In this document: in pieces, positions 1 through 64,000 of the stretch
Numbering within the stretch: position 1 is the stretch's first letter
Layout of the letters: the number at the start of each line of letters is the position of its first letter
IMG/VR virus record: IMGVR_UViG_3300033992_001502
Coordinates: 1 to 64,000 of that record
DNA: 64,000 nt
DNA from: a virus
Strand: one strand, 5' to 3'
The notes under the pieces: model-generated
Seen by the model: only the letters and a program-made list of their open reading frames with translations
Databases searched by the model: none
What the model was told of the DNA's origin: nothing
Position numbers and translations under genes: made by a program

Positions 1-2
1 AT

Positions 3-965
3 AAACGTAAGATCCTAAACATGATCGCTCAAGGCGAAGCCATTAATTCAAAGAAGATGTTAATGGGCGATGAGAACATGGAAGGTCTAACTCAATTATT
101 TGGAGAGGCTAATGCCCGTAAAATGGTAGAGCTGCTAGTTACGATTACTGATATTTGTAATGCTAGAGACTGGAGAATACCTGAAGAGGTTGGAGCAAAA
201 ATGATTGAGCAAGGAGATTCCCTTGCCGGTATTTCAAAAATTGAATGGAAACCTAAATCTAAAAAGGATAACGATGATGATCAAGGTCAAGAAGACGGAG
301 AGTCTGAAGAAGAGACAGTTGACGAAACGACTGTTCCTACCTTAGTTATTAGAGGAATGGACCAAGCAATGTTATTCCATGAATCTATTAAAGCAATTTG
401 GGGACTGATTAATCAAGGAGGTCTTGCTAATCTAGACGATGAGACTATCCGAAAAGTGTTCATGAATACTGATACTGCCGCTGACGAAGTACAGGATCTT
501 AAACGTGCTAAATTAACTGCAGCTGATCTTAGAGATTTTATCCAATCTTTCGAAGAAGTATTTGATATTGAAAACGGTAGAGAATACGTATGGGGTAAAA
601 TGATTGACTCAACAGTCGTATCTGATTCTGACTTCTTGGACCTAATGAAATTAATATTCACAGCAGCTCCGTTATACAGAACAGTTGGCGAACAGGAACC
701 TCAATACACAGAGTCTGAAATCGCTGCTGCTAAAGAATCTTTTCCTAAAGCCAAAGCCATAGTAAATAACTTGATCCGTCTAATTAAACAGGAACTTGCT
801 GATTGGGAAGACTCTCAATCTGATTCTAGCTACGATGAGCCTGACTTTACTATGCCAGCCAACGATAGAGAACTTGATCAAGTTGATATTCAGAACATGA
901 TTGATGCAGCTCTAGATAATAGAGACTTCGCTGAAGTTGAAAGGTTAAGTAACTTACTTAAATAA
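3..965 (+). CDS. Hypothetical acidic protein, 5' end outside window
   Basis: The frame is open to the left edge, so the ATG at 21 is probably internal and the gene is partial. The visible protein is about 320 residues, helical-looking, with an acidic linker (KKDNDDDQGQEDGESEEE, about residues 81-98 counted from the ATG at 21) between two globular halves. The C-terminus (IDAALDNRDFAEVERLSNLL) looks like a short helical hairpin. I do not recognise the family. It sits 3 nt before a run of putative capsid-internal proteins, so a structural or head-related role is possible but only inferred. Confidence 0.7.
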   Translation, partial: KRKILNMIAQGEAINSKKMLMGDENMEGLTQLFGEANARKMVELLVTITDICNARDWRIPEEVGAKMIEQGDSLAGISKIEWKPKSKKDNDDDQGQEDGESEEETVDETTVPTLVIRGMDQAMLFHESIKAIWGLINQGGLANLDDETIRKVFMNTDTAADEVQDLKRAKLTAADLRDFIQSFEEVFDIENGREYVWGKMIDSTVVSDSDFLDLMKLIFTAAPLYRTVGEQEPQYTESEIAAAKESFPKAKAIVNNLIRLIKQELADWEDSQSDSSYDEPDFTMPANDRELDQVDIQNMIDAALDNRDFAEVERLSNLLK

Positions 966-968
966 GTA

Positions 969-1814
969 ATGAAGCATCTTAAGATATTTGAAAGTTGGGT
1001 CAACGAATCCCTTACTGCTGATCAAATCGCTGATAAAATTCAAATAGCCGTTGCTGGTTCAGGAACTGCAGAGGGTGATTTAGTATCAGCAATCAAGTCT
1101 ATTCCCGATGCTGCATCCATGGTTCGTGTAAACAAAGCACTTAAAACCGGGTTCGATACAAAGAGCTGGGATTACGCAAGTGTTGGCGATGCAATTACCG
1201 GAGAACTTGGATCCTTTGATCAAGATTACTTGGATCAAATCAACACTCACATAAAGAATATTAGAGCTGAGAAGTACTTAGGATCTTTCGTTGCTCCTCC
1301 TCCACCTGAAGATACAGTATTAAAGGTTATTGAGCCTAGGGTAATCCAACATGAAGGCTACAAACCAAAGAAGTACATAGACTCTAAAGGAAATCCAACA
1401 GTCGGTGTAGGATTCAATCTAAACCGCTCTGACTCAACGTCAATGCTTAGGTCAGTTGGTGCAAATCCAATAAAGATAAAGTCAGGCCAGTCTGCATTAA
1501 CCGATCAGCAGATTAAAGCTCTTCTGCATACTGATCTTCAAGCCGCAAAGTCTTTAGCTAAAACTTTAGTATCAGATAATGGGAAAGTCAGCATAGCTAA
1601 AGTTTGGCCAAGCTTGCCACAATCAGTACAAGGAGTCTTAATTGAAATGGTATTTAATTTAGGAGCTAAAGGCCTATCTGAGTTTAACACGTTTCTACTT
1701 CACATAGCTTCAAAGAATTTCAAGGCTGCATCCAAAGAGATGTTAAATTCTTCATGGGCAAAACAGGTCGGTAATCGAGCAATAACTCTATCTAACATTG
1801 TTAAATCTGCATAA
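969..1814 (+). CDS. Capsid-targeted GH24 lysozyme (T4 lysozyme-like)
   Basis: 281 residues in three parts. Residues 1-14 (MKHLKIFESWVNES) resemble the T4 capsid-targeting sequence. Residues 16-105 form a small helical domain with a GSGTAEGDLVSAI motif reminiscent of annexin-like repeats. After a PPPPE linker, residues 119-281 match the T4 lysozyme fold. The catalytic triad pattern is present: E129 (HEGY), D138 (YIDS) and T144 (PTVGVG), and the C-terminal SSWAKQVGNRA parallels SRWYNQTPNRA of T4 lysozyme. It would cleave peptidoglycan. With a capsid-targeting tag it may be packaged and act at entry rather than at lysis. It lies 3 nt after the upstream gene. Confidence 0.85.
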   Translation: MKHLKIFESWVNESLTADQIADKIQIAVAGSGTAEGDLVSAIKSIPDAASMVRVNKALKTGFDTKSWDYASVGDAITGELGSFDQDYLDQINTHIKNIRAEKYLGSFVAPPPPEDTVLKVIEPRVIQHEGYKPKKYIDSKGNPTVGVGFNLNRSDSTSMLRSVGANPIKIKSGQSALTDQQIKALLHTDLQAAKSLAKTLVSDNGKVSIAKVWPSLPQSVQGVLIEMVFNLGAKGLSEFNTFLLHIASKNFKAASKEMLNSSWAKQVGNRAITLSNIVKSA

Positions 1815-1820
1815 CTTTAG

Positions 1821-1826
1821 TATATT
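1821..1826 (+). promoter_or_regulatory. -10-like element before smpB
   Basis: AGTATATT, 9 nt, ATG at 1836. Confidence 0.55.
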
Positions 1827-1835
1827 ATTACTAAG

Positions 1836-2258
1836 ATGATAGCAGAAAACCGAAAAGCCCGACACGAATACACATTTTTAGAGACATGGACCGCTGGGAT
1901 CTCCTTAACTGGATCAGAGGTCAAGTCAATTAAGGCGGGTAACCTTGACTTTACTGGATCCTGGTGCGAACTTCGGTCAGGTGAATGCTTCTGTCGAGAA
2001 CTGTACATAAAAGAATCAACCTCAGCATACAGTCACCAAGGTAAACGAGAGAGGAAGCTACTCTTAACTAAAAAGGAACTAAAGAAACTAAATAAACTGA
2101 TGGACAGGGGCCTCACAATCGTTCCAGTAAAGATCTTCGTTAACTCGTCAGGTTTAATTAAGATTGCGATTGCTCTAGCCAAAGGAAAGAAGGATTGGGA
2201 TAAGCGACATGTTATTAAAGAACGAGATCTCAGCCGAGCTTTAACCTCTGAATACTAG
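1836..2258 (+). CDS. smpB: SmpB-like tmRNA-binding protein
   Basis: 140 residues, close to the usual 150-160 of SmpB. Family signatures are visible: an N-terminal NRKARHEY followed by FLETWTAGISLTGSEVKSIK, the GNLDFTGSWCEL segment, HQGKRERKLLL, and the C-terminal GKKDWDKRH before a basic tail. SmpB binds the tRNA-like part of tmRNA and lets it enter stalled ribosomes. No tmRNA gene was found in the window, so it may work with host tmRNA or one outside. A TATATT element sits 9 nt before the ATG. Confidence 0.9.
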   Translation: MIAENRKARHEYTFLETWTAGISLTGSEVKSIKAGNLDFTGSWCELRSGECFCRELYIKESTSAYSHQGKRERKLLLTKKELKKLNKLMDRGLTIVPVKIFVNSSGLIKIAIALAKGKKDWDKRHVIKERDLSRALTSEY

Positions 2259-2259
2259 A

Positions 2260-2267
2260 ATAAATAA
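2260..2267 (+). promoter_or_regulatory. T4-late-like element
   Basis: ATAAATAA upstream of a capsid-tagged gene (2288). Confidence 0.5.
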
Positions 2268-2287
2268 CCCTGAAATAATTACATTAA

Positions 2288-3121
2288 ATGCCAAAGTACA
2301 TTAAATTATTTGAAGCTTTCCAAAACGAAGCCCAAGCATATAAGTTCGATCCAACTAAATCAGTCTTAACTGGAGCTGCAGTATACAGTGCTGGAACATC
2401 ATACGCTAAATTTACACTAGGTCGAATCTATATTGCGACTGAAGATAATGAATCCACCAAAAAAGCACCAGGAAACGTATTAGTCCTTTTAACGGCTAAG
2501 AACAAGGACGTTGAGAAAAAACTTACTGATCTTGGTGGAGTGGCTGCGGCTCTTCAAGCTAGCGAAATTAACGAACCGCCTGCAGCTGGAGGTGGAGTCT
2601 ACAAGTATCAAGCATCCTACATATTTAATTTAACTGATCCAGTTGCAGGAGATCAAATTCTTGGTAAAATTGCAGCTGCTATTAACACAGCACCGACTGG
2701 TTCAACTGGAACAAGCGGTACAGCTGGAACTGCTGGAAGCAAGGGAGATTACGCAGAAGGTTTCTTTGGAAAAGATATTATGACAGCTTTTAGATCGCAT
2801 GTCGCCGATGTTACTGGAGTTGCATATCAAGCAGCAACCAGTATTCCAGCGTATCAAGCATCTCTTCAAAACAAGGAACTAAACAAGAGACTTAATTCGG
2901 ATGCTGAATTTTTAAAGTTAATGAAAGAGGTTGAAGAGCAAGCTAAGTTAACAAACGTTGTTGACTTTACTACTGGAAAAACGAAGGATGGAAAGATCGA
3001 TGCAAAATATCTTGAAATAAGAAAAAAGGTTGCAGCTAGAACTGAAGTAATTAAAAGTCAGTTAATGAATGCTGGTTCTACCGGTACATCAGGTACGGCT
3101 GGTACCGCAGGTAAAATCTAA
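2288..3121 (+). CDS. Putative capsid-internal protein with GSTGTSGTAGTAG repeats
   Basis: 277 residues. The N-terminus MPKYIKLFEAFQNEA fits the capsid-targeting pattern of its neighbours. The body is unrecognised. The 13-residue peptide GSTGTSGTAGTAG occurs twice, as a linker near residue 140 and at the C-terminus, written with different synonymous codons. It follows an ATAAATAA late-promoter-like element at 2260. Function unknown; capsid location is inferred from the tag. Confidence 0.75.
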   Translation: MPKYIKLFEAFQNEAQAYKFDPTKSVLTGAAVYSAGTSYAKFTLGRIYIATEDNESTKKAPGNVLVLLTAKNKDVEKKLTDLGGVAAALQASEINEPPAAGGGVYKYQASYIFNLTDPVAGDQILGKIAAAINTAPTGSTGTSGTAGTAGSKGDYAEGFFGKDIMTAFRSHVADVTGVAYQAATSIPAYQASLQNKELNKRLNSDAEFLKLMKEVEEQAKLTNVVDFTTGKTKDGKIDAKYLEIRKKVAARTEVIKSQLMNAGSTGTSGTAGTAGKI

Positions 3122-3131
3122 TTAATTGTTA

Positions 3132-4271
3132 ATGAAGCACTTACAACTGTTTGAAAACTGGAAAGACGAATTATCTACAAGCCAATCTCAATTGGCTGAG
3201 CTCGATGCTCTGCGCGATTTCGCAATTATATCAGCAGACGATTACGCTCAACAAGGAAAGGCTCTTCTGAGCAAGATCGCTGGAATTAATCGTAAACTTC
3301 TTAAAGACGCTGATGCGACTCATCCTCGATGGTCAGCTGAGTGGTTAGCTGAAATTTCTGAGTACCCTTCTCTTACTTGGTTAACTGATTCGCTAGCTTC
3401 GCCTGAATTACAGTCACTATTGGCAAAAGGATTTTATCCATGTTCAAGTAATATTCAACTGGGAAACCGTACCTTAATGCTATCTAAAAATCCTAACTAT
3501 TCTCCATTAACTGATACAGCAATTGGATTCTTTTCTTCAATTAATGTAGTACGTCGAATCGTGCAGAAGCCTAATCCTAAGATGACTTACATGGATCAAA
3601 AGCTTAAAGAACTAGATGGAGGTCTTTCTCCAGTAGAGTTCATGAAGCAGGCAAGTCTATGGGTTCAGGAGAATTTAGTTCTAGAAGTAGACTACCTTCC
3701 AAGTAAAAGAGCTTATGCAAGTGATGTAAAGAAAGAGAATCAAGTCGAATTAATGTATTCAACTCTTGAGACTAAATTTGCAGAGCGCGGCGTTAATTTA
3801 GATAGAACACAAATTAAAGCTCTTCCAATTCGAGGTCTGTATCACGGGTCAGTTGAGATGGCAAAATTAATAAAGCTGCTACAAAAGCAAACCGATCAGT
3901 CAAAACCTCTTGAGCTGCCGTTAAACGAGTGGAGTAAATACACTCAGTCAGAAATAGATGCAATGTCTAATCCTAATTTAGTATGGACCGTTTCAGCAAA
4001 CGGCCAGCTCCGATTTGGGTTAGGCTACCCTTACGACAACAATATCCCAACCGATATTAGCAGATTAAATATCAAGCTTGAGTCTACGACTATTCTTGAT
4101 TACGTATCGGCTGCTAGTACTCAGGTTACGAATCAGTTATTAACTAAATTATCTCAAGCTGGACTGCAATTCATACAGAAGCTTGAGTGTCCAACTGAAG
4201 AGATTGACTTGGACATGTACCCAACTATTCAAGTTAATGAAATCAAAAATATCAGAGACCAACGTCGATGA
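3132..4271 (+). CDS. Putative capsid-internal protein
   Basis: 379 residues from the ATG at 3132. A TTG six bases earlier is in frame, but starting at 3132 gives MKHLQLFENWKDEL, matching the capsid-targeting sequences nearby. The rest is mixed alpha/beta with no motif I recognise. It overlaps the next gene by 4 nt (ATGA), suggesting translational coupling. Function unknown. Confidence 0.75.
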   Translation: MKHLQLFENWKDELSTSQSQLAELDALRDFAIISADDYAQQGKALLSKIAGINRKLLKDADATHPRWSAEWLAEISEYPSLTWLTDSLASPELQSLLAKGFYPCSSNIQLGNRTLMLSKNPNYSPLTDTAIGFFSSINVVRRIVQKPNPKMTYMDQKLKELDGGLSPVEFMKQASLWVQENLVLEVDYLPSKRAYASDVKKENQVELMYSTLETKFAERGVNLDRTQIKALPIRGLYHGSVEMAKLIKLLQKQTDQSKPLELPLNEWSKYTQSEIDAMSNPNLVWTVSANGQLRFGLGYPYDNNIPTDISRLNIKLESTTILDYVSAASTQVTNQLLTKLSQAGLQFIQKLECPTEEIDLDMYPTIQVNEIKNIRDQRR

Positions 4272-5704
4272 AACACATACAGCTATACGAAAGCTGGATA
4301 TTTGAGAATGTCCAAGCAGCAAAAGCATACATGCTTAAGAGAGCAGCACAGTCTCTAGGAAAAGAAGTAAGTGAACTTACTCCTGAGGAACAGACTCGTG
4401 CTCTAAACAATCGTCAATACCTAGAAGTACTTGAATTACTTGGTCAAAAATACAATGGTTACTTAGGAACTTTCGTTAAATTCCATTTCGAACAGAGAAT
4501 TTCAGTAGACCAATTGAAACAACTATTGGACCAAATGATTAAGTACCGTCAACTAGTTAGCACTCTTCCATATACACTAGATGCCTATTCAAACGGAAAT
4601 CCTGAACCTGGATCTACAGTTTCAGGTTTTGAAGCGCTAATGGACCAGTTCAGAACATTTGAATTTAATTCCAAAGGTAAATGGATAATTGATGCTCTTC
4701 CTAGAGAACTTAGAGATCAGGCTCGTGCTCTTGATCCGGAAAAACAAAAGGAACTTATTCGTATTGGTTGGACAATCGCTGATCAGGGCGAAGCTATTCA
4801 AAAGAGAGTAATGTCCAAAGTTGCTCGCTACCGAACTATTCAAGATTTCATGAAGTATGCATTAGATATTTCAAGCTCAGATGAAGGTTCTCAAAAATTA
4901 GTAGCTCAAGCTGAAAGTCTTTCTCCTGAAATTCAGGTAATGTACGATGATAATAATTACGTGGTCTTTTCAGTTAGGACTGAAGCTGCACAGAAAGCAA
5001 TATTCCGTATGGCTAACTGGTGTCTAAACACTGGAAGTTGGGACTCTTATGTAAGTCGTGGAGTTCAATTAAATATCCTTAACTTTAATGTTCCGAATAG
5101 TGATCCAATGTTTGTAACTGGAACAACAGTCCTTGCCTCAGACTCAAGTGTTAAAGCGTCACACGATGCAAACGACCGCAATATAAAGAAAGATTCTGAT
5201 CCAGCTACTCATTTACAAATGAACGGCTATCCGGAAGATCTTGTTAATCAAGTAATTGCACTACTTCCGTCTGAGATAGTGGTGAAGACTGTTCTTGCAA
5301 ATATTATGTCTAAAGCAGGAGTTGATGCAAAGATCCAATCACTTGCGGTTGCAGGTCATGATCTAGAAACCCTAACTGATCCAGTCGCTAGAGAACAGGT
5401 TGAAAGAGATTTGCTAATTATTATTGATAACGAATTTGAATCAGAGAATTTCTCAACTGAAGCAATGTTGGAAGGATTCAAGAAACATGGAATACTTTCA
5501 ATGTTCGCTGCTAAGCTATACCATAAACTTCTAGTAGGTAAAATCTCTCAAGAAGATGTTGATGCAATCTTTGCTAAGACAGAAAGAGGCTTTGAACTCT
5601 TAACCAGAAATGTAAACAACTGGCCTGATCCAAAGATTAAGGCAAAGATTACTGCCGTGCTTGCCGCGAAAGATCAAATTCTGAATTTAGCAAGAACTGT
5701 CTAA
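4268..5704 (+). CDS. Large putative capsid-internal protein
   Basis: 478 residues starting MKHIQLYESWIFEN, again the capsid-targeting type. The protein is mostly helical and charged. The stretch RMANWCLNTGSWDSYVSRG near residues 247-265 is tryptophan-rich. No enzyme signature recognised. It ends the 969-5704 run of tagged genes, interrupted only by smpB. Size and tag suggest an abundant or ejected internal head protein. Confidence 0.75.
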   Translation: MKHIQLYESWIFENVQAAKAYMLKRAAQSLGKEVSELTPEEQTRALNNRQYLEVLELLGQKYNGYLGTFVKFHFEQRISVDQLKQLLDQMIKYRQLVSTLPYTLDAYSNGNPEPGSTVSGFEALMDQFRTFEFNSKGKWIIDALPRELRDQARALDPEKQKELIRIGWTIADQGEAIQKRVMSKVARYRTIQDFMKYALDISSSDEGSQKLVAQAESLSPEIQVMYDDNNYVVFSVRTEAAQKAIFRMANWCLNTGSWDSYVSRGVQLNILNFNVPNSDPMFVTGTTVLASDSSVKASHDANDRNIKKDSDPATHLQMNGYPEDLVNQVIALLPSEIVVKTVLANIMSKAGVDAKIQSLAVAGHDLETLTDPVAREQVERDLLIIIDNEFESENFSTEAMLEGFKKHGILSMFAAKLYHKLLVGKISQEDVDAIFAKTERGFELLTRNVNNWPDPKIKAKITAVLAAKDQILNLARTV

Positions 5705-5715
5705 GACTTATTTAG

Positions 5716-5721
5716 TATAAT
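5716..5721 (+). promoter_or_regulatory. -10-like element 7 nt before ATG
   Basis: AGTATAAT, 7 nt, ATG at 5729. Confidence 0.6.
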
Positions 5722-5728
5722 AGTCTTA

Positions 5729-6343
5729 ATGATAGACAATTTACAACTTATTAAACCCCTTTTAAACTTTTCAGAGAAGGGAGACTTCTATATGCTGTAC
5801 GTGTTTAAACGTAAGAAGGATCAGCCGGAGGGAGAGAGAGACAATCACCAGTCAGTTAGAACAATCAAAACCTATTGTATTGAAAGCCTTGACCATTTAG
5901 ATAGAAGATGGGAAGAGATCTTGCAGTTATGTGAGATGTTTAAGGCTCGTGCATACATTCATGTACAAAAACAGAATCATTTTGACGTTAGCTTAAACAT
6001 GATGGTTGCTCTTGCTCAAAGAATTCAAGACGGCAACACCAATCAAAAGGGTCTGTTCGACTCAGTCGTCGGTCAAATCAAAACTCAAGAAAAGAGATGG
6101 ATTGTTGATATCGATACTAAAGATGAGATCACAGTTCATAGGATCGTTCATATAATCGATTCAAATATAAAGCCTGAGGGCTCAAAGATTATTACATGTA
6201 TTCCAACCAAGAACGGTTATCACCTGATCACCAAGCGTTTTGATGTATTGGAGTTTACAAAATACATGAAACTTCAAGGAGATGTTCCAGATATTCAAAA
6301 GAAGAACCCTACTTTATTATATTATCCAAATAGTTTAGATTAA
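5729..6343 (+). CDS. Hypothetical protein, possible primase-polymerase-like fold
   Basis: 204 residues. The C-terminal half holds RWIVDIDTKDE (about residues 130-140) and NGYHLITKRFD, an arrangement resembling the DxD and histidine motifs of archaeo-eukaryotic primases. The third motif is not clear, so this is only a guess. A TATAAT element ends 7 nt before the ATG. It is followed by a small membrane protein gene. Confidence 0.55.
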   Translation: MIDNLQLIKPLLNFSEKGDFYMLYVFKRKKDQPEGERDNHQSVRTIKTYCIESLDHLDRRWEEILQLCEMFKARAYIHVQKQNHFDVSLNMMVALAQRIQDGNTNQKGLFDSVVGQIKTQEKRWIVDIDTKDEITVHRIVHIIDSNIKPEGSKIITCIPTKNGYHLITKRFDVLEFTKYMKLQGDVPDIQKKNPTLLYYPNSLD

Positions 6344-6345
6344 TT

Positions 6346-6543
6346 ATGCAAAATCAAATCATTCAAGACGTATGTCTTTATTTCTTATTCGGTATTTGTT
6401 GGATGATACTCGTTGAGTACATCGACTCCAAACAACCTGAGAAACAGTTAACTGTAATTGCTAGAATAGTAATTATCGTAACGTGGCCGCTAGCCGCATT
6501 CATTGGGATCCTAACCCTAATTCGAAAATCATTAAACAATTAA
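6346..6543 (+). CDS. Small two-span membrane protein
   Basis: 65 residues with two hydrophobic segments (about 6-25 and 37-58) joined by a charged turn (DSKQPEKQ). It starts 3 nt after the upstream stop. Function unknown. Confidence 0.65.
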   Translation: MQNQIIQDVCLYFLFGICWMILVEYIDSKQPEKQLTVIARIVIIVTWPLAAFIGILTLIRKSLNN

Positions 6544-6545
6544 CA

Positions 6546-6755
6546 ATGGCAAAAACCGTAGTAGTAAAAGAACAGTTCAGAACAAACGAACTAAGCCTAA
6601 ACCCAGGTGGGTACACAGTTACCGTAGTATATTCAAACGGCGACAAGCGAGTTTATAATAACGTAAAGAATCCCAAAGCCTACATTGGATCAATATCGAA
6701 AGCACAAGATGTTTCTCAAGCCCTAGTTGACGGAGAACTTTATTGGTCTCGATAA
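6546..6755 (+). CDS. Small hypothetical protein
   Basis: 69 residues from the ATG at 6546 (MAKTVVVKEQF), 3 nt after the preceding stop. A longer in-frame start at 6483 would overlap that gene and lacks an A-rich leader, so the shorter form is preferred. Predicted beta-rich (GGYTVTVVYSNGDKRVY). Function unknown. Confidence 0.65.
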   Translation: MAKTVVVKEQFRTNELSLNPGGYTVTVVYSNGDKRVYNNVKNPKAYIGSISKAQDVSQALVDGELYWSR

Positions 6756-6759
6756 ATAA
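6752..6759 (+). promoter_or_regulatory. T4-late-like element
   Basis: ATAAATAA, 12 nt before the glycosyltransferase ATG. Confidence 0.5.
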
Positions 6760-6771
6760 CTAGAAAGCACT

Positions 6772-7578
6772 ATGCATAAATTAAGTTTCGTTTGCACGTC
6801 CTATCGTAGGTACCGTTGCGTTGAACGAATAATCGAACAGTACTTACAACAAGACTATCGAAATGCTGAGCTAATTATCTTAAATACTGATACTGACAAT
6901 CCATTTCGGTTATCTGATGGATTGCTGTATGCAAATATTACAGTAATTAATAATTCAATTGATTACGTTACTGGATTACCGTATACTAATCGTGGAGCCA
7001 TTTGTAGAGATGCAGTCTCCCATGCAACTGGCGACTACTTCATGTTAGCTGATGACGATGATGTTTACTTGCCTTGGCATTTTAGACAAGCAGTTGAAGG
7101 TATAATTGAAATCGGGCACGATTCATGGAAACCTGAGATGAGTATGTTTGCGGCTCCTAATAAGCTAGAGCTTGTTCGTAATACAATGGAGGCATCCGTT
7201 ATTGTAAAGATGCACAGAATCAGAGAGATTGGTTTCCGAACTGATGCAACCGGGTATGAAGGTTTAAGCTGGTACACCAAGCTTAGAGATGAGGGTCAAT
7301 TGGACGAGCACAACCCACGATATATTCCTTCTTACTGCTTTAACTGGTCAGATCCAGCTGAATTGGCTGGCCATAAACAGAGCGGCGATATCAACAATCC
7401 AAATAACTTTGAGAACCATAAGTTAAGTTCAAGAGATATTTCAGATAAGCCACTAGATCGCTGCGGCTCTCTAGAGATTACTAAGTTCTATCAAAAGTAC
7501 TTTGATTTCTTACGAGCAAATCAAGATAAGTTCAGTCAAGATCTTTGGGGCAGGTACGCAAAAACGTATATCGGTTAA
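6772..7578 (+). CDS. GT-A family 2 glycosyltransferase
   Basis: 268 residues. It begins with LSFVCTSYRRYRCVERIIEQ and has ADDDD at residues 93-97, the metal- and nucleotide-sugar-binding acidic motif of GT-A enzymes, followed by YLPWHF. It probably transfers a sugar to DNA, a virion protein or a host surface glycan; the substrate cannot be read from sequence. An ATAAATAA late-type element lies just upstream (6752), suggesting late expression. Confidence 0.8.
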   Translation: MHKLSFVCTSYRRYRCVERIIEQYLQQDYRNAELIILNTDTDNPFRLSDGLLYANITVINNSIDYVTGLPYTNRGAICRDAVSHATGDYFMLADDDDVYLPWHFRQAVEGIIEIGHDSWKPEMSMFAAPNKLELVRNTMEASVIVKMHRIREIGFRTDATGYEGLSWYTKLRDEGQLDEHNPRYIPSYCFNWSDPAELAGHKQSGDINNPNNFENHKLSSRDISDKPLDRCGSLEITKFYQKYFDFLRANQDKFSQDLWGRYAKTYIG

Positions 7579-7589
7579 GAATTTGTCTA

Positions 7590-7597
7590 ATAAATAA
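7590..7597 (+). promoter_or_regulatory. T4-late-like element
   Basis: ATAAATAA, 5 nt before the tagged nucleotidyltransferase ATG. Confidence 0.52.
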
Positions 7598-7602
7598 CTT
7601 AG

Positions 7603-8748
7603 ATGAAACACTTAAAACCATACAACCAGTTCCTTAATGAGGGAGAATTCTACAAAGGAGAATTGAACTCTATATTCTGGCAGGACCAGAAGTTTAACCC
7701 AGAGGTTCGTACGAAACTTTTGCAGATTGCAACTGATTTCTATACTGACCTAAAAGTTGAAGCACCAATCATAGACATTCATTTGACTGGATCTCTAGCT
7801 AACTTTAACTGGACAGAACACTCTGACTTGGACGTCCATGTTATTCTAGACTTTACTATTATCGGAGATGACGTTGAGCTTGTAAAGAAAGCAGTTGATG
7901 GATTACGTTTTATCTGGAATCTTAGACACCCAGTAAAGATCCAAGGTTTTGATGTTGAATTGTATGCACAAGACAAGGACGAACCACACGTTGCATCAGG
8001 TTTATATTCCCTAATGAAAGACGAATGGATCACGGTTCCTGAACCAAGTAATCCACAGATTGACGAAAAGGATGTTTACCGTAAAGTAGAGGCATTCATT
8101 ACTGAAATTGAGGAACTTGAAAAGGAAGTAGTTAAGTCAGATTCAGATCAGGCTAGAGAAGTACAGGACAGAATCTCTGCTCTTAAACAGAAAATCATGA
8201 AGGCTCGTAAAGAGGGTCTTGCTGCAAACGGTGAGTTCTCTATCGAGAATCTAGTATTTAAACAGTTGCGTAATCAAGGTTACCTTGAGAGATTGATTGA
8301 CTTAGGCGCTGATGCATATTCCCATATCTATTCTGAACCAAACGATTCACTAGACGATAAGCCATCTGATGTAAACGAAAATATCTCAATGGGAAAAGGC
8401 AGTTGCGTTCTAGTACTTGGTCCTGAAGTTCAGGGTCAAAAGAGACTATTCGCGTTTCATGCAGAATACATTAATGAAGTTGAACGAAACGGTTGGCAAG
8501 TAAAAATGGTTGGACTTGGCGCTCCAAGTCTGGTTGTTAATCAAGACGGTAGACTTGTTGCAAAGCAGGTTAACATGAATGCTGCTAATCTAAAGAAGTT
8601 CGCAGGTCTTTCCAGCAATACAGTAGTCTTAAATTCAAAAACCAAGACCCCATACTGGCACCAAACCGTTAAGTACACGAATCATCAAACTCTACTAAAC
8701 GACATGGGTCGTACATTAATGTCAATTCCCGGAGTTTCTTTCGACTAA
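7603..8748 (+). CDS. Capsid-targeted nucleotidyltransferase-fold protein
   Basis: 381 residues. The N-terminus MKHLKPYNQFLNEG is a capsid-targeting-like tag. Residues 60-84 contain HLTGSLANFNWTEHSDLDVH, the GS-x-DxD signature of the Pol-beta-type nucleotidyltransferase fold (G63 S64, D75, D77), with a third acidic site likely in GFDVELY near 115-121. A coiled-coil segment follows (about 150-190), then a C-terminal domain of unknown type. Such enzymes transfer nucleotides to RNA, small molecules or proteins. With the tag it may be injected into the host. An ATAAATAA element lies 5 nt upstream. Confidence 0.8.
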   Translation: MKHLKPYNQFLNEGEFYKGELNSIFWQDQKFNPEVRTKLLQIATDFYTDLKVEAPIIDIHLTGSLANFNWTEHSDLDVHVILDFTIIGDDVELVKKAVDGLRFIWNLRHPVKIQGFDVELYAQDKDEPHVASGLYSLMKDEWITVPEPSNPQIDEKDVYRKVEAFITEIEELEKEVVKSDSDQAREVQDRISALKQKIMKARKEGLAANGEFSIENLVFKQLRNQGYLERLIDLGADAYSHIYSEPNDSLDDKPSDVNENISMGKGSCVLVLGPEVQGQKRLFAFHAEYINEVERNGWQVKMVGLGAPSLVVNQDGRLVAKQVNMNAANLKKFAGLSSNTVVLNSKTKTPYWHQTVKYTNHQTLLNDMGRTLMSIPGVSFD

Positions 8749-8766
8749 TCTTATCACTTACTGTAG

Positions 8767-8772
8767 TATAAT
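8767..8772 (+). promoter_or_regulatory. -10-like element, topoisomerase leader
   Basis: AGTATAATAAC, 84 nt before the topoisomerase ATG. Confidence 0.5.
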
Positions 8773-8856
8773 AACAACAAGCGTAAATACTATTGGGCTT
8801 GACAGAAATATCTATGTCTTAAAACTTTTAGGACTTTTACAAATACAATAGACAAT

Positions 8857-10692
8857 ATGGCATCAAACAAAGAAATCAGTAAAAAGTACCAGTTACTTGA
8901 CGAGATCGAACACGTTCTGAAAAGACCGGGTATGTACATTGGCTCGACTAAACCTCACACAGGAAACGAATGGATCCTTGAAGATGATGTTTACGAAAAA
9001 TACGAGCTAAGCTACAATCCAGGATTTTTGAAGTTATTCGATGAAATCATTTCAAACTCAGTGGACGAACACAAGAGAACTGGTAAAATCAATACAATTA
9101 AAGTAAACGTTACTCTCGATACAATTACGGTATGGGATAACGGCGGAATTCCAGTAGTACAACACCCTGACCATAAAGTTTGGATTCCTGAATTAATCTT
9201 CTCTAATCTTAGAGCCGGTTCTAATTTCAATGACGATGAAGGTCGTACTGTCGCTGGAACAAATGGAGTTGGTGCATCGCTAGTAAATATCTTTTCAAAG
9301 AAGTTTATTATTGATACAGCAGACGGCAAGAATAGACTTTTACAAATCTTTACAGATAACATGTCAAAGAGAACCTCTGCTAAGATTTCAAAAACGGCTC
9401 AAGGCTTTACTGAAATAACTTACGTACCTGATCTTGCTCGTTTTGAAATGGAAGAGATTGACTCGGCTCATTGGAAAATGATGCGTAAGCGAGTAATCGA
9501 TATTGCTGCTGCAAATCCTGGACTTAAATTAGAATTCTGTGGAGAGAAATACAAGTTTAAAACATTTAAGGAGTACGTTGATCTTTACGTAAAGGATTCC
9601 ATTTGGGAAAAGTCAAAGGACTGGGAGTTTGCAATGGGAGTTTCAAAGGATGGATACCAATCAATATCGTTCGTTAACTCAATTCAAACAAAAGACGGTG
9701 GAACTCATGAGAACTATATCTTGAATCAGGTTATTGAGCATCTCAGAGTTATGATAAAGAAGAAGCATAAAGTTGATGTTAAACCTTCTGAAATCAAGAA
9801 TCACATATTCCTTTTTATAAATTGTACAGTAATTAATCCAGCATTCTCTTCGCAAACTAAAGAGAAGCTTATTACTGAAGCAAAAGAATTTGGAACCAAG
9901 CATGACGTAACTGAAAAGTTCGCAAAAGCAGTCTTTACATCAGAAGTAATCCAGTCTCTACTTGATTGGATTGAACAAAAGAAAAATGCCGAGGAACGAG
10001 CAGAGCTTCGTAAACTAAACAAGTCCTTGGCGAATACAAAAGTTTTAAAATTAATTGATGCAAAAGGTAAGGATCGTAGCAAATGTGTCTTGGGAATATT
10101 TGAAGGTATGTCAGCACTATCTGCCGTTCGTAAATTCAGAGATCCTCAAAATTTTGGGGCCTTTCCATTAAAAGGTAAGTTCTTAAACGTCAGTGAGATG
10201 ACAAACTCTGGAGTCATCCAGAATGATGAGGTCGTCCAGCTTATGGCATCATTAGGAATCAAATTAGGAGAGGAACCGGGTGATCTGAGATATGGAAAAG
10301 TATACATCTATACTGATGCAGATCCAGACGGAGACTCTATTGCAAGTCTACTAATCAACTTCTTTAATAAGTACTGGCCGGAACTATTTAATCAGGGCAG
10401 AATCTTTAAGGTAATGACCCCATTAGTTGTAGCTAAGAAAGGAAAAGAGGTAAAGCCATTCTATTCAAATGACGAGTACTCTGCATGGGAAAAGAAAACC
10501 GGCGCAAGGGGCTGGGATGTTGAATACAAAAAGGGTCTTGCTGCACTAGAGGATGTAGAGTACAGAGACATTATTCACAGCCCAGTTCTAGTTAATATAC
10601 AGAATGACAAGCTGTACAAGGACAGTTTATCAAACTGGTTCGGGTCAGATTCAGAACCACGTAAAGAGAAACTACTTAAACTTTCAATATAA
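8857..10692 (+). CDS. DNA topoisomerase II large subunit (T4 gp39/gp60-like)
   Basis: 611 residues. The GHKL ATPase region is visible: LKRPGMYIGS (21-30), EIISNSVDEH (63-72), DNGGIPV, and GRTVAGTNGVGASL as the ATP lid. The TOPRIM part has the catalytic E in FEGMSALSAV near residue 415 and DADPDGD near 486. T4 splits this region between genes 39 and 60; here it is one ORF. Together with the subunit at 13577 it should form a type IIA topoisomerase for phage DNA replication. The 108 nt leader holds a TATAAT element at 8767. Confidence 0.93.
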   Translation: MASNKEISKKYQLLDEIEHVLKRPGMYIGSTKPHTGNEWILEDDVYEKYELSYNPGFLKLFDEIISNSVDEHKRTGKINTIKVNVTLDTITVWDNGGIPVVQHPDHKVWIPELIFSNLRAGSNFNDDEGRTVAGTNGVGASLVNIFSKKFIIDTADGKNRLLQIFTDNMSKRTSAKISKTAQGFTEITYVPDLARFEMEEIDSAHWKMMRKRVIDIAAANPGLKLEFCGEKYKFKTFKEYVDLYVKDSIWEKSKDWEFAMGVSKDGYQSISFVNSIQTKDGGTHENYILNQVIEHLRVMIKKKHKVDVKPSEIKNHIFLFINCTVINPAFSSQTKEKLITEAKEFGTKHDVTEKFAKAVFTSEVIQSLLDWIEQKKNAEERAELRKLNKSLANTKVLKLIDAKGKDRSKCVLGIFEGMSALSAVRKFRDPQNFGAFPLKGKFLNVSEMTNSGVIQNDEVVQLMASLGIKLGEEPGDLRYGKVYIYTDADPDGDSIASLLINFFNKYWPELFNQGRIFKVMTPLVVAKKGKEVKPFYSNDEYSAWEKKTGARGWDVEYKKGLAALEDVEYRDIIHSPVLVNIQNDKLYKDSLSNWFGSDSEPRKEKLLKLSI

Positions 10693-11075
10693 TGACAGAC
10701 AACAAAACGTTAATCCTTGCAGAGTTTGAAAAACTTAAAGGACAATTTGTAATCAATGCAAGCTGGGATATCGAAAGATTAGTAGCAGTCGGAGAAGACG
10801 AGATGGACTATTACTGGATAACATACGATGGCCGAAAACTCAAATGGAATACTTGCGTTGGAGGTCTTATGCCACTTAAAGGCCATTTACGAGATAAAGA
10901 TTATGCTGAGTTAGTTAGATTAGCTAAGCTAAACCATTTCGATCAGGCAACGGTTTGGGGAAATAGAAATCCGGAAGAGGCTGAAGCCTTTAATCAAAAC
11001 CATATTGCTGAGCTTGTGCAATTACCCGAAGATCACAGGTTCCTAACGAAAGTTTGTCTAGAATTAAACTCATGA
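10692..11075 (+). CDS. Hypothetical protein
   Basis: 127 residues; its start overlaps the topoisomerase stop (TAATG) and its stop overlaps the next start (ATGA), so it belongs to a tightly coupled operon. Contains a short beta-rich segment (YYWITYDGRKLKWNTCVGG). Family not recognised. Confidence 0.65.
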   Translation: MTDNKTLILAEFEKLKGQFVINASWDIERLVAVGEDEMDYYWITYDGRKLKWNTCVGGLMPLKGHLRDKDYAELVRLAKLNHFDQATVWGNRNPEEAEAFNQNHIAELVQLPEDHRFLTKVCLELNS

Positions 11076-11764
11076 AAATAGAAGCACTATTCATATCAGA
11101 CGTTCACCTTGGAAGTAAGGGCTCAAACGCGGCTGCGTTATTGGAAACGCTAAAGAAGTACGAACCTAAAAGGTTATTCATTGTGGGAGACTTCATTGAC
11201 GGCTGGCTCTTGAAGAAGAGACACTATTGGACTCAAGACTACACTAACGTAATTAGAAAAATCTTGTCCTACTCAAAGAAGGGAACGATTGTAACCTACA
11301 TTACTGGAAATCACGATGAGTTTCTAAGACACTATTCTCCACAGACTTTCGGTAGTAATATCGAAATCGTGGATGAAGTTATTTGGAAGGGATATTACAT
11401 AACTCATGGAGACCTATACGATGGAGTCGTTAGCTTAAAATGGCTAGCTCATTTAGGATCAGCCGGTTATGAATTAGCAATTACCCTTGACCGATTCATG
11501 AAACGATTAGGATACAAAAAATCTCTGTCGAAATGGGCAAAGGATTCAGTGAAAGGTGCAGTTAAATTCATTACTTCATTTGAAGATCAATTAGTTTATC
11601 AAGCAAAACGCCGAGGTTGCAAAGGAGTTATATGCGGACACATACATAAACCTGAAAACCGAACGATTGATTCAATCCACTATCTTAACTGTGGAGATTG
11701 GATAGAAAATAACAGTTACATCATTTATGATAAAGGACATTTTAACCATTATAATTCCCTGTAA
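11072..11764 (+). CDS. Calcineurin-like metallophosphoesterase, LpxH-like
   Basis: 230 residues from the ATG at 11072, which overlaps the previous stop. All metallophosphoesterase motifs are visible: SDVHLGS, VGDFIDGW, TGNHDE, THGDLYDG and GHIHKPE. The layout resembles UDP-2,3-diacylglucosamine pyrophosphatase (LpxH family), an inner-membrane lipid A enzyme, so it may alter host lipid A, but substrate assignment is tentative. The last 38 nt overlap the next gene. Confidence 0.85.
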   Translation: MKIEALFISDVHLGSKGSNAAALLETLKKYEPKRLFIVGDFIDGWLLKKRHYWTQDYTNVIRKILSYSKKGTIVTYITGNHDEFLRHYSPQTFGSNIEIVDEVIWKGYYITHGDLYDGVVSLKWLAHLGSAGYELAITLDRFMKRLGYKKSLSKWAKDSVKGAVKFITSFEDQLVYQAKRRGCKGVICGHIHKPENRTIDSIHYLNCGDWIENNSYIIYDKGHFNHYNSL

Positions 11765-12431
11765 GAACGAAGAGACTTACATAATTAAAACACTAGAATC
11801 AATTGAAAGACAGAAATATTCAGAGGGCTTACGAGTTATAATAGCTGATGCAAACTCAACTGACTCTACTCGGAGTTTAATCGAAGACTTTGCAACTGAT
11901 AGTAAACTATGTGTTGAAATAATTGATGGAGGTCCAGTTGCAGTAGGCCGAAACACTGGAGCAGATTTAGTAACTACTGATTGGCTACTTTTCATAGATG
12001 CGGATACTCAATTACTAAATCATGAAACCTTATTTAATTGCGTCTACCATACCATCTTTGGAACTTACGATATAATAACGTGCACGGTTAAACCGGCTGA
12101 ACCTAATGCTAAAGTATGGATTGCACATAAGTTATTTAGAGTGACCCAAGCTATTTTACCGGAATCATTTTGCCCAGGAGTATTCTTCTTAATTAGAAAA
12201 TCAACATACCTGCAATTTGGTAAATTTGACGAGAGCGTGCAGCATTCAGAAGACTACTTATTATCTAGGAATATCAAAAAAGATAAGTTTTTAATATTAC
12301 CAGACGGAGTTACTCAAGACGATAGGCGTTTTAAAAAAATGGGTTACTTTGGAATGTTTAAATTTATATTCAATAATTACATTAATCGTAAAAACCTAGA
12401 CCACTTTAGAAAAAACATAAACTATTGGTGA
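11727..12431 (+). CDS. GT-A family 2 glycosyltransferase
   Basis: 234 residues starting MIKDILTIIIPCKNEETYI, with the family 2 nucleotide-sugar site IIADANSTDST (about 40-50), GPVAVGRNTGA and the metal motif FIDADTQL. Probably cytoplasmic or membrane-associated, transferring a sugar to an unknown acceptor. It shares 38 nt with the LpxH-like gene, and the pair may act on the same envelope lipid. Confidence 0.85.
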   Translation: MIKDILTIIIPCKNEETYIIKTLESIERQKYSEGLRVIIADANSTDSTRSLIEDFATDSKLCVEIIDGGPVAVGRNTGADLVTTDWLLFIDADTQLLNHETLFNCVYHTIFGTYDIITCTVKPAEPNAKVWIAHKLFRVTQAILPESFCPGVFFLIRKSTYLQFGKFDESVQHSEDYLLSRNIKKDKFLILPDGVTQDDRRFKKMGYFGMFKFIFNNYINRKNLDHFRKNINYW

Positions 12432-12441
12432 TCAATTAAAG

Positions 12442-12447
12442 TACAAT
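12442..12447 (+). promoter_or_regulatory. -10-like element 6 nt before SulP ATG
   Basis: AGTACAAT then 6 nt then ATG; predicts a leaderless transcript. Confidence 0.6.
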
Positions 12448-12453
12448 AACTAA

Positions 12454-13596
12454 ATGAATGTAAACCAAATAAAAACAGAAATTCTTTCAGGTTTAACTAT
12501 TGCAATTGCTCTTGTACCTGAAGCAATTTCATTTGCTTTATTAGTCGGAGCTTCTCCTCAAATTGGATTATGGGCAGCAGTCTTCATGGCTCTGTCTACT
12601 GCAATATTCGGCGGAAGACCTGGTTTAATTAGTGGAGCGACTGGGGCAACTGCCGTAATTATGGCCGGCCTCGTATCAATTGCTGGAATTGAATCGCTTT
12701 TCCTTGGAGTAGTAGTTGCTGGAATTATTCAATTGATAATTTGGGCTTCAGGTGCATGGAAAATATTTAAAAAGATTCCGCCTTCTGCTATTTCAGGTTT
12801 CTTAATTGCACTAGCGATTATGATTTTAGTAAGCCAGTTTAAATACTTAACTATCGGTAATCCATCTTCTACTGGCCTAATATTAACTATATCAACTATA
12901 TTATTATGCGCAGCTGCAATGATATGGTCCTCACGGAAATTTAGTTTTCCTCCAGCGTTAGTGTCGATTACAGTTGGTTGCTTAATGGGAATTCCATTAG
13001 GCTTAGCGACAGTCGGCGATCTATCGCCAGTAACCGCAAGCTTGCCAACGCTAGCTATCCCAACCTTTAGTTGGAGTCTGCTATTGACAGTCTTACCGTA
13101 TTCATTCGGGATGGCTGTGTCTGGCTTAACTGAATCTCTGTTGACTGTCGATACTGTGTCTCATAAATTAAATGAACACGGCGATAAAGCAAAAGAGACA
13201 TTTGCTCAAGGGCTTGGTAATATAGTTAGCGGATTCTTTGGAACAATGGGAGGCTGCGTCCTAGTCGGACAGACTAATTTAAACGTAAATGCTGGAGCAA
13301 AGCATCGACTCTCTGGAATAGTTGCAGGGATTGGGCTCTCTCTAATTATTCTATTGTTTGGGAAATGGATTGAACAACTACCGCTAGTTGGATTAATTGG
13401 AGTAATGTTGGTAGTTGTATATCAAACTGGGGATTGGCAAAGCATAAAATCAGGAAATAAACTTAACTTATTGAGTATTATATTGACAGTTATTATTTCG
13501 TTAGCTACTCATAACTTAGCAATCGGTGTAATCATCGGGTCAATTGTATTCTATTTTAGTAAATTAATATTAAAGCATGACACACGTAAAGAATAA
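12454..13596 (+). CDS. SulP-type anion permease, no STAS domain
   Basis: 380 residues, strongly hydrophobic with about 10-12 membrane segments. The N-terminus has the SulP/SLC26 hallmark region (LTIAIALVPEAISFALLVGA, then GLISGATGATAVI near 68-80). Full-length SulP proteins carry a C-terminal cytosolic STAS domain; this one ends right after the last membrane segment. It could move sulfate, bicarbonate or another anion. It sits between the two topoisomerase genes, overlaps the second by 20 nt, and has TACAAT 6 nt before its ATG. Confidence 0.87.
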   Translation: MNVNQIKTEILSGLTIAIALVPEAISFALLVGASPQIGLWAAVFMALSTAIFGGRPGLISGATGATAVIMAGLVSIAGIESLFLGVVVAGIIQLIIWASGAWKIFKKIPPSAISGFLIALAIMILVSQFKYLTIGNPSSTGLILTISTILLCAAAMIWSSRKFSFPPALVSITVGCLMGIPLGLATVGDLSPVTASLPTLAIPTFSWSLLLTVLPYSFGMAVSGLTESLLTVDTVSHKLNEHGDKAKETFAQGLGNIVSGFFGTMGGCVLVGQTNLNVNAGAKHRLSGIVAGIGLSLIILLFGKWIEQLPLVGLIGVMLVVVYQTGDWQSIKSGNKLNLLSIILTVIISLATHNLAIGVIIGSIVFYFSKLILKHDTRKE

Positions 13597-14938
13597 AACA
13601 GTAACTGAATACTTAGATCAGGACTATGCGATGTACGGAATGTACACGTTAGAAAACCGGGCAATTCCTTCTGTAATAGATGGTTTCAAACCTACTCAGC
13701 GTAAAATCATTTATATCTCAGATAAAGTCTGGAAATCAGGCAATGAAAAGCCATTAAAGATATTCCAGTTAGGTGGTAAGATCGCAGCAGATGCCCACTA
13801 CCATCACGGTGACGGGTCTCTAAATGGTGCAATCATTGGGATGGCTCAGTCATTTAAGAATTCATTACCTCTTCTTGACGAGATAGGCCAGTTCGGATCT
13901 CTAAGATCTCCTGAAGCTGGTGCGGCTCGTTATATTTCAACTAAACTTACTGGAAATTTTAGACTTCTTTACAAGGATTTTGAATTGCTTGAGAATCAAG
14001 TCGAAGAAGGAAATACGATTGAACCTAAATTCTTCTTGCCAATTATCCCAACCGTTCTACTAAACGGAAGCTCAGGTATTGCAGTAGGATTTGCCACTAA
14101 CATATTAAATCGTAATCCATTAGACTTAGTAGACTCATGTCTTAAAGTATTAGATGGCAAGAAAATAGGCAAACTGCTTCCATGGTGGAGAGACTACATT
14201 GGCCCAGTCGAGTCAGTCGTTGGAACTAACCAGTACATTATGCGTGGAGTATACGAAGTTCTGAATACTACTACTGTCAAGATTACAGAGCTTCCGCCAT
14301 CAATGACTTTTCAGAAATACGAAGTTCATTTGAATACTCTACAAGATAGAGGAATTATTGTTTCGTACGATGACAATTCTTCAAATGGAATCAACTACAC
14401 TCTTAAATTTGCAAGAGCTACACTAGCTGACCTAATTGGAAAAGGCCGGCTCGACCAAACCCTTAAGATGATTGAGACTGAAACTGAGAACTTAACCTGC
14501 TTAAATGAAAAGGGCAAGCTTGCAATCTTTGAGGACATTACTCAAGTGGTAGATTACTTTGTAAACTTTAGATTAAGTTTCTATGATAAACGCAAAGCAT
14601 TCTTAATCAAGAAGTACGGTGAAGAATTAATTTACTTATCGAACCGAGCTAAATTCATTAAGCTTATTATTGATGGTAAACTTAAAGTAAATAACGTTCC
14701 ACGTAAAGAGATCATTCTCTACCTGCAAACGGCAGACTTCGACGAAGTTAATGGATCGTATAACTACTTACTCAACATGCCAATCCACTCTCTGACTAAA
14801 GAAACTTACGAGCAATTATTGAAAGAAGTTGCTGATATTAAATCGCTATTAGTCGATATTAAAAAGAAGGATCCAACTGAGATGTATCGAGAAGATTTAT
14901 TTGAGCTAAAGAAAAACCTAAAGTATTCTTCAAAGTAA
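13577..14938 (+). CDS. DNA topoisomerase II medium subunit (T4 gp52-like)
   Basis: 453 residues. It begins with TVTEYLDQDYAMYGMYTLENRAIPSV, typical of GyrA/ParC/gp52, followed by DGFKPTQRKI. The active-site tyrosine is in GAARYISTKLTGN near residue 116. The length matches phage gp52 rather than bacterial GyrA, which carries extra beta-propellers. Partner of the 8857 gene; cleaves and rejoins DNA. Overlaps the SulP gene by 20 nt. Confidence 0.92.
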   Translation: MTHVKNKTVTEYLDQDYAMYGMYTLENRAIPSVIDGFKPTQRKIIYISDKVWKSGNEKPLKIFQLGGKIAADAHYHHGDGSLNGAIIGMAQSFKNSLPLLDEIGQFGSLRSPEAGAARYISTKLTGNFRLLYKDFELLENQVEEGNTIEPKFFLPIIPTVLLNGSSGIAVGFATNILNRNPLDLVDSCLKVLDGKKIGKLLPWWRDYIGPVESVVGTNQYIMRGVYEVLNTTTVKITELPPSMTFQKYEVHLNTLQDRGIIVSYDDNSSNGINYTLKFARATLADLIGKGRLDQTLKMIETETENLTCLNEKGKLAIFEDITQVVDYFVNFRLSFYDKRKAFLIKKYGEELIYLSNRAKFIKLIIDGKLKVNNVPRKEIILYLQTADFDEVNGSYNYLLNMPIHSLTKETYEQLLKEVADIKSLLVDIKKKDPTEMYREDLFELKKNLKYSSK

Positions 14939-14960
14939 AATAAAAATAAAGTAATCAACC

Positions 14961-15512
14961 ATGTTAAAATCATTTAGCCAATTCGTAACTGGATTATTTG
15001 AAAAGAAAGGAGACGCTCATAGTTATGGATGTGCAATGGTCTATTTCAATTTTCCAACAATGCCTGAACTGCATTCAAAAATAGATGAAGCAGATATCTA
15101 CACAGAAGAGGGCGATCGTTCATACGGTCTTGAGGATGAACCTCATACAACTCTTTTATATGGACTTCATTCGGCAGATATTAATGACGCTAAGGTATTA
15201 GAGATATGTAAATCTAAACCAATCGGTCAACTGACTCTACATAATGCATCTCTATTTGAGAATGCTAAATACGATGTACTTAAGTTTGATGTAGAAAATC
15301 CAGTGTTGGCTGAGATTAATGCAGAACTTAGTAAGTTACCTCACACTACTGATTTCCCAGACTACCATCCACATGCAACAATCGGGTACCTAAAGCCTGG
15401 AACCGGCAAGAAATACGTTGACTTATTTAATGGTAATCGGCATGAAGTCGCTGCTCATAAAATAGTTTATTCAAAACCTGACGACAGTCGAATCGAAGAA
15501 GAATGGAATTAA
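14961..15512 (+). CDS. 2H phosphoesterase with capsid-targeting-like N-terminus
   Basis: 183 residues. Two HxT motifs define the 2H phosphoesterase (2'-5' RNA ligase) fold: EPHTTLLYGLH (about residues 57-67) and HPHATIGYL (about 136-144). N-terminus MLKSFSQFVTGLFEK resembles the capsid-targeting tags, though less closely. Family members act on cyclic phosphates, 2'-5' linkages or, in T4 Acb1, the cyclic oligonucleotides of CBASS immunity. Substrate here is unknown. Its stop overlaps the thioesterase start. Confidence 0.83.
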   Translation: MLKSFSQFVTGLFEKKGDAHSYGCAMVYFNFPTMPELHSKIDEADIYTEEGDRSYGLEDEPHTTLLYGLHSADINDAKVLEICKSKPIGQLTLHNASLFENAKYDVLKFDVENPVLAEINAELSKLPHTTDFPDYHPHATIGYLKPGTGKKYVDLFNGNRHEVAAHKIVYSKPDDSRIEEEWN

Positions 15513-15958
15513 TTAGTACATACATTTGCAAGCAAGGAGATATTGGTGTCCACAATAATATGTTTGGTGGAATTATCCTTTCTATTATTGACGATGCTGC
15601 TGCAAGTTATGCATCTCAAATATGCGACACCCAACGAGTAGTAACCCTAAAAATTGACGAGCTGGTTTTTTCAAAGCCAGTAAAGGTCGGTAATATTATA
15701 AAAATATACGGATCAGTAAAGGCGTTTGGAACAACTTCAGTTACTCTATACATTGAAGTTCGTAAGCATAATGTTTACACTGGAGTTCAAACAGTAGTTA
15801 CTCACACAAATATAAAATTCGTTCGGATTGACGATGAGGGTAATTCCCTAGCAATTAGCGAAGGAGTCAAAGTTAGATACACTGATCGAGTTAAGGAATT
15901 CGGCAGAGCTCTACTTGATCCAGACGAAATGTCAACTCGTAAAAATAAAAACAAATAA
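15503..15958 (+). CDS. Hotdog-fold acyl-CoA thioesterase (YciA-like)
   Basis: 151 residues. GDIGVHNNMFGGIILSIIDD followed by AAASYA is the typical 4HBT/YciA active-site region, with the aspartate in the central helix. The strand pattern of a hotdog fold follows (VVTLKIDELVFSKPVKVGN). It should hydrolyse acyl-CoA, perhaps tuning host fatty-acid metabolism. Overlaps the 2H gene by 10 nt. Confidence 0.85.
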   Translation: MELISTYICKQGDIGVHNNMFGGIILSIIDDAAASYASQICDTQRVVTLKIDELVFSKPVKVGNIIKIYGSVKAFGTTSVTLYIEVRKHNVYTGVQTVVTHTNIKFVRIDDEGNSLAISEGVKVRYTDRVKEFGRALLDPDEMSTRKNKNK

Positions 15959-15959
15959 C

Positions 15960-16136
15960 ATGATAACTCAAGAAATCTTAGACTCATTCGTTTATGAAAC
16001 GCTTTCCGGAGAGTGGAACGTAACTGACCCTACTGAATTTGATCAGGTCCTAGTGGCAGGCCCATTTAAAACCAAAGAAGCAGCTGAAGCTGCTCTTATT
16101 GAATACGTTAAAGTAAATGAAATTACTTTCGAGTAA
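15960..16136 (+). CDS. Small hypothetical protein
   Basis: 58 residues from ATG 15960 (MITQEILDSFVYE); an in-frame start at 15915 would lie inside the thioesterase gene. C-terminal pattern AGPFKTKEAAEAALIEYV suggests a small alpha/beta protein. It ends the plus-strand block and meets the minus-strand cassette tail to tail. Confidence 0.6.
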   Translation: MITQEILDSFVYETLSGEWNVTDPTEFDQVLVAGPFKTKEAAEAALIEYVKVNEITFE

Positions 16137-16880
16137 TTAAAAGATATACTTTAAAAGAACTGACGCAGTTTCCTGAGAAGGATTAACTGAGTCTGTTATG
16201 TAATGAGGGTAACCTTGATAGCTATACGTATAAACTAATCCTATTTCTAAATTCTTTTTAATCTTAAGTGCGATTGTGTTTGTACTTCGCATGTTTAAAT
16301 TATCTAGAAAAGAAACTTCTCTGCTTGAATAAATTGCTGGCTGAAATAGAGTAACTGACGAGATCTTAATCAATCCGCTTTCGTAATTTGCTCTAAGTCT
16401 AGATGATGCTCTTACTGTAAAGTTATTATTTGAAACCTTAATGCTGGACCAAAAATACTCTGGCAAAATTACTTCAGAGAAAACAATATCGAACTTCTTA
16501 TTCTTGATAATTGATACGCCTAATCCCAAACCAGCTGAGCTTCGAAGATCTATTTTTCTCATGTATGATCTCTCATCTTCAGTAAATCCAATAACTTTAA
16601 ACTTACCTATCTGTTTTGAAATATTTCCAGTCAAGTAGACTTCATTTTCGTACTGAGTCATTTCAGATTTTCCATACGCGGATTGCTTGCTCCAACGGTA
16701 AGTAGTATTTAGATTCCATTGATACGATCCAGTATCTCTTTTTAATTCAGCTTTCGTTGTAATACCAATTGCACTAAAGTTTCCCCTAGTTCCATCTCCT
16801 CCAACCGATATTGATTTTTTAATTTGACTAAATACAGGTAATGAGACTGTCAGTAATAGTATCGTTAATATAAACTTCAT
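16137..16880 (-). CDS. Predicted outer-membrane beta-barrel protein
   Basis: 247 residues with an N-terminal signal peptide (MKFILTILLLTVSLPVFSQ). The rest alternates short amphipathic strands and ends in VLLKYIF, an aromatic C-terminus as in outer-membrane barrels. Last gene of the minus-strand cassette; it overlaps the upstream gene by one base. Possibly a surface or porin-like factor; function unknown. Confidence 0.7.
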   Translation of the reverse strand: MKFILTILLLTVSLPVFSQIKKSISVGGDGTRGNFSAIGITTKAELKRDTGSYQWNLNTTYRWSKQSAYGKSEMTQYENEVYLTGNISKQIGKFKVIGFTEDERSYMRKIDLRSSAGLGLGVSIIKNKKFDIVFSEVILPEYFWSSIKVSNNNFTVRASSRLRANYESGLIKISSVTLFQPAIYSSREVSFLDNLNMRSTNTIALKIKKNLEIGLVYTYSYQGYPHYITDSVNPSQETASVLLKYIF

Positions 16881-17347
16881 TATTTGTTACGTGTATTTTT
16901 TAACTGTATTATTTGGTTAACTGCATTTAGGAATAACCAGTCCTCGACATCAGTTAACTTACATAAAAAATTATATTCATGCATGTAACACATGAGCTCC
17001 TCTTCTCTTGCTGTAAACTTAATCAAGTTATTCCATAAGTACAGGTGATACGACTCATGCACCAATACGGCCGCTAAATTATTAATAGACGGACTAGTTA
17101 CGTCCTTTGTATTAATCACAATAGTATTGGGTGGAAGGTTAGTAGATCTATCGCCCATTATAAACTCAATTCGTTTACAATTCGTAATCAGAGTTTGGTA
17201 ACTAACTGAGTCAGTATCTTTTACAAGTAAAATAGCCCTCTCGACTCTAGCCTTCCAGCCGTCTCCGACATCGTCTATTACTATTTGAGAAAATCCAAAT
17301 ACTGGAATCGTTAATATTAATACAATTAAGGCATTTTTAAAATACAT
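16880..17347 (-). CDS. Secreted HEXXH protein, putative metalloprotease
   Basis: 155 residues, signal peptide (MYFKNALIVLILTIPVFGFSQ), then HESYH in LVHESYHLYLW (about residues 99-109), a zinc-binding HEXXH motif, and downstream glutamates (AREEELMCYMHEYN) that could supply the third ligand. Probably periplasmic or exported. In a lysis and secretion cassette it could cut envelope proteins; this role is inferred. Confidence 0.72.
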   Translation of the reverse strand: MYFKNALIVLILTIPVFGFSQIVIDDVGDGWKARVERAILLVKDTDSVSYQTLITNCKRIEFIMGDRSTNLPPNTIVINTKDVTSPSINNLAAVLVHESYHLYLWNNLIKFTAREEELMCYMHEYNFLCKLTDVEDWLFLNAVNQIIQLKNTRNK

Positions 17348-17799
17348 TGTTCAAGTGCTTTTTTGATAGAATTAGATACTGTCATTTTAGAAAACGGCAT
17401 AGCACCCTCTTCCAATTCAATCATTACGGCTCTCACCTCAGTCTCAGACTCGCCAGTCCCTTCGTACTTTTGCCCGTTATAATAAATTCGAACAGCGACT
17501 TGTGTAACCTGCTCAGTCTTTTCTATTCCAGCAATACGTATGGTACTTTTAGGAATACCGAAATAATAGATCTCAATCTTAATTGGGGATCCTGCATCAG
17601 ATAGACAGTATTTAGAAGAAAGTAGGTCTTCTGCTATTTGCTTTACACCAAACCGAATATCACGGTTTCCTAATTCCCTAACCTTTGCGGTAGAATATAC
17701 TGTGTCTATTTTAATACACATGTGAATTGGGCTAGTTTGCGAAAAAGCCAGCAGCTGTACCAATAGTAAAACTGCAAGCAATAAAATAAACTTCTTCAT
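17326..17799 (-). CDS. Secreted protein of unknown function
   Basis: 157 residues with a signal peptide (MKKFILLLAVLLLVQLLAFSQ). It shows a weak pattern likeness to the CsgG-like protein at 20975 (bacterial ABD-type strands, then a C-terminal helix KKALEQCIL), but I would not call it a homologue. Overlaps the next gene by 22 nt. Confidence 0.65.
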   Translation of the reverse strand: MKKFILLLAVLLLVQLLAFSQTSPIHMCIKIDTVYSTAKVRELGNRDIRFGVKQIAEDLLSSKYCLSDAGSPIKIEIYYFGIPKSTIRIAGIEKTEQVTQVAVRIYYNGQKYEGTGESETEVRAVMIELEEGAMPFSKMTVSNSIKKALEQCILKMP

Positions 17800-17812
17800 C
17801 TTATAAAATTTA

Positions 17813-18094
17813 TTATTTTTTTAGTTCAATTATTGCATCCTCAACGTATTTATCACGTTGGTCTTGTAAGTATTGTATTCGATCGAGCATAATTTGTTTA
17901 TCATCCTTTACTGTTTGCTCAGTATAGGCTTTTTGTGCTTCATATAGTTTTTGCCAATACGCTACACGCTCTTCCATCATCACGCCTTGATACCAAATAA
18001 CCGCTATCATAAGTACGATGGTAAATGATTGTTCTTTTAGTTTAGAAAAGAAGGTATCCGTAAATCCTGAAGTAGGGTTTGTTTCTTCTGCCAT
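17813..18094 (-). CDS. Small membrane protein with coiled-coil tail
   Basis: 93 residues: short N-terminus, one membrane helix (FTIVLMIAVIWYQGVMM, about 24-40), then a charged alpha-helical tail (EAQKAYTEQTVKDD, IQYLQDQRDKYVED). The layout fits an inner-membrane spanin-like or holin-accessory protein but also many others. A minus-strand late-promoter-like element lies upstream at 18111-18118. Confidence 0.65.
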   Translation of the reverse strand: MAEETNPTSGFTDTFFSKLKEQSFTIVLMIAVIWYQGVMMEERVAYWQKLYEAQKAYTEQTVKDDKQIMLDRIQYLQDQRDKYVEDAIIELKK

Positions 18095-18110
18095 ATTTAA
18101 TTTGTTTTTT

Positions 18111-18118
18111 TTATTTAT
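18111..18118 (-). promoter_or_regulatory. T4-late-like element, minus strand
   Basis: ATAAATAA on the minus strand before the 17813-18094 membrane protein. Confidence 0.42.
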
Positions 18119-19293
18119 TGTGTATAGCCAGTCCGTAACAGATAAAAGCTAGTAGTTCCTCCATTAGTTGGTGTTGAAATAATCATTGATTGAACTCCTG
18201 GTATACTGGAGCGTAGATCACTTGTCCCGGAATTAATAGTTGTCCATTGAGCTGGCGTAAATATCCGATACGACGGATATGCATTTATCCAATTTGGAAA
18301 TCTACCTGAAATTTTACCGAATATGCAATAGGAATCCGTTACATTAAACCGAGTATCTTGATTAACGTCCATTGTATAATACAATTTAGAGCTTGGCATC
18401 ACCGAGTATAATAACATTTGAATAGGGTATTGAGCAGCAGTTGATATTGGATTACTAATAGTCAGATTTTCTAATCTAATTTGGAAATCATGGGACGCGT
18501 CATCTAAATTAGGTACCATTGAATATAGACCCAACGAATTAGTGTAATATGTTCCCTTTATGCTGAATGTAGTTTCCGGTGAAGCTGGTGTAAATCTAAC
18601 TGAATAATTAGTTGCGCTCCATTGAGATGCATTCTTTCCACCGACTGGAACAACCGTTGACGAAGAAGTTGATATTAGACCGGCGGTCGCGTTATTACTA
18701 CCACATAAAGGTTTTGAGGCATAATTTATATCTATTAAATTCGACGTTTCATATAGAATGAACTGAAATGTGTGTAGATTTGTTCTACACCCATAATGCG
18801 GAACTGCATTAAAAGAGACAGTCAACGATCTATTGGGCGATGTTCCTGATGTTACGTATCTGATGTTAGCTGATCCAGGAAATAAGTCCTCCCAATCCGC
18901 TAAAATTGCGTTTAATGGAGACCCTGCATTTGGAATAAAGGCTGCAGTATATCCAGTTGTTTGGCCCGAGCTAAACCCGATCCATCCATTTGATCCAACG
19001 TAAAATTGAGTATACGTATTTCCAAAGTAGGTAAAACTAAATCCTATATTAAATGGTCCATGTGTAGCATCGTCCGATGATGGAATTACGGTACCGGTTG
19101 TATAACTAGGAGAAGTCGGATAAGTAGGAAAAGTTACTTCATATTGAACAATCCTTTTGCCGTATAGCAAGACTGGTATATTTTGTAAGCCTTGACCATT
19201 AGCTCCATAAACATATCCTGAATAAGTAAATGGTTGAGCATACACCGACCCTATAATCAATGTAGCAATTAGTGTGATGATAAACTTTCTCAT
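18115..19293 (-). CDS. Secreted protein with nidogen-like and dockerin-like modules
   Basis: 392 residues with signal peptide (ends VYAQ). An N-terminal beta-sandwich-like start (YSGYVYGANGQGLQNIPVLLY) is followed by a nidogen-like region (FGNTYTQFYVGSNGWIGFSS; ILADWEDLFPG; VGGKNASQWS). The C-terminal part has DVNQDTRFNVTDSYCIFGKI (about 310-340), a calcium-loop dockerin-like segment shared with the 22470 protein. Likely exported, binding a partner protein or surface. It overlaps the upstream gene by 4 nt. Confidence 0.72.
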   Translation of the reverse strand: MRKFIITLIATLIIGSVYAQPFTYSGYVYGANGQGLQNIPVLLYGKRIVQYEVTFPTYPTSPSYTTGTVIPSSDDATHGPFNIGFSFTYFGNTYTQFYVGSNGWIGFSSGQTTGYTAAFIPNAGSPLNAILADWEDLFPGSANIRYVTSGTSPNRSLTVSFNAVPHYGCRTNLHTFQFILYETSNLIDINYASKPLCGSNNATAGLISTSSSTVVPVGGKNASQWSATNYSVRFTPASPETTFSIKGTYYTNSLGLYSMVPNLDDASHDFQIRLENLTISNPISTAAQYPIQMLLYSVMPSSKLYYTMDVNQDTRFNVTDSYCIFGKISGRFPNWINAYPSYRIFTPAQWTTINSGTSDLRSSIPGVQSMIISTPTNGGTTSFYLLRTGYTQ

Positions 19294-20960
19294 AATAGCA
19301 TGCGAGTTCCCAGCATGATGGTATAGTTTAATGTGGATTCATTAATCGCCCAAGCTCCACCGGCGTTTATGTTAAGCTTAAATCGTTTAGTTATCCCGAT
19401 ATTAGTTCCCATAATAGGTAAAACCACATGTGGTGATTTTAATAGAACATCATTATAGTAACTAACGTATGGGGCATACACGTACAAACATAACATTTTT
19501 ACTGAAATTCTCTTAGAGATTTTCCAGTCATACATTCCTCCAGCAATAGCAGCAGTTCCTATAAAAGCAGTCCCTGATACTTGGCCGACTGAACCGGTTA
19601 GCATATAAAGAGCTTTTAGGTTTTTCGGCTTATTTAGAGTCCACATTTGACCTACTGCTAATGTTCCATAGACAGTCATTTGTCTTTCAAAACCAATAGT
19701 AAGCGATGTAGAGATTAAATCTATTCTTCGCTTATTCATGAATGCATAAAAGCCTGTAATATTTGGACCCTTTATAGCAGTCGTATAGTCTGCACTAATT
19801 CCGTGAGATCTCTTTCCGTCCCATCTCATTGATGAGTAACCTCCAGTGACCTTTCCTCCAACTGTAACATCTGAATTTTTAAAATTGAATCCAACGAAAT
19901 CGCTGCTTGCTAAAATACTAGGTCGATTCCCATTTTTATTAGAGGCACCGGCTGCTCCTCCACCTGCGGAAGTTGATTCCTGTACTGAACCAACTGATCC
20001 GCCAATTAAGTTAGTTTTTCCACCTGCTTCTGTTTCAGAAGTTGGCGTTGACTGATTATTTGAGCCGCTTGTTCCAGAGCCAGCGGTCGTTCCAGACCCG
20101 CCTCCATTAACATTGCCGCTATTTGAAGTTGATCCGCTAGCTTGAGATCCGGTAGTTCCGTTGCCGGTTGTTGATCCGCTTCCGGTAGTTGAGCCGGTCG
20201 TTGAACCGCTTCCGGTAGTTGAGCCGGTCGTTGAACCGCTTCCAGTGGTTGATCCACCTGCTTGAGACCCAGAGGTTCCATTGCCAGCTTGAGACCCAGC
20301 TGTTCCGTTACCGGCAGTTGATCCTGGTTCTCCAGATCCTCCGCTGCTTGTCGAGCCAGTTTCGTTCGAACCTTGAGTCTGTGAGCCCTGTGTCGTAGAA
20401 GATCCACTACTGCTAGTAGAGCTCCCATTGTTACTAGTGGTCCCAGAGTTAGAGCTACCACCAGTACTTCCATTAGATTGTGCATTTGTTGAAGTACTAT
20501 TTTCTGCAGGTTTATCCGCCCCGCCTTTATTTTTGGAGTTACCCTTTGACTTGGAGGAATTTTGTACACTAGAGACAGTTCCGCCAATCATATTACTTGA
20601 TCCGCCAGCCATATCAGATAGAGCCGATAATGAGTTTACTATTCCTAGAAAACTAATTGCTGTATTTTGTGCTATATTAACTGAAGTAGGCATTCCTACT
20701 AAACTTGCACATGGGTTGTTATTACCAAAGGAAGAATAAACGCCTTGAGCCCATGTCTCAAAACCTCCATTGTAAAAATCCGTTGGTTGAAATGTATTTA
20801 CTTGACCGTAATAGGTTACTGTTATTCCGTTTGATGGAACTTGTATTGTTTTGTTTATTCCAGTACATGGATCAGTGTAATTGTAGGAAAAGGTTTGAGC
20901 CATTCCCAATGACGATACTAAGATCCACGCAATAAGCAGTATAATTTTTTTAACATACAT
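19290..20960 (-). CDS. Secreted Ser/Gly/Thr-rich protein with C-terminal barrel-like domain
   Basis: 556 residues: signal peptide (ends LGMAQ), an N-terminal domain to about 130, then roughly 200 residues of Ser/Gly/Thr low complexity (GSTTGSGSTTGSTTGSG type), and from about 350 a domain of alternating strands ending GTRMLL that looks like an outer-membrane beta-barrel. The DNA of the linker holds near-perfect 30 bp tandem repeats (about 20176-20250). May be a surface-anchored stalk; function unknown. Confidence 0.7.
   Translation of the reverse strand: MYVKKIILLIAWILVSSLGMAQTFSYNYTDPCTGINKTIQVPSNGITVTYYGQVNTFQPTDFYNGGFETWAQGVYSSFGNNNPCASLVGMPTSVNIAQNTAISFLGIVNSLSALSDMAGGSSNMIGGTVSSVQNSSKSKGNSKNKGGADKPAENSTSTNAQSNGSTGGSSNSGTTSNNGSSTSSSGSSTTQGSQTQGSNETGSTSSGGSGEPGSTAGNGTAGSQAGNGTSGSQAGGSTTGSGSTTGSTTGSGSTTGSTTGSGSTTGNGTTGSQASGSTSNSGNVNGGGSGTTAGSGTSGSNNQSTPTSETEAGGKTNLIGGSVGSVQESTSAGGGAAGASNKNGNRPSILASSDFVGFNFKNSDVTVGGKVTGGYSSMRWDGKRSHGISADYTTAIKGPNITGFYAFMNKRRIDLISTSLTIGFERQMTVYGTLAVGQMWTLNKPKNLKALYMLTGSVGQVSGTAFIGTAAIAGGMYDWKISKRISVKMLCLYVYAPYVSYYNDVLLKSPHVVLPIMGTNIGITKRFKLNINAGGAWAINESTLNYTIMLGTRMLL
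20176..20250. repeat. 30 bp tandem repeats in Ser/Gly/Thr linker
   Basis: About two and a half near-identical copies of a 30 bp unit (contains CCGGTAGTTGAGCCGGTCGT), encoding GSTTGSTTGS-type peptide within the 19290 gene. Confidence 0.75.
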
Positions 20961-20974
20961 TTGCGTTTCATATT

Positions 20975-21694
20975 TTAATTTTTGAAGATATTCTTCTTAA
21001 TCATTCTCACCACTATCCTAGACGATGCTGTCTCTAACGCCTTTTTAGTTGTAATACCAATGGTAGATTGGTTAAATTTAATTTCACTATCGTCCACTCC
21101 ATCTAAAATAGAAACGGTTTTAATAGTGGAAGCTTCGCCTAATCCTGAACCAACTAGAACTTCTCCAGTCTCAGCATCAACGAATTTTACCTGTAAACCC
21201 AGTCGAGTTGTTTGAGTTGTTTTAGACTCGCCGTTTATTCTAACGACTTCATCTTCTGATACAGAGAAATCGTAAACTTCAATATAGACAAAGTATTTTG
21301 CTAACTTGATTTTACCACGGCCGTCTAGTTTATTCTCAGTGAATCCTTTATCAGACGCTTTAAATTGACTAATCATTCTCTCTTTAATTTCAAGTTTGTC
21401 TTCAGTAAATACAAAACGGTTTGTGTATTCCAAATATTCCAATACAATATTTGTTACACCAAGACCAACCCGTTTATCCTTTAACTCAGGATACATTTCG
21501 TAAAGCTCCTCATTAATTCCAATCTTTAATAATTGAATAGGAATTTTAATTGTGTCAGTATATTCCGGAACAGAGTCAATTGACATCTTCTTTTCAAAAG
21601 AAGCTCGGTACTGCTCAGTCTTGATTGAACCAGGCTGAGCAATACATAAGCTTACTGAGAAAAGCATTATTAAGATAAGTGCTAATCTCTTCAT
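20975..21694 (-). CDS. CsgG-like outer-membrane protein
   Basis: 239 residues, signal peptide (ends LCIAQ) without a lipobox cysteine. The pattern fits CsgG: GLGVTNIVLEYLEYTNRFVF, then YFVYIEVYDFSV, TTRLGLQVKFVDAETGEVL and a helix KKALETASSRIVVRMI. CsgG forms the oligomeric outer-membrane channel for curli secretion. Here it may form a pore for exporting the cassette's proteins or act on the outer membrane at lysis. Family call is moderate; the missing lipobox is odd. Confidence 0.68.
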   Translation of the reverse strand: MKRLALILIMLFSVSLCIAQPGSIKTEQYRASFEKKMSIDSVPEYTDTIKIPIQLLKIGINEELYEMYPELKDKRVGLGVTNIVLEYLEYTNRFVFTEDKLEIKERMISQFKASDKGFTENKLDGRGKIKLAKYFVYIEVYDFSVSEDEVVRINGESKTTQTTRLGLQVKFVDAETGEVLVGSGLGEASTIKTVSILDGVDDSEIKFNQSTIGITTKKALETASSRIVVRMIKKNIFKN

Positions 21695-21696
21695 GA

Positions 21697-22059
21697 TTAT
21701 TCGGTTACGTTATTTGAAGTAGTATTAGAAAGAGATACTCCATCTTCTTCGTCAACCTTTTGAATTAACATTTTATCACGATCTTCTGAATTGAACCAGT
21801 AGTCAACTACTTTATTTAGGTTACCAACAAAGGCTCCCAATAAAAGAAGTAGTAATTCTTTCCAATCTTCTGCGATTGTTACTCCAAAAAATACAGCTGA
21901 ATTAATTCCAGCAATAATAAAGAAGAAAAGAAATAGAACGATTCCTGTAATTTTCCAACGGTTTGACTGCATTTGTTGTAGCATGTAGTAGAAGCGATTC
22001 TTGTCTTCAACCTTTACGTATGCAGATTCACCGATTAATAATTTTTTCAAATTAGACAT
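21697..22059 (-). CDS. Two-span membrane protein, holin candidate
   Basis: 120 residues. A cytoplasmic N-terminus (about 35 residues) precedes two hydrophobic segments (ITGIVLFLFFFIIAGINSAVFF, about 38-59, and ELLLLLLGAFVGNL, about 69-82) and a polar C-terminus. Position near the GH19 endolysin makes it the best holin candidate. It is 2 nt from the CsgG-like gene. Confidence 0.65.
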   Translation of the reverse strand: MSNLKKLLIGESAYVKVEDKNRFYYMLQQMQSNRWKITGIVLFLFFFIIAGINSAVFFGVTIAEDWKELLLLLLGAFVGNLNKVVDYWFNSEDRDKMLIQKVDEEDGVSLSNTTSNNVTE

Positions 22060-22090
22060 TGTAGTAGTAGTTTATTTTTAGTTCTGAAAA

Positions 22091-22116
22091 TAAAAAGGCG
22101 GACGTTAATCCGCCTT
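22091..22116 (-). terminator. Minus-strand terminator
   Basis: Stem AAGGCGG/CCGCCTT followed on the minus strand by TTTTTA, downstream of the 22121-22462 gene. Confidence 0.8.
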
Positions 22117-22120
22117 CTGA

Positions 22121-22462
22121 TTACCAAGGAGCGTCTTCAGACTCGCTCTTCTTCTTTTCCGCTGGTTTTTCAGCTGGAGCTTTCTCAACAACTCTCTCAC
22201 GGATTACTGTGTTAGTTCCGCCTGATTGTTTTTGTTGATTTGTATTATTGTTTTCAAGATTAACGTTGATAACTGGTTGAGCTGCTGGTGCAACCTGTTC
22301 AGTTTTCGTTTCTTCTTTTTCATGGTCACCTCCGTTAAATAGAGTAGTTGTAAGCCATGTACCTCCAGCTAAAACTGCCGTAGAGATCGTACCGATCAGG
22401 GTCTTCTTAAGACCTGACCATGTTCCATCATTTGTTTCTGCTGCGTTTGTTTCCTCAGACAT
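22121..22462 (-). CDS. Small membrane protein with Pro/Glu/Lys-rich tail
   Basis: 113 residues. One hydrophobic stretch (TLIGTISTAVLAGGTWLTTTLF, about 20-41) followed by a disordered tail rich in N, Q, P, E and K (VVEKAPAEKPAEKKK). Alternative holin-type or envelope-spanning protein. A minus-strand terminator follows at 22091-22116. Confidence 0.62.
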   Translation of the reverse strand: MSEETNAAETNDGTWSGLKKTLIGTISTAVLAGGTWLTTTLFNGGDHEKEETKTEQVAPAAQPVINVNLENNNTNQQKQSGGTNTVIRERVVEKAPAEKPAEKKKSESEDAPW

Positions 22463-22469
22463 TGTTTGT

Positions 22470-24392
22470 TTATTTTTTTATGATTTTAGTAGAGTTAATT
22501 TGATCAACTGCCTGTAAAGAAGCAACGTATAATCCGCTAGTTAACTGATTAATATTGGAAGAGTATACGTATTTTCCAGCTGGCATGTCTTGATCAAGTA
22601 TAACAAATTGTTCTGATCCGTTTAGGTCAACGATTACTAACTTAACCATTCCGCTATTCTTAACTGAGAAGTCAAAGCTTATCTCTCCAGTAGTTGGATT
22701 GGGAAATGCGGTAATTTCAAAGTTATCCAATTGACCAGAAGGTCCAGCCATTTTAGCAACGATTAAGATGCCGTTTGCTGCGGTGATTGATAAATCCCTA
22801 GATTGATTGTCTCCTGAGAATTTTCTAGAAGTATACAAAGGCGATGCCTCCCAATCAATTTGAGGTTTAAGTGCGATAAATCTCAATTTAAAAACTTCAT
22901 AATTATCTGGAATCATGTAGCTTTTGTTAGCTGATGGATCGTAACCGGCCCATTCGATAATTCCGCCAGTTGGATTGAATGAAGACATCCACTGCATTGA
23001 TTTAGCAGAGTTAGTAATGTCTTTAAATTCCAATAAGGTCTGATCGTATAACATTGCTAATTGAAGAGACGAAATATCCTTTCCTCCAGTTTTAACAGTA
23101 ACCGGTATTTCTACTAGATTTCCTGAATTTACAGAAAGATTAGGAAGATTAACTTCAATTGAGCTCGTTGGAAAATCGTATTCAACTGTCATATCAATTA
23201 CGTTTTCAGTTTGAGCTGGGGTTCCAGCCGGTGGATTGATCATTACTTCAATTGGCGTTAAACGAGCCATGTTGTAACCCGTACCGTTTGCATCTCCTGG
23301 AACAAGTACGTAATATTGAACTGAATCAGGTTGTCCTGGTAAAATGTCGTAGTAGAAGTTTGTTACTCCAGCATAAGTTGAAGTATAGTTAGTCGATGGA
23401 GATCCTGTGATTGTTGTGTATTGGGCAGCAGTAAAGAACTTAACATCCTCAACGGCATTAGGCCATTCAGTGAATCTTCCAGCAATTCTACCAAATACTC
23501 CGTATGCATCAGTTATTGTTACGTTAGTTGAACCGTTAACATCTGCTGTATAGAAGTCGAATCCGGAAGGAGTCGCTGACCCTAACACCCATTGATTAAT
23601 TAATTGAGCATCTGCTGTTGATATAACGTTTCCTACCGTCATCGTATCACCTTTAATTGCAAGGCGTACATCATAATAAGTAGTATCAATAATTTCGCTA
23701 AATGCAAAATTTCCACTTAGGTCAGTTACGTACGTATCATGAGTTCCCCAAGTACCTCCAGCTTTTACCTTTTTCTCAAGAGCTAAAGTTAAGTTCTTTG
23801 CTCCAGTTCCAGTAACGTTTGTAAATTTACCATGGAAGTCTAAAGTAGGCTGTTCCCATACACCGCCGTAGCTATGCTTGCTTAGAGTAGTATCTAAACC
23901 TGTCTGAGATGCAGCGAGTGTAGTAAAAGAAGCTGCGCCACTAAACGTAAGAGCACTGATTGAGGGTAACGCATAAAACGATGCAGCTGCAACGTGAGTA
24001 AAGGTTATTTCAAAGGTTTCACCGTCCGCTAGAGTATAAGTACTGCTGTTTCCAGTATACACTAATGAAAGGGTTACGTAACCGGTAGCATTACTATCTA
24101 CTGACTGTAAATATAAGTTAGTAGGCGATCCAACTAGCGCAACTGATGCACTAGCAAATGCATCCTTATCGTAAAATATTCGAGTTTGAATACCTGTGTA
24201 TTTTGAGATAGTTGCATTCTTTAGCGTGATTCTGGCTTTGGACTGACCTAGCGTACTTGTACCAACTTGATATGTCGTATCAATGATTGTCCAAATTCCT
24301 GCGCCTGGGGCAGGAGGTCCACTTTGAGCATAAACTCCAGTAGAGAGTGCGCACGTGACTAGTGCGAATAGAATAAAGATTATTTTTTTCAT
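22470..24392 (-). CDS. Secreted cohesin/dockerin-like protein with T9SS sorting domain
   Basis: 640 residues. Signal peptide ends VYAQ (residue 23). Residues 38-140 and 405-545 resemble cohesin-type beta-sandwiches (ISSLQLAMLYDQTLLEFKDI at 440-459). Residues 255-310 resemble a dockerin with two calcium loops (DVNGSTNVTITDAYGVFGRI). Residues 560-640 match the T9SS type A C-terminal sorting domain: FPNPTTGEISFDF, then VDLNGSEQF, MPAGKYVY, LTSGLYVAS and a KIIKK end. It should cross the inner membrane by Sec and the outer membrane by the host type IX system. Confidence 0.8.
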   Translation of the reverse strand: MKKIIFILFALVTCALSTGVYAQSGPPAPGAGIWTIIDTTYQVGTSTLGQSKARITLKNATISKYTGIQTRIFYDKDAFASASVALVGSPTNLYLQSVDSNATGYVTLSLVYTGNSSTYTLADGETFEITFTHVAAASFYALPSISALTFSGAASFTTLAASQTGLDTTLSKHSYGGVWEQPTLDFHGKFTNVTGTGAKNLTLALEKKVKAGGTWGTHDTYVTDLSGNFAFSEIIDTTYYDVRLAIKGDTMTVGNVISTADAQLINQWVLGSATPSGFDFYTADVNGSTNVTITDAYGVFGRIAGRFTEWPNAVEDVKFFTAAQYTTITGSPSTNYTSTYAGVTNFYYDILPGQPDSVQYYVLVPGDANGTGYNMARLTPIEVMINPPAGTPAQTENVIDMTVEYDFPTSSIEVNLPNLSVNSGNLVEIPVTVKTGGKDISSLQLAMLYDQTLLEFKDITNSAKSMQWMSSFNPTGGIIEWAGYDPSANKSYMIPDNYEVFKLRFIALKPQIDWEASPLYTSRKFSGDNQSRDLSITAANGILIVAKMAGPSGQLDNFEITAFPNPTTGEISFDFSVKNSGMVKLVIVDLNGSEQFVILDQDMPAGKYVYSSNINQLTSGLYVASLQAVDQINSTKIIKK

Positions 24393-24410
24393 CGAAGAAC
24401 ATTTGTTTTT

Positions 24411-25235
24411 TTATTTTAATAAAGCGTAATACTCGTTAAAGTGTTTAATACGGTCAGCCAAACCAATCGTTCCACCATTAACTCTCTTAGTTACCGCAGT
24501 TACAGCAGCAGTGTCTGCTCCTTTATCACAAATCGCCCATAAGCCATTAGACTGAAAAAAGAAAGCAGCCGATGCGAGTGGGTATTTTGTAGCGACTAGA
24601 TCCGGATTAGCAACAGTATCCTCGCCGATAAATTTTGCAAAGTTTGTGTAATTCGATTTACCAGTCAATTGAATGTAACCGCGACCTCTGAATTTAAAAC
24701 CTTCTTTCGAAGCTTCATCTCCATTACCCATTCTAGAAGCATACACTCTAGCAGCGATTTTTTCAGGTTGACGAGCATAAGACTCGTTTAAGTTACCAGG
24801 AAAATACTTTCCGAAGATCTTTTTAAGACCGTCAGCTGAATAGTTTAGATTCTCGTTAACTGCTTTGAATCCTCCACTTTCGTGTCCACATTGCGCAAGG
24901 AAGTGAGCTAATCTTAAAGGATTAGTGATTCCGAATTTTGCAGCTGTGTCAGGAATTTGAGCGATTACTGCTGCTGGTACATGTCCAGCTAGTTTTTCAA
25001 GTTTAAAACTTGATGGTGGGATTGGCGTAGCTGCTGGAGCTGCAACTGGAGCTGCACCAAACATCTTAGCCCAAGTAGCATCTCCGACGATACCGTCAGG
25101 AGTAAGCCCGTTTGCTTGCTGCCATGCTTTGACAGCGGTTTCTGTTCCAGGTCCGAAGCTTCCATCTGCGCCTACTCCTAGGAGTGCTTGCATTTTGGCA
25201 ACCTCTGGGCCATTAGATCCATTCTTTAATAGCAT
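24411..25235 (-). CDS. Endolysin: peptidoglycan-binding domain plus GH19
   Basis: 274 residues. Residues 1-60 are a PG_binding_1 repeat (NGSNGPEVAKMQALLG, DGSFGPGTETAVKAWQ, DGIVGDATW). A Pro/Ala linker leads to a GH19 chitinase-type lysozyme domain (ALRL-type start, AHFLAQCGHESGGF, then FKFRGRGYIQLTGKSNY). The catalytic glutamates would be in GHESGG and in the GNGDEASKEGF region. No signal peptide, so it needs a holin. A late-promoter-like element lies just upstream on the minus strand. Confidence 0.92.
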   Translation of the reverse strand: MLLKNGSNGPEVAKMQALLGVGADGSFGPGTETAVKAWQQANGLTPDGIVGDATWAKMFGAAPVAAPAATPIPPSSFKLEKLAGHVPAAVIAQIPDTAAKFGITNPLRLAHFLAQCGHESGGFKAVNENLNYSADGLKKIFGKYFPGNLNESYARQPEKIAARVYASRMGNGDEASKEGFKFRGRGYIQLTGKSNYTNFAKFIGEDTVANPDLVATKYPLASAAFFFQSNGLWAICDKGADTAAVTAVTKRVNGGTIGLADRIKHFNEYYALLK

Positions 25236-25252
25236 TTGAAAAGGGTTTTTTG

Positions 25253-25260
25253 TTATTTAT
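25253..25260 (-). promoter_or_regulatory. T4-late-like element, minus strand
   Basis: ATAAATAA 17 nt before the GH19 endolysin start; fits late lysis expression. Confidence 0.52.
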
Positions 25261-25286
25261 CAATTACTGACCTAAAAAAGAGTCAT

Positions 25287-25315
25287 TAAAAAACCCCCAG
25301 TTTAAGCTGGGGGTT
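25287..25315 (-). terminator. Minus-strand terminator
   Basis: Stem AACCCCCAG/CTGGGGGTT with a minus-strand T-run, after the YkuD-like gene. Confidence 0.85.
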
Positions 25316-25335
25316 ACTAGTAAACTCGTAAATTC

Positions 25336-25938
25336 TTAAACAATATCAGTTGATTCCAATAGAGTGTAAGTGAATGAATTTCCGTGGATTGCTTTAGCTA
25401 GATTTGCAAGTTTCATTAAGGCATTAAAGTCTGCAACCTTTTTAAATACTTGACAACCTTCGGACCAGTTTTCAACGTATTCAGATTGAGTTTTTGGGTT
25501 AGAGCGGTGACCGTTAATTCCAAAGATTCCTTCTTGAATTGTTGTTTCGTCATACTTCATGTCTTTGTTTTTATCACGATAAACTTTAACTGGCTTAACC
25601 TGTCTTAGTGCTTCGTATTTGCCCTGGTGTAATCCAATCGCCCACATTCCACGATATTGTCCTGGAACTACTCGAGCAACTCCATTTGGATTGTGATATT
25701 CAAGCATAGCTTTCTTACCCGGATCAGTAGTTATTGGCCAGCAGTTAAATTGCCATACGCCGTTAACTTTATAAGAAGCAGTCATCCAATCGTCAAATAG
25801 ATTAGTAACTTTATCTGCGATTGCCGCTGAGTTATTTCTAACCCCAACTAGATTTAGGTCATAGTCTTTGGCCCCTTCGAACCAAGCATAACCCTTTGCC
25901 TTAACTGCAGCCTCGATCATTTCTTTTGTGTAATTCAT
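25336..25938 (-). CDS. L,D-transpeptidase (YkuD)-like protein
   Basis: 200 residues, no signal peptide. The C-terminal half has GINGHRS and, after a short spacer, NWSEGCQVF, resembling the H...S-x-G-C-x active site of YkuD-fold enzymes (usual motif SHGC, here SEGC). It may cut or modify peptidoglycan; in phages such domains often sit with endolysins. First gene of the minus-strand cassette; a terminator at 25287-25315 separates it from the GH19 gene. Confidence 0.65.
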   Translation of the reverse strand: MNYTKEMIEAAVKAKGYAWFEGAKDYDLNLVGVRNNSAAIADKVTNLFDDWMTASYKVNGVWQFNCWPITTDPGKKAMLEYHNPNGVARVVPGQYRGMWAIGLHQGKYEALRQVKPVKVYRDKNKDMKYDETTIQEGIFGINGHRSNPKTQSEYVENWSEGCQVFKKVADFNALMKLANLAKAIHGNSFTYTLLESTDIV

Positions 25939-25979
25939 AATATTTTCCTTTGTACTTTTTATTATTTAACTAACAGGCT

Positions 25980-26381
25980 ATGCTTAAAACTATGATAAAT
26001 AACCTTACCGTGAGAGAATACATTAATAAGAAGAGTGCGAATCTTCTTTTGGGATGGTGTATTGAAAAGTATGGCCCAAGTAAGTACAACAATCTCAAAA
26101 CGTTGAAGATTCAGATTGATCCGAACCATATACATTTCGGAATGTATGAACCTTGTCAAAACACAATCATTTTAAATCCAAAAAGACACAGGTCGTTACT
26201 TTCTTGGTGCAGCACAGTAATCCATGAATACACCCATTTCAAACAGGACATGGAAAAATACGGAGAATACCGAACAAGTTACGAAAAACATCCATACGAG
26301 ATAACGTGTAATAAGAGAGGATATCGCGATCAACTTGAGGCCAGAAGATGGCTTATTCGGAAACTCTGCACAAATTCTTAG
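25980..26381 (+). CDS. HEXXH metallopeptidase-like protein
   Basis: 133 residues (or 129 from the ATG at 25992). VIHEYTHFKQD (about residues 80-90) is a zinc-binding HEXXH helix; the glutamate in HPYEITCN about 20 residues on could be the third ligand. Cytoplasmic, small, no signal peptide. Function unknown. Starts the plus-strand block divergent from the lysis cassette. Confidence 0.7.
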   Translation: MLKTMINNLTVREYINKKSANLLLGWCIEKYGPSKYNNLKTLKIQIDPNHIHFGMYEPCQNTIILNPKRHRSLLSWCSTVIHEYTHFKQDMEKYGEYRTSYEKHPYEITCNKRGYRDQLEARRWLIRKLCTNS

Positions 26382-26391
26382 TATAATAATT

Positions 26392-26397
26392 CTCTAA
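26392..26397 (+). promoter_or_regulatory. -10-like element, small lipoprotein
   Basis: AGTATAAT, 25 nt before the ATG at 26423. Confidence 0.52.
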
Positions 26398-26422
26398 ATT
26401 AAAAACAAAAATAACCAGAAAC

Positions 26423-26596
26423 ATGAAGAAATCAATTTTGCTTTTCGCTTTTGCACTAGTTGCAATGATCGCTATCACTAGCTGTTCTAACTCTGCTCCA
26501 GCTGACTCTACTGTTACTGTTGCTGACTCAACTCTAGTTGACTCAACTTCAGTAACCACTGACTCAACTCTAGTTGACACAGTTACTGTAAAGTAA
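26423..26596 (+). CDS. Small lipoprotein with VDST repeats
   Basis: 57 residues. A lysine start, hydrophobic core and the lipobox ITSC (C21) mark a lipoprotein signal. The mature part is a low-complexity chain of Asp-Ser-Thr-Val repeats (ADSTVTV, ADSTLVDST, TDSTLVDT). TATAAT at 26392 gives a short leader and a terminator follows at 26621, so it is its own transcription unit. It could coat the host surface, for instance in superinfection exclusion; this is inference. Confidence 0.75.
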   Translation: MKKSILLFAFALVAMIAITSCSNSAPADSTVTVADSTLVDSTSVTTDSTLVDTVTVK

Positions 26597-26620
26597 TCAG
26601 AGAAACCTCTCGACTCTAAG

Positions 26621-26645
26621 TGCCTAGATTTCTAGGCATTTTTTG
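26621..26645 (+). terminator. Terminator after small lipoprotein
   Basis: TGCCTAGA/TCTAGGCA stem then TTTTTTG. The 2 nt loop implies the last pairs open. Confidence 0.8.
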
Positions 26646-26698
26646 TTTAACTTGTTAAACCCTTTCGACTTTTATAGTAGAATAAATTAAACTGAAAT

Positions 26699-26944
26699 AT
26701 GGATCAAAATGTCAGAGTCGGTCTTGAAAATTCAAGCCCAATCGTTTGCGAATCTTGCGGGAACGATACGTTTAAAGAAGCGAGCTACTTACGTAGAGTT
26801 TCTAAATTATTAACAGGATCAGCTGAGGATATGATTGTCCCAGTTCCTACTTTTACCTGCTCAAAGTGCTCTCACGTAAATGAACAGTTTCAAGTAAAGG
26901 ACGCTAAACCTCAATCAACTGACAAACCTAAAATTATCTCTTAA
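26699..26944 (+). CDS. Small zinc-ribbon protein
   Basis: 81 residues with CESCGN (19-24) and CSKCSH (about 59-64), two CxxC knuckles of a zinc ribbon around a basic middle (YLRRVSKLL). It precedes the thioredoxin gene by 3 nt. Function unknown. Confidence 0.7.
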   Translation: MDQNVRVGLENSSPIVCESCGNDTFKEASYLRRVSKLLTGSAEDMIVPVPTFTCSKCSHVNEQFQVKDAKPQSTDKPKIIS

Positions 26945-26947
26945 CTT

Positions 26948-27226
26948 ATGTTAATTATAACAGACTATTGGGCTCCATGGTGCGGTCCTTGTAAAGTAAT
27001 GATGCCAGCTATTTCAGAATTATCGGAACGATTTAATGTACCTGATTCTCAAATTGAGATTAGAAAGGTAAACGTTGACGAAAATCCTGAACTTGCCAGT
27101 AAATTTGGAATCAGGGGAATCCCTACTCTTATTTTTGTTAAAGACGATCAAGAAGTAAAGAGACTTAGTGGTCTTAGAACAAAGAATCAGATACTTGAAG
27201 AAATCGAAACAATACAAAATTCATAA
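26948..27226 (+). CDS. Thioredoxin
   Basis: 92 residues. DYWAPWCGPCKVMMP carries the WCGPC redox site (about residues 11-15), and GIRGIPTLIFV holds the cis-proline. Shorter than the usual 105, lacking part of the N-terminal strand. Likely reduces phage or host disulfides such as ribonucleotide reductase. Overlaps the next start by one base. Confidence 0.92.
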   Translation: MLIITDYWAPWCGPCKVMMPAISELSERFNVPDSQIEIRKVNVDENPELASKFGIRGIPTLIFVKDDQEVKRLSGLRTKNQILEEIETIQNS

Positions 27227-27909
27227 TGGAAATTACATTTATAAGTGATACACATTGGATTGTATCTGATCCAGTTAATACAGAAGACCTAAATGATCTT
27301 CTGCCTGGAGGTCCTATCTTGGTCCACGCAGGTGATGTATCTGGGCGTGGAACTGAGCGTGAAATTAGAGTATTCCTTAAATGGTTTAGTTCACAACCCT
27401 ATATGCATAAGATCCTAATTGCTGGAAACCACGACTTCTTTTTTGAGGTAGCAAAACCAGAGGAGGTTCAGGCTCTGCTTGCTGAGTATCCTGGAATTAC
27501 CTACTTAAATGATAGTGGCGTAACGATTGAGGGTATTAAATTCTGGGGAAGTCCAGTAACTCCATTCTTTCATAATTGGGCATTTAATCGATATGAAAAT
27601 GAAATAGGTCCACATTGGGATCTTATTCCGGAAGGAATTGATGTTCTGATAACGCACGGGCCTCCTCATGGAATCTTGGATAAAACTATCAGAGAAGGTT
27701 GGAGCGTTGGTTGTAAAAGTCTAAAGGCTAAGGTTGATCAAATTAAACCCCAAGTTCATGTATTCGGCCACATACACGAAGAGATGGGCCAAGTAGAAAT
27801 AGGCGGTACTACATTTATTAATGCGTCAGTGGTCGATGAACGATATCGACTATGGCATAATCGCCCGCCAGTTATTAACGTTGAACCAAGATCAGAAAAT
27901 TTAGTATAA
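27226..27909 (+). CDS. Calcineurin-like metallophosphoesterase
   Basis: 227 residues. Motifs in order: SDTHW (residues 6-10), HAGDVSG, AGNHDF, THGPPHG and FGHIHEE. The set THGPP...GHIHEE resembles the MPPED/Rv0805-like cyclic nucleotide phosphodiesterase branch, so cyclic nucleotides are possible substrates, but this is not certain. Its last codons overlap the promoter of the next gene. Confidence 0.85.
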   Translation: MEITFISDTHWIVSDPVNTEDLNDLLPGGPILVHAGDVSGRGTEREIRVFLKWFSSQPYMHKILIAGNHDFFFEVAKPEEVQALLAEYPGITYLNDSGVTIEGIKFWGSPVTPFFHNWAFNRYENEIGPHWDLIPEGIDVLITHGPPHGILDKTIREGWSVGCKSLKAKVDQIKPQVHVFGHIHEEMGQVEIGGTTFINASVVDERYRLWHNRPPVINVEPRSENLV

Positions 27910-27910
27910 T
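27905..27910 (+). promoter_or_regulatory. -10-like element 6 nt before ATG
   Basis: AGTATAAT, 6 nt, ATG at 27917. A TTGAAC 18 nt upstream could be a -35. Confidence 0.65.
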
Positions 27911-27916
27911 AACTCT

Positions 27917-28135
27917 ATGGAAATAGAAACTAATAAACCACGAGTTGTTTGGAATCCTGGAATTTATTCAATCTTTGCACTGCTAACTGCGATGATCGGT
28001 TATCAGATTCACAATAGCATTTTTTGGGCGATCATGGACTTCTTTTTCATGCCATTCGCTTGGATTAAATGGTTAATCATGCATGAAGTAAATATCACAA
28101 TCATTAAGGAAACGTTTTCCTTTTTTCTAAAATAA
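27917..28135 (+). CDS. Small membrane protein, predicted leaderless
   Basis: 72 residues with two to three hydrophobic segments (IYSIFALLTAMIGYQIH, IFWAIMDFFFMPFAWIKWLI). TATAAT ends exactly 6 nt before the ATG and overlaps the stop of the previous gene, predicting a leaderless mRNA. Function unknown. Confidence 0.65.
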   Translation: MEIETNKPRVVWNPGIYSIFALLTAMIGYQIHNSIFWAIMDFFFMPFAWIKWLIMHEVNITIIKETFSFFLK

Positions 28136-28143
28136 AAATCAAT

Positions 28144-28407
28144 ATGAAAAAATTAGTAATTTTAACAGCGATCCTATTCTCATTCGCTTCATGTACTGAA
28201 AACTCGCGAGTTAAAAACTTCGGCGGTGAAGGCACTATCAATTTACCAAAGGGCAGAAAATTGGTAACTGTAACGTGGAAAGAGACTCAAATCTGGTATT
28301 TGACTCGGCCGATGGATTCAAGTGATGTTGCTCAAACCTATCAGTTCCATGAAGAATCGAGTTATGGCGTAATGGAAGGTACGTATAATATAATCGAGTC
28401 TAAGTAA
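28144..28407 (+). CDS. Small lipoprotein
   Basis: 87 residues with MKKLVILTAILFSFASC, a lipoprotein signal with the cysteine at 17. The mature part (INLPKGRKLVTVTWKETQIWYLTRP) looks beta-rich. Lies just before a tRNA-Ser gene. Function unknown. Confidence 0.7.
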   Translation: MKKLVILTAILFSFASCTENSRVKNFGGEGTINLPKGRKLVTVTWKETQIWYLTRPMDSSDVAQTYQFHEESSYGVMEGTYNIIESK

Positions 28408-28413
28408 CTCAAA

Positions 28414-28501
28414 GGAGGATTGGCAGAGTGGTCGATCGCGGCAGTCTTGAAAACTGTTGTACCGCAAGGTACCGTAGGTTCGAATCCTACATCCTCCGCC
28501 A
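28414..28501 (+). tRNA. tRNA-Ser(TGA)
   Basis: Class II tRNA with acceptor GGAGGAT/ATCCTCC, anticodon loop CTTGAAA, long variable arm (ACCGCAAGGT) and TTCGAAT loop. CCA is encoded. Lies alone between protein genes. Confidence 0.95.
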
Positions 28502-28517
28502 AAAAAATCAATAAACA

Positions 28518-28706
28518 ATGGGACTATTCGGAGCAATCGCTAATATAGCAAGCGCAACAGTAAAAACAGCATTGTCACCAATCGCAGTCGTAAAGGATGC
28601 AGTTGACGTGGCAACCGGTGGCGAAGCTACCGCAACAAAGGATTTAATAAACTCGGTCGGCGAAGACTTATCTGACGCAGTCGATGAGGTAGTTGATCCT
28701 TATTAA
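28518..28706 (+). CDS. Small Ala/Val-rich protein
   Basis: 62 residues: MGLFGAIANIASATVKTALS, amphipathic helices, then GGEATATKDLINSVGEDLSD. Proteins of this look are common small phage proteins of unknown function. It follows the tRNA-Ser gene by 17 nt. Confidence 0.6.
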   Translation: MGLFGAIANIASATVKTALSPIAVVKDAVDVATGGEATATKDLINSVGEDLSDAVDEVVDPY

Positions 28707-28720
28707 AAAAATAACAGTAT

Positions 28721-29419
28721 ATGTTAATTAAAAATCAAACGCCATACCTTGGCAAAATTCAGTTGAAGTTCGAGAGATTTCCTCACTACACTGGCAAAAC
28801 TAAATTAAATAAGATCCACTTGGATCTGGGATTTACTAAGTTAGTAAGCCGAATCCGACCTGAAAGAGATTTGGAAGGTTGGGCTGTAAATCCTGAATGT
28901 ATTAAACAAATTGAAGCAACTACTGGGCTAAAGGTAGGAGTTCATAAGTTCGGACCAGACGATGAGTACTCATTACCCAATTCATGCATGAATCCAGACG
29001 GAGTTTACGTTGGATCAATTGAAGAAGGTTGGTGGTACTACAACAATGGCCTCAGAGCAACAAAGGGATCTCATCCTCATACTGCATGGAGTAAGAAGGC
29101 AAAGCAGTGGATTGGTTATTCTCACCGTGCTTCTTGTGCATTCGGAAAAGGCGATAAACTATTTGATGCTAAATGGAAACCTGCTGAACAAGACCTTCCT
29201 CAATACGAAAAGTTCTACGGCAAGCACCTGGACTCGTATTATAAAGAGTGCGAAGAATGGGCAAAGAGTACCTCTGACCATAAAGCGTCAGAAGAAGAAA
29301 TGACCCTTGCTGGTTGGGCAGTAGATCATATTCCTTTTAGACTACGTGGTGCTAAGACAATTCATTCGTATGAAGATGCTTACAAGGCAGCAGTTAACTT
29401 TGCAAAATACGTATCGTAA
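28721..29419 (+). CDS. Hypothetical protein
   Basis: 232 residues rich in Trp, Tyr, His and Lys (EEGWWYYNNGLRATKGSH; AKQWIGYSHRASCAFGKGD), suggesting a globular protein that might bind nucleic acid or sugar. No motif I recognise. The stop overlaps the next start. Confidence 0.65.
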   Translation: MLIKNQTPYLGKIQLKFERFPHYTGKTKLNKIHLDLGFTKLVSRIRPERDLEGWAVNPECIKQIEATTGLKVGVHKFGPDDEYSLPNSCMNPDGVYVGSIEEGWWYYNNGLRATKGSHPHTAWSKKAKQWIGYSHRASCAFGKGDKLFDAKWKPAEQDLPQYEKFYGKHLDSYYKECEEWAKSTSDHKASEEEMTLAGWAVDHIPFRLRGAKTIHSYEDAYKAAVNFAKYVS

Positions 29420-29676
29420 TGGCAAAAGGCTCTATATTAAATGCACTAAAGAACGAGGCGGACATGAAACGTCTCGTTCTTGAGTTTACTGAGAAATTAG
29501 AACATGACCCGTACCAACCGGGGCTAGTTCATCCGGAAGTCTATCCGGACGATGTTCAGGAAGTACTTGAAGATCTACTGTGGATTAGGGGATTCGATGA
29601 AGCGACTATCAGAGTTAGAAAGAATCCAGATGGAGTATCTGTATCAGTAGAAGTTTTGGGCAGAACTAAGGGATAA
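29419..29676 (+). CDS. Small hypothetical protein
   Basis: 85 residues, helical N-terminus (LNALKNEADMKRLVLEFTEK) and a C-terminal strand pair (ATIRVRKNPDGVSVSVEVL). Coupled by one-base overlap to the upstream gene. Function unknown. Confidence 0.6.
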   Translation: MAKGSILNALKNEADMKRLVLEFTEKLEHDPYQPGLVHPEVYPDDVQEVLEDLLWIRGFDEATIRVRKNPDGVSVSVEVLGRTKG

Positions 29677-29680
29677 ATAA
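29673..29680 (+). promoter_or_regulatory. T4-late-like element
   Basis: ATAAATAA upstream of tagged gene 29698, overlapping the previous stop. Confidence 0.5.
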
Positions 29681-29697
29681 TAAAAATAAGATCCCTA

Positions 29698-30249
29698 ATG
29701 AAACTTAAGAGATTTTCACAATTTGTAAAAGAGAGCTTGATAACAGAATCTTCGTCAGTTATTGAAGTTGAAGAAAATATATTCTTAATAGACGAAATAA
29801 TCTACATAATTTGGCTTGTTACACTAGACGTATCTTTCGATTATGAGCCTGACGATAGCAGTGTCGGATTCGTTGGCGGCTATTCAGTTGATGATGTTGA
29901 CTTTGATGGAGTAGACGGAGTGTATAAAGTAACTGATCCTTCAGTAATTTCGCAGGTTAAAGCCATGCTAGATTCCCCTGAAGCTGAAGAGTTAAAAAGC
30001 ATGGGATTTGAAGGAGCTGATGAATATGCAGCAATTGGCGATTTAATATACGATGCAGAGCAAGAAGAAATTACAGGAGAAGAGCTCAAGGACTTCATTA
30101 ATAAATTCAAAGCTCTTTACGATTCAAATACTCTAGTCGATTTAACTGGTACTTTCAAAAAAAGAACTGACTCTGCTCTCGATAGAGCGGTTGAGGATTT
30201 TGAACCTGATGAGCCTGACTACGATGATTACGACGATGATCGTTATTAA
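29698..30249 (+). CDS. Acidic putative capsid-internal protein
   Basis: 183 residues starting MKLKRFSQFVKESLITES, the T4-like capsid-targeting pattern with likely cleavage after ITE. The rest is acidic, ending DEPDYDDYDDDRY. The segment EELKSMGFEGADEYAAI (about 99-115) recurs as a motif in the 52436 protein. An ATAAATAA late-type element at 29673 precedes it. Confidence 0.75.
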   Translation: MKLKRFSQFVKESLITESSSVIEVEENIFLIDEIIYIIWLVTLDVSFDYEPDDSSVGFVGGYSVDDVDFDGVDGVYKVTDPSVISQVKAMLDSPEAEELKSMGFEGADEYAAIGDLIYDAEQEEITGEELKDFINKFKALYDSNTLVDLTGTFKKRTDSALDRAVEDFEPDEPDYDDYDDDRY

Positions 30250-30256
30250 TAAATAA
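30249..30256 (+). promoter_or_regulatory. T4-late-like element
   Basis: ATAAATAA upstream of tagged gene 30276. Confidence 0.5.
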
Positions 30257-30275
30257 ACAAAAATTACTTTTTAAA

Positions 30276-30839
30276 ATGAAACTTAAAAGATTCACACAAT
30301 TTGTTAACGAAGCAAAGATTAACGAAGCTCAAATCAAAGATAAAACTATCGTTGCTAAGCTTGATAGAATTCACGAAATCAAAACTCGATTAAAAGAATT
30401 GACAGCTGAAACAAAAGCTATCAATACTGAGCTTGGTGCATTTGATGCAACAATGAAGCCGATCTTTGATGCAATGAAAGTCCTAAATGATAAGCTTGCA
30501 ACAACTGAAAAATACGTTATCAAGATTTCAAGATACGGCGGATCTTCTGAAAACCCATCTTATGCTAAAGCTGTAGAGCAGGCACTAGGGTTAGTCGATG
30601 CTGCTGCTCAAGCAATTATCAACGAATGTGTTAGACAAAACACAGCAATATCAAACGTAAAACACTCATACGATATTGAAAAACTAGATGAATCTAAATT
30701 AACTGATAAAGCTAAAGCGATCGTTGCTAGGTTGTCTGGTAAAATCACAGCAATCGTTGCCAAGTTAAAGTCTTTCTTTGAGTCTAAATTCTCTAAGATC
30801 GATCAAGCAAACGAAAAACTTGCAGCAATGATAAAGTAA
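30276..30839 (+). CDS. Coiled-coil putative capsid-internal protein
   Basis: 187 residues starting MKLKRFTQFVNEAKINEA, with candidate cleavage sites VNE and INE. The rest is helical with coiled-coil heptads (IHEIKTRLKELTAETKAI) and a lysine-rich C-terminus. NPSYAK is shared with the 52436 protein. ATAAATAA at 30249 lies upstream. Confidence 0.75.
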   Translation: MKLKRFTQFVNEAKINEAQIKDKTIVAKLDRIHEIKTRLKELTAETKAINTELGAFDATMKPIFDAMKVLNDKLATTEKYVIKISRYGGSSENPSYAKAVEQALGLVDAAAQAIINECVRQNTAISNVKHSYDIEKLDESKLTDKAKAIVARLSGKITAIVAKLKSFFESKFSKIDQANEKLAAMIK

Positions 30840-30874
30840 TTTTTAGTAAAGGGAAACCTTTTTTAAAAAGTTGG

Positions 30875-30880
30875 TATAAT
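30875..30880 (+). promoter_or_regulatory. -10-like element of leader 1 and tRNA array
   Basis: GGTATAATAAC, 35 nt before the GTG of leader 1. ATAAATAA at 30887 lies just after it. Confidence 0.6.
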
Positions 30881-30915
30881 AACTAGATAAATAACTAGAC
30901 AAAAAAATTAAACTC

Positions 30916-31047
30916 GTGCAAATAACTACGAACATATCAAAAAATACTCAAAACTGGAATCAGTATCCGGCAGGCACAGTTAATGTGATTGCAATGGAGA
31001 CGATTAAAGATTTTGGGGTATTGCGAGGTTCTAGTGGTATAAGTTAA
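30916..31047 (+). CDS. Leader peptide of the first tRNA array
   Basis: 43 codons with a GTG start (the frame is closed by TAA at 30892). The peptide reads, in pieces, QITTNISKNTQN, WNQYPAGTVNV, IAMETIKDFG, VLRGSSGIS. It contains Phe, Lys, Ile, Met, Trp, Gln, Asp, Glu, Ala, Thr, Gly, Val, Pro, Asn and Tyr, which is every amino acid of the recognisable tRNAs in the array that follows, and it lacks Cys and His, whose tRNAs are in the second array. A terminator starts 25 nt after the stop. Near its 3' end, 31024-31031 is complementary to the 5' terminator arm. I read it as an attenuator leader; it is too short for family detection. Confidence 0.7.
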   Translation: MQITTNISKNTQNWNQYPAGTVNVIAMETIKDFGVLRGSSGIS

Positions 31048-31098
31048 GAAATTACATAACTAACAACAACGAACCTCGAACCTAAAAAATTCGAGGTT
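31024..31098 (+). promoter_or_regulatory. Attenuator of the first tRNA array
   Basis: Three strands: CGAGGTTC (31024-31031, inside the leader ORF), GAACCTCG (31071-31078) and TTCGAGGTT (31090-31098). Strand 1 with 2 gives an 8 bp antiterminator, strand 2 with 3 gives the terminator, and the two are mutually exclusive. Confidence 0.72.
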
Positions 31099-31102
31099 TT
31101 TT
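31072..31102 (+). terminator. Terminator between leader 1 and first tRNA array
   Basis: 9 bp stem AACCTCGAA/TTCGAGGTT, A-rich loop, then TTTTTTG. Placed 11 nt before tRNA-Phe. Confidence 0.85.
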
Positions 31103-31112
31103 GTTTTAGCAT

Positions 31113-31188
31113 GGTGAGGTAGCTCAGATGGTAGAGCACAGGACTGAAAATCCTGGTGTCGGCGGTTCGATCCCGCCCCTCACCACCA
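31113..31188 (+). tRNA. tRNA-Phe(GAA)
   Basis: Acceptor GGTGAGG/CCTCACC, anticodon loop CTGAAAA, T-loop TTCGATC, CCA encoded. First gene of the main array, 11 nt after the attenuator-like terminator. Confidence 0.95.
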
Positions 31189-31266
31189 ACAAAAAAATGA
31201 ATAAGAATATGAAACGTAAACGCTAAAGGCCCAGTGACTCCCAGAGTTACAGGTCTAAATACACAG

Positions 31267-31340
31267 GTCTTCGTAGCTCAGTTGGTTAGAGCACCTCACT
31301 TTTAATGAGGGAGTCACAGGTTCGAGTCCTGTCGGGGACA
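31267..31340 (+). tRNA. tRNA-Lys(TTT)
   Basis: Acceptor GTCTTCG/CGGGGAC (two GU pairs), anticodon stem CCTCA/TGAGG with loop CTTTTAA. No CCA encoded (CTA follows). Confidence 0.94.
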
Positions 31341-31346
31341 CTAAAC

Positions 31347-31423
31347 TGGAATATAGCTCAATTGGTTAGAGCATTCGCCTGATACGCGAAAGGTTATAGG
31401 TTCGATTCCTATTATTCCAACCA
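31347..31423 (+). tRNA. tRNA-Ile(GAT)
   Basis: Acceptor TGGAATA/TATTCCA, anticodon loop CTGATAC, T-loop TTCGATT, CCA encoded. Confidence 0.95.
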
Positions 31424-31428
31424 AACAT

Positions 31429-31506
31429 TGCGGGATGCGTAGAAAGCGGTTATCTCGTCAGTCTCATAAGCTGAAGTTCCCGGTTCGAGTCCGGGTCCCG
31501 CAACCA
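31429..31506 (+). tRNA. tRNA-Met(CAT), elongator type
   Basis: Acceptor TGCGGGA/TCCCGCA is fully paired, unlike an initiator; anticodon loop CTCATAA. D-arm is unusual. CCA encoded. Could also be an Ile2 tRNA. Confidence 0.88.
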
Positions 31507-31514
31507 AAAGAATA

Positions 31515-31587
31515 CACGGATGTGGTGCAATGGTAGCATGCGGGTCTCCAAAACCCTAGATGGGAGTTCGAATCTCTCCGACCGTGC
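31515..31587 (+). tRNA. tRNA-Trp(CCA)
   Basis: Anticodon loop CTCCAAA between GGGT and ACCC; acceptor CACGGAT/GACCGTG has one mismatch. No CCA encoded. End coordinates uncertain by 1-2 nt. Confidence 0.88.
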
Positions 31588-31628
31588 AAATCTTTCGAAA
31601 GAAAGTGACTAAATTAAACCTAATGTGG

Positions 31629-31634
31629 TATAGT
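31629..31634 (+). promoter_or_regulatory. -10-like element inside tRNA array
   Basis: GGTATAGT in the spacer before tRNA-Gln; possible internal promoter. Confidence 0.45.
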
Positions 31635-31683
31635 AATCATATAAGTTTAACAAGAGTTCTTTGACTTATTGGAGATTGAAAAT

Positions 31684-31754
31684 TGTCCTGTGGTGTAATG
31701 GCAGCACGTCTGGTTTTGGTCCAGAAGATCGAGGTTCGAATCCTTGCGGGACAA
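31684..31754 (+). tRNA. tRNA-Gln(TTG)
   Basis: Acceptor TGTCCTG/CGGGACA, anticodon stem TCTGG/CCAGA with loop TTTTGGT. Full CCA not encoded. Confidence 0.93.
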
Positions 31755-31759
31755 CATAT

Positions 31760-31831
<72 letters not shown>

Positions 31832-31836
31832 CTAAT

Positions 31837-31942
31837 GATTAGATGGGCGTAATGCGGGATGGTACCCAAGTCCCGAACTCGAAAGAGGTAAGGTTGTCTA
31901 CTCCGTCTTGCACGGTATCCGGTTCGAGTCCGGCTCTAATCA
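31837..31942 (+). tRNA. tRNA-like element with extra internal sequence
   Basis: A perfect 7 bp acceptor (GATTAGA/TCTAATC) and a TTCGAGT T-loop are present, but the total length is 106 nt and no clear 7 nt anticodon loop can be placed. Internal hairpins CCGT-CTTGC-ACGG and CTC-GAAA-GAG are possible. Either a tRNA with an insertion, a decayed tRNA or a tRNA mimic. Confidence 0.6.
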
Positions 31943-31947
31943 CCCGG

Positions 31948-32000
31948 ATCCATGCACGTCGAGCGCAAACCAATCGCTCTTCAGGTAGATTTGCATGGAT
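31948..32000 (+). ncRNA. Structured tRNA-array spacer, 53 nt
   Basis: Closed by a perfect 9 bp stem (ATCCATGCA 31948-31956 with TGCATGGAT 31992-32000) around an inner hairpin GAGCG/CGCTC (31961-31979). No coding potential. Candidate small RNA or processing element. Confidence 0.55.
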
Positions 32001-32051
32001 AAACAACCCGTCACGGTATACCCACAGGGTAGGAGTGAACTGGAGAGAAAT

Positions 32052-32123
32052 GGTCCTGTAGTTAATCGGCTATAACGCCGCCCTGTCACGGCGGTATGCC
32101 GGGTTCGATTCCCGGTGGGACCG
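32052..32123 (+). tRNA. tRNA-Asp(GTC)
   Basis: Acceptor GGTCCTG/TGGGACC, anticodon stem CCGCC/GGCGG with loop CTGTCAC. No CCA encoded. Confidence 0.94.
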
Positions 32124-32125
32124 CG

Positions 32126-32307
32126 AAAGTATATCAACAGAAGTCCGACTTGCACGGATGAAAGGAACCTTGGCTCCATGGGATTAGCTACCCAACCGGA
32201 GAGATATAAATGACCCAAGGTACTCTGTTCAGGTCCCTGCTCTACTGTGCACAGTATCAGGTTATGGGGAACAAACCATAAGTAAAAACCGGAGCACGGT
32301 ATACTTT
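32126..32307 (+). ncRNA. Structured tRNA-array spacer between Asp and Glu
   Basis: Outer 8 bp stem AAAGTATA/TATACTTT (32126-32133, 32300-32307). Inside, ACCTTGG/CCAAGGT (32167-32173, 32215-32221) encloses CTCC/GGAG, and TACTG-TGCA-CAGTA forms a hairpin. No ORF of note. Confidence 0.5.
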
Positions 32308-32312
32308 TATTT

Positions 32313-32384
32313 GGCCCGTTAGTCTATCGGTTAGGACACGCCCCTTTCACGGGTGAGAGACGAGTTCGATTCTCGTACGGGCTA
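32313..32384 (+). tRNA. tRNA-Glu(TTC)
   Basis: Acceptor GGCCCGT/ACGGGCT, anticodon loop CTTTCAC, T-loop TTCGATT. No CCA encoded. Confidence 0.94.
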
Positions 32385-32386
32385 CT

Positions 32387-32526
32387 AAGAACAACGGTCT
32401 CTCCGGCCAATGTGATGTCGACAATCACGGTCGGATCAAGAGTTCACCACCCTCAGCCTGGGCCCAGAGAAAACTCTGATGAAGCTGTTAAGATTGGAGC
32501 GAGACGGGTACTCCAACGTTGTTCTT
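32387..32526 (+). ncRNA. Structured tRNA-array spacer between Glu and Ala
   Basis: Outer perfect 10 bp stem AAGAACAACG/CGTTGTTCTT (32387-32396, 32517-32526). Inner stems include CCGGCC/GGTCGG enclosing GTGAT/ATCAC, and AGAGTT/AACTCT. A 140 nt multibranched RNA is predicted. Confidence 0.58.
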
Positions 32527-32530
32527 AAAT

Positions 32531-32607
32531 GGGCTGTTAGCTCAGTTGGCTAGAGCACCGCACTTGCACTGCGGGGGTCGAGAGTTCGAGTCTCTCACGG
32601 TCCACCA
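32531..32607 (+). tRNA. tRNA-Ala(TGC)
   Basis: Acceptor GGGCTGT/ACGGTCC, anticodon stem CCGCA/TGCGG with loop CTTGCAC. CCA encoded. Confidence 0.95.
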
Positions 32608-32612
32608 ACATT

Positions 32613-32686
32613 GCCTCCTTAGCTCAGTTGGCCAGAGCGCCTCACTTGTAATGAGGATGTCGGCGGTTCGAATCCGTCAGGAGGCT
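32613..32686 (+). tRNA. tRNA-Thr(TGT)
   Basis: Acceptor GCCTCCT/AGGAGGC, anticodon stem CCTCA/TGAGG with loop CTTGTAA. No CCA encoded. Confidence 0.95.
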
Positions 32687-32865
32687 CACATCGTATTAGG
32701 GTCGTGCCGCATTTTGCCACGATACGAAATAGACTTGAGAGGATCAGAGGCGGCCGTGACTACCTCAAGTCGAAGTTAGATAGTGTCTCGGTACGCTCTG
32801 GTTAGTCGCAAGACTTTCTAACGACGAGGTCCCGGTGGGCAGAACGCGTCTGATCCCACCCACTT
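32687..32865 (+). ncRNA. Structured tRNA-array spacer between Thr and Gly
   Basis: Several hairpins: TCGTAT/ATACGA with inner CGTG/CACG, GACTTGAG/CTCAAGTC, GTTAGA/TCTAAC enclosing AGTC-GCAA-GACT, and GGTGGG/CCCACC. No ORF of note. Confidence 0.5.
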
Positions 32866-32941
32866 GCGGGAGTAGCTCAGTTGGTAGAGCGCAACCTTGC
32901 CAAGGTTGAGGTCGCCGGTTCGAACCCGGCCTCCCGCTCCA
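32866..32941 (+). tRNA. tRNA-Gly(GCC)
   Basis: Acceptor GCGGGAG/CTCCCGC, anticodon stem CAACC/GGTTG with loop TTGCCAA. CCA encoded. Confidence 0.95.
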
Positions 32942-32944
32942 TAA

Positions 32945-33017
32945 GCGGATGTCGTATAATGGCTTATTACTCCAGCCTTCCAAGCTGGAGATGCGAGTTC
33001 GATTCTCGCCATCCGCT
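32945..33017 (+). tRNA. tRNA-Gly(TCC)
   Basis: Acceptor GCGGATG/CATCCGC, anticodon stem CCAGC/GCTGG with loop CTTCCAA. No CCA encoded. Only 3 nt after the other Gly tRNA. Confidence 0.95.
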
Positions 33018-33098
33018 CGACCGGTGGCTCCCTTAATGGTTCGAGGCCGACCTCAAACATCGGTGATACGTCATACAGGGGGCGAAAGCGTATCAAAC

Positions 33099-33171
33099 AG
33101 TCCTTTAGCTCAGTTGGTAGAGCATCTGTTTTACATGCAGAGGGTCGTAGGTTCGAATCCTACAGGGACTA
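33099..33171 (+). tRNA. tRNA-Val(TAC)
   Basis: Acceptor AGTCCTT/AGGGACT, anticodon stem TCTGT/GCAGA with loop TTTACAT. No CCA encoded. Confidence 0.94.
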
Positions 33172-33459
33172 CTATGAGCAAGAGATACTCAGTAAGATTG
33201 GTCGCATTCTTTAAAAAAGCGATGGTAGTGAAAAAGTCCTCGACCTTAATGGGGGATCGATTCGGGTAAACGTGAGCAAGACTCTGCCGCGCCGACGTAG
33301 AGAGTTGACAGGTTTTTATGTGGTAAGACACTAATGAAAAAGACTTATTGGGGGAGGACCGTATAGTCTAAGACGTCAATAAGGGATATGGTTCTCGAAA
33401 CAGTCAGAGAAACCCGTTAAAATCCAGTCTTCGTACAAGTCTCAGTATGGAGCAAATTA
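33172..33459 (+). ncRNA. Long tRNA-array spacer between Val and Pro
   Basis: 288 nt without a credible gene. Possible stems: TCGC/GCGA near 33212-33231, CTTATTG/CAATAAG (33344-33350, 33377-33383), AGTCT hairpin near 33427. Structure less clear than in other spacers. Confidence 0.4.
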
Positions 33460-33538
33460 TCGAGATGTTGGGGAGTCCGGTTACCCCGCCTGCTTTGGGA
33501 GCAGGAGAACTCGCAGGTTCGAATCCTGCCATCTCGAC
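33460..33538 (+). tRNA. tRNA-Pro(TGG)
   Basis: Acceptor TCGAGAT/ATCTCGA, anticodon stem CCTGC/GCAGG with loop TTTGGGA. No CCA encoded. Confidence 0.94.
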
Positions 33539-33638
33539 AAAAGAACCTTAGTAGAGGCTGACTCCACCAGCTAGGACGTAACGTTCAAGCCTAGCTGAAA
33601 GCACGCGCTTGCGCTGAAATGGTGGTCGAGGTTCTTTT
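33539..33638 (+). ncRNA. Structured tRNA-array spacer between Pro and Asn
   Basis: Outer perfect 10 bp stem AAAAGAACCT/AGGTTCTTTT (33539-33548, 33629-33638), then CCACC/GGTGG, AGCTAGG/CCTAGCT (33569-33575, 33590-33596) and a GC-rich hairpin at 33600-33615. A compact three-way junction of 100 nt. Confidence 0.6.
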
Positions 33639-33645
33639 ATTTTAT

Positions 33646-33720
33646 TGGGTGTTAGCTCAGCGGTAGAGCTCTCGACTGTTAATCGAGTGGTCCCAGGTTC
33701 GAATCCTGGACACCCAGCCA
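33646..33720 (+). tRNA. tRNA-Asn(GTT)
   Basis: Acceptor TGGGTGT/ACACCCA, anticodon stem CTCGA/TCGAG with loop CTGTTAA. CCA encoded. Confidence 0.95.
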
Positions 33721-33725
33721 AGGTT

Positions 33726-33814
33726 GATTAGGGAATGATTGTGTCAATAGTTCGAGAGTGAATGCTGACTGACATAATCGGAGTTTGCAGGCATTCACCA
33801 GAGTAATGCTAATC
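33726..33814 (+). ncRNA. Predicted pseudoknot RNA between Asn and Tyr
   Basis: Stem GATTGTGTCA/TGACATAATC (33737-33746, 33770-33779) interleaves with GTGAATGC/GCATTCAC (33758-33765, 33791-33798), an H-type pseudoknot, enclosed by GATTAG/CTAATC (33726-33731, 33809-33814). An AAATGAGA/TCTCATTT hairpin follows. Confidence 0.6.
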
Positions 33815-33858
33815 GTAAAATGAGATGTCCACTGAACCATCTTCTCATTTCCTTACCT

Positions 33859-33945
33859 GCCGTAGCGCTGAAGTTGGAGAGTCAGGACAGACTGTAAATC
33901 TGTTGTCGTAAGGCTGAGTAGGTTCGAATCCTACCTGCGGCACCA
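33859..33945 (+). tRNA. tRNA-Tyr(GTA)
   Basis: Class II tRNA: acceptor GCCGTAG/CTGCGGC, anticodon stem ACAGA/TCTGT with loop CTGTAAA, long variable arm. CCA encoded. Confidence 0.94.
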
Positions 33946-33996
33946 AGTAGTTTTGAGGTGGGCGAATTCTACTCTAAAAAAATAATCCCTCCACCA

Positions 33997-34070
33997 GGAC
34001 CTTTAGCTCAGTTGGTTAGAGCAGCGCACTCATAATGCGAAGGTCTCAGGTTCGAGCCCTGAATGGTCCA
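33997..34070 (+). tRNA. tRNA with CAT anticodon (Met or Ile2)
   Basis: Acceptor GGACCTT/ATGGTCC with one mismatch, anticodon loop CTCATAA. A third CAT tRNA suggests an Ile2 (lysidine-modified, reading ATA); the array leader peptide uses ATA three times. No CCA encoded. Confidence 0.88.
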
Positions 34071-34123
34071 CAAATTTTTTAGATTTTTTATCATCCGATT
34101 AAACCTAAATCGATTTTTAATAG

Positions 34124-34129
34124 TATAGT
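34124..34129 (+). promoter_or_regulatory. -10-like element
   Basis: AGTATAGT after the last tRNA of the main array, before the coiled-coil gene. Confidence 0.48.
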
Positions 34130-34154
34130 AATAGTGTATCTTAATTTAAAACAA

Positions 34155-34544
34155 ATGACAAATACAAATTTAACTAACACAGTAGAACGATTAATGGAAT
34201 TGCCTCAAGCAATCCAAGAATTGCAAATGGAAATTTTAGACCTAAACACTGAGTCTAACAAGAGTACCGAATTAATCTCCAATATCCAGTCAAAAATCAA
34301 GGTTGAAATTAACTCTGAAGTTGATGCAAACGGAAAGAAAACTTTCTCTAATGCAGAGGCAAGAGATGCTGAATTCATTGAGCGTACAAAGTTCAATTCT
34401 GAATTAGCAGGCCTTCGATCAGAGCATGACGCTTTACAGAGAGAAATTCAAGAGAAGAAAATTCAAGTTGAGTGCTTATCAAATGAGCAACGCAATAGCC
34501 GTTCAATCCTGAACTTTTTTGCAGGAGAAAACGAGACAGTTTAA
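34155..34544 (+). CDS. Coiled-coil protein
   Basis: 129 residues from the ATG at 34155 (MTNTNLTNTVERLMELPQ); an earlier in-frame GTG at 34134 is less likely because of the A-rich leader before 34155. Almost entirely predicted coiled coil (LDLNTESNKSTELISNIQSK; LRSEHDALQREIQEKKIQVE). Function unknown. It lies between the tRNA array and the long structured RNA. Confidence 0.7.
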   Translation: MTNTNLTNTVERLMELPQAIQELQMEILDLNTESNKSTELISNIQSKIKVEINSEVDANGKKTFSNAEARDAEFIERTKFNSELAGLRSEHDALQREIQEKKIQVECLSNEQRNSRSILNFFAGENETV

Positions 34545-35005
34545 AGACATTAACTTTTAGCACTTTAGTTAATAAAGTTTCGATGAGTACTTTTCGCGAA
34601 ACTCCAAAAAGGCCAACATTTGTAACGTTTATGTTGTAAAGGGTGACACTACCTGCAGAGGCAAATCATCCAATAACGATACAAGCTATTTCATTTAGCG
34701 TCTTTATGAAGTAGTGGTTGCTGACCCCAACCAGCAAGACCAAAGCATGTAACTATGCGGGTAGAGTTTGGGACAAAGGCGTGAGGAACAGTAAAGGCAG
34801 CCATGACTACTTGATTGGAAATGTTTTACCCAGTACAATAAACCTTGCCGGGATGGTTACTACGCTGCAACGTGTCTTGCGGATATGGCAAAGGGATACT
34901 ATAGACTCTGACTATATAAACATCGAATTGAAAGGTACTTAATTGCCGGAAGAGGAGATAAAAAGAGTGTAGCTGAACAGAGCAGCGATGACACAGCACT
35001 CTTTT
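34545..35005 (+). ncRNA. Long structured non-coding RNA candidate
   Basis: About 460 nt without a convincing gene, followed by a terminator. Hairpins: AGTTTCG/CGAAACT (34576-34603), CAACAT/ATGTTG (34614-34636), TGGTTG/CAACCA (34715-34733), and a final 9 bp stem AAAAGAGTG/CACTCTTTT (34961-35005). Position next to tRNAs recalls large phage RNAs such as GOLLD and ROOL. No T-loop or CCA end, so not a tmRNA. Confidence 0.6.
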
Positions 35006-35035
35006 GATTTTAAACCACCATTCATTAATAATTAA

Positions 35036-35058
35036 AACCGGCGTCAGCCGGTTTTTTT
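35036..35058 (+). terminator. Terminator after the long ncRNA
   Basis: AACCGGC-GTCA-GCCGGTT followed by six more T. Confidence 0.88.
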
Positions 35059-35065
35059 ATGTGAG

Positions 35066-35073
35066 ATAAATAA
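35066..35073 (+). promoter_or_regulatory. T4-late-like element
   Basis: ATAAATAA upstream of the PA14-like structural gene, after a terminator. Confidence 0.52.
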
Positions 35074-35094
35074 TAACACAAAATAATTAATTGG

Positions 35095-35964
35095 ATGGCG
35101 ACTACTCCATTTGCATACAACCCATCGCAAGCTACAATCTCAGGAGCTACTAATTTAGTAAATCTTGCAATAGGCGAGTCTGCTCAAGACTATTCAGCTC
35201 AGCCAGGCGGAGTTACTTGGTGGATGGGACCTGAAGATACAACCGGTTACTTAATTTGTAGACCTGTACCTGCAGGTAATCAGCCAACTCAATTAGGCGC
35301 AATCGGAACAGTTCGATTTGCCAGAAGTGCAGCTAAAACCGATCAATCTTTTCTAGACCTGGCGAATTATTTAAAGAGGGACTTGGGAGGATCTCCTAAT
35401 TTAGCTAGCGCATCGGCTGCTCTTACTTGGTTAAATTCAAATGGATTTTGGACTTCATGGGTTCAGCCTTACGTTGCAGGTTTATATAAAACTACATACT
35501 CTGGGTATTTTGCAGATAATGTCAGTTTCTTTGCAACCGCAACGCCTCAAACATTCGGAGCAAATCCAGCTACTTCAGTACAAACTACTGTAATTACTGA
35601 ACCGGGAACAGACGATGGATCAGATTTTAGTTGCCAATGGTTAGGTTATTTCAAACCAGCTACTACTGAAACTTATACATTTTACACATCAAGTGATGAT
35701 GCATCGTATATGTGGATAGGTGCAAATGCTCAGACCGGTTTCACTACAACAAATGCAACGGTTAATAATGGTGGATTACATGGGCCGGTAGAAGCATCAG
35801 GTACAGCATCATTAACGGCCGGCGCGTATTATCCGGTCCGAATTCAATTTGGCGAACGCGGTGGAGGTGATGTACTAACATTTAACTACTCAACTCCGAC
35901 TATCACTAAAACGACTAATGTAACCGGATTAGTTTTCTATAATTCATCTACTAATAACTTCTAA
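35095..35964 (+). CDS. Structural protein with PA14/GLEYA-like domain
   Basis: 289 residues. The N-terminal 120 residues contain GGVTWWMGPEDTTGYLICRP and look like a phage structural module. From about 170, CQWLGYFKPATTETYTFYTS, SSDDASYMWIGANA and YYPVRIQFGERGGGD match the PA14/GLEYA pattern, a carbohydrate-binding adhesin fold. It could be a decoration or tail-fibre-associated protein that binds host glycans. A late-type ATAAATAA element lies at 35066. Confidence 0.75.
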   Translation: MATTPFAYNPSQATISGATNLVNLAIGESAQDYSAQPGGVTWWMGPEDTTGYLICRPVPAGNQPTQLGAIGTVRFARSAAKTDQSFLDLANYLKRDLGGSPNLASASAALTWLNSNGFWTSWVQPYVAGLYKTTYSGYFADNVSFFATATPQTFGANPATSVQTTVITEPGTDDGSDFSCQWLGYFKPATTETYTFYTSSDDASYMWIGANAQTGFTTTNATVNNGGLHGPVEASGTASLTAGAYYPVRIQFGERGGGDVLTFNYSTPTITKTTNVTGLVFYNSSTNNF

Positions 35965-35981
35965 TTGTCTATTCATATTGG

Positions 35982-35987
35982 TATATT
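35982..35987 (+). promoter_or_regulatory. -10-like element 6 nt before clpP ATG
   Basis: GGTATATT, 6 nt, ATG at 35994. Confidence 0.62.
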
Positions 35988-35993
35988 AATACC

Positions 35994-36659
35994 ATGATGA
36001 ATGAATTTCAAAAGTACGCAATGAGCGAGCACGGGGTGTCCTCATTGAAATTAGATTATTACGGTAAACAAGTTGAGTCATCGATGACTCCTTATATTTT
36101 AGAGGAACGTGAAATGCGAGTTACTCAAATGGATATTTTCTCCAGATTAATGAGGGATCGTATTCTATGGGTCGCTGGACCAGTAAACGACTACATGTCA
36201 ACTATTGTACAGGCTCAGTTAATGTTCCTAGATTCTGTTGATAATTCAGATATCACAATGCACGTTGACTCTCCAGGAGGATCGGTTAAGTCTGGTCTAT
36301 CAATGGTCGACGTAATGGACTATATCAAAGCCGATATCCGAACCGTAAATACTGGCATGGCCGCATCGATGGGATCAGTGCTATTGGGCGCAGGAACAAA
36401 AGGCAAACGTAGTTCCCTAAGACACTCAACCACAATGCTGCACCAATCGTCTGGCGGTTTTAGCGGCAATATTCAGGATGCTGAAGTTGACTGGGCTGAA
36501 TGGCAAAAAGTCAATCATGAACTTTTCGTTCTACTTGGTAAATACTGTGGTAAGAAAGCTGACCAAGTAAAGAAGGATGCAACCAGAGATTTCTGGTTAA
36601 ATGCTGAAGAGGCAGTTAAGTACGGAATTATAGATCAAGTAATCACAAAGAAACCTTAA
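35994..36659 (+). CDS. ClpP-like serine protease
   Basis: 221 residues (or 220 from the second ATG). Family motifs: ILWVAGPVND, DSPGGSVKSG, NTGMAASMGS with the nucleophile near S125, and TTMLHQSSGG with the histidine near 150. TATATT ends 6 nt before the first ATG, predicting a leaderless mRNA. It may work with the ClpC-like ATPase at the right edge, or process head proteins. Confidence 0.9.
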   Translation: MMNEFQKYAMSEHGVSSLKLDYYGKQVESSMTPYILEEREMRVTQMDIFSRLMRDRILWVAGPVNDYMSTIVQAQLMFLDSVDNSDITMHVDSPGGSVKSGLSMVDVMDYIKADIRTVNTGMAASMGSVLLGAGTKGKRSSLRHSTTMLHQSSGGFSGNIQDAEVDWAEWQKVNHELFVLLGKYCGKKADQVKKDATRDFWLNAEEAVKYGIIDQVITKKP

Positions 36660-36660
36660 T

Positions 36661-37077
36661 ATGAATAGAGTCTTAATTCTCCTACGTGGAGTTCCTGGTG
36701 CAGGTAAATCAACTGTTGCCAATTCAATATGGAATGAGTATGCCGTTTGCGAAGCTGACAAGTATTTTCACAACAAGGAAACTGGTGCATACGAATTTGA
36801 TGTTACTAAACTGAAGGATGCACATGAATGGTGTAGATCCCAGGTCGAGACCAGAATGAAAGACAGTCTGGTGAATCCACAATTTTACCCAGAGATTGTT
36901 GTCTCAAACACATTCACCCAAGAGTGGGAGATGCAGGCATACTTCGATCTTGCAAAACAATACGATTACCGAGTAGTTTCTCTAATCGTTGAGAACCGTC
37001 ATGGTGGAGAGAACGTGCATGGAGTACCAGCAGATAAGGTACAAGCAATGAGGGATCGTTTCCAAATTAAATTATGA
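36661..37077 (+). CDS. P-loop kinase, polynucleotide kinase-like
   Basis: 138 residues. The Walker A motif LRGVPGAGKSTVANS is at residues 7-21, and SNTFTQEWEMQAYFDLA resembles the lid region of T4 Pnk-type kinases. It lacks the phosphatase domain of T4 Pnk. It may phosphorylate RNA or DNA ends and so fit with the RNA ligase at 45628. Starts 1 nt after the ClpP stop and overlaps the next gene by 4 nt. Confidence 0.78.
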   Translation: MNRVLILLRGVPGAGKSTVANSIWNEYAVCEADKYFHNKETGAYEFDVTKLKDAHEWCRSQVETRMKDSLVNPQFYPEIVVSNTFTQEWEMQAYFDLAKQYDYRVVSLIVENRHGGENVHGVPADKVQAMRDRFQIKL

Positions 37078-37277
37078 TAAAAACCGAGTCCTTTCTGGAG
37101 TATAGGATTACTTACTCATGTCCGTTGACTGGCATGACTGGTGTGTGCTTCTGTAAGTGGTATGAGAAACTTAATGAGGTAATTAATATTTTTAAAATAC
37201 CAAGTGAGTTTAAGCTGGAAGGATTTGACGGACTCAATTGGAAACTTATTAACAATAGCGTGCCAATTTTGGTATAA
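37074..37277 (+). CDS. Small hypothetical protein
   Basis: 67 residues, ATGA overlap with the kinase gene. Contains CPLTGMTGVCFCKWYEKL with three cysteines. Its stop codon sits inside the TATAAT element of the next gene. Function unknown. Confidence 0.58.
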   Translation: MIKTESFLEYRITYSCPLTGMTGVCFCKWYEKLNEVINIFKIPSEFKLEGFDGLNWKLINNSVPILV

Positions 37278-37278
37278 T
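37273..37278 (+). promoter_or_regulatory. -10-like element
   Basis: GGTATAATAA overlapping the stop of the 37074 gene, 27 nt before ATG 37306. Confidence 0.52.
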
Positions 37279-37305
37279 AATATAAACCTTAAACATATAA
37301 AAGTT

Positions 37306-37641
37306 ATGGACAAAAAACAAGTAATGCAAACGATCCTAGATAAATTAGGAAAGTTGAGCAAAAAATTGGGCAACTTAATGATTTTAGCATTAGCTCTAGT
37401 TGCAGGCTTCTTTATTGGTTATTACTACTGGATGGTAACAAATAAAACCGCAAAAACTGAATGGGAAAATATTAAACCCCTATCAGAAACATCGGTTGCA
37501 ATCAATGAGCGAAATGAATTGCTTGTAATCGACCGAAAATCTGGAATCTATTCAATTTATCAGGATTCAATCGGTATCGTTATTTTTAACCTGTATGCCA
37601 ATCGCATCTACAAACAAGTGGCACCAGCTGCTCAACAATAA
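37306..37641 (+). CDS. Single-span membrane protein
   Basis: 111 residues from the ATG at 37306; an upstream in-frame start at 37204 lies inside the previous gene and upstream of the TATAAT element at 37273. A basic N-terminus, one membrane helix (LMILALALVAGFFIGYYYW) and a periplasmic-type domain. Overlap with the next ORF suggests a pair with the lytic transglycosylase. Confidence 0.65.
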   Translation: MDKKQVMQTILDKLGKLSKKLGNLMILALALVAGFFIGYYYWMVTNKTAKTEWENIKPLSETSVAINERNELLVIDRKSGIYSIYQDSIGIVIFNLYANRIYKQVAPAAQQ

Positions 37642-37645
37642 AATC

Positions 37646-38161
37646 ATGTTCTCCGTAAAATCTCTAGTTGTTCTAATATGCTTAGTAGTATTTGGCGCAA
37701 CATGGGCTTACGAAATGCGTGAAAGGAAATCGAATGAATTGCCGGATGGGGTAATGAATATTCAAGATGCCCCTCCGTCAATTCAATTATACGACTACTT
37801 AAAGAAATACTCTGAACAATATGGAGTTCCTTTCAATATCGCGTATGGAGTGGCTCACAAAGAAACAGGTTATGATGGTCCATTTGATTGGAAATACAAT
37901 CCACAATTAACTTCATCAGCCGCAGCGTATGGTGCAATGCAGATACAGGTTCCAACTGGCCAATCTGCATGGAAAGACGTCAAGGTAACTAAACACATGC
38001 TGTTGACTGATCTTGAATTCAATGTCGAAACATCAATGCGAGTTCTTTCTAAATTAAAGAAGAGATTTGGCAGATGGGATATTGCTCTTGGCTGTTATAA
38101 CACTGGAAGACCTTTGGTAAACTCATACGCAATCGCAATCATAAACACAAAGATAAATTAA
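37646..38161 (+). CDS. Membrane-anchored SLT-type lytic transglycosylase
   Basis: 171 residues from ATG 37646. N-terminal membrane anchor (SLVVLICLVVFGATWAYEM), then an SLT domain: YGVAHKETGYDG with the catalytic E, AAYGAMQIQVP, and IALGCYNTGRP. It cleaves peptidoglycan without water and could open a local hole or act in lysis from the periplasmic face. Confidence 0.87.
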   Translation: MFSVKSLVVLICLVVFGATWAYEMRERKSNELPDGVMNIQDAPPSIQLYDYLKKYSEQYGVPFNIAYGVAHKETGYDGPFDWKYNPQLTSSAAAYGAMQIQVPTGQSAWKDVKVTKHMLLTDLEFNVETSMRVLSKLKKRFGRWDIALGCYNTGRPLVNSYAIAIINTKIN

Positions 38162-38163
38162 TA

Positions 38164-38436
38164 ATGGCAGACTTTTGTAATAAATGCGCAGACGAAATGT
38201 TCGGCGAAGATGCTTCACCGGATATTCAAGTTGAATCAATTGCAACTGGCCTTGAACCGGGATATTACATGCCAGTTCTATGCGAAGGTTGCGTAATGAG
38301 AATGATCGTCAAAGAAGAAGACGGCACAGTTAAAATTGGATACGATCCGCTTGACGACAGTGACGAATTTGTATTTGAAACTCTTGAAGAGTACTTACGT
38401 AAAGACTCTTCCCTTAACCGTGAACCCCTCCGTTGA
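38164..38436 (+). CDS. Small acidic zinc-knuckle protein
   Basis: 90 residues with CNKCADEMFGED (5-16) and CEGCVMRM (about 40-47), two CxxC pairs. A strong terminator follows at 38453. Function unknown. Confidence 0.65.
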   Translation: MADFCNKCADEMFGEDASPDIQVESIATGLEPGYYMPVLCEGCVMRMIVKEEDGTVKIGYDPLDDSDEFVFETLEEYLRKDSSLNREPLR

Positions 38437-38452
38437 TAGTATCGGCGGACCG

Positions 38453-38483
38453 ACGGCCTCCGATTGGAGGCCGTTTATTTTTT
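38453..38483 (+). terminator. Terminator
   Basis: ACGGCCTCC/GGAGGCCGT stem then TTATTTTTT, after the zinc-knuckle gene. Confidence 0.85.
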
Positions 38484-38489
38484 CGATAG

Positions 38490-38495
38490 TATAAT
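38490..38495 (+). promoter_or_regulatory. -10-like element
   Basis: AGTATAATAAC after a terminator, 15 nt before ATG 38511. Confidence 0.55.
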
Positions 38496-38510
38496 AACTA
38501 AAAATATAAA

Positions 38511-38765
38511 ATGACTGAGTTAGAAAAATTTCAAATAGTAAATTCTTGCGAAACTCCTAAGGAGTTAGCTGATACGCTAATAAAATTAGCAGATCCTGAA
38601 ACTGGCAGAATCCAAGGCAGACTTAAAAGCTTTGATGCAAAGAGAATGTCTATATGCATCGGCCCAGTAATCTACGAAGGAGCTCCTGCTAATTTATTAA
38701 CAAGAGAGTTTGGGATTCGACAACAAGCTCTCTATATTAGGTACTGTATACAAAACGGAATATAA
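38511..38765 (+). CDS. Small hypothetical protein
   Basis: 84 residues, starting a plus-strand operon after TATAAT at 38490. IQGRLKSFDAKRMSICIGPV suggests a small OB- or SH3-like barrel, but this is weak. One-base overlap with the next gene. Confidence 0.62.
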   Translation: MTELEKFQIVNSCETPKELADTLIKLADPETGRIQGRLKSFDAKRMSICIGPVIYEGAPANLLTREFGIRQQALYIRYCIQNGI

Positions 38766-39019
38766 TGAAAGTATTAAGACCTGAAGTACAAGCTTGCCTA
38801 AAATCAGTCCTACCTGGCAAGCATGGAATAACTGACCTAATGGATGACATGATGATCTCCAGCTTTAACATAACTGACGATGAGTTTGATTTCATTTGCG
38901 AAAATGCAGAAGAGTCCGAATTAAACGCAATCGTTTTACCGGACGGCGCCTCGTTTTCTAAAAGACGAAAAGCGATCGAAATCCGAAATAAGTACCTTGA
39001 ACTTTTTAACAATCAATAA
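38765..39019 (+). CDS. Small hypothetical protein
   Basis: 84 residues (MKVLRPEVQACLKSVLPGKH), helical, acidic middle. Coupled at both ends. Function unknown. Confidence 0.62.
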   Translation: MKVLRPEVQACLKSVLPGKHGITDLMDDMMISSFNITDDEFDFICENAEESELNAIVLPDGASFSKRRKAIEIRNKYLELFNNQ

Positions 39020-39021
39020 AA

Positions 39022-39408
39022 ATGAGAGACGTAAACATGGACGGCATTACACCAAATGAGTACATCTCAAAAGCTCTGGTGCAGTTACGTAATTTTAAAC
39101 AGGCTGCTCTGCTTGAAAGATCTTTACTTACGACTAAACATGTTGTTAGTGAAGAACTTAAGTCAGCCAATCCGCAGTTAGATATTGATAAGATGGTAAG
39201 TGCTCAGCTGATGCAGAAAGTCGCAAAGCACATGATTGACGAGTTTGAAGATCAGATAACAACAGAACCTCATCCAATCATTGGAGGCGAGACCTTATAC
39301 ACGTTTCAGGTAATGGTACTACCGACCGACGACTTAAAACATATTGTAGAATATTGCATTCGCCAAATCCCTGAGGAAATCTTGAGTAAAATAAAAAAAG
39401 GAGAATAA
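39022..39408 (+). CDS. Hypothetical protein
   Basis: 128 residues, helical N-terminal half (SKALVQLRNFKQAALLERSL). The last codons hold GGAG (aaaaaggagaataactATG), one of few Shine-Dalgarno-like sites in the window, placed for the next gene. Function unknown. Confidence 0.65.
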   Translation: MRDVNMDGITPNEYISKALVQLRNFKQAALLERSLLTTKHVVSEELKSANPQLDIDKMVSAQLMQKVAKHMIDEFEDQITTEPHPIIGGETLYTFQVMVLPTDDLKHIVEYCIRQIPEEILSKIKKGE

Positions 39409-39410
39409 CT

Positions 39411-39959
39411 ATGACAACTGTAGATAAAATTAAGAGCCTAATTTCAGCAATTTCAAAAAGAGGAATTGGCCATACTGAGCTAATGAGGCAAGGAACTAAT
39501 CACTACGATCGACCCTTTGCTATTGTTGCAAATACAATGGACTCCGCAAAGCGATTGGCCGGCGAGTCTGACCTCGCTACACCAGTTACGATAAGTAATA
39601 TTGATCACTTAATAGGATCAGATTTGCCAGTTGCAATAGATCATTACCAAGTTCAGCAATTACTACAGTCAGCTCTAATTGAGATTTCCGATAGAGATTT
39701 TAAATTACAGAGAGCAATGACCATCCAGGAAAAGATGATGACACTTGTTGAATTGTATCAGAAGAGAGCTCATGAAATTGAGTCAATTAGTTCAGATCTA
39801 TTGGCATGTAATTGGTGGGACGTTAAGAAGATTATCTCTACTGAACGTAAGCTTCATAAAGCAATCTTAAAATACAATACTGAATACGATGGTATTGCCC
39901 AAACGTTTGACACCTTAACTAAAATAGCAAAACATACACATGAGACTACTAACTCTTAA
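39411..39959 (+). CDS. Hypothetical helical protein
   Basis: 182 residues; long helices in the C-terminal half (QRAMTIQEKMMTLVELYQKR). Overlaps the PRPP-synthetase-like gene by 20 nt. Function unknown. Confidence 0.65.
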   Translation: MTTVDKIKSLISAISKRGIGHTELMRQGTNHYDRPFAIVANTMDSAKRLAGESDLATPVTISNIDHLIGSDLPVAIDHYQVQQLLQSALIEISDRDFKLQRAMTIQEKMMTLVELYQKRAHEIESISSDLLACNWWDVKKIISTERKLHKAILKYNTEYDGIAQTFDTLTKIAKHTHETTNS

Positions 39960-40869
39960 TCTAGCAAATCCGGAAAACGAAGGACGAGACCACTTTGAAA
40001 GAAGTGCATTCGTTGATTTCAAAGTTTCAAAGTTTGCTGACGGTCAACAGTCATTAACTCTAACTGGCGATATGCGTGGAAACTTAAGTTACCTACACGA
40101 AGCTGATGTCGTAATAAAATCTAGACTAAATAACTTCAAGGATCTTGAGTTAATTATCTGTGCAAATCAGGCTCTTCGCGAATGTGGAGTCGCGACAGTT
40201 TCCCTGTATGTTCCCTATTTCTTGGGAGCACGTAGTGACCGTAAATTCTCAGAAGGTTCTTCAAATTACCTAAAGACCGTTATTTGCCCAATCATTAATT
40301 CTCAGAAATTTGAATCTGTGCAGGTTCTGGATCCTCACTCTGATGTATTGGAAGCCTGTCTCAATAATTTCCAAAAAGTATCTAATTACTTACTCGTTAA
40401 GTACGCGCTTACTGATATTGATAACACGAATCAGGCAAGAGAGAATATTGTTCTTGTTTCTCCAGACGCAGGTGCTCTAAGGAAAATTTACAAAGTCGCT
40501 GACTGGTTTGACTTAAATGAGGTGGTGACTGCGGTAAAGCACAGAGATCCAAAAACCAGTAAAATCACTCACACCGATATTTCCTTAAAACCATTAGTGC
40601 ATGAGTACGGCAAGAAATTCGTTATCGTGGACGATATTTGCGATAGTGCTGGAACTTCAATTGAATTAGCAAAAGCAATCAAGGAGAGAACTCAAGATTC
40701 GAAAATATACTTGATAGCGACCCATGGAATTTTCAGTTCAGGATTATTTGATCTTTCTGCATACTTCGAAAAAGTTTACTGTACAAATTCAGTACAGGAT
40801 ATTAAAGCTGACGAGTACTCTGACTACACAGTTAGCGCAGATTTCGTAAAACAATTTAACTTATTTTAG
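39940..40869 (+). CDS. Ribose-phosphate pyrophosphokinase-like enzyme
   Basis: 309 residues. The N-terminal half has PYFLGARSDRKFSEG near residues 89-103, as in PRPP synthetases, and KFVIVDDICDSAGTSIEL (about 226-243) is the PRPP-binding loop. It would make PRPP, or, as known for some phage Prs-like proteins (Adps), ADP-ribose pyrophosphate for NAD+ rebuilding. The partner Namat is not visible in the window. Confidence 0.85.
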   Translation: MRLLTLNLANPENEGRDHFERSAFVDFKVSKFADGQQSLTLTGDMRGNLSYLHEADVVIKSRLNNFKDLELIICANQALRECGVATVSLYVPYFLGARSDRKFSEGSSNYLKTVICPIINSQKFESVQVLDPHSDVLEACLNNFQKVSNYLLVKYALTDIDNTNQARENIVLVSPDAGALRKIYKVADWFDLNEVVTAVKHRDPKTSKITHTDISLKPLVHEYGKKFVIVDDICDSAGTSIELAKAIKERTQDSKIYLIATHGIFSSGLFDLSAYFEKVYCTNSVQDIKADEYSDYTVSADFVKQFNLF

Positions 40870-40891
40870 TAACATAAAAAACCCATAAATT

Positions 40892-41158
40892 ATGATAGGT
40901 ATAACTACCCTCCTTATTACAACAGTGGCAGCCTTTGTTCTATTTGTTGTGCTAGGCTTGGCACTAGGCAACAGACGCGATAGAATTGCAGCAGAGCACT
41001 ATATGAAATCGCTTGACGAATTTAAAAGAGCAAACAAAGAGGCGGAAGCCAACGGCGAACCTCTATTTTGTGAGTCTACTAAAAAGCCAAGCGAGAATCT
41101 TTATCGCGAAGTACTAACTACGACTCAGTCCCCATCGAGCACAGATGACAACGATTAG
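40892..41158 (+). CDS. Single-span membrane protein
   Basis: 88 residues: N-terminal membrane helix (ITTLLITTVAAFVLFVVLGLA) then a charged cytoplasmic tail. Followed by a terminator at 41200. Function unknown. Confidence 0.65.
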   Translation: MIGITTLLITTVAAFVLFVVLGLALGNRRDRIAAEHYMKSLDEFKRANKEAEANGEPLFCESTKKPSENLYREVLTTTQSPSSTDDND

Positions 41159-41199
41159 TACGGTGCCCAGTTTAAAACTAGTCAACTATTAAAAATAAA

Positions 41200-41224
41200 A
41201 AGGAACCGACTAGGTTCCTTTTTT
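41200..41224 (+). terminator. Terminator
   Basis: AAGGAACC-GACTA-GGTTCCTT with T-run, between a membrane protein gene and a phosphoesterase gene. Confidence 0.85.
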
Positions 41225-41226
41225 GG

Positions 41227-41232
41227 TAAATT
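41227..41232 (+). promoter_or_regulatory. -10-like element 6 nt before phosphoesterase ATG
   Basis: GGTAAATT, 6 nt, ATG at 41239, directly after a terminator. Confidence 0.58.
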
Positions 41233-41238
41233 AGATTT

Positions 41239-41907
41239 ATGAAAATTACATTACAGCCTCATCAGCGAATATGGTTCACGTCAGATACTCACTACAAACA
41301 CTCAAATATTTGTAGAGGAACGTCTAATTGGCCGGCCGAGAGTAAGACCAGAGATTTCGATACCCTGGATAAAATGAATGATACGATTGTTAACAATATC
41401 AATCACCTAGTCAGCGAAGACGATATTCTTTTCCACTTAGGAGACTGGTCGTTCGGAGGATTTGATAACATCCAGGAGTTCAGAGACAGGTTGCTCTGTA
41501 AGAACATTCATTTGGTTCTAGGTAATCACGACCAGCACATCGAGAATGACAAGGGAGGAGTCAAGGCTCTATTTGCATCAGTGAATCATTACGTTAGACT
41601 GGAACTTACTGTTCCAAACGTGCCGAACGAAATAAATCCAGCGAAGACTATTAAGAAAACGTTTGTGCTATGTCATTACCCAATCGCAAGTTGGCACGAT
41701 ATGAACCGTGGAGTAATTCAATTACATGGTCACGTTCACTTAGGCCCACACAATAAATTACATGCAGGTAAAGCAATGGACGTTGGCATGGACGGCAACT
41801 TCATGGACCCATATTCTCTTCAAGAAATCGCAAAGATTATGAGAGACCGTCCAGTTAAGTGTTTGGTTTTACCGAACGATCACCATGAAACAAACGAAGG
41901 AAGATGA
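41239..41907 (+). CDS. Calcineurin-like metallophosphoesterase
   Basis: 222 residues. Motifs: FTSDTHYKHSNI (11-22), HLGDWSFGG, LGNHDQH, LCHYPIASWHD and LHGHVHLG. The FTSDTHYKH and CHYP..W forms match a phage/bacterial phosphoesterase branch. Substrate unknown. A TAAATT element ends 6 nt before the ATG, predicting a leaderless mRNA. Overlaps the next gene by 4 nt. Confidence 0.87.
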   Translation: MKITLQPHQRIWFTSDTHYKHSNICRGTSNWPAESKTRDFDTLDKMNDTIVNNINHLVSEDDILFHLGDWSFGGFDNIQEFRDRLLCKNIHLVLGNHDQHIENDKGGVKALFASVNHYVRLELTVPNVPNEINPAKTIKKTFVLCHYPIASWHDMNRGVIQLHGHVHLGPHNKLHAGKAMDVGMDGNFMDPYSLQEIAKIMRDRPVKCLVLPNDHHETNEGR

Positions 41908-42341
41908 TACAGAATACACACAATAAAATCGGCGAGGGTAATCGACTCCTTGCGCAATTCATGGGAGGCACAATTGTCTCTAGTGAAACCTACGAAATGC
42001 CACACGGCTCAAACGGCAAAGGCGTCTTTGAAAAATGGGGTGGACTCTCTGGAATTCCCAGTCACGATCAGGAATTGGCTGCACTTGGAATATTTAGATA
42101 TGAAACCTCATGGAGCTGGATTTTTCCAGTAATCGAAAAGATCGAGAGTCTTGGTTTCTGCGTCAGCATTCACCGTAGAGGAATTCAAATTATTAAGTAC
42201 GACAAGGATCGAAGATTTGAAGCGACTGACCTAATTATCGATGAAGACTTCTTAGATGATTATTCTGGAGATGTTAAGCGAATTGCTGCATGGGACTGTT
42301 GCGTTTCTTTTGTTGACTGGTACACAAAGAGGAGCCAATAA
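41904..42341 (+). CDS. Hypothetical protein
   Basis: 145 residues, overlapping neighbours on both sides by 1-4 nt. Contains SWSWIFPVIEKIESLGFCVS, a pattern seen in small phage proteins with no known function. Family not recognised. Confidence 0.65.
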   Translation: MIQNTHNKIGEGNRLLAQFMGGTIVSSETYEMPHGSNGKGVFEKWGGLSGIPSHDQELAALGIFRYETSWSWIFPVIEKIESLGFCVSIHRRGIQIIKYDKDRRFEATDLIIDEDFLDDYSGDVKRIAAWDCCVSFVDWYTKRSQ

Positions 42342-42727
42342 TGGAATTAACGGGACCCTCTAAACTAGTAGTCGCATCCAGTCCAATACACGGACTTGGA
42401 GTATTCGCAACGCAATCTATTAGCCCAGGCGAGATTATTGAAGAATGTCATTTCATAACATTCGATGCGACATCAGATGATCCTATTTTTAATGATTATC
42501 GATTCATAGTCGGCCGTTCTGAGAAATTAGGCTGCGTAGAGTATGGCGTTCTTCTTGGATTCGGAGGAATCTACAATCACAGTGAAACTCCAAATATAAA
42601 TTGGAGACATGATACTGAAAAGAATTGTTTTACGTTCTTTGCACTAGTCGATATTAATCCAGGAGACGAATTGTGCTCGTATTACGGAGGGCCTGAATAT
42701 TGGAAATCAATTGGTATGGAAATTTAG
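42341..42727 (+). CDS. SET-domain protein
   Basis: 128 residues. All main SET motifs are visible: GLGVFATQSISPGEIIEE (about 18-35), YNHSETPNINW (about 84-94) and INPGDELCSYYGGP (about 106-119). SET proteins are lysine methyltransferases using S-adenosylmethionine. A minimal SET without pre- and post-SET zinc parts; substrate could be a host ribosomal or phage protein. Its stop is just before the TATAAT at 42728. Confidence 0.87.
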   Translation: MELTGPSKLVVASSPIHGLGVFATQSISPGEIIEECHFITFDATSDDPIFNDYRFIVGRSEKLGCVEYGVLLGFGGIYNHSETPNINWRHDTEKNCFTFFALVDINPGDELCSYYGGPEYWKSIGMEI

Positions 42728-42733
42728 TATAAT
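42728..42733 (+). promoter_or_regulatory. -10-like element of flotillin-like gene
   Basis: AGTATAATAAC right after the SET gene stop. Confidence 0.52.
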
Positions 42734-42801
42734 AACAAAGTAGTTAGCTAATCGGGCTAATGTAATCTCTATATTTTAATAATTAATAAAAACAAAAAAA
42801 A

Positions 42802-44235
42802 ATGACAGAAATCATCACATCATCACTTATGTACGGACTACCGGCCTTAATAGGGGTAATCGTATTTTTTTATGCACTATCTCTACGTCGAATCGTGCCA
42901 ACTAACGTAGTCCACATCGTTCAACGAGGAGACAAAACTGTTTCCTATGGCGTAGGTAAAGGCTCTAACGTTTATTATGAGTGGCCGAAGTGGTTACCTA
43001 AAATCGGAGTTATGGTCAGATCATTGCCAGTATCTAACTTTGATATTGACTTAGCTAAATATTCAGCGTATGATAAGGACCGTGTCCCTTTCGTAGTTGA
43101 CGTTAAGGCATTCTTCCACATTGCTGATACAAATAAAGCTGCCGAGAAAGTAGAATCATTTGACGAGTTGAAAAAGCAGCTGGAAAATGTAGTTCAAGGA
43201 GCAGTTCGTTCTATTTTAGCAAAGTCTAAATTGGAGGAAATTATGGAAGAACGATCTATCTTTGGCGAAAAATTTACTGAAAGTGTTAAAGTTGATTTAT
43301 CTAATTGGGGAGTTGAGCCTATTAAAAATATCGAGTTAATGGATGTTAGAGATACTGACGGTTCGAGCGTTATTCACCAGATTATGGCTAAGCGAATGTC
43401 TGCGATTGATATGGAATCCAGAACTGAAGTTGCTAAAAACACTAAATTGGCAGAGCAGGCGGAACTAACTGCTCAACAAGAAATTGATGTAACTAAAGCA
43501 GAAACTCAGAAAATTGCAGGAGAGGCGCAAGCTCAATCAATACAGGCAATCGGTATTGCCAAAGCAGAGGCTACAAAAAAGGCAGGTATTGCAGAACAAG
43601 AGTCAATATCAGATATCGCTCAAGCTGAACGAGCTACTGCTGAACAGCAAATGGAGGTCGTTAAAGTTAATGAGATTAAGCAGGCTGAAATTGATAAGGA
43701 AAAGGCAATTATTGCAGCTGAGCAACAAAAACGCAAAACTGAAATTGACGCAGAGGCTAATAAATTTAGAATTGAGACTGAGGCTTCTGCTACACTTGAA
43801 GCACAGATCAAAAATGCAGAAGGTGTTAAAACTCTGGGCCAAGCAGAAGCAGATATTATTAAAGCAAAGGGTATATCGCAGGCTGAATCCAAGAAAGCAA
43901 TGGAGCTTGCTGGAGTAACTGCCCAAACAACCCTAGCAAAAGAGATTGGCGAAAACAAATCTTACCAAGAATACTTGATCAAAATTAGAGAAGTTGAAGT
44001 AACTCAAGTAGTCGGAGTTGCACAATACGAATCGATGGCAAAAGCAATGGCTGGAGCTGACTTGAAACTATTGGTAAATAGTGGAGACGTACACTCAGGA
44101 ATTGGCAAGTTAAGCGACCTATTCACAGCTAAAGGAGGTTCACAGATTAACGGGCTTCTTGAATCATTGAAACAGACACCTGAAGGTAAAGGCTTACTGG
44201 CTATGCTTAACAAGCTTACACCAGGCGCAGAATAA
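42802..44235 (+). CDS. SPFH/flotillin-like membrane protein
   Basis: 477 residues. An N-terminal membrane segment (MYGLPALIGVIVFFYALSL), an SPFH/band-7 domain (about 25-200, with IVPTNVVHIVQRG and LSNWGVEPIKNIELMDV), then a long Ala/Glu/Gln coiled coil (about 215-400) and a C-terminal end resembling flotillins. It may organise membrane microdomains. TATAAT at 42728 gives a 70 nt leader; terminator at 44258. Confidence 0.9.
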   Translation: MTEIITSSLMYGLPALIGVIVFFYALSLRRIVPTNVVHIVQRGDKTVSYGVGKGSNVYYEWPKWLPKIGVMVRSLPVSNFDIDLAKYSAYDKDRVPFVVDVKAFFHIADTNKAAEKVESFDELKKQLENVVQGAVRSILAKSKLEEIMEERSIFGEKFTESVKVDLSNWGVEPIKNIELMDVRDTDGSSVIHQIMAKRMSAIDMESRTEVAKNTKLAEQAELTAQQEIDVTKAETQKIAGEAQAQSIQAIGIAKAEATKKAGIAEQESISDIAQAERATAEQQMEVVKVNEIKQAEIDKEKAIIAAEQQKRKTEIDAEANKFRIETEASATLEAQIKNAEGVKTLGQAEADIIKAKGISQAESKKAMELAGVTAQTTLAKEIGENKSYQEYLIKIREVEVTQVVGVAQYESMAKAMAGADLKLLVNSGDVHSGIGKLSDLFTAKGGSQINGLLESLKQTPEGKGLLAMLNKLTPGAE

Positions 44236-44257
44236 TTTTTAATAAATTTAAGACAAA

Positions 44258-44288
44258 AAGTCTCTAGATTTGTCTAGAGACTTTTTTA
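44258..44288 (+). terminator. Terminator after flotillin-like gene
   Basis: AAGTCTCTAGA/TCTAGAGACTT with T-run. Confidence 0.85.
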
Positions 44289-44294
44289 TTTTGG

Positions 44295-44300
44295 TATAAT
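44295..44300 (+). promoter_or_regulatory. -10-like element of CCA-enzyme operon
   Basis: GGTATAAT after a terminator, 16 nt before ATG 44317. Confidence 0.55.
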
Positions 44301-44316
44301 AGTAAAAAGAAATAAC

Positions 44317-45054
44317 ATGACAGCACCATTTGAATTTTACGAAGTAGGCGGAAAGGTAAGAGACGAGATCTTGGGACTTCAGTCCAAAGACGTTGATTAC
44401 GTAGCCGTGCCGAAAGCAACTCTGCTTGAGGAATTTCCTGAGGCGGCTGATATGTTTGACTTGCTAGTTGACTACTTAACTCGTGAAAAATTCCAGATAT
44501 TCCTGATCACCAAAGAATGTTACACAATCAGAGCAAAATTTCCAGACGGACATAAGTACCAAGGAGTTGCTGATTTTGTAATGTCTAGAAAAGAGACTGG
44601 ATACGTGCCGTTTACCAGAACTCCGATCATTAAGCCTGGAACCCTATTCGACGATTTACAGAGAAGAGACTTTACTCTTAATGCCCTGGCAAGAGAAGCG
44701 GACGGCTCGATCATTGACTACTTTGATGGGCTGACTCACTTGAAGCTTGGGCTATTAGTAACGCCATTACCTTGCGAGGAAACGTTTCACGATGATCCTT
44801 TGAGAATCTTGAGAGCTATTAGATTTTCAATCACTAAAGGATTTACTATCCCTGAGGAAATGTCTCAAGTAATAAAGCACTACGATTACGAAGTTAAGAT
44901 GTGTGTAGTATCAGCTGAGAGAATCAGGGAAGAGCTCTTTAAGTGTTTCAAACATGACACTCATGCAACGATACTTAAGTTATCAGAGTACCCTTTCCTT
45001 ATGGAATACATTTTTAGAACACAAATCTGGTTAAAACCAACAATGGAAGAATAA
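44317..45054 (+). CDS. tRNA nucleotidyltransferase (CCA-adding) -like
   Basis: 245 residues. Motifs: VGGKVRDEILG (8-18), KDVDYVAV with the catalytic DxD, DLQRRDFTLNALA (about 109-121) and DPLRILRAIRFS (about 154-165). These match class II CCA-adding enzymes; the C-terminal body and tail domains are shorter than in bacterial proteins. At least half of the phage tRNAs here lack an encoded CCA, so the enzyme would be needed. Confidence 0.9.
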   Translation: MTAPFEFYEVGGKVRDEILGLQSKDVDYVAVPKATLLEEFPEAADMFDLLVDYLTREKFQIFLITKECYTIRAKFPDGHKYQGVADFVMSRKETGYVPFTRTPIIKPGTLFDDLQRRDFTLNALAREADGSIIDYFDGLTHLKLGLLVTPLPCEETFHDDPLRILRAIRFSITKGFTIPEEMSQVIKHYDYEVKMCVVSAERIREELFKCFKHDTHATILKLSEYPFLMEYIFRTQIWLKPTMEE

Positions 45055-45608
45055 TGGAAGCAACAATAAATGGAAGAATAATGGAAGCAAAAATAAACTG
45101 GGTTCTAGACCAACATAGAGACACGAATCACATGTACGATAAGTACTTGCCTTATGAATTTCATTTACGTATGGTCGTTGAAGTTGCAAAGAAATTTCAA
45201 TCTTTAATTACGTATGAGAAAGATTTTGAGCATGTACTACTTGGAGCATGGGGCCATGATCTTATTGAAGACACCAGAGTTTCATACAATGATGTTAAGC
45301 AGGCGCTTGGAGAAATGGCAGCAGATATTGTCTATGCGTGCTCAAACGAGAAAGGCAAGAGTCGTAATGATCGGGCTAACTACCGATACTACGATGGAAT
45401 CAGAACAACGCCGTATGCGATATTCGTTAAGTTATGCGACCGAATTGCAAACGTGCAGTACTCAAAAATGTCTGGCAGCAGAATGTTCGAGATGTACAGA
45501 AAAGAAAATCCCGAATTCATGCAGCAATTAGGCTGGACGGCTGAAGAAAAATATCTTCATGAGTATGCCAATATGTTTGTATACTTAAGTAAATTATTCG
45601 AAGACTGA
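45054..45608 (+). CDS. HD hydrolase, (p)ppGpp hydrolase-like
   Basis: 184 residues (or 175 from ATG 45081, which gives MEAKINWVLDQHRDTN and is equally plausible; a near repeat of ATGGAAG makes the start ambiguous). GAWGHDLIEDT (about 64-74) and KLCDRIANVQYS (about 127-138) match the HD motifs of RelA/SpoT/MESH1 hydrolases. It may degrade the alarmone and suppress the host stringent response. Confidence 0.82.
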   Translation: MEATINGRIMEAKINWVLDQHRDTNHMYDKYLPYEFHLRMVVEVAKKFQSLITYEKDFEHVLLGAWGHDLIEDTRVSYNDVKQALGEMAADIVYACSNEKGKSRNDRANYRYYDGIRTTPYAIFVKLCDRIANVQYSKMSGSRMFEMYRKENPEFMQQLGWTAEEKYLHEYANMFVYLSKLFED

Positions 45609-45627
45609 AAATAAAAAAATTAATATA

Positions 45628-46830
45628 ATGGAAAATCAAAACAGCGTATGTTACATTGGAAAAGTAACAGAAATCAAGGCAATCGAAGGAGCTGACAATA
45701 TTGAGTTAGCGATCATCGGTGGATGGAATTGTATTACTAAAAAAGGACTACACAAGGCGGACGAATTTGTTATCATTGCAACAACTGATGCAGTTATTCC
45801 GGAAGAGTTATCCGAAAAATTGGGAGTAACCGGTTACCTGCGTAAGGGCAATCGAGTTAGAACAGTTAAGTTGAGAGGAGTTTACAGTGAGTGTCTAATC
45901 ATTCCGCTTAATGTGCTTGAAGGTTCAGAAGAAATGAAGATCGGAGTTAGTAAACAGCCTTGGGGCGATCAATTACAGTTGGGCCCTTATGACGATGCAC
46001 TCGTTATTGAAGAAGGAGTTGACGTTAGTGAGATGCTTGGAATTTTCAAGTACGAACCGCCAGTTAGACAGGTCCAACTTGCTTCAGGTAAAAAGGTTCG
46101 TTATCAAGACAATCCAAACTTTCATGTCTACTACAAGTTTCCTAACTTGAAAAATGTTAGTGGAATGTTTACTGAAGAGGATATTGTGCAAATCACGCGT
46201 AAGATCCACGGTACGAATGCACGATACGGTATAGTTAAGAAGAATCGCTTGTCCTTCATGGATAGGATTAAAAAATTCTTTGGATTCGCCGGAGAGCTCT
46301 TTGAGTACGAGTACGTTTATGGATCTCATAATGTCGAGAAGGGTTCTGATTCTCAAGGGTTCTATTCAACTGATGTCTGGAGAACAATTGCCGAGAAGTA
46401 CGATATCAAGAACAGGTTGCTTACCTTAGCAAAAACTAAAAATAGGATTGGTGAACTTGGAGCTGGTATTGTAATTTACGGAGAAATTTACGGTGCAGGT
46501 ATTCAAAAGAATTACGAGTACGGTCTGACTGATATTGAATTCGTTGGATTCGATGCCACAGTAAACGGCAAATACGAGTCCACTATTTACACTGAATTCC
46601 TTTTCAAAGAAGCGCTAGAGTTACCTCACGTTGGAGTCCTATACACAGGACCGTGGTCACAAGAGACACAAGACCAGTTCGTCTTTGGTAATATGATCAA
46701 AGGAACTAAGGTGCCGCATGAAGGCATTGTTATTAAGCACATAAGCGGTGAGCGTAATCGAGTAGCAAAGGTAATTAATCCAGACTATTTGATTTACGGA
46801 GAAAAGCACGATATTGGAGACTCACATTAA
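45628..46830 (+). CDS. RNA ligase with N-terminal OB-like domain
   Basis: 400 residues. The N-terminal part (GKVTEIKAIEGADNIELAII) resembles an EMAP/OB nucleic-acid-binding domain. The ligase domain starts near 185 with TRKIHGTNARYG, motif I (KxxG) with the lysine that takes AMP. EYVYGSHN, GEIYGAGIQ, EGIVIKH and RVAKVIN are motifs III-V. This arrangement fits the DRB0094-type RNA ligases. It should seal broken RNA, likely tRNA. Confidence 0.9.
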   Translation: MENQNSVCYIGKVTEIKAIEGADNIELAIIGGWNCITKKGLHKADEFVIIATTDAVIPEELSEKLGVTGYLRKGNRVRTVKLRGVYSECLIIPLNVLEGSEEMKIGVSKQPWGDQLQLGPYDDALVIEEGVDVSEMLGIFKYEPPVRQVQLASGKKVRYQDNPNFHVYYKFPNLKNVSGMFTEEDIVQITRKIHGTNARYGIVKKNRLSFMDRIKKFFGFAGELFEYEYVYGSHNVEKGSDSQGFYSTDVWRTIAEKYDIKNRLLTLAKTKNRIGELGAGIVIYGEIYGAGIQKNYEYGLTDIEFVGFDATVNGKYESTIYTEFLFKEALELPHVGVLYTGPWSQETQDQFVFGNMIKGTKVPHEGIVIKHISGERNRVAKVINPDYLIYGEKHDIGDSH

Positions 46831-46844
46831 TAAAACAAATACAA

Positions 46845-47318
46845 ATGGAAGAAGAAAAATTACCGATCAGAATCTATTTAGATGACGTTCGAACACCAAT
46901 TGAACAGGACTGGATAGTTGTTAGATCATACCAGGAGTTCAAGGACAAGGTGATGGAAATTGGATTAAAGAACATTCACATGATCTCATTGGATCACGAC
47001 TTGGGTGACTCAGCTATGTCAGAGTACTTCACGAATGTAAGTCCTAACTATAAGCTAGACTACACGAACATTACTGAAAAAACTGGAATGGATTGCACTA
47101 AGTGGTTGGTGAATCAGTTCTACGACGAGAATCCAAAGAGAATTGAGATGAGTCGTTTCGATAAGCGTAATGTGCCGATTCGGTTTCCAGCAGTCTACGT
47201 ACACTCAGCGAATCCAATTGGATCAGCGAACATGATGGGTTACATTAATAACTTCTTCATGAATGAGGGAGAACCTCAAAACTGCGTGAGAGTTCAGATA
47301 CCTCACACGGTAATGTAA
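46845..47318 (+). CDS. Cyclic-phosphate-processing receiver-domain protein
   Basis: 157 residues. RIYLDDVRTP (9-18), ISLDHDLGD (about 48-56) and VHSANPIGSANM (about 124-135) match the receiver-like fold predicted to process 2',3'-cyclic phosphates in RNA repair loci. Being next to the RNA ligase supports this. Biochemical role of the family is a prediction. Confidence 0.8.
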   Translation: MEEEKLPIRIYLDDVRTPIEQDWIVVRSYQEFKDKVMEIGLKNIHMISLDHDLGDSAMSEYFTNVSPNYKLDYTNITEKTGMDCTKWLVNQFYDENPKRIEMSRFDKRNVPIRFPAVYVHSANPIGSANMMGYINNFFMNEGEPQNCVRVQIPHTVM

Positions 47319-47339
47319 TTATTAAAAATAGATTAACTA

Positions 47340-47882
47340 ATGAAAGTTGTACAAGAATTTCCTAACGGGCTTATATCAGTTTATCCATCCGTGTTTGGCG
47401 ATGAAAGAGGATTTTTTCTAGAATCGTTTAATCAGCTGAAATATTCTGAATTTCTTAATGAGCATTCATTTGTTCAGGATAATTTATCTAGATCCAAAAA
47501 AGGAGTCCTTCGTGGATTGCATTTTCAAGCTCCACCGTTTGATCAAGGAAAATTGGTTCAGGTAATTACAGGAAGCGTGTTGGATGTTGCGGTAGATATT
47601 CGTCGAGACTCTCCAAGCTACGGTAAATCCTTTCAAGTTGTATTAAATACGACTGATCGCAATCAACTTTGGATTCCACCAGGCTTTGCGCATGGCTTCG
47701 TTAGCCTAGAAGACGACACTATTTTTTCCTATAAATGCACAAACGGTTATTCAAAAGAACATGAAGGCTGTATATTATGGAATGATGCGGACTTAGCGAT
47801 TGATTGGGAAATTGAAAATCCTATCATTTCGGATAAAGATCAATTGGGAACCCCGTTTAAAGAGTTAATCAGCCCATTCTAA
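47340..47882 (+). CDS. rfbC: dTDP-4-dehydrorhamnose 3,5-epimerase
   Basis: 180 residues. FGDERGFFLESF (about 19-30), QDNLSRSKKGVLRGLHFQ with catalytic histidine and PPGFAHGFVSLED match RmlC. It converts dTDP-4-keto-6-deoxyglucose to dTDP-4-keto-rhamnose. No other rhamnose gene is in the window, so it may use host precursors for O-antigen or virion glycosylation with the glycosyltransferases here. Confidence 0.92.
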   Translation: MKVVQEFPNGLISVYPSVFGDERGFFLESFNQLKYSEFLNEHSFVQDNLSRSKKGVLRGLHFQAPPFDQGKLVQVITGSVLDVAVDIRRDSPSYGKSFQVVLNTTDRNQLWIPPGFAHGFVSLEDDTIFSYKCTNGYSKEHEGCILWNDADLAIDWEIENPIISDKDQLGTPFKELISPF

Positions 47883-47936
47883 CGAGAATTGCTGAAAATA
47901 AAAAATGACCTCAGGAAATTATTAATAGTTATTGGG

Positions 47937-47942
47937 TATAAT
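47937..47942 (+). promoter_or_regulatory. -10-like element of tRNA-Leu
   Basis: GGTATAATAAC, 32 nt before tRNA-Leu(TAG). Confidence 0.52.
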
Positions 47943-47974
47943 AACTTTATAACAAAACAAACGTTCTTTAAGTT

Positions 47975-48055
47975 GCCCTCTTGGCGGAATTGGTAGACGC
48001 GCTAGACTTAGGATCTAGTCTTAGGGTGAGAGTTCGAGTCTCTCAGAGGGTACCA
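47975..48055 (+). tRNA. tRNA-Leu(TAG)
   Basis: Class II: acceptor GCCCTCT/AGAGGGT, anticodon stem CTAGA/TCTAG with loop CTTAGGA. CCA encoded. TATAAT promoter-like site at 47937. Confidence 0.95.
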
Positions 48056-48207
48056 AACACATATCACAAATAAAAATGTGAGTTACTTTGAAATAGCCAA
48101 TTATAAGCCAACATAAAGCCGTTGGGTACAGAAGGAGTAATTAACCGGAGTATAGGCAACAATTGTGACACTGTAACAAATACCCATTTGAGTGGTATGT
48201 TTTAAAT

Positions 48208-48328
48208 AGTCAGGTGGCGGAATTGGTAGACGCTATGTGGTGCGGAACTCGCTTCGTTCACCACTCCCTTAGCGGGGAAAACAAAGGTAAGAGATGTGAC
48301 CATGCAGGTTCGAATCCTGTCCTGACTA
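48208..48328 (+). tRNA. tRNA-Leu-like element with insertion
   Basis: Acceptor AGTCAGG/CCTGACT, a typical Leu D-arm (GGCGGAATTGGTAGACGC) and a normal T-arm are intact, yet the molecule is 121 nt, about 35 longer than a Leu tRNA. A hairpin GTGGTG/CACCAC fills the place of the anticodon arm. A later CTTAGCG loop would give anticodon TAG. Possibly interrupted, decayed or a mimic. Confidence 0.62.
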
Positions 48329-48493
48329 CGATTGTTAACACGCTTGCTTCGTGTTGAAATTGTCAGATAACGTGCAACGATAGTTTAAAGACTGTAGAAA
48401 AAGAAACACTGACTGGAAGGATTCTTATGGACGCATAAGAAGTAAAAGTCCACAACTAAACCTACTTACAATTGGCAAGGTAAATTGAATTAA
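48329..48493 (+). ncRNA. Structured RNA after the Leu-like element
   Basis: Hairpins AACACG/CGTGTT (48337-48355) and TTCTTATG-GACG-CATAAGAA (48422-48441), ended by a terminator. No ORF of note. Confidence 0.45.
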
Positions 48494-48521
48494 GGCGATC
48501 GATCTAACGGTCGCCTTTTTT
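48494..48521 (+). terminator. Terminator after Leu-like element
   Basis: GGCGA/TCGCC stem with T-run; it abuts the leaderless promoter of the next gene. Confidence 0.8.
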
Positions 48522-48523
48522 AG

Positions 48524-48529
48524 TATATT
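48524..48529 (+). promoter_or_regulatory. -10-like element 6 nt before ATG
   Basis: AGTATATT, 6 nt, ATG at 48536, directly after a terminator. Confidence 0.65.
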
Positions 48530-48535
48530 AGACTT

Positions 48536-49279
48536 ATGAAAGTACTACACAAACAGGAGAATTCAAAGCTTATTAATTATGAGTTGTATGAAATCGCTCC
48601 AAAGATTTATGCAGTCTTGGCAAAGGACTCTTTTGAGAGAGCGATGCTCTTTCTTAGAGCACAAGAGTATTATGAATCCCCTTTTCCTGAATTTAGAGGA
48701 CAGGACTTTGATATTTTTGTCTACATGAATCGTTACCGAAAAGAGAGATCAGCTAACTATTTTAGTTACACAGCGGACTGGAGCGGATACAATGTTCCTA
48801 GCGAATCTCTTGAAGCCTGTATGCGAGGAGTTTATCAGTATCATACTGACATAACTTCGTACGATCATGAAATGACAGAGGTTGTGTCTATTATTAGACA
48901 GTACCAGAAAAAAGGTAAGTTCTATCTACTTGGAGTCGATTCATTGGAATCAAGAGTAATGGATCATGAATTTGCTCACGGGCTATTCTATACAAATAAG
49001 GCGTATAAAACCGAGATGATGGAGTTAGTATTATCTTTAAAGCGAGATCTATACGAACAGCTTGAAAGCTACTTGATTCAAATCGGCTACACAAGCCACG
49101 TAATCGCGGATGAGATTCAGGCTTATATGGCGACAGGATTAACGGCAACGATGGCAAAGACCAGAGGCTCAGTTACGGCAGCTAAGAAATTCGAAAAGAT
49201 ATTTAAGAAATACAAGAAACAATATGGCAAACACGATAATATCAATAACCCTAAACGACAAGCAGCAGAAAAAGTTTGA
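48536..49279 (+). CDS. HEXXH metallopeptidase-like protein
   Basis: 247 residues. The zinc helix HEFAHGLFY is near residue 143 (VMDHEFAHGLF); a later DEIQAYMATG may give the third ligand. No signal peptide. Predicted leaderless: TATATT ends 6 nt before the ATG. It overlaps the next small ORF by 56 nt. Function unknown. Confidence 0.72.
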   Translation: MKVLHKQENSKLINYELYEIAPKIYAVLAKDSFERAMLFLRAQEYYESPFPEFRGQDFDIFVYMNRYRKERSANYFSYTADWSGYNVPSESLEACMRGVYQYHTDITSYDHEMTEVVSIIRQYQKKGKFYLLGVDSLESRVMDHEFAHGLFYTNKAYKTEMMELVLSLKRDLYEQLESYLIQIGYTSHVIADEIQAYMATGLTATMAKTRGSVTAAKKFEKIFKKYKKQYGKHDNINNPKRQAAEKV

Positions 49280-49430
49280 TGCTTGGGGTAAGCACCTAAA
49301 AGCCCTGTTTGGCGAATGGGGAAACTTAACCTGGACAGTATCATCATGTGGAATCGGAGACACAATCACTGTCACTAGCAGCAATGCACCAAAACATCCA
49401 TTAGACTTAACTGATGTCGGTAGCTGGTAA
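49224..49430 (+). CDS. Small hypothetical protein
   Basis: 68 residues (MANTIISITLNDKQQKKFDA). Overlaps the upstream gene by 56 nt and the downstream gene by 17 nt, which is unusual here but the MAN start with sensible composition supports it. Function unknown. Confidence 0.52.
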   Translation: MANTIISITLNDKQQKKFDAWGKHLKALFGEWGNLTWTVSSCGIGDTITVTSSNAPKHPLDLTDVGSW

Positions 49431-49722
49431 GGAACGTTGCGACTGCGGAAAGATCGCAACTTGGTGTTACGGGCCAGGTTATAGAGATGGAGGTAATCCA
49501 AATTCATGTGATGATTGTGTCTCTCGTGGATGTGATTGTAATCACAATTACGTTAGTGTAAACTCGTATCATCCACCACTAGACTCACCTAATTTACCGG
49601 AAGGCGAAGAGGGAGTTGACTGGAAGTGGATTAAAGCTGATAAAGTTTGGTGCTGGATTGATGAGCGCGGTAGAGAATATCCATGCTGTGAGTACGACTA
49701 CATAATAGGATCAGAAGATTAA
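49414..49722 (+). CDS. Cysteine-rich small protein
   Basis: 102 residues with ten cysteines (CDCGKIATWC; CDDCVSRGCDC; REYPCCEY), probably zinc binding. The ATG at 49414 lies within the previous gene. Function unknown. Confidence 0.62.
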   Translation: MSVAGKERCDCGKIATWCYGPGYRDGGNPNSCDDCVSRGCDCNHNYVSVNSYHPPLDSPNLPEGEEGVDWKWIKADKVWCWIDERGREYPCCEYDYIIGSED

Positions 49723-49733
49723 TTAAACGAAAT

Positions 49734-50114
49734 ATGAGAATAGCAGTAATTGCACACGATAATAAAAAGGCGGACATGGTGGCATTCATCATGAAGCGTC
49801 TTGATTTTTTTAAGCAGCACGAGGTTGTTGCAACTGGTACGACCGGTACTCACATTGAGCATGCAGGTCTTGAGGTCGACCGAATGAAGTCTGGACCGCA
49901 AGGCGGAGACGCTCAGATCGCAGCAGAGTTAGTCAACGGTAAAATAGATGGAGTTATCTTCTTTATTGATCCATTAACTGCACATCCGCATGAAGTTGAC
50001 GTTCAAATGTTACTTAGATTGTGTAATGTGTATAATATTCCTATTGCAACGAACTATTCGACTGCAAGCTTGTTGATACAGGCAGTTTCTTCTAAAAATA
50101 ACAACGATAAATGA
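49734..50114 (+). CDS. mgsA: Methylglyoxal synthase
   Basis: 126 residues, the usual length is about 150. IAVIAHDNKKADMVAF (3-18), TGTTGTHI, SGPQGGDAQI (about 53-62) and FFIDPLTAHPHEVDV with the catalytic aspartate and histidine. It converts dihydroxyacetone phosphate to methylglyoxal, bypassing lower glycolysis and relieving sugar-phosphate stress. Overlaps the helicase gene by 4 nt. Confidence 0.93.
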   Translation: MRIAVIAHDNKKADMVAFIMKRLDFFKQHEVVATGTTGTHIEHAGLEVDRMKSGPQGGDAQIAAELVNGKIDGVIFFIDPLTAHPHEVDVQMLLRLCNVYNIPIATNYSTASLLIQAVSSKNNNDK

Positions 50115-51847
50115 GTAAACTCACACGGGACTTTGAAGAGTTCATAAAAGGTAAACATCCGAGCATTGAGTTTAGACCTCAGCAAAAAGAAGCGATAATC
50201 GATATTATTTCAGCATACGAAGAAGACCATAATGGAATTTATCTACTTGATGCGCCGACTGGATCAGGCAAGTCAGTTATCGCAATGTTATTTGCTGATT
50301 TTCTTGCATTTAAGGGAAATCGCGGCTATATCTTAGCATCTGACCTCTCTCTTCATGAACAATACGTCAAAGATTTTAAAAAGTTGCAGGTATGGAATTG
50401 GGGTAATATAAAAGGTGTTGATAACTACCGATGCGTTGTGAACGACGAGAAATTTTCAGTCGGTGAGTGCAAGAGTAAAGGAACCTCTTATGAAAAGGCT
50501 GAATCTCTTCCGTGTTTCAAACAATGTGGCTACTTGACCTCAAGAAAAAAGGCAATCAAGTCGCCAGTCTCTCTGTTAACCTATCCATACGCCCTGATTC
50601 AACGAAATTACGTTGAGCAAAATCAGCAAGGCAACGGTAAGGGCTCCCCATTTCCACAAAGAGATTTTGTAGTATGCGATGAGGCCCATAAGCTACTTGA
50701 TATTGTACAGAGCCATTTCAGTCCAATCGTTTCGCATGAAATTGTTAAAAAGACTGAGAGCTTAATTGAAAGCACCGGCGATATTGGCCAAAAGATACCA
50801 CAAGTGGACACTGAACGATTAGCAAAAGTGATTGATATGATTTACGAACAGGAGGATCATGGCAACTTGCTTAAATTACTTAAGGAGGTTACTAGACTCT
50901 TGAGCATTGCAGTTCAGGCAACCTCTTCGCTTAGAGAAAATGCATCAATTGAATTTTTAGAGGGCAGCATTCCATCCGAATGGTTGGCTGTCTTTGGCAT
51001 GGCGGACTGGTGTAAGGACGTTCACTGTAAACTAGAAGACTATTGTAAAATCATTGAACAAGTAGGTCTTGAGAAGCTCGTAAAGAATCCTGGCGAAAAG
51101 TCAATCACATTCAACTGTATCGATGAGTACTACCTATTACAGAAACACTTCTTTACGAAATTTGGATTCAAGTTACTGATGACTGCTACAATGGGCAGTC
51201 CCAGCGATTTCATGAGAAATCACGGAATCAAGAAGGCTAAGTACTTTAAGATTGAAAGTCATTTCAATTGGGAGAAGTCACCTATCATTTTCTATCCAGG
51301 TAAAAAAATGTCAACCAGATTCCTACAAGAGAATCTACAATGGGCAATTGATTCAGTAACCAGAATAGTCAGGGAGAACTCTGAGCACTCCGGAATCATT
51401 CATTCAGGTTCTTATGAATTGAATACTAAGATCTGGACAGGTCTTCCCAAAGATGTTAAGAAACGCATTGTTCTCTATAAAGGATCTGAAGAGAAAGAGA
51501 TCGCGCTAAAGATAATGAAGAAGAAGAAGGCAATGGTACTGATGGGTCCATCTATTCTTGAAGGCTTGAACATGGTTGACGACCAGAGTAGATTCCAAAT
51601 CTTCTTAAAGGTTCCGTACCCTCATCTCGGCGACAAGTACGTTGCTGCTAAATTGGAATACAGCCAGCAATGGTACAATTGGAAGACCTCAATCGCTGTC
51701 CTGCAAGGAGTAGGCCGCTCAATACGTACACCTGAGGATTGGGCGGTGACTCATCTACTTGATGGATGTTTCGCAGACCTAATGAAATCCGCAGGTGATC
51801 AATTCCCACCTGACTTCAAAGCGAGATTGCGAATAGAGTATAAATAA
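50111..51847 (+). CDS. XPD/DinG-like superfamily 2 helicase
   Basis: 578 residues. Walker A DAPTGSGKSVIAM (about 48-60), DEAH box VVCDEAHKLLD (about 187-197), and VLQGVGRSIRTPEDW (about 530-544) as motif VI. Four cysteines between motifs I and II (C108 region, GECKSKG, LPCFKQCG) fit an iron-sulfur cluster. It would unwind DNA 5'-3' in repair or replication. Confidence 0.9.
   Translation: MSKLTRDFEEFIKGKHPSIEFRPQQKEAIIDIISAYEEDHNGIYLLDAPTGSGKSVIAMLFADFLAFKGNRGYILASDLSLHEQYVKDFKKLQVWNWGNIKGVDNYRCVVNDEKFSVGECKSKGTSYEKAESLPCFKQCGYLTSRKKAIKSPVSLLTYPYALIQRNYVEQNQQGNGKGSPFPQRDFVVCDEAHKLLDIVQSHFSPIVSHEIVKKTESLIESTGDIGQKIPQVDTERLAKVIDMIYEQEDHGNLLKLLKEVTRLLSIAVQATSSLRENASIEFLEGSIPSEWLAVFGMADWCKDVHCKLEDYCKIIEQVGLEKLVKNPGEKSITFNCIDEYYLLQKHFFTKFGFKLLMTATMGSPSDFMRNHGIKKAKYFKIESHFNWEKSPIIFYPGKKMSTRFLQENLQWAIDSVTRIVRENSEHSGIIHSGSYELNTKIWTGLPKDVKKRIVLYKGSEEKEIALKIMKKKKAMVLMGPSILEGLNMVDDQSRFQIFLKVPYPHLGDKYVAAKLEYSQQWYNWKTSIAVLQGVGRSIRTPEDWAVTHLLDGCFADLMKSAGDQFPPDFKARLRIEYK
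51839..51846 (+). promoter_or_regulatory. T4-late-like element
   Basis: TATAAATA, the exact T4 late consensus, 5 nt before tagged gene 51852. Confidence 0.52.
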
Positions 51848-51851
51848 CTCT

Positions 51852-52436
51852 ATGAAACACCTTAAACTATACGAAGAATTTGATCTTGACAGATTCCTAG
51901 ACAATCCAGAAAAGGAATTAGCTGATGACAATTCACCAGAGATCAATGTAGGAAATTACGTTGACTCATACCGAGGTAAAGGCCAAGTGCTTGATATCGA
52001 TAGCGATTTTGCAAAAGTTGAATTACATAACTCAAAAGGCAATATTGTTAAAGTTCCAGTTTTTGCTCTAACTAAAATATCTCACGAAGACCTAACTTCA
52101 GCCAAGGTCGGAGATTCTCAAGCTGAACTTGCGGAGCTAGTGAGTCAGGCCAGACAGTACAATGATTACCTTGACTCAACTGAAGATTATGATAACGAAG
52201 ATGAAGAGGATGGAGTTTACTCAGCAAGTCAGGTAAATTTCGATACCCTACTAGCATATATTCAAGATACAACGATCGATGTTATCTCTATTAAAAATAA
52301 CGATAGTGCATACGATACCTATTCAGAATATCACGAACTGATTAATTTAGTCGGCTCAATCGCTGGAGCAATTCAGAGAGCAAGACCGGACTTAATGGAT
52401 GAAGTTGATGCAGCACTAGACAATTTCCCAGGATAA
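51852..52436 (+). CDS. Acidic putative capsid-internal protein
   Basis: 194 residues starting MKHLKLYEEFDLD. Acidic middle (STEDYDNEDEEDG). A TATAAATA element overlaps the helicase stop, 5 nt before the ATG. The stop overlaps the next start. Capsid-internal assignment rests on the tag. Confidence 0.75.
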   Translation: MKHLKLYEEFDLDRFLDNPEKELADDNSPEINVGNYVDSYRGKGQVLDIDSDFAKVELHNSKGNIVKVPVFALTKISHEDLTSAKVGDSQAELAELVSQARQYNDYLDSTEDYDNEDEEDGVYSASQVNFDTLLAYIQDTTIDVISIKNNDSAYDTYSEYHELINLVGSIAGAIQRARPDLMDEVDAALDNFPG

Positions 52437-53767
52437 TGAGACTTAAACGATTTACACAATTCGTTAATGAAAATACTGATGATGCTGAAGAATTAGCAGC
52501 ATTAGGTTTTAATTCAAAGATTGACACGGATGAAATTCAAGGATTAATGGCCGAATACAACCCAGAGGAGAAGACCGACACGACATTAGGTTTCGATTTG
52601 GGATTTGATATGACAGCTGATGATTTAGGACTTGATCCAGAAAGAGCAGAGGCTGCTGAATTAGATAGCGTGTTCCTTGTTCAGTACTATGTTGATTTCG
52701 ACTTTGAGACAATGAAATCTAAAGTACAAGTGGCAGTCTTAAATTCTGGGATTGATTTTGACGGTGCAGGTAATGCGTATGAAGTTGATTTTAAACTGGA
52801 TTCAGAAAATCACGATTCTCAAGGAATCGCTGATGAGTTAACTCAGATTTTGCAGCGAATTGAATACGAAGGCATGTTTGTAGACATGGCAGTCGATATA
52901 GTAAATGACATAATCGATAGACGTCTTGGAGAAGTATCAGAAAAGAAGAAACTTAAATGGCATGATTCTGATGAGCCTAACACAAAAGGAAAATTCATAA
53001 TTGAGAACTTATCTGATGAAGAAGCTGCAGAACTAAGAGCAATGGGTTTTGGTGGAGTTGACACTGATGCAATCGCAGAACTAGTCAATGGAGCAACTGC
53101 AGAAGATCAAATCGTTATTGTTTCAGGCCAGTTCAATCAATCTATAGATGATTACGGAATAGATTCATCCGAATATCCGGATATAGAAAGAGACGTATGG
53201 ACTGATTTTGAAGTCAGAATAAACTTTATCGATGAAACTGTTAAGTCGTCAGTTAGTGTCGCACAAAAAGATATCGGACTTTACGAAGATGCTGAACTTG
53301 AAGACTATGAATGGTCTGACCTATTCCAAAATGGAGATCCAGTTTCAATGAAGTCTAATGAGATAGCTGAAGATATTGAACTCTTTATGAGTGCCGTAAC
53401 TGGTTTCGAAGACTCGCTTGGAATGTACGACAAAATTCAAGATCTTTTAAATAAGGCAATTGAGGAACAGTATCACAGATGGGATGACGAAGAAGATGAT
53501 GAAGCTGATGAAGATGAAATTTCAGAAAAGAAAAAACTTAAATGGCACGATTCTGATGCACCTGATGCAAATGGAAAATTCAGAGACCTTGGAGTTAATA
53601 AATTAGCGGATTGGTTAATCAGAACAAGAGGTGGTAACATGCAAAAGATTACTGGATCGCTAAATCAACAAATTAATTTTAACAAGCGAAAAAATCCAAG
53701 TTATGCCAAGAAAATGGAGTCGACTCGGGAAGCAGTTAAAAGAAAATTAGCAAAAAGAAAAGAATAA
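52436..53767 (+). CDS. Acidic putative capsid-internal protein with internal repeats
   Basis: 443 residues starting MRLKRFTQFVNEN. It contains two copies of SEKKKLKWHDSD (about 163 and 362) and two related segments, AEELAALGFNSKIDTDEI and AAELRAMGFGGVDTDAI. The body is very acidic (DDEEDDEADEDE), the last 60 residues basic (NKRKNPSYAKKMES), as if one end binds DNA. Possibly an internal head protein matured by protease at several sites. Confidence 0.75.
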   Translation: MRLKRFTQFVNENTDDAEELAALGFNSKIDTDEIQGLMAEYNPEEKTDTTLGFDLGFDMTADDLGLDPERAEAAELDSVFLVQYYVDFDFETMKSKVQVAVLNSGIDFDGAGNAYEVDFKLDSENHDSQGIADELTQILQRIEYEGMFVDMAVDIVNDIIDRRLGEVSEKKKLKWHDSDEPNTKGKFIIENLSDEEAAELRAMGFGGVDTDAIAELVNGATAEDQIVIVSGQFNQSIDDYGIDSSEYPDIERDVWTDFEVRINFIDETVKSSVSVAQKDIGLYEDAELEDYEWSDLFQNGDPVSMKSNEIAEDIELFMSAVTGFEDSLGMYDKIQDLLNKAIEEQYHRWDDEEDDEADEDEISEKKKLKWHDSDAPDANGKFRDLGVNKLADWLIRTRGGNMQKITGSLNQQINFNKRKNPSYAKKMESTREAVKRKLAKRKE

Positions 53768-53792
53768 ATAAAACCAATTAGAAATATTGTAG

Positions 53793-53798
53793 TATATT
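53793..53798 (+). promoter_or_regulatory. -10-like element 6 nt before leader-2 ATG
   Basis: AGTATATT, 6 nt, ATG at 53805. Would drive the leader peptide and the second tRNA array. Confidence 0.68.
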
Positions 53799-53804
53799 AT
53801 TAAC

Positions 53805-53876
53805 ATGAAAACATTATCCTTACATTCACTTTGTTTACGTTCGTTGAGATTAAGTCTCGATGTGTCTAGGCCGTGA
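53805..53876 (+). CDS. Leader peptide of the second tRNA array
   Basis: 23 codons, M-K-T-L-S-L-H-S-L-C-L-R-S-L-R-L-S-L-D-V-S-R-P. Seventeen residues are Leu (7), Ser (5), Arg (3), His (1) or Cys (1), exactly the amino acids of the eight tRNAs that follow. Codons include TTA, TTG, CTT, CTC, TCA, TCG, AGT, AGA, AGG, CGT, CAT and TGT, so each downstream tRNA has at least one codon here. TATATT ends 6 nt before the ATG (leaderless). 53864-53872 pairs with the terminator's 5' arm. I read it as an attenuator. Confidence 0.78.
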   Translation: MKTLSLHSLCLRSLRLSLDVSRP

Positions 53877-53930
53877 TGTAAGATAAGAAAACTTCTACTG
53901 AAAAGGCTTAGACTAACGTTTAAGCCTTTT
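53864..53930 (+). promoter_or_regulatory. Attenuator of the second tRNA array
   Basis: Strand 1 GTCTAGGCC (53864-53872, just before the leader stop) can pair with GGCTTAGAC (53905-53913; 9 bp, one GU). Strand 2 also forms the terminator with TAAGCCTTTT (53921-53930). Confidence 0.75.
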
Positions 53931-53933
53931 TTG
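53901..53933 (+). terminator. Terminator between leader 2 and second tRNA array
   Basis: 10 bp stem AAAAGGCTTA/TAAGCCTTTT followed by a T-run, 6 nt before tRNA-Cys. Confidence 0.85.
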
Positions 53934-53938
53934 TTTTT

Positions 53939-54008
53939 GGTCAGTTTGGTCGTGGAGGCCGTCAGGTCTGCAAAATCTGAGGAGTTGGTTCGATTCCAAC
54001 ATTGACCT
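53939..54008 (+). tRNA. tRNA-Cys(GCA)
   Basis: Acceptor GGTCAGT/ATTGACC, anticodon loop CTGCAAA. First tRNA after the second leader and terminator. No full CCA. Confidence 0.93.
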
Positions 54009-54016
54009 CAAAAACT

Positions 54017-54100
54017 GGAAGAGTAATTCAGCTGGCGCTGGACCTAGTCTTGAAAACTAGTGGTACCTTCGGGTATGGGGATCGATACCTCACTCTTCCG
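54017..54100 (+). tRNA. tRNA-Ser(TGA), second copy
   Basis: Class II: acceptor GGAAGAG/CTCTTCC, anticodon loop CTTGAAA, variable arm with CCTTCGGG. The T-loop is ATCGATA instead of TTCGATA. No CCA encoded. Confidence 0.92.
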
Positions 54101-54115
54101 CTCGTTCTTTTACAT

Positions 54116-54193
54116 GGTAGACGTAGCTCAGTTGGTTAGAGCGCCTGATTGTGGTTCAGGAGGTCGTCGGTTCGATCCCGATCGTTTACCCCA
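54116..54193 (+). tRNA. tRNA-His(GTG)
   Basis: Anticodon stem CCTGA/TCAGG with loop TTGTGGT; the extra G(-1) opposite C73 typical of His tRNA is present. CCA encoded. Confidence 0.94.
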
Positions 54194-54196
54194 ACT

Positions 54197-54272
54197 GCCT
54201 CTGTGGGTAAACTGGTAAAGCCGCTTGACTTAGGATCAAGAGATTTTGTGGGTTCGAATCCCACCAGAGGTA
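54197..54272 (+). tRNA. tRNA-Leu(TAG), second copy
   Basis: Acceptor GCCTCTG/CAGAGGT (one GU), anticodon stem CTTGA/TCAAG with loop CTTAGGA. Short variable arm for Leu. No CCA encoded. Confidence 0.92.
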
Positions 54273-54279
54273 CAAAAAT

Positions 54280-54360
54280 GCTCCCGTGGTGAAACTGGTA
54301 AACACGCTCGGCTTAAGATCGAGTGCGCAATGCTTGTGGGTTCGAGTCCCACCGGGAGTA
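54280..54360 (+). tRNA. tRNA-Leu(TAA)
   Basis: Acceptor GCTCCCG/CGGGAGT, anticodon stem CTCGG/TCGAG with loop CTTAAGA. No CCA encoded. Confidence 0.94.
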
Positions 54361-54365
54361 CTAAT

Positions 54366-54453
54366 GGAGAGTGAAGCAACAAGGTGTTGTCGCCGCCTGC
54401 TAAGCGAGCGGTTCCCGAAAGGGAATGGGGATCGAGACCTCCACTCTCCGCCA
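54366..54453 (+). tRNA. tRNA-Ser(GCT)
   Basis: Class II: acceptor GGAGAGT/ACTCTCC, anticodon loop CTGCTAA, variable arm CCCGAAAGGG. T-loop ATCGAGA. CCA encoded. Confidence 0.92.
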
Positions 54454-54454
54454 T

Positions 54455-54528
54455 AGTCCAGTAGCTCAGTGGAATAGAGCAACCGCCTTCTAAGCGGTAG
54501 GTCGCAGGTTCGAGTCCTGCCTGGATTA
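54455..54528 (+). tRNA. tRNA-Arg(TCT)
   Basis: Acceptor AGTCCAG/CTGGATT, anticodon stem CCGC/GCGG with loop CTTCTAA. No CCA encoded. Confidence 0.94.
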
Positions 54529-54540
54529 CAAATTATTTAG

Positions 54541-54546
54541 TACAAT
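54541..54546 (+). promoter_or_regulatory. -10-like element 6 nt before ATG
   Basis: AGTACAAT, 6 nt, ATG at 54553, after tRNA-Arg(TCT). Confidence 0.6.
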
Positions 54547-54552
54547 ATAGCT

Positions 54553-54783
54553 ATGGAAGAAATAACAAACGCAGAAAGAGAATTCATGTTCTATAAGATT
54601 GGAACAGCTGGATCGTTTCACACAGCCTTGATTCAGACAATTATGAAGGCTGATATTCGTAATCAGGCTAAGCTTGCACTAGGTTTTCCCGAAGATGTTC
54701 AAGTGGTTCAACGTTTTCAAAACGAAAGTGGCTACTGGGAAGGTCTGCAAGAGCGCTGGAAAGCTGCACATAACCGAAACTAA
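54553..54783 (+). CDS. Small hypothetical protein between tRNAs
   Basis: 76 residues, helical, basic C-terminus (GLQERWKAAHNRN). Lies between the Arg(TCT) and Arg(ACG) tRNA genes. TACAAT ends 6 nt before the ATG, predicting a leaderless mRNA. Function unknown. Confidence 0.65.
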   Translation: MEEITNAEREFMFYKIGTAGSFHTALIQTIMKADIRNQAKLALGFPEDVQVVQRFQNESGYWEGLQERWKAAHNRN

Positions 54784-54792
54784 TTAGTACCT

Positions 54793-54865
54793 GCCCCGGT
54801 AGTTCAATGGATCAGAACACACGGCTACGGACCGTGAGATGGGGGTTCGAATCCCTCCTGGGGTA
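54793..54865 (+). tRNA. tRNA-Arg(ACG)
   Basis: Acceptor GCCCCGG/CTGGGGT, anticodon stem CACGG/CCGTG with loop CTACGGA. Needs A34-to-inosine editing to read CGT/CGC/CGA. No CCA encoded. Confidence 0.94.
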
Positions 54866-54880
54866 CTTAACTTAATCAAC

Positions 54881-55093
54881 ATGGCAAATTTAAAAAAGGG
54901 TAATATCATAGTCTTTTCTAGAAAGGACAAACCTAATGAAACTATAATTAAGGGCTCAAGCGATCCAATTAATGGAATGGTCACTACCGACAAGCAGGAA
55001 TACTCAGTAGATTTCCTTAATCGATGGGTCCATTTTGGTTTCTGTAGAGTATTTAAACCTGCAGATCTGCCTTCAGAATACGTAGGGAAGTAG
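54881..55093 (+). CDS. Small hypothetical protein
   Basis: 70 residues from ATG 54881 (MANLKKGNIIVFSRKDKPNE); an earlier in-frame start lies in the tRNA-Arg gene. Beta-rich, possibly a small SH3-like fold. Function unknown. Confidence 0.65.
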   Translation: MANLKKGNIIVFSRKDKPNETIIKGSSDPINGMVTTDKQEYSVDFLNRWVHFGFCRVFKPADLPSEYVGK

Positions 55094-55101
55094 TCGAGTC
55101 G

Positions 55102-55109
55102 TATAAATA
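55102..55109 (+). promoter_or_regulatory. T4-late-like element
   Basis: TATAAATA upstream of tagged gene 55133. Confidence 0.52.
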
Positions 55110-55132
55110 AACTTCAAATAGAATGATTAATT

Positions 55133-56029
55133 TTGAAGTTACTTAAATTTACACAATTCATAACTGAAGCCCGAATCTCTTCTCACGGAGAGGGTCGTAT
55201 AGATCAACGAATCTATAATCTAGAGTCAATTAACTTACCTAAGCCAGCGAGACAATTTATTCGAGAAGCTGGATTTGAAATAAACGAAGTCTACTCTCAA
55301 CTCATTGATGCTATTAAATCTGAATTTAAAAAGAGCCAAGACCATATTGAGAGAACTCAATTTCCATCAGGCCATAAAGCCCTACCAGTAGTTGCACCAT
55401 TCTTAAAGATAGAGGGTACCTCTTATCCAGTAACAATGTCTGTAAAATCATTTAGTGGAGAGATTGAAAAAATTCACATCGGCGAGCGAGTTTTCGCCTA
55501 TATTTCAGATGATGTTCTTACAACAATCAAGGTGCTCCCTCACAGAATGTCTCATAAAGATATTCAAATGGATTTGGAAAATCATCTTTCTAGAAAGGGT
55601 AAAACTGGATCAGTTACCGTATATGAATTACCAGAAGAGACAGTAAATAGCGTATTTGAACTTACAGAAGACGGTCAAGTAATCCCAGAAAGAAGAGCTG
55701 CCTATACTCCAGCAGTTATTAGCGGAGAACAACAATACTCAGTCGCAGCTGGTAGAAAAATTAAGGTGTTTATTCCATTCCTAAAAGAGTTCACTGAATG
55801 CACAATTGATGGTGTCCTAAACCGTGATTCTTTTAGAGAAGACCGATTCTTGAAATTGGGAATTATTTTACCGGATGGCAGAAAGATTGCCAAAACTCTA
55901 AATCCTGGAGATACAGTCGAGCTCCCAATTGGAGAAAATGGGGACTGGGTAAAGACAAAAATCGCAGATTCACTTTACGTATACGATAAGAGAACTGCTG
56001 AACCTATTTCACTTAAAGCAATCGCTTAA
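55133..56029 (+). CDS. Putative capsid-internal protein, TTG start
   Basis: 298 residues. The TTG start gives MKLLKFTQFITEA, the closest match in the window to the T4 tag MKTYQEFIAEA, with a likely cleavage after ITE. No in-frame ATG gives the tag. A TATAAATA element is at 55102. The body is alpha/beta with no recognised motif; a segment MSHKDIQMDLENHLSRKGK looks helical. Confidence 0.75.
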   Translation: MKLLKFTQFITEARISSHGEGRIDQRIYNLESINLPKPARQFIREAGFEINEVYSQLIDAIKSEFKKSQDHIERTQFPSGHKALPVVAPFLKIEGTSYPVTMSVKSFSGEIEKIHIGERVFAYISDDVLTTIKVLPHRMSHKDIQMDLENHLSRKGKTGSVTVYELPEETVNSVFELTEDGQVIPERRAAYTPAVISGEQQYSVAAGRKIKVFIPFLKEFTECTIDGVLNRDSFREDRFLKLGIILPDGRKIAKTLNPGDTVELPIGENGDWVKTKIADSLYVYDKRTAEPISLKAIA

Positions 56030-56069
56030 TCTTCTCGAGAAACTTTCTAAATTTTCTGAGTTAAATATT

Positions 56070-57009
56070 ACTGGAACATAGAGCCTCGCTCTGTTCGTCT
56101 AGGGTTTACGAGCCCTTGAGTAATCGCGAAAGGTTACAAATAGATGAGCAAAAAATAACATAACTACTATGTACCAACAAACAATCACAACTGGTGGTTC
56201 AACTGCAGTATTTAATACTTTCAGCAGCCAACCCCAACCTACTGCCCACATAACAAAGGGCAGGGGAAGACTAAAGACCTACGGTCAGTCAGTCTATCTA
56301 AAAGACAGTTCACATTTTGAAATTGAACTGCACAATCCAAAAACAACACCAGTTCTTGCAAAAATCTGGATAAATGGGAAACTGTTATCGAATGCAGGAA
56401 TTATCGTGAAACCAGGCCAGAGAGTCTATCTTGAAAGATTTATGGATGTTGCTAAAAAATTCAAGTTTGAAACTTACGACGTTGATACGTCAACTGGAAC
56501 TGTTCGAGCAATCGCCGATAACGGCAAGGTCGAAGTACAGTTCTATGATGAATCGTCTTATCAGCTAAACGGCAATTCAGGTACGAATATTTGGCAACAG
56601 CCATTTACGTACACGACTCACCAGTGGCCAGGTCATACGCTAACTTCTAATATTGGAGGTTCAGCTAATGCATTTTACTGCGCAAGTTCGCTAGGTCCAC
56701 AAGGTTCAAACGGCCCTCAAGGTCCAGCCGGAATACCGGGGTCGATGGAAACGGGTCGAATTGAAAAGGGCGAAAGCTCTAGTCAAAACTTCGAATATGC
56801 AGACGGCCAATACAATTCATGGAGCTGTACAACCGTCAGGTGGCAGATTCTACCGGAAAGTAAAAAACCTGTTGAAATGGGAGAAATTCGCTCTTATTGC
56901 ACAGGTTGCGGTACTCGCCACAAAAAATCAAGTTGGAAATTCTGCCCTAATTGCGGAACCTCCATAACTGAGTAACATTAGTCCTGAGCGGGGCTCTAAA
57001 TGTTCCAGT
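56070..57009. repeat. 22 bp inverted repeat enclosing one gene
   Basis: Left arm 56070-56091 (ACTGGAACAT then AGAGCCTCGCTC), right arm 56986-57009 (GAGCGGGGCTCT, AA, ATGTTCCAGT). All 22 positions pair (one GU) with a 2 nt bulge. The left arm is followed by hairpins GGG-TTTACGAG-CCC and GTAATC-GCGAAA-GGTTAC. Confidence 0.8.
56169..56975 (+). CDS. Protein with collagen-like segment and C-terminal zinc ribbon
   Basis: 268 residues. A beta-rich N-terminal part (HFEIELHNPKTTPVLAKIWI), a short collagen-like stretch GPQGSNGPQGPAGIPG (about 178-193), and a zinc ribbon with CTGCGTRHKKSSWKFCPNCG at about 243-262. The gene and its 5' leader are enclosed by a 22 bp inverted repeat (56070-56091 and 56986-57009). 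Perhaps a virion decoration protein; unusual context. Confidence 0.7.
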   Translation: MYQQTITTGGSTAVFNTFSSQPQPTAHITKGRGRLKTYGQSVYLKDSSHFEIELHNPKTTPVLAKIWINGKLLSNAGIIVKPGQRVYLERFMDVAKKFKFETYDVDTSTGTVRAIADNGKVEVQFYDESSYQLNGNSGTNIWQQPFTYTTHQWPGHTLTSNIGGSANAFYCASSLGPQGSNGPQGPAGIPGSMETGRIEKGESSSQNFEYADGQYNSWSCTTVRWQILPESKKPVEMGEIRSYCTGCGTRHKKSSWKFCPNCGTSITE

Positions 57010-57016
57010 TATACAG

Positions 57017-57024
57017 ATAAATAA
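57017..57024 (+). promoter_or_regulatory. T4-late-like element
   Basis: ATAAATAA upstream of tagged gene 57044. Confidence 0.48.
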
Positions 57025-57043
57025 ACTCAAATTATTCAAACAA

Positions 57044-57340
57044 ATGCATAATAATAAAATTTTAAGTTTCGAAGAATTCGTTCAACAAGGAACAGGCGAA
57101 ATGGGTCAGGAAATGGGCCACGAAATGGACCATACTGCTGAAATGCCACAGGGCGGAGAAGATCAAGCACTATTACCAGCACCAGCTGAAGAAGTAGAAG
57201 GCGGAGAAACTGAACACAACGTTCCAAACCACATGCAAGATGATTCAGAAGAAGGAACTTCTGACAATGAACCTAATATTGAAGTTGAAACATCAGCTAA
57301 CGATATTGAAGCACACACCGACGAAAACGGCGGATTCTAA
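57044..57340 (+). CDS. Acidic small protein, possible capsid-internal
   Basis: 98 residues starting MHNNKILSFEEFVQQGTGE, a looser version of the capsid tag. Then Met/Gly/Glu/His-rich (EMGHEMDHTAEMPQGG) and very acidic to the end. ATAAATAA at 57017. Possibly a scaffold or internal peptide. Confidence 0.65.
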   Translation: MHNNKILSFEEFVQQGTGEMGQEMGHEMDHTAEMPQGGEDQALLPAPAEEVEGGETEHNVPNHMQDDSEEGTSDNEPNIEVETSANDIEAHTDENGGF

Positions 57341-57361
57341 AAAACTTTTCTTGCTAATCAA

Positions 57362-57754
57362 ATGAGCGGTAGAACTAGAAATAACCAAGATGTCGATACT
57401 ATGATGAACGACATACTTGATGCGCTCGACGTAATCAAGGCCAAATTGCCAAATGGCGAACTTAAGATAATTCAAGAGAGAATGGAAGGTTTAGAATCTT
57501 CCCAAGAGGACATGCACGAAGATCTGAGACAGATCAAAAAGCAGCTGCTTGATCCTGAAGACGGTATTGTCGTTAGAGTAAATAAGAACACTGAATTTCG
57601 TAAAAGGAAGGAAGAGGAGGCTAGAATTTATCAAGTAATATTGGATGAACATAAGGAGCTTATGTCATGGAAATCTACTGTAACTAAAATACTATGGATT
57701 ATAGTAACGGCAGTTGTCGGAATTGCAGTGGGTATGATTTTTAAGTCAAATTAA
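57362..57754 (+). CDS. Tail-anchored coiled-coil protein
   Basis: 130 residues. Helical cytoplasmic part with heptads (MEGLESSQEDMHEDLRQIKK) and a C-terminal membrane helix (VTKILWIIVTAVVGIAVGMI). Layout resembles phage hemolysin XhlA-like or holin-accessory proteins. A terminator follows at 57778. Confidence 0.68.
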   Translation: MSGRTRNNQDVDTMMNDILDALDVIKAKLPNGELKIIQERMEGLESSQEDMHEDLRQIKKQLLDPEDGIVVRVNKNTEFRKRKEEEARIYQVILDEHKELMSWKSTVTKILWIIVTAVVGIAVGMIFKSN

Positions 57755-57777
57755 CGATTCATCATTTTTTTTTTTTG

Positions 57778-57805
57778 AAGTCTCACTTTTGTGGGACTTT
57801 TTTTG
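57778..57805 (+). terminator. Terminator
   Basis: AAGTCTCAC/GTGGGACTT (one GU) and a T-run, after the coiled-coil gene. Confidence 0.82.
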
Positions 57806-57815
57806 TTTTTATTAG

Positions 57816-57821
57816 TATATT
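57816..57821 (+). promoter_or_regulatory. -10-like element
   Basis: AGTATATT after a terminator, before ATG 57848. Confidence 0.52.
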
Positions 57822-57847
57822 ATAAGTAATAAACAAAAAATATACTT

Positions 57848-58120
57848 ATGGCAACATTCGAAGTAGACGTAGACGTTTCTGATATCTTATCGGAATTATC
57901 ATCTCGTGAAAAGCGAGAAATGTACGAAGATTTAAAAGAAGAACTTGAAGAGGACGATGTTTCAAAAAATCCTGAGGATCTATTTAACAGCGGCACCTCC
58001 TACATGGAACAGGAAATTGGAAAGGCTTTGGCTTGGATGTGGGAATACCGCAATATGCTGACGACCTCTCAAAGAAACCGAATCCTAGCAATCACAAAAG
58101 AAAACTTCGTTGAGCAATGA
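57848..58120 (+). CDS. Small acidic protein
   Basis: 90 residues (MATFEVDVDVSDILSELSSR), acidic and helical. First gene after a TATATT promoter-like site; overlaps the next start by 4 nt. Function unknown. Confidence 0.65.
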   Translation: MATFEVDVDVSDILSELSSREKREMYEDLKEELEEDDVSKNPEDLFNSGTSYMEQEIGKALAWMWEYRNMLTTSQRNRILAITKENFVEQ

Positions 58121-58362
58121 AATACTACACTAGTCTCTTAATCGTGGCTTTGTTGGTAACAAGCTGCGGTTATAACAAACCGGAACCAATTCGAATTGAA
58201 AAGTACAAGGTGGTACGTACCTTTAAAAAGACCCCAATATCAATTCACGATGAAATGTCTCCACGATATAGAGCAGTATTGACGAATGGAGATACGGTTG
58301 CATGCAGAGAACACTGCAAGGCTGGAGACACAATAACATTTGAATATTATGGGACTAGATAA
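58117..58362 (+). CDS. Small lipoprotein
   Basis: 81 residues with signal MKYYTSLLIVALLVTSC (lipobox VTSC, C17). The mature part has two more cysteines (VACREHCKAGD). Envelope-located; function unknown. Confidence 0.7.
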   Translation: MKYYTSLLIVALLVTSCGYNKPEPIRIEKYKVVRTFKKTPISIHDEMSPRYRAVLTNGDTVACREHCKAGDTITFEYYGTR

Positions 58363-58561
58363 AATAGACTACAAAGAAGACTTGTATGAGGCAGTGCTTA
58401 TTAAGCAAGCATACGACTTCATGAGTTCAGGCAAAGAAAATATAATAGTCTTTTTTGAAGAGAATTGCAACGGCCCAATTTTCCAGGAAATGGTAAGATT
58501 AAATGGAGCAAAGAGCGTTATCAACGACTTAGTAGACACAATTAACAATTTAAACTCGTAA
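58349..58561 (+). CDS. Small hypothetical protein
   Basis: 70 residues from ATG 58349 (MGLDKIDYKEDLYEAV); an in-frame TTG at 58340 is less likely. Overlaps the lipoprotein gene by 14 nt. Function unknown. Confidence 0.6.
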   Translation: MGLDKIDYKEDLYEAVLIKQAYDFMSSGKENIIVFFEENCNGPIFQEMVRLNGAKSVINDLVDTINNLNS

Positions 58562-58563
58562 AC

Positions 58564-58905
58564 ATGAAAAATTTATTTTTATCGATGGTATGTGCAATTA
58601 TCACCATCTCAGCAAGTGCACAAATGCCGATAATAACGGCAGAAAATTCAAAGACCGTATTTGTTGATAAACCTGGAAAATGGTTAATCTATCAAACTGG
58701 AGAAATTGTAGAATTACCTGAATCAGCGGATGCTCGCAAAATATTGGTAGAGTGCGCAGATCAAGGCTGTTTTGGCTGGGTTGTTGAAAACTTGGAAGGT
58801 CAACAGTGCTACGTAACGATTACTGACGAAGGTGTTAAATTTCGCCACTCAAGAAAACCTATCGCTTCAAAGAAGGCTGACGGTTTAACGACCTCAGTTA
58901 ATTAA
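58564..58905 (+). CDS. Small secreted protein
   Basis: 113 residues with signal peptide MKNLFLSMVCAIITISASAQ. Contains a cysteine pair (ECADQGCFGW). Exported by Sec; function unknown. Confidence 0.68.
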   Translation: MKNLFLSMVCAIITISASAQMPIITAENSKTVFVDKPGKWLIYQTGEIVELPESADARKILVECADQGCFGWVVENLEGQQCYVTITDEGVKFRHSRKPIASKKADGLTTSVN

Positions 58906-58923
58906 AAAAAAAATCCATTAATT

Positions 58924-59172
58924 ATGGCCGCAAGAAGTAACCAACCTGGGGATATTATTGTCTGGATAGAAAATATTATTGCATCATGCACGCATCCCAT
59001 GCAGGAAAGTGTTGCTAGAAAGTTAATTGATCTATTTGACAAAAAGCTCGAAAGAACAAAGTATCCAACCAGTTTAAGAATACTTATTTACCGTAACCTT
59101 AGAGATAAGATTGACGATAAAATGTACGACCGAATACAAAAAAATCTAGAAAACAATGCCGACTTTAATTAA
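58924..59172 (+). CDS. Small helical protein
   Basis: 82 residues (MAARSNQPGDIIVWIENIIA), ends in NLENNADFN with a 17 nt overlap with the next gene. Function unknown. Confidence 0.62.
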   Translation: MAARSNQPGDIIVWIENIIASCTHPMQESVARKLIDLFDKKLERTKYPTSLRILIYRNLRDKIDDKMYDRIQKNLENNADFN

Positions 59173-59452
59173 AATACACCCAGACGGACGAGAAGAGTTC
59201 AAAGAACGAGGAGCTCGAGTTGAAGCAATCGCATGGAACGAAGATCGTACCTACAAAGAGGTAGTTGACTCAATTCCAGTAGTTGGATGCTCTCTCCTAG
59301 TTGGATCAGTTACTGCCAGATCCTATTCAGCTCAAGACTATTGGTTGACTACTGTAGTAACTGAAATTCTAGAAGAGCGCAAAGACTCGGACGGCAGGTT
59401 TGAGTTTGTAAAATTTAAAACAGAAAATTCAGTATATGAGCTCAGAGGATAA
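59156..59452 (+). CDS. Small hypothetical protein
   Basis: 98 residues (MPTLIKIHPDGREEFKERGA), beta-rich C-terminus. Overlaps both neighbours by 17 nt. Function unknown. Confidence 0.62.
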   Translation: MPTLIKIHPDGREEFKERGARVEAIAWNEDRTYKEVVDSIPVVGCSLLVGSVTARSYSAQDYWLTTVVTEILEERKDSDGRFEFVKFKTENSVYELRG

Positions 59453-59693
59453 AACCGTCCAGGACATTACTCACGGAATAGTTGCAGTAAGACGAGACGA
59501 TAAAAAGAATGAAATGTACGTTCTGCATTTTTGTGGGTTCTTTGAAGAGCCTAGCGCTGCAGACTACGACCACCTACGAAAAGAATTAGAAGAGGATCCT
59601 GAATTTGGATTAACTGATCAGGAATTTGAATTAATCGCAGCGACTCCTCAAATGCTGGAGTACGTCAAAAATGATGCAAATCAAGGTAACTAA
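59436..59693 (+). CDS. Small hypothetical protein
   Basis: 85 residues, acidic (FFEEPSAADYDHLRKELEED). One-base overlap with the HAD gene. Function unknown. Confidence 0.62.
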   Translation: MSSEDKTVQDITHGIVAVRRDDKKNEMYVLHFCGFFEEPSAADYDHLRKELEEDPEFGLTDQEFELIAATPQMLEYVKNDANQGN

Positions 59694-60265
59694 TGAAGGT
59701 AATTTTTTTAGACCATGATGGAGTTATTTGCCTAGCTACTGAATGGGGAAGTCGATTTAAGAAGACTAAAAGGTCTAAGACTGCGATGCAAATTAATACT
59801 AAAGACAATCCAGTTGAGTTTAGATTTGACAACTTTAATCAGAAAGCAGTTTCAATACTTAACGATATTATAAAGCAGACTGATGCTGAAATTGTAGTAA
59901 GTTCAGATTGGACACGTTGGGCGACCGTTGAAGAAATGGGCGAGTATTATGAATCAAAGGGCATCTGTAAAAAGCCGATCGCATTTACCCCAGACCTAAA
60001 GGACTGTACTGTGCATGGAAGTATTTTTATCTGGTCACCGGATTGGGATCTTGAACAAGTAAGATCTATTGAAATTAAGCAGTACTTACACGATCATCCT
60101 GAAATAACTCATTGGGTTGCAATTGACGACTTAAACATGGGTAAAAGCGGCGAGAGTTGGAAAGATGTGTGGGCCTTAGATAATTTCGTACTTACACCAA
60201 AGCGAATGGAAGGCATTAAGCAGTCTGGAATAAAGGATAAAATCTTAAAATTTTTAAAGGATTAA
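59693..60265 (+). CDS. HAD-like phosphatase, RNA-repair type
   Basis: 190 residues. FLDHDGVICL (5-14) holds the DxD nucleophile pair, VVSSDWTRW (about 66-74) is the second HAD motif, and VAIDDLNMG (about 142-150) the acidic motif IV. This DHDG..SSDW..IDD form resembles the HAD domain found in 'Swiss army knife' RNA-repair proteins. It may dephosphorylate RNA ends before ligation. Confidence 0.8.
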   Translation: MKVIFLDHDGVICLATEWGSRFKKTKRSKTAMQINTKDNPVEFRFDNFNQKAVSILNDIIKQTDAEIVVSSDWTRWATVEEMGEYYESKGICKKPIAFTPDLKDCTVHGSIFIWSPDWDLEQVRSIEIKQYLHDHPEITHWVAIDDLNMGKSGESWKDVWALDNFVLTPKRMEGIKQSGIKDKILKFLKD

Positions 60266-60268
60266 GAG

Positions 60269-60274
60269 TACAAT
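60269..60274 (+). promoter_or_regulatory. -10-like element
   Basis: AGTACAAT, 16 nt before ATG 60291. Confidence 0.5.
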
Positions 60275-60290
60275 ATAAAAAACAAATACT

Positions 60291-60539
60291 ATGTCAGAAA
60301 ACACAAATGCCGAACTTGGATTAATCCAAACAATAGCTAGAACTGGTGCAATCGAAACAGTTCAAGCCCTAGCACTTGCTCAACAAATGGGAATGGTCAA
60401 TTCACAAGAAGAATTAACTGAATTAATTGCAGCAGGAATGGAGACGATCCTTGAAGAATACGTTCAACAAATAGAAAACCAATCTAAAATTATCCTAAAT
60501 GAAGCTGGAAGTATTCGAGAAGGTAATAAACCAAATTAA
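60291..60539 (+). CDS. Small hypothetical protein
   Basis: 82 residues, helical (TGAIETVQALALAQQMGMVN). Overlaps the next gene by 41 nt. Function unknown. Confidence 0.6.
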   Translation: MSENTNAELGLIQTIARTGAIETVQALALAQQMGMVNSQEELTELIAAGMETILEEYVQQIENQSKIILNEAGSIREGNKPN

Positions 60540-60882
60540 AGAACAAGACGAAAAAATCAGTGCCCTGTACAAAATGGGAGTTGATTTAATCGAGTTTAGC
60601 GATTCATATTCGTCATTACGGTCTCTACTGCTTAGAGCCTATTATGGAGAAGAAGGCGAAGACTGGATTTCGTGGTTTCTTTATGAAAGAGACAGTTCAG
60701 TAGGAGCCGATCCTAATCAAGCATGGGACAAAGATGGAACACCTATTTGTTACGATATTCCAAGTTTATGGAAATGTGTTGAGGAGAGTCGATGTTCAAC
60801 TGATTTTGTTGAATATGAGCTTCCTAAATCAAGAGCGACCGCTGATGATTTGTTAAATCATATAGTAAACGGACTAGGTTAA
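60499..60882 (+). CDS. Hypothetical protein
   Basis: 127 residues, Trp-rich middle (GEEGEDWISWFLYERDSS; AWDKDGTPICYDIPSLWKCV). A common type of small phage protein with unknown role. Confidence 0.65.
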   Translation: MKLEVFEKVINQIKEQDEKISALYKMGVDLIEFSDSYSSLRSLLLRAYYGEEGEDWISWFLYERDSSVGADPNQAWDKDGTPICYDIPSLWKCVEESRCSTDFVEYELPKSRATADDLLNHIVNGLG

Positions 60883-60893
60883 TAAATTAGTAG

Positions 60894-60899
60894 TATAAT
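60894..60899 (+). promoter_or_regulatory. -10-like element 6 nt before ATG
   Basis: AGTATAAT, 6 nt, ATG at 60906. Confidence 0.65.
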
Positions 60900-60905
60900 A
60901 ATCTT

Positions 60906-61349
60906 ATGAAAACACACAATTCAGATAGAGTCGGTGCTATTAAACATAGAGCTAAGCGCATTTTTCAAAGAGTCGGTATTAAAATGACCCGATTATTTAA
61001 TCCACTTGATGTAATAAGAGCTGAAGAAAATTCATCGGATCGAGATGCCTCAATTCTTTTTAGAAAGATGATTTTACAAAAGGACAGCGAATTACTAATA
61101 AGTCCAATTAGCAACCGATACTTTGTAAAAAATGATGCAAATAACATCCTATTAATCTTAGAAGAATACGAATTAGTTATTATTAATCATGTATTTGGAT
61201 ACAACATTAAACTTTCACAAAAGGCTTACCGTCAATTATACACAGCTTTCGTAAATGAAGTGGAGGACCGTAGAAAGCAGATGGAAAGAACTTTTAGTAA
61301 AAATGTAAAGCACTCATTACAAACGTTAATTCAAAGATTAGATGACTAA
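60906..61349 (+). CDS. Hypothetical basic protein, predicted leaderless
   Basis: 147 residues, basic start (MKTHNSDRVGAIKHRAKRIF) and basic C-terminus. TATAAT ends exactly 6 nt before the ATG. Overlaps the next gene by 8 nt. Function unknown. Confidence 0.65.
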   Translation: MKTHNSDRVGAIKHRAKRIFQRVGIKMTRLFNPLDVIRAEENSSDRDASILFRKMILQKDSELLISPISNRYFVKNDANNILLILEEYELVIINHVFGYNIKLSQKAYRQLYTAFVNEVEDRRKQMERTFSKNVKHSLQTLIQRLDD

Positions 61350-61608
61350 ATACACAAAACTATCACTACTTGGACTATCTCCAGTTATTACGATCATACT
61401 AATGGTTGCTATTGGAACTGTATTAGCTAGATCAAGAAACTCTAAAGAAGTTCCATTCGCGAGCTCTTCTAAAATTGACACAGTTTACGTTGAAAAGCGA
61501 GTTGAGGTTGAAGTAAAGCCTGACACCGTATATTTTATTAAACCTTGTAAAAAATCACATTGCGATACAGAATCAGTTAAACCCCCAAAAATAGACTCAA
61601 TACAATAA
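61342..61608 (+). CDS. Single-span membrane protein
   Basis: 88 residues: membrane helix (LLGLSPVITIILMVAIGTVL), then a soluble tail with two cysteines (KPCKKSHCDTES). Function unknown. Confidence 0.62.
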   Translation: MTKYTKLSLLGLSPVITIILMVAIGTVLARSRNSKEVPFASSSKIDTVYVEKRVEVEVKPDTVYFIKPCKKSHCDTESVKPPKIDSIQ

Positions 61609-62231
61609 TGGAAGTAAAATTCGCAGATACATTCGGAGATAGCTTAAAGCGTCTCAGGTGGCATGAAAGTAAAATTTATAAATTCTACTCGTTTTTTCGG
61701 TACGATATCGGGCGTTTCGTTAAAAACGTTTGGCGTTTTAAAAAGGCACTAAACGGTCATTACTGGTGGGACCATCATGGCTCTCTACAGTTCATGGAGA
61801 TTGCGTTAACTCACATAGCTGACAATCTTGAGAAGCGAGGTCTTGAAGTAGACGGGCCTAGGCTAAAGAAGGTTGCTAAGATGCGTAGAGCAGTTGAACT
61901 TATTAAGAATTACAATCAAGATAATTATATTGAAATGGCTGAGGCTGAACTGGGCGAAATTATTCATCATGAATGGGAGTTCGAAGCGGTTCCAGACAAA
62001 CCTGGATATTCTCAATTAGTCGACAACGATACTCCAGAGGAAAAAGAGCACAATCGTAAAGTTTTCAATAGAGCACGTGAAATCGAAGATACTGAATGGT
62101 CTGAACTATGGGCCATCTTACAAGGGCAAAACCGAACTCAATTTACCATGTTTGCAGACAAGTCAACTGACAAAGATTCAGCTTGGGACAATTGGTTTGA
62201 TGGATCAGGTATGAAAGGTTGGTGGGATTAA
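61608..62231 (+). CDS. Hypothetical Trp/His-rich protein
   Basis: 207 residues. Features FVKNVWRFKKALNGHYWWDH and IHHEWEFEAVP, with HH and WWDHH clusters that could bind metal. C-terminus NWFDGSGMKGWWD. Similar-looking proteins occur in T4-like phages with no known function. Confidence 0.68.
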   Translation: MEVKFADTFGDSLKRLRWHESKIYKFYSFFRYDIGRFVKNVWRFKKALNGHYWWDHHGSLQFMEIALTHIADNLEKRGLEVDGPRLKKVAKMRRAVELIKNYNQDNYIEMAEAELGEIIHHEWEFEAVPDKPGYSQLVDNDTPEEKEHNRKVFNRAREIEDTEWSELWAILQGQNRTQFTMFADKSTDKDSAWDNWFDGSGMKGWWD

Positions 62232-62244
62232 CACTTAAAAAGAG

Positions 62245-62250
62245 TATAAT
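62245..62250 (+). promoter_or_regulatory. -10-like element before clpC-like gene
   Basis: AGTATAAT, 8 nt, ATG at 62259; near-leaderless. Confidence 0.6.
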
Positions 62251-62258
62251 AACTGTAT

Positions 62259-64000
62259 ATGGCAAAACAAAACAACAAAACCGGAAAAACTCCAATGCTC
62301 GATTCGTTCGGGAAAGATCTTACTCAATTAGCTATTGAGGGAAAGTTAGATCCAGTCGTTGGTAGGGAAAAAGAAATAAAGCGTTGCAGTCAAATACTCG
62401 CACGTAGAAAAAAGAACAATCCTCTCTTGATTGGAGAGCCTGGAGTTGGTAAAACTGCCATCGTCGAAGGTCTTGCAAAAATGATCATTGACAAAACTTG
62501 TCCACGAGTTCTATTCGATAAAAAGATCGTTACTCTTGAGCTTGCGAATTTAGTAGCAGGTACAAAGTACAGAGGTCAATTCGAAGAGCGAATGGAACAA
62601 ATAATTGACGAAGTTCAACAAAATCCGCATGTTATCCTATTCATAGATGAGATTCATACCCTAATTGGAGCTGGCTCAGCTAGCGGATCATTGGATGCGG
62701 CGAATATCCTGAAACCTGCACTTTCTCGTGGACAGATTCAGTGTATTGGTGCAACAACGCTTGACGAATTTAGAGGATCTATTGAAAAAGATGGTGCCCT
62801 GAATCGTAGATTTCAGCAAGTGATGGTAGATCCATCTACGCCAGAACAAGCTCGCCAGATCATCCAGAATATACGCCAGAAGTACGAAGACCATCACTCA
62901 GTAAGATACACTGACGAAGCACTTGATGCTTGCGTTACCTACAGTGATCGATACTTACAGGACAGATTTCTACCGGATAAAGCGATTGACTTAATGGACG
63001 AAGCTGGCTCAGCAGTTCACATAAACGGAGTAGTTGTACCTGAAGAAATTAAGTCACTTGAGGTAAAATTAGTTGAGGTAAGCGAACGCAAACAAAAGGC
63101 AGTAGATGGACAACAGTACGAAGCGGCTGCTAAATTGAGAGACGAAGCACTTAAGGTAATGTCAGAAATTGACGAAGAAAAATCAAAATGGGAAGAATCA
63201 TTAAAGGTGAATCGCCTAAATGTTTCAGAAGAAGATATCGCATCAGTAGTTGCCGCAATTACTGGAATTCCAATTACTAGACTCAAAGGTTCTGAGCTTG
63301 AAAGACTTGCTAATATGGCAAGCTGGTTAAAGGATCGAGTAATCGGTCAGCCTGAAGCAGTGGTCAAATTAACAAAAGCAATCCAGCGATCAAGAGCAGG
63401 GCTTAAGTCTAAAAATAGACCAATTGGGACTTTCATGTTCCTCGGCCCAACTGGTGTTGGTAAAACCGAATTGGCAAAGCAGCTTGCAAAATTCATGTTC
63501 GACTCAGAGGACTCGTTAATCAGAATAGACATGACTGAGTTTGGAGAAAAATTTACGTCGACTAAATTAATAGGAGCTCCTCCAGGATACGTTGGATACG
63601 ATGAAGGTGGTCAGCTTACTGAGAGAGTTAAGCGTAAACCCTATTCAGTAGTTCTATTGGACGAGGTCGAAAAAGCTCATCCTGATATTTTTCACACTCT
63701 ACTTCAAGTATTGGATGAAGGCCATTTAACTGATGGGCTTGGTCGTAAAATAGATTTTAAAAATACTGTGATTATTATGACTTCTAATTTGGGAGTTAAG
63801 GAATTGCAAGATTTTGGAGGAGGTATTGGATTCTCGTCAGCTGTTGATCAATTTGAAAAGCAGAAAGAGATCGCAGCAAGCGTTCTAAAGAAGGCTGTTA
63901 GTAAGCAGTTTGCACCAGAGTTTATCAATCGACTAGATGATATTATTATCTTCGAGACTCTTAAGAAAGAAGATATTACTAAGATCGTTGAAATTGAACT
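62259..64000 (+). CDS. ClpC-like AAA+ unfoldase, 3' end outside window
   Basis: At least 580 residues; runs off the right edge. It lacks the N-terminal Clp-N repeats and starts with LDSFGKDLTQLAIEGKLDPV. D1: IGEPGVGKTAIVEG and FIDEIHTLIGAG. A UvrB/C-type helix (QQYEAAAKLRDEAL) as in ClpC. D2: FLGPTGVGKTELAKQ, PPGYVGYDEGG, LLDEVEKAHPD. It should unfold proteins for a ClpP partner; the phage ClpP is at 35994. TATAAT ends 8 nt before the ATG. Confidence 0.93.
   Translation, partial: MAKQNNKTGKTPMLDSFGKDLTQLAIEGKLDPVVGREKEIKRCSQILARRKKNNPLLIGEPGVGKTAIVEGLAKMIIDKTCPRVLFDKKIVTLELANLVAGTKYRGQFEERMEQIIDEVQQNPHVILFIDEIHTLIGAGSASGSLDAANILKPALSRGQIQCIGATTLDEFRGSIEKDGALNRRFQQVMVDPSTPEQARQIIQNIRQKYEDHHSVRYTDEALDACVTYSDRYLQDRFLPDKAIDLMDEAGSAVHINGVVVPEEIKSLEVKLVEVSERKQKAVDGQQYEAAAKLRDEALKVMSEIDEEKSKWEESLKVNRLNVSEEDIASVVAAITGIPITRLKGSELERLANMASWLKDRVIGQPEAVVKLTKAIQRSRAGLKSKNRPIGTFMFLGPTGVGKTELAKQLAKFMFDSEDSLIRIDMTEFGEKFTSTKLIGAPPGYVGYDEGGQLTERVKRKPYSVVLLDEVEKAHPDIFHTLLQVLDEGHLTDGLGRKIDFKNTVIIMTSNLGVKELQDFGGGIGFSSAVDQFEKQKEIAASVLKKAVSKQFAPEFINRLDDIIIFETLKKEDITKIVEIE

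Follow-up and report, generated by a model that had tools for sequence, protein, structure and literature searches.

The two tRNA arrays of the stretch of DNA analysed here, together with the tRNA arrays of many other huge phages, are very probably under ribosome-mediated transcription attenuation with feedback from charged tRNA; judging from sequence, we give this reading a probability of about 0.9. The stretch, called the window below, is the first 64 kb of the 270,962-bp IMG/VR virus record IMGVR_UViG_3300033992_001502, from a phage that encodes T4-type topoisomerase II subunits. Leader-peptide attenuation is a long-known mechanism by which amino-acid operons such as trp, his and leu sense charged tRNA. 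In the scenario that we propose, RNA polymerase would transcribe a leader ORF in which the codons 5' of an antiterminator arm are mostly cognate to the downstream tRNAs. When charged tRNAs are plentiful, the ribosome would reach the end of the ORF and cover the arm, the terminator would form and no more tRNA would be made. If any cognate charged tRNA became scarce, the ribosome would stall 5' of the arm; by binding the terminator's 5' half, the arm would then form an antiterminator that lets the polymerase read through into the tRNA array. Such charged-tRNA feedback would allow the phage to make up for tRNAs that host shut-off or anticodon-nuclease defences have removed. We infer the sign of the response, a stall turning the array on, from the RNA pairing; leader and array are presumably transcribed as a single unit, with the leader translated and the feedback acting on charged-tRNA supply.

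The array at 53939-54866 of the window (array 2) and its leader (leader 2) are composed as follows.

53790..53804, + strand: promoter-like AT-rich element TAGTATATTATTAAC, adjoining the leader 2 start codon (putative promoter)
53805..53876, + strand: leader 2 ORF, 23 codons, peptide MKTLSLHSLCLRSLRLSLDVSRP; homologs in L010, L011, L012, L015 and L031
53864..53872, + strand: antiterminator arm GTCTAGGCC, within the ORF; 2 pairs changed on both sides across 5 relatives
about 53900..53933, + strand: intrinsic terminator, T-run included, between the ORF and array 2
53905..53913, + strand: terminator 5' arm GGCTTAGAC, partner of 53864-53872
53939..54009, + strand: tRNA-Cys(GCA), ARAGORN
54017..54099, + strand: tRNA-Ser(TGA), missed by ARAGORN in the window, labelled tRNA-Sec-like by Rfam; the L010 homolog is called Ser(tga)
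54117..54193, + strand: tRNA-His(GTG), ARAGORN
54197..54273, + strand: tRNA-Leu(TAG), ARAGORN
54280..54361, + strand: tRNA-Leu(TAA), ARAGORN
about 54366..54450, + strand: tRNA-Ser(GCT), read from the sequence; missed by ARAGORN in the window, called in the L010 homolog
54455..54529, + strand: tRNA-Arg(TCT), ARAGORN
54793..54866, + strand: tRNA-Arg(ACG), ARAGORN; 3' of a 76-aa ORF

The original prediction had described this locus from the sequence alone, and the leader 2 ORF has exactly the length and the residue counts given there (7 Leu, 5 Ser, 3 Arg, 1 His and 1 Cys). Its terminator between leader 2 and array 2 was recovered, as was the pairing of 53864-53872 with 53905-53913, which comprises 9 bp with one G-U. 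ARAGORN finds six of the eight tRNAs that had been listed, and the two tRNA-Ser genes are real as well according to the sequence, the Rfam score of the one at 54017-54099 and the calls in L010. Even without Ser, 12 of 22 leader 2 residues are cognate, against 3.2 expected (z = 5.4); this cognate content is not due to chance. The sequence GTATATTATTARC immediately 5' of the leader 2 ATG is kept in L010, L012, L015 and L031. The 76-aa ORF (54553-54783) sits within array 2 and has its own TAGTACAATATA element directly 5'. Neither a leader nor a terminator is evident for two isolated genes elsewhere in the window, tRNA-Ser at 28414 and tRNA-Leu at 47975.

The window holds a second and larger case, leader 1 with array 1, which the original prediction had missed.

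30871..30888, + strand: promoter-like element TTGGTATAATAACTAG, kept 5' of leader 1 in homologs (putative function)
30916..31047, + strand: leader 1 ORF, 43 codons, GTG start, peptide MQITTNISKNTQNWNQYPAGTVNVIAMETIKDFGVLRGSSGIS; homologs in L047, L048, L051, L053, L054 and L055
31024..31031, + strand: antiterminator arm CGAGGTTC, with a compensatory change in L048
31071..31102, + strand: intrinsic terminator GAACCTCGAA...TTCGAGGTTTTTT
31113..34071, + strand: array 1, tRNAs for Phe Lys Ile Met Trp Gln Met Asp Glu Ala Thr Gly Gly Val Pro Asn Tyr Met, ARAGORN

Here the arm CGAGGTTC pairs with the terminator stretch GAACCTCG. Array 1 serves the 15 amino acids that are absent from array 2, and leader 1 encodes all 15; the only residues 5' of its arm that fall outside this set are one Ser and an arm-adjacent Leu. 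Since leader 1 has the 15 of array 1 and leader 2 the 5 of array 2, the leaders partition the 20 amino acids as the arrays do.

We then asked how far leader composition follows the array in a wider sample. A leader was taken as the longest ATG ORF of 12-60 codons ending no more than 80 nt 5' of a terminator and overlapping no tRNA, with GTG starts also allowed for the window and its relatives; an array comprised the tRNAs up to the next leader, with gaps of at most 1500 nt. From the list made by these rules, one representative per leader type was picked by hand, giving 21 pairs, some of which may share ancestry. Two of them were not independent of the hypothesis, namely the Gln leader of G013, which came from a Gln pattern, and leader 2 of the window, the reported finding; the others were not selected by composition. 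Enrichment of the leaders for the amino acids of their own arrays reached a mean z of 4.23 over the 21 pairs, against 0.15 ± 0.40 (maximum 2.39) for permuted pairs. In the permutation check that had been proposed with the original prediction, leader composition tracks the own array, as 0 of 200,000 permutations of these 21 leader/array pairs matched the observed fit. The own array ranked first for 15 of 21 leaders with a proteome background and for 19 of 21 with a leader-pool background, and across the 21 pairs all array amino acids but one are represented in the leader. Frames +1 and +2 and the reverse complement of the same 21 pairs gave no composition match. Codon tuning to isoacceptors beyond the amino acid was not significant (99 of 108 covered, against 96 ± 2.5). 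The leaders are short ORFs in which codons cognate to the product are over-represented.

An intrinsic terminator lies between the leader ORF and the first regulated gene, and the end of the ORF can form with the terminator 5' arm an antiterminator that is mutually exclusive with it. The ORF stretch complementary to the terminator 5' arm pairs better than in dinucleotide shuffles (mean z -3.1, Fisher P 2e-18), and it sits near the ORF end in most leaders; in leader MNNNISNMIQQQQQTYV no arm was found within the ORF. Co-evolution was assessed in eight families of homologous leaders by pairing each arm with its own terminator and with those of its relatives. The own terminator pairs better in 4 of 8 families (HFWK, P < 5e-5; RS, 3e-4; NLVIT, 0.005; IG, 0.017); in the Q, PD, L1 and L2 families the preference was not significant, L1 and L2 having few distinct arms. 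Together with the composition match and the presence of the antiterminator, the co-evolution in these four families supports, as far as sequence comparison reaches, the attenuation originally proposed for leader 2.

The regulatory codons are placed so that a ribosome stalled at them would free the arm and one that has reached the ORF end would mask it. Residues cognate to the array make up 226 of the 313 between codon 7 and the arm (72%, 25% expected) and 42 of the 178 between the arm and the stop (24%, 22% expected). In a folding model in which the ribosome covers 13 nt from the A-site codon and the nascent RNA is folded, cognate codons coincide with the stalls that free the antiterminator, with an odds ratio of 5.1 (P 7e-20), residues within one leader being not fully independent. 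For leader 2, modelled stalls at codons 3-17 leave 7-9 arm pairs, a stall at codon 18 leaves four and stalls from codon 19 onwards leave none; 5' of the arm, the cognate codons run from 4 to 18. The cognate codons thus end where a stalled ribosome would start to mask the arm. Ribosome-mediated attenuation predicts this layout, which is hard to explain otherwise. At equilibrium the terminator in the window is more stable than the antiterminator (-17.0 versus -13.1 kcal/mol), so that the switch must work kinetically. When nascent RNA is folded with no ribosome, the antiterminator forms in most leaders, and the untranslated state may therefore be ON. The full-length fold of leader 2 contains a conserved stem, possibly a protector (1:2) structure that competes with the antiterminator.

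Both window leaders are retained in relatives. L006-L009 carry leader 2 unchanged, and it has diverged in L010, L011, L012, L015 and L031. Between the window and L015, 8 residues differ before the arm, and 7 of the 8 replacements remain within C, S, H, L and R (3.0 expected, P 0.0035); in this sequence comparison, composition is kept rather than sequence. Seven different versions of leader 1 were found, and the single indel within its ORF measures three bases. Compensatory changes in the antiterminator, which we take as supporting evidence only, were seen in leader 2 (U-A to C-G and C-G to U-A, five sequences) and in leader 1 (C-G to U-A in L048, seven sequences). Conservation of the terminator without the ORF had been named beforehand as a finding that would speak against attenuation, and it was encountered in one relative only. 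In G003/L037 (1100-1190, minus strand), the leader 1 promoter and terminator are kept and the ORF with its antiterminator arm is deleted; the array is reduced as well, most tRNAs being gone and tRNA-Phe apparently degenerate. Because the arm and most of the array are lost too, this locus looks like decay rather than a counter-example. As a point against the match, some leaders still have codons for amino acids whose tRNA is no longer in the array, as with Ser, Lys, Asn and Val in G004.

The search for a short ORF and terminator before the tRNA arrays of related phages, suggested with the original prediction, was carried out and such pairs were found. The layout of short ORF, antiterminator arm, terminator and tRNA array precedes many different arrays in phages of 250-735 kb. 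Genomes were sampled through a topoisomerase search that disregarded leaders, and the main arrays were taken from LR745206 (W01), LR756502 (W02), LR756504 (W03), LR756500 (W04), LR756501 (W05), Lak-B1 (W06) and XacN1 (W07). Many arrays in W01, W02, W03 and W05 have a short ORF and a terminator 5' of them, and the peptide differs between arrays; the public records with attenuators are LR745206, LR756501, LR756502, LR756504 and Lak-B1 (MK250020). The following leaders were found before the tRNA genes indicated.

MTTSFQQQQQQQINRTD: four tRNA-Gln genes
MTTTQQIQQQQINQTD: Gln tRNA
MKTIAMIIRMRIIRPKMLG: Arg-Ile-Met tRNAs
MKTKKQQYKQYQPQYK...: Tyr/Gln/Lys tRNAs
MTTNSTHKNFSKSHKWFSNQ...: His/Phe/Trp/Lys tRNAs
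MNTITNIASYESYYEEG...: Glu/Tyr tRNAs
MKTINVNIAPVNPQPQDQDP...: Pro/Asp tRNAs
MKAMILSLCLSLSLSLQ...: Leu/Ser/Cys tRNAs
MLFNSNISVKFTPAPAVAFRRGTGTGTGTC...: Arg/Thr/Val/Ala/Gly/Pro tRNAs
MKNMVRKYNDYCINDKLKMLIG (W05, relaxed terminator rule): Cys/Ile/Asp/Asn/Tyr tRNAs
MKTLNMTYCMHPVCGMIHMFPCGGGR... (Lak-B1, a Prevotella phage; relaxed terminator rule): His/Pro/Arg/Gly tRNAs
MNNINNIYSIYRNCNINYNMEEICIDMINDYIN... (330-kb member of the MNNNISNMIQQQQQTYV phage group): Glu/Asn/Met/Cys/Ile/Tyr tRNAs
L103, 544-612, minus strand: leader of five tRNA-Leu genes, all six leucine codons used

Two further scans, in which leader alignments served as queries, brought up 39 leader/array pairs spread over 16 contigs. 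Merged leaders precede merged arrays, as in L173 (MKTTLNIACYYEGGNPI..., then Ile/Gly/Glu) and L182 (MRTIINIEAIGYAYEAG..., then Tyr/Glu/Ile/Gly/Ala). A pattern made of a poly-Gln leader, a terminator and then a Gln anticodon matched 17 viral contigs, among them a second phage group (leader MNNNISNMIQQQQQTYV); tRNA-Gln genes are present in 15 of the 17. In bacterial genomes the poly-Gln leader/terminator pattern had 15 matches, of which 0 of 15 had a tRNA-Gln gene, so that we regard them as chance hits; bacterial genomes scanned with the leader 1 alignment gave no match. No leader/terminator match was found before the tRNAs of the Xanthomonas phage XacN1, whose two candidates are remote from tRNAs or overlap a tRNA, nor before those of the 462-kb LR756500, and the relaxed search gave none either; the large Lak-B1 array L098 likewise had no match. 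In nearly all cases examined, a tRNA is the first gene 3' of the terminator. The exception is L095 (LR756501, minus strand), where a ribosomal protein L7/L12-like gene, recognised by eye, lies between the leader terminator and the tRNAs.

It is likely, in our judgement, that huge phages have in this way a genome-wide, self-limiting tRNA supply, with one codon-sensing attenuator per array and up to all 20 amino acids covered; the phage would gauge the decoding capacity of its host by amino-acid group and make the missing tRNA sets, also in response to anticodon nucleases. If so, leader-peptide attenuation would act on tRNA genes, and the tRNA pool would be fed back through the tRNAs' own decoding.

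Alternatively, the ORFs could encode genuine small proteins or have arisen by chance, with the terminator merely insulating the array from upstream genes. Terminators 5' of tRNA arrays could indeed be simple insulators, and G003 retains a terminator without the ORF; however, insulation accounts neither for a composition match that 0 of 200,000 permutations reach and that is absent from other frames, nor for the co-evolution of arm and terminator, nor for cognate enrichment that ends at the arm. The composition, co-evolution and cognate-enrichment tests refute this as a general account, and we give it a negligible probability. A short ORF preceding regulated genes would also suit an arrest peptide, in which the nascent chain itself jams the ribosome when a ligand is present, in the manner of TnaC or ErmCL. 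Such control is very improbable, since composition and not sequence is conserved between the window and L015 in leader 2, and since arrays of different content have different peptides; a regulator of the TnaC/Erm type was rejected because its peptide should be conserved, whereas here the sequence changes while the composition is kept.

Two other explanations keep the attenuator and differ in what it responds to. The input might be amino-acid starvation, that is uncharged tRNA generally, and the arrays would then be induced as one component of the response to it. Charged tRNA, and hence amino-acid supply, is what known leader-peptide attenuators sense, and the leaders could not distinguish a missing tRNA from an uncharged one. 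Yet extra tRNA does not cure a lack of amino acid, the tRNAs come first after the terminator in nearly all cases with one ribosomal-protein-like gene excepted, and the match is array-specific, with disjoint sets within one phage, as expected of feedback on the product; we hold starvation to be an unlikely input. A specialised form of the charged-tRNA feedback preferred here, which we consider possible but put somewhat below even chances, is that the leaders are counter-defence sensors that turn on replacements when host anticodon nucleases (PrrC, RloC, PARIS AriB, retron-Eco7 PtuAB) deplete tRNAs. In another phage, infection is rescued from a tRNA-cleaving defence by phage tRNAs (PMC11555353), and evasion of this kind has been proposed more widely (PMC10264068), which makes a sensor of tRNA loss plausible, and the splitting of tRNAs among separately controlled arrays would permit local responses; the two leaders of the window phage, however, span all 20 amino acids, probably a wider range than the targets of known nucleases.

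The trpL, hisL, leuL, pheL and ilv/thr attenuators share with charged-tRNA feedback on phage arrays a short ORF rich in regulatory codons followed by an intrinsic terminator, and an antiterminator 5' strand near the ORF end, so placed that an upstream stall should give readthrough. Unlike them, the phage leaders control tRNA genes and not biosynthetic enzymes, a single leader can hold codons for as many as 15 amino acids, the set of amino acids is split among several leaders of a genome, and the product itself would be sensed. T-box riboswitches likewise answer tRNA charging by transcription attenuation, but they have no leader peptide and need a Stem I specifier and a T-box sequence; Rfam gave no match to a T-box or other riboswitch in the window. 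What phage tRNAs are for has been a matter of debate over decades, the candidates being codon compensation, host tRNA loss and nuclease escape. Phage tRNAs also replace lost host tRNAs in the arrays of T5-like and Mycobacterium phages (PMC11555353, PMC10264068); these papers describe a strong promoter or anticodon-loop mutations and no feedback control, and neither text contains 'leader' or 'attenuat'. Many tRNAs in arrays are likewise a feature of Lak phages and of the huge uncultured phages described by Al-Shayeb et al. 2020 and in similar work; Al-Shayeb et al. 2020 give tRNA counts in a text without 'leader' or 'attenuat'. A search of the open-licence full-text literature and of key papers, which does not prove priority, yielded no prior description of leader-peptide attenuation on tRNA genes. 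Within that literature, the novelty claimed for leader 2 stands, and leader-peptide attenuation on phage tRNA genes, with the amino acids distributed over several leaders, looks new. It would extend the mechanism from amino-acid operons to tRNA genes and give a function to a class of unannotated short phage ORFs. A sensor built into each tRNA set would say what the phage reacts to, which turns the question into one that reporters can address, and it suggests compact multi-amino-acid biosensors of tRNA availability.

Several minor features of the arrays were noted. The long spacers of array 1 (32124-32310, 32390-32530, 32690-32865, 33020-33098, 33175-33460, 33540-33645 and 33720-33858) resemble structured RNAs and have no Rfam match at the gathering threshold; some have complementary ends, for example AGAACAACG...CGTTGTTCTTA, and the spacers are partly kept in relatives. 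Positions 31835-31945 of the window are tRNA-like, with a T-arm-like stretch GGTATCCGGTTCGAGTCCGGCTCTAATCAC and no ARAGORN call, and are kept in L037. Weak tRNA-family matches, neither called by ARAGORN, occur in G000 at 48208-48328 and 263702-263792 (34.5 and 30.9 bits). Within the array 1 of a relative, L053 carries at 7133-7210 a tRNA with the anticodon TTA, possibly an ochre suppressor, and tRNAs with a CTA anticodon are present in L100, L106 and L146.
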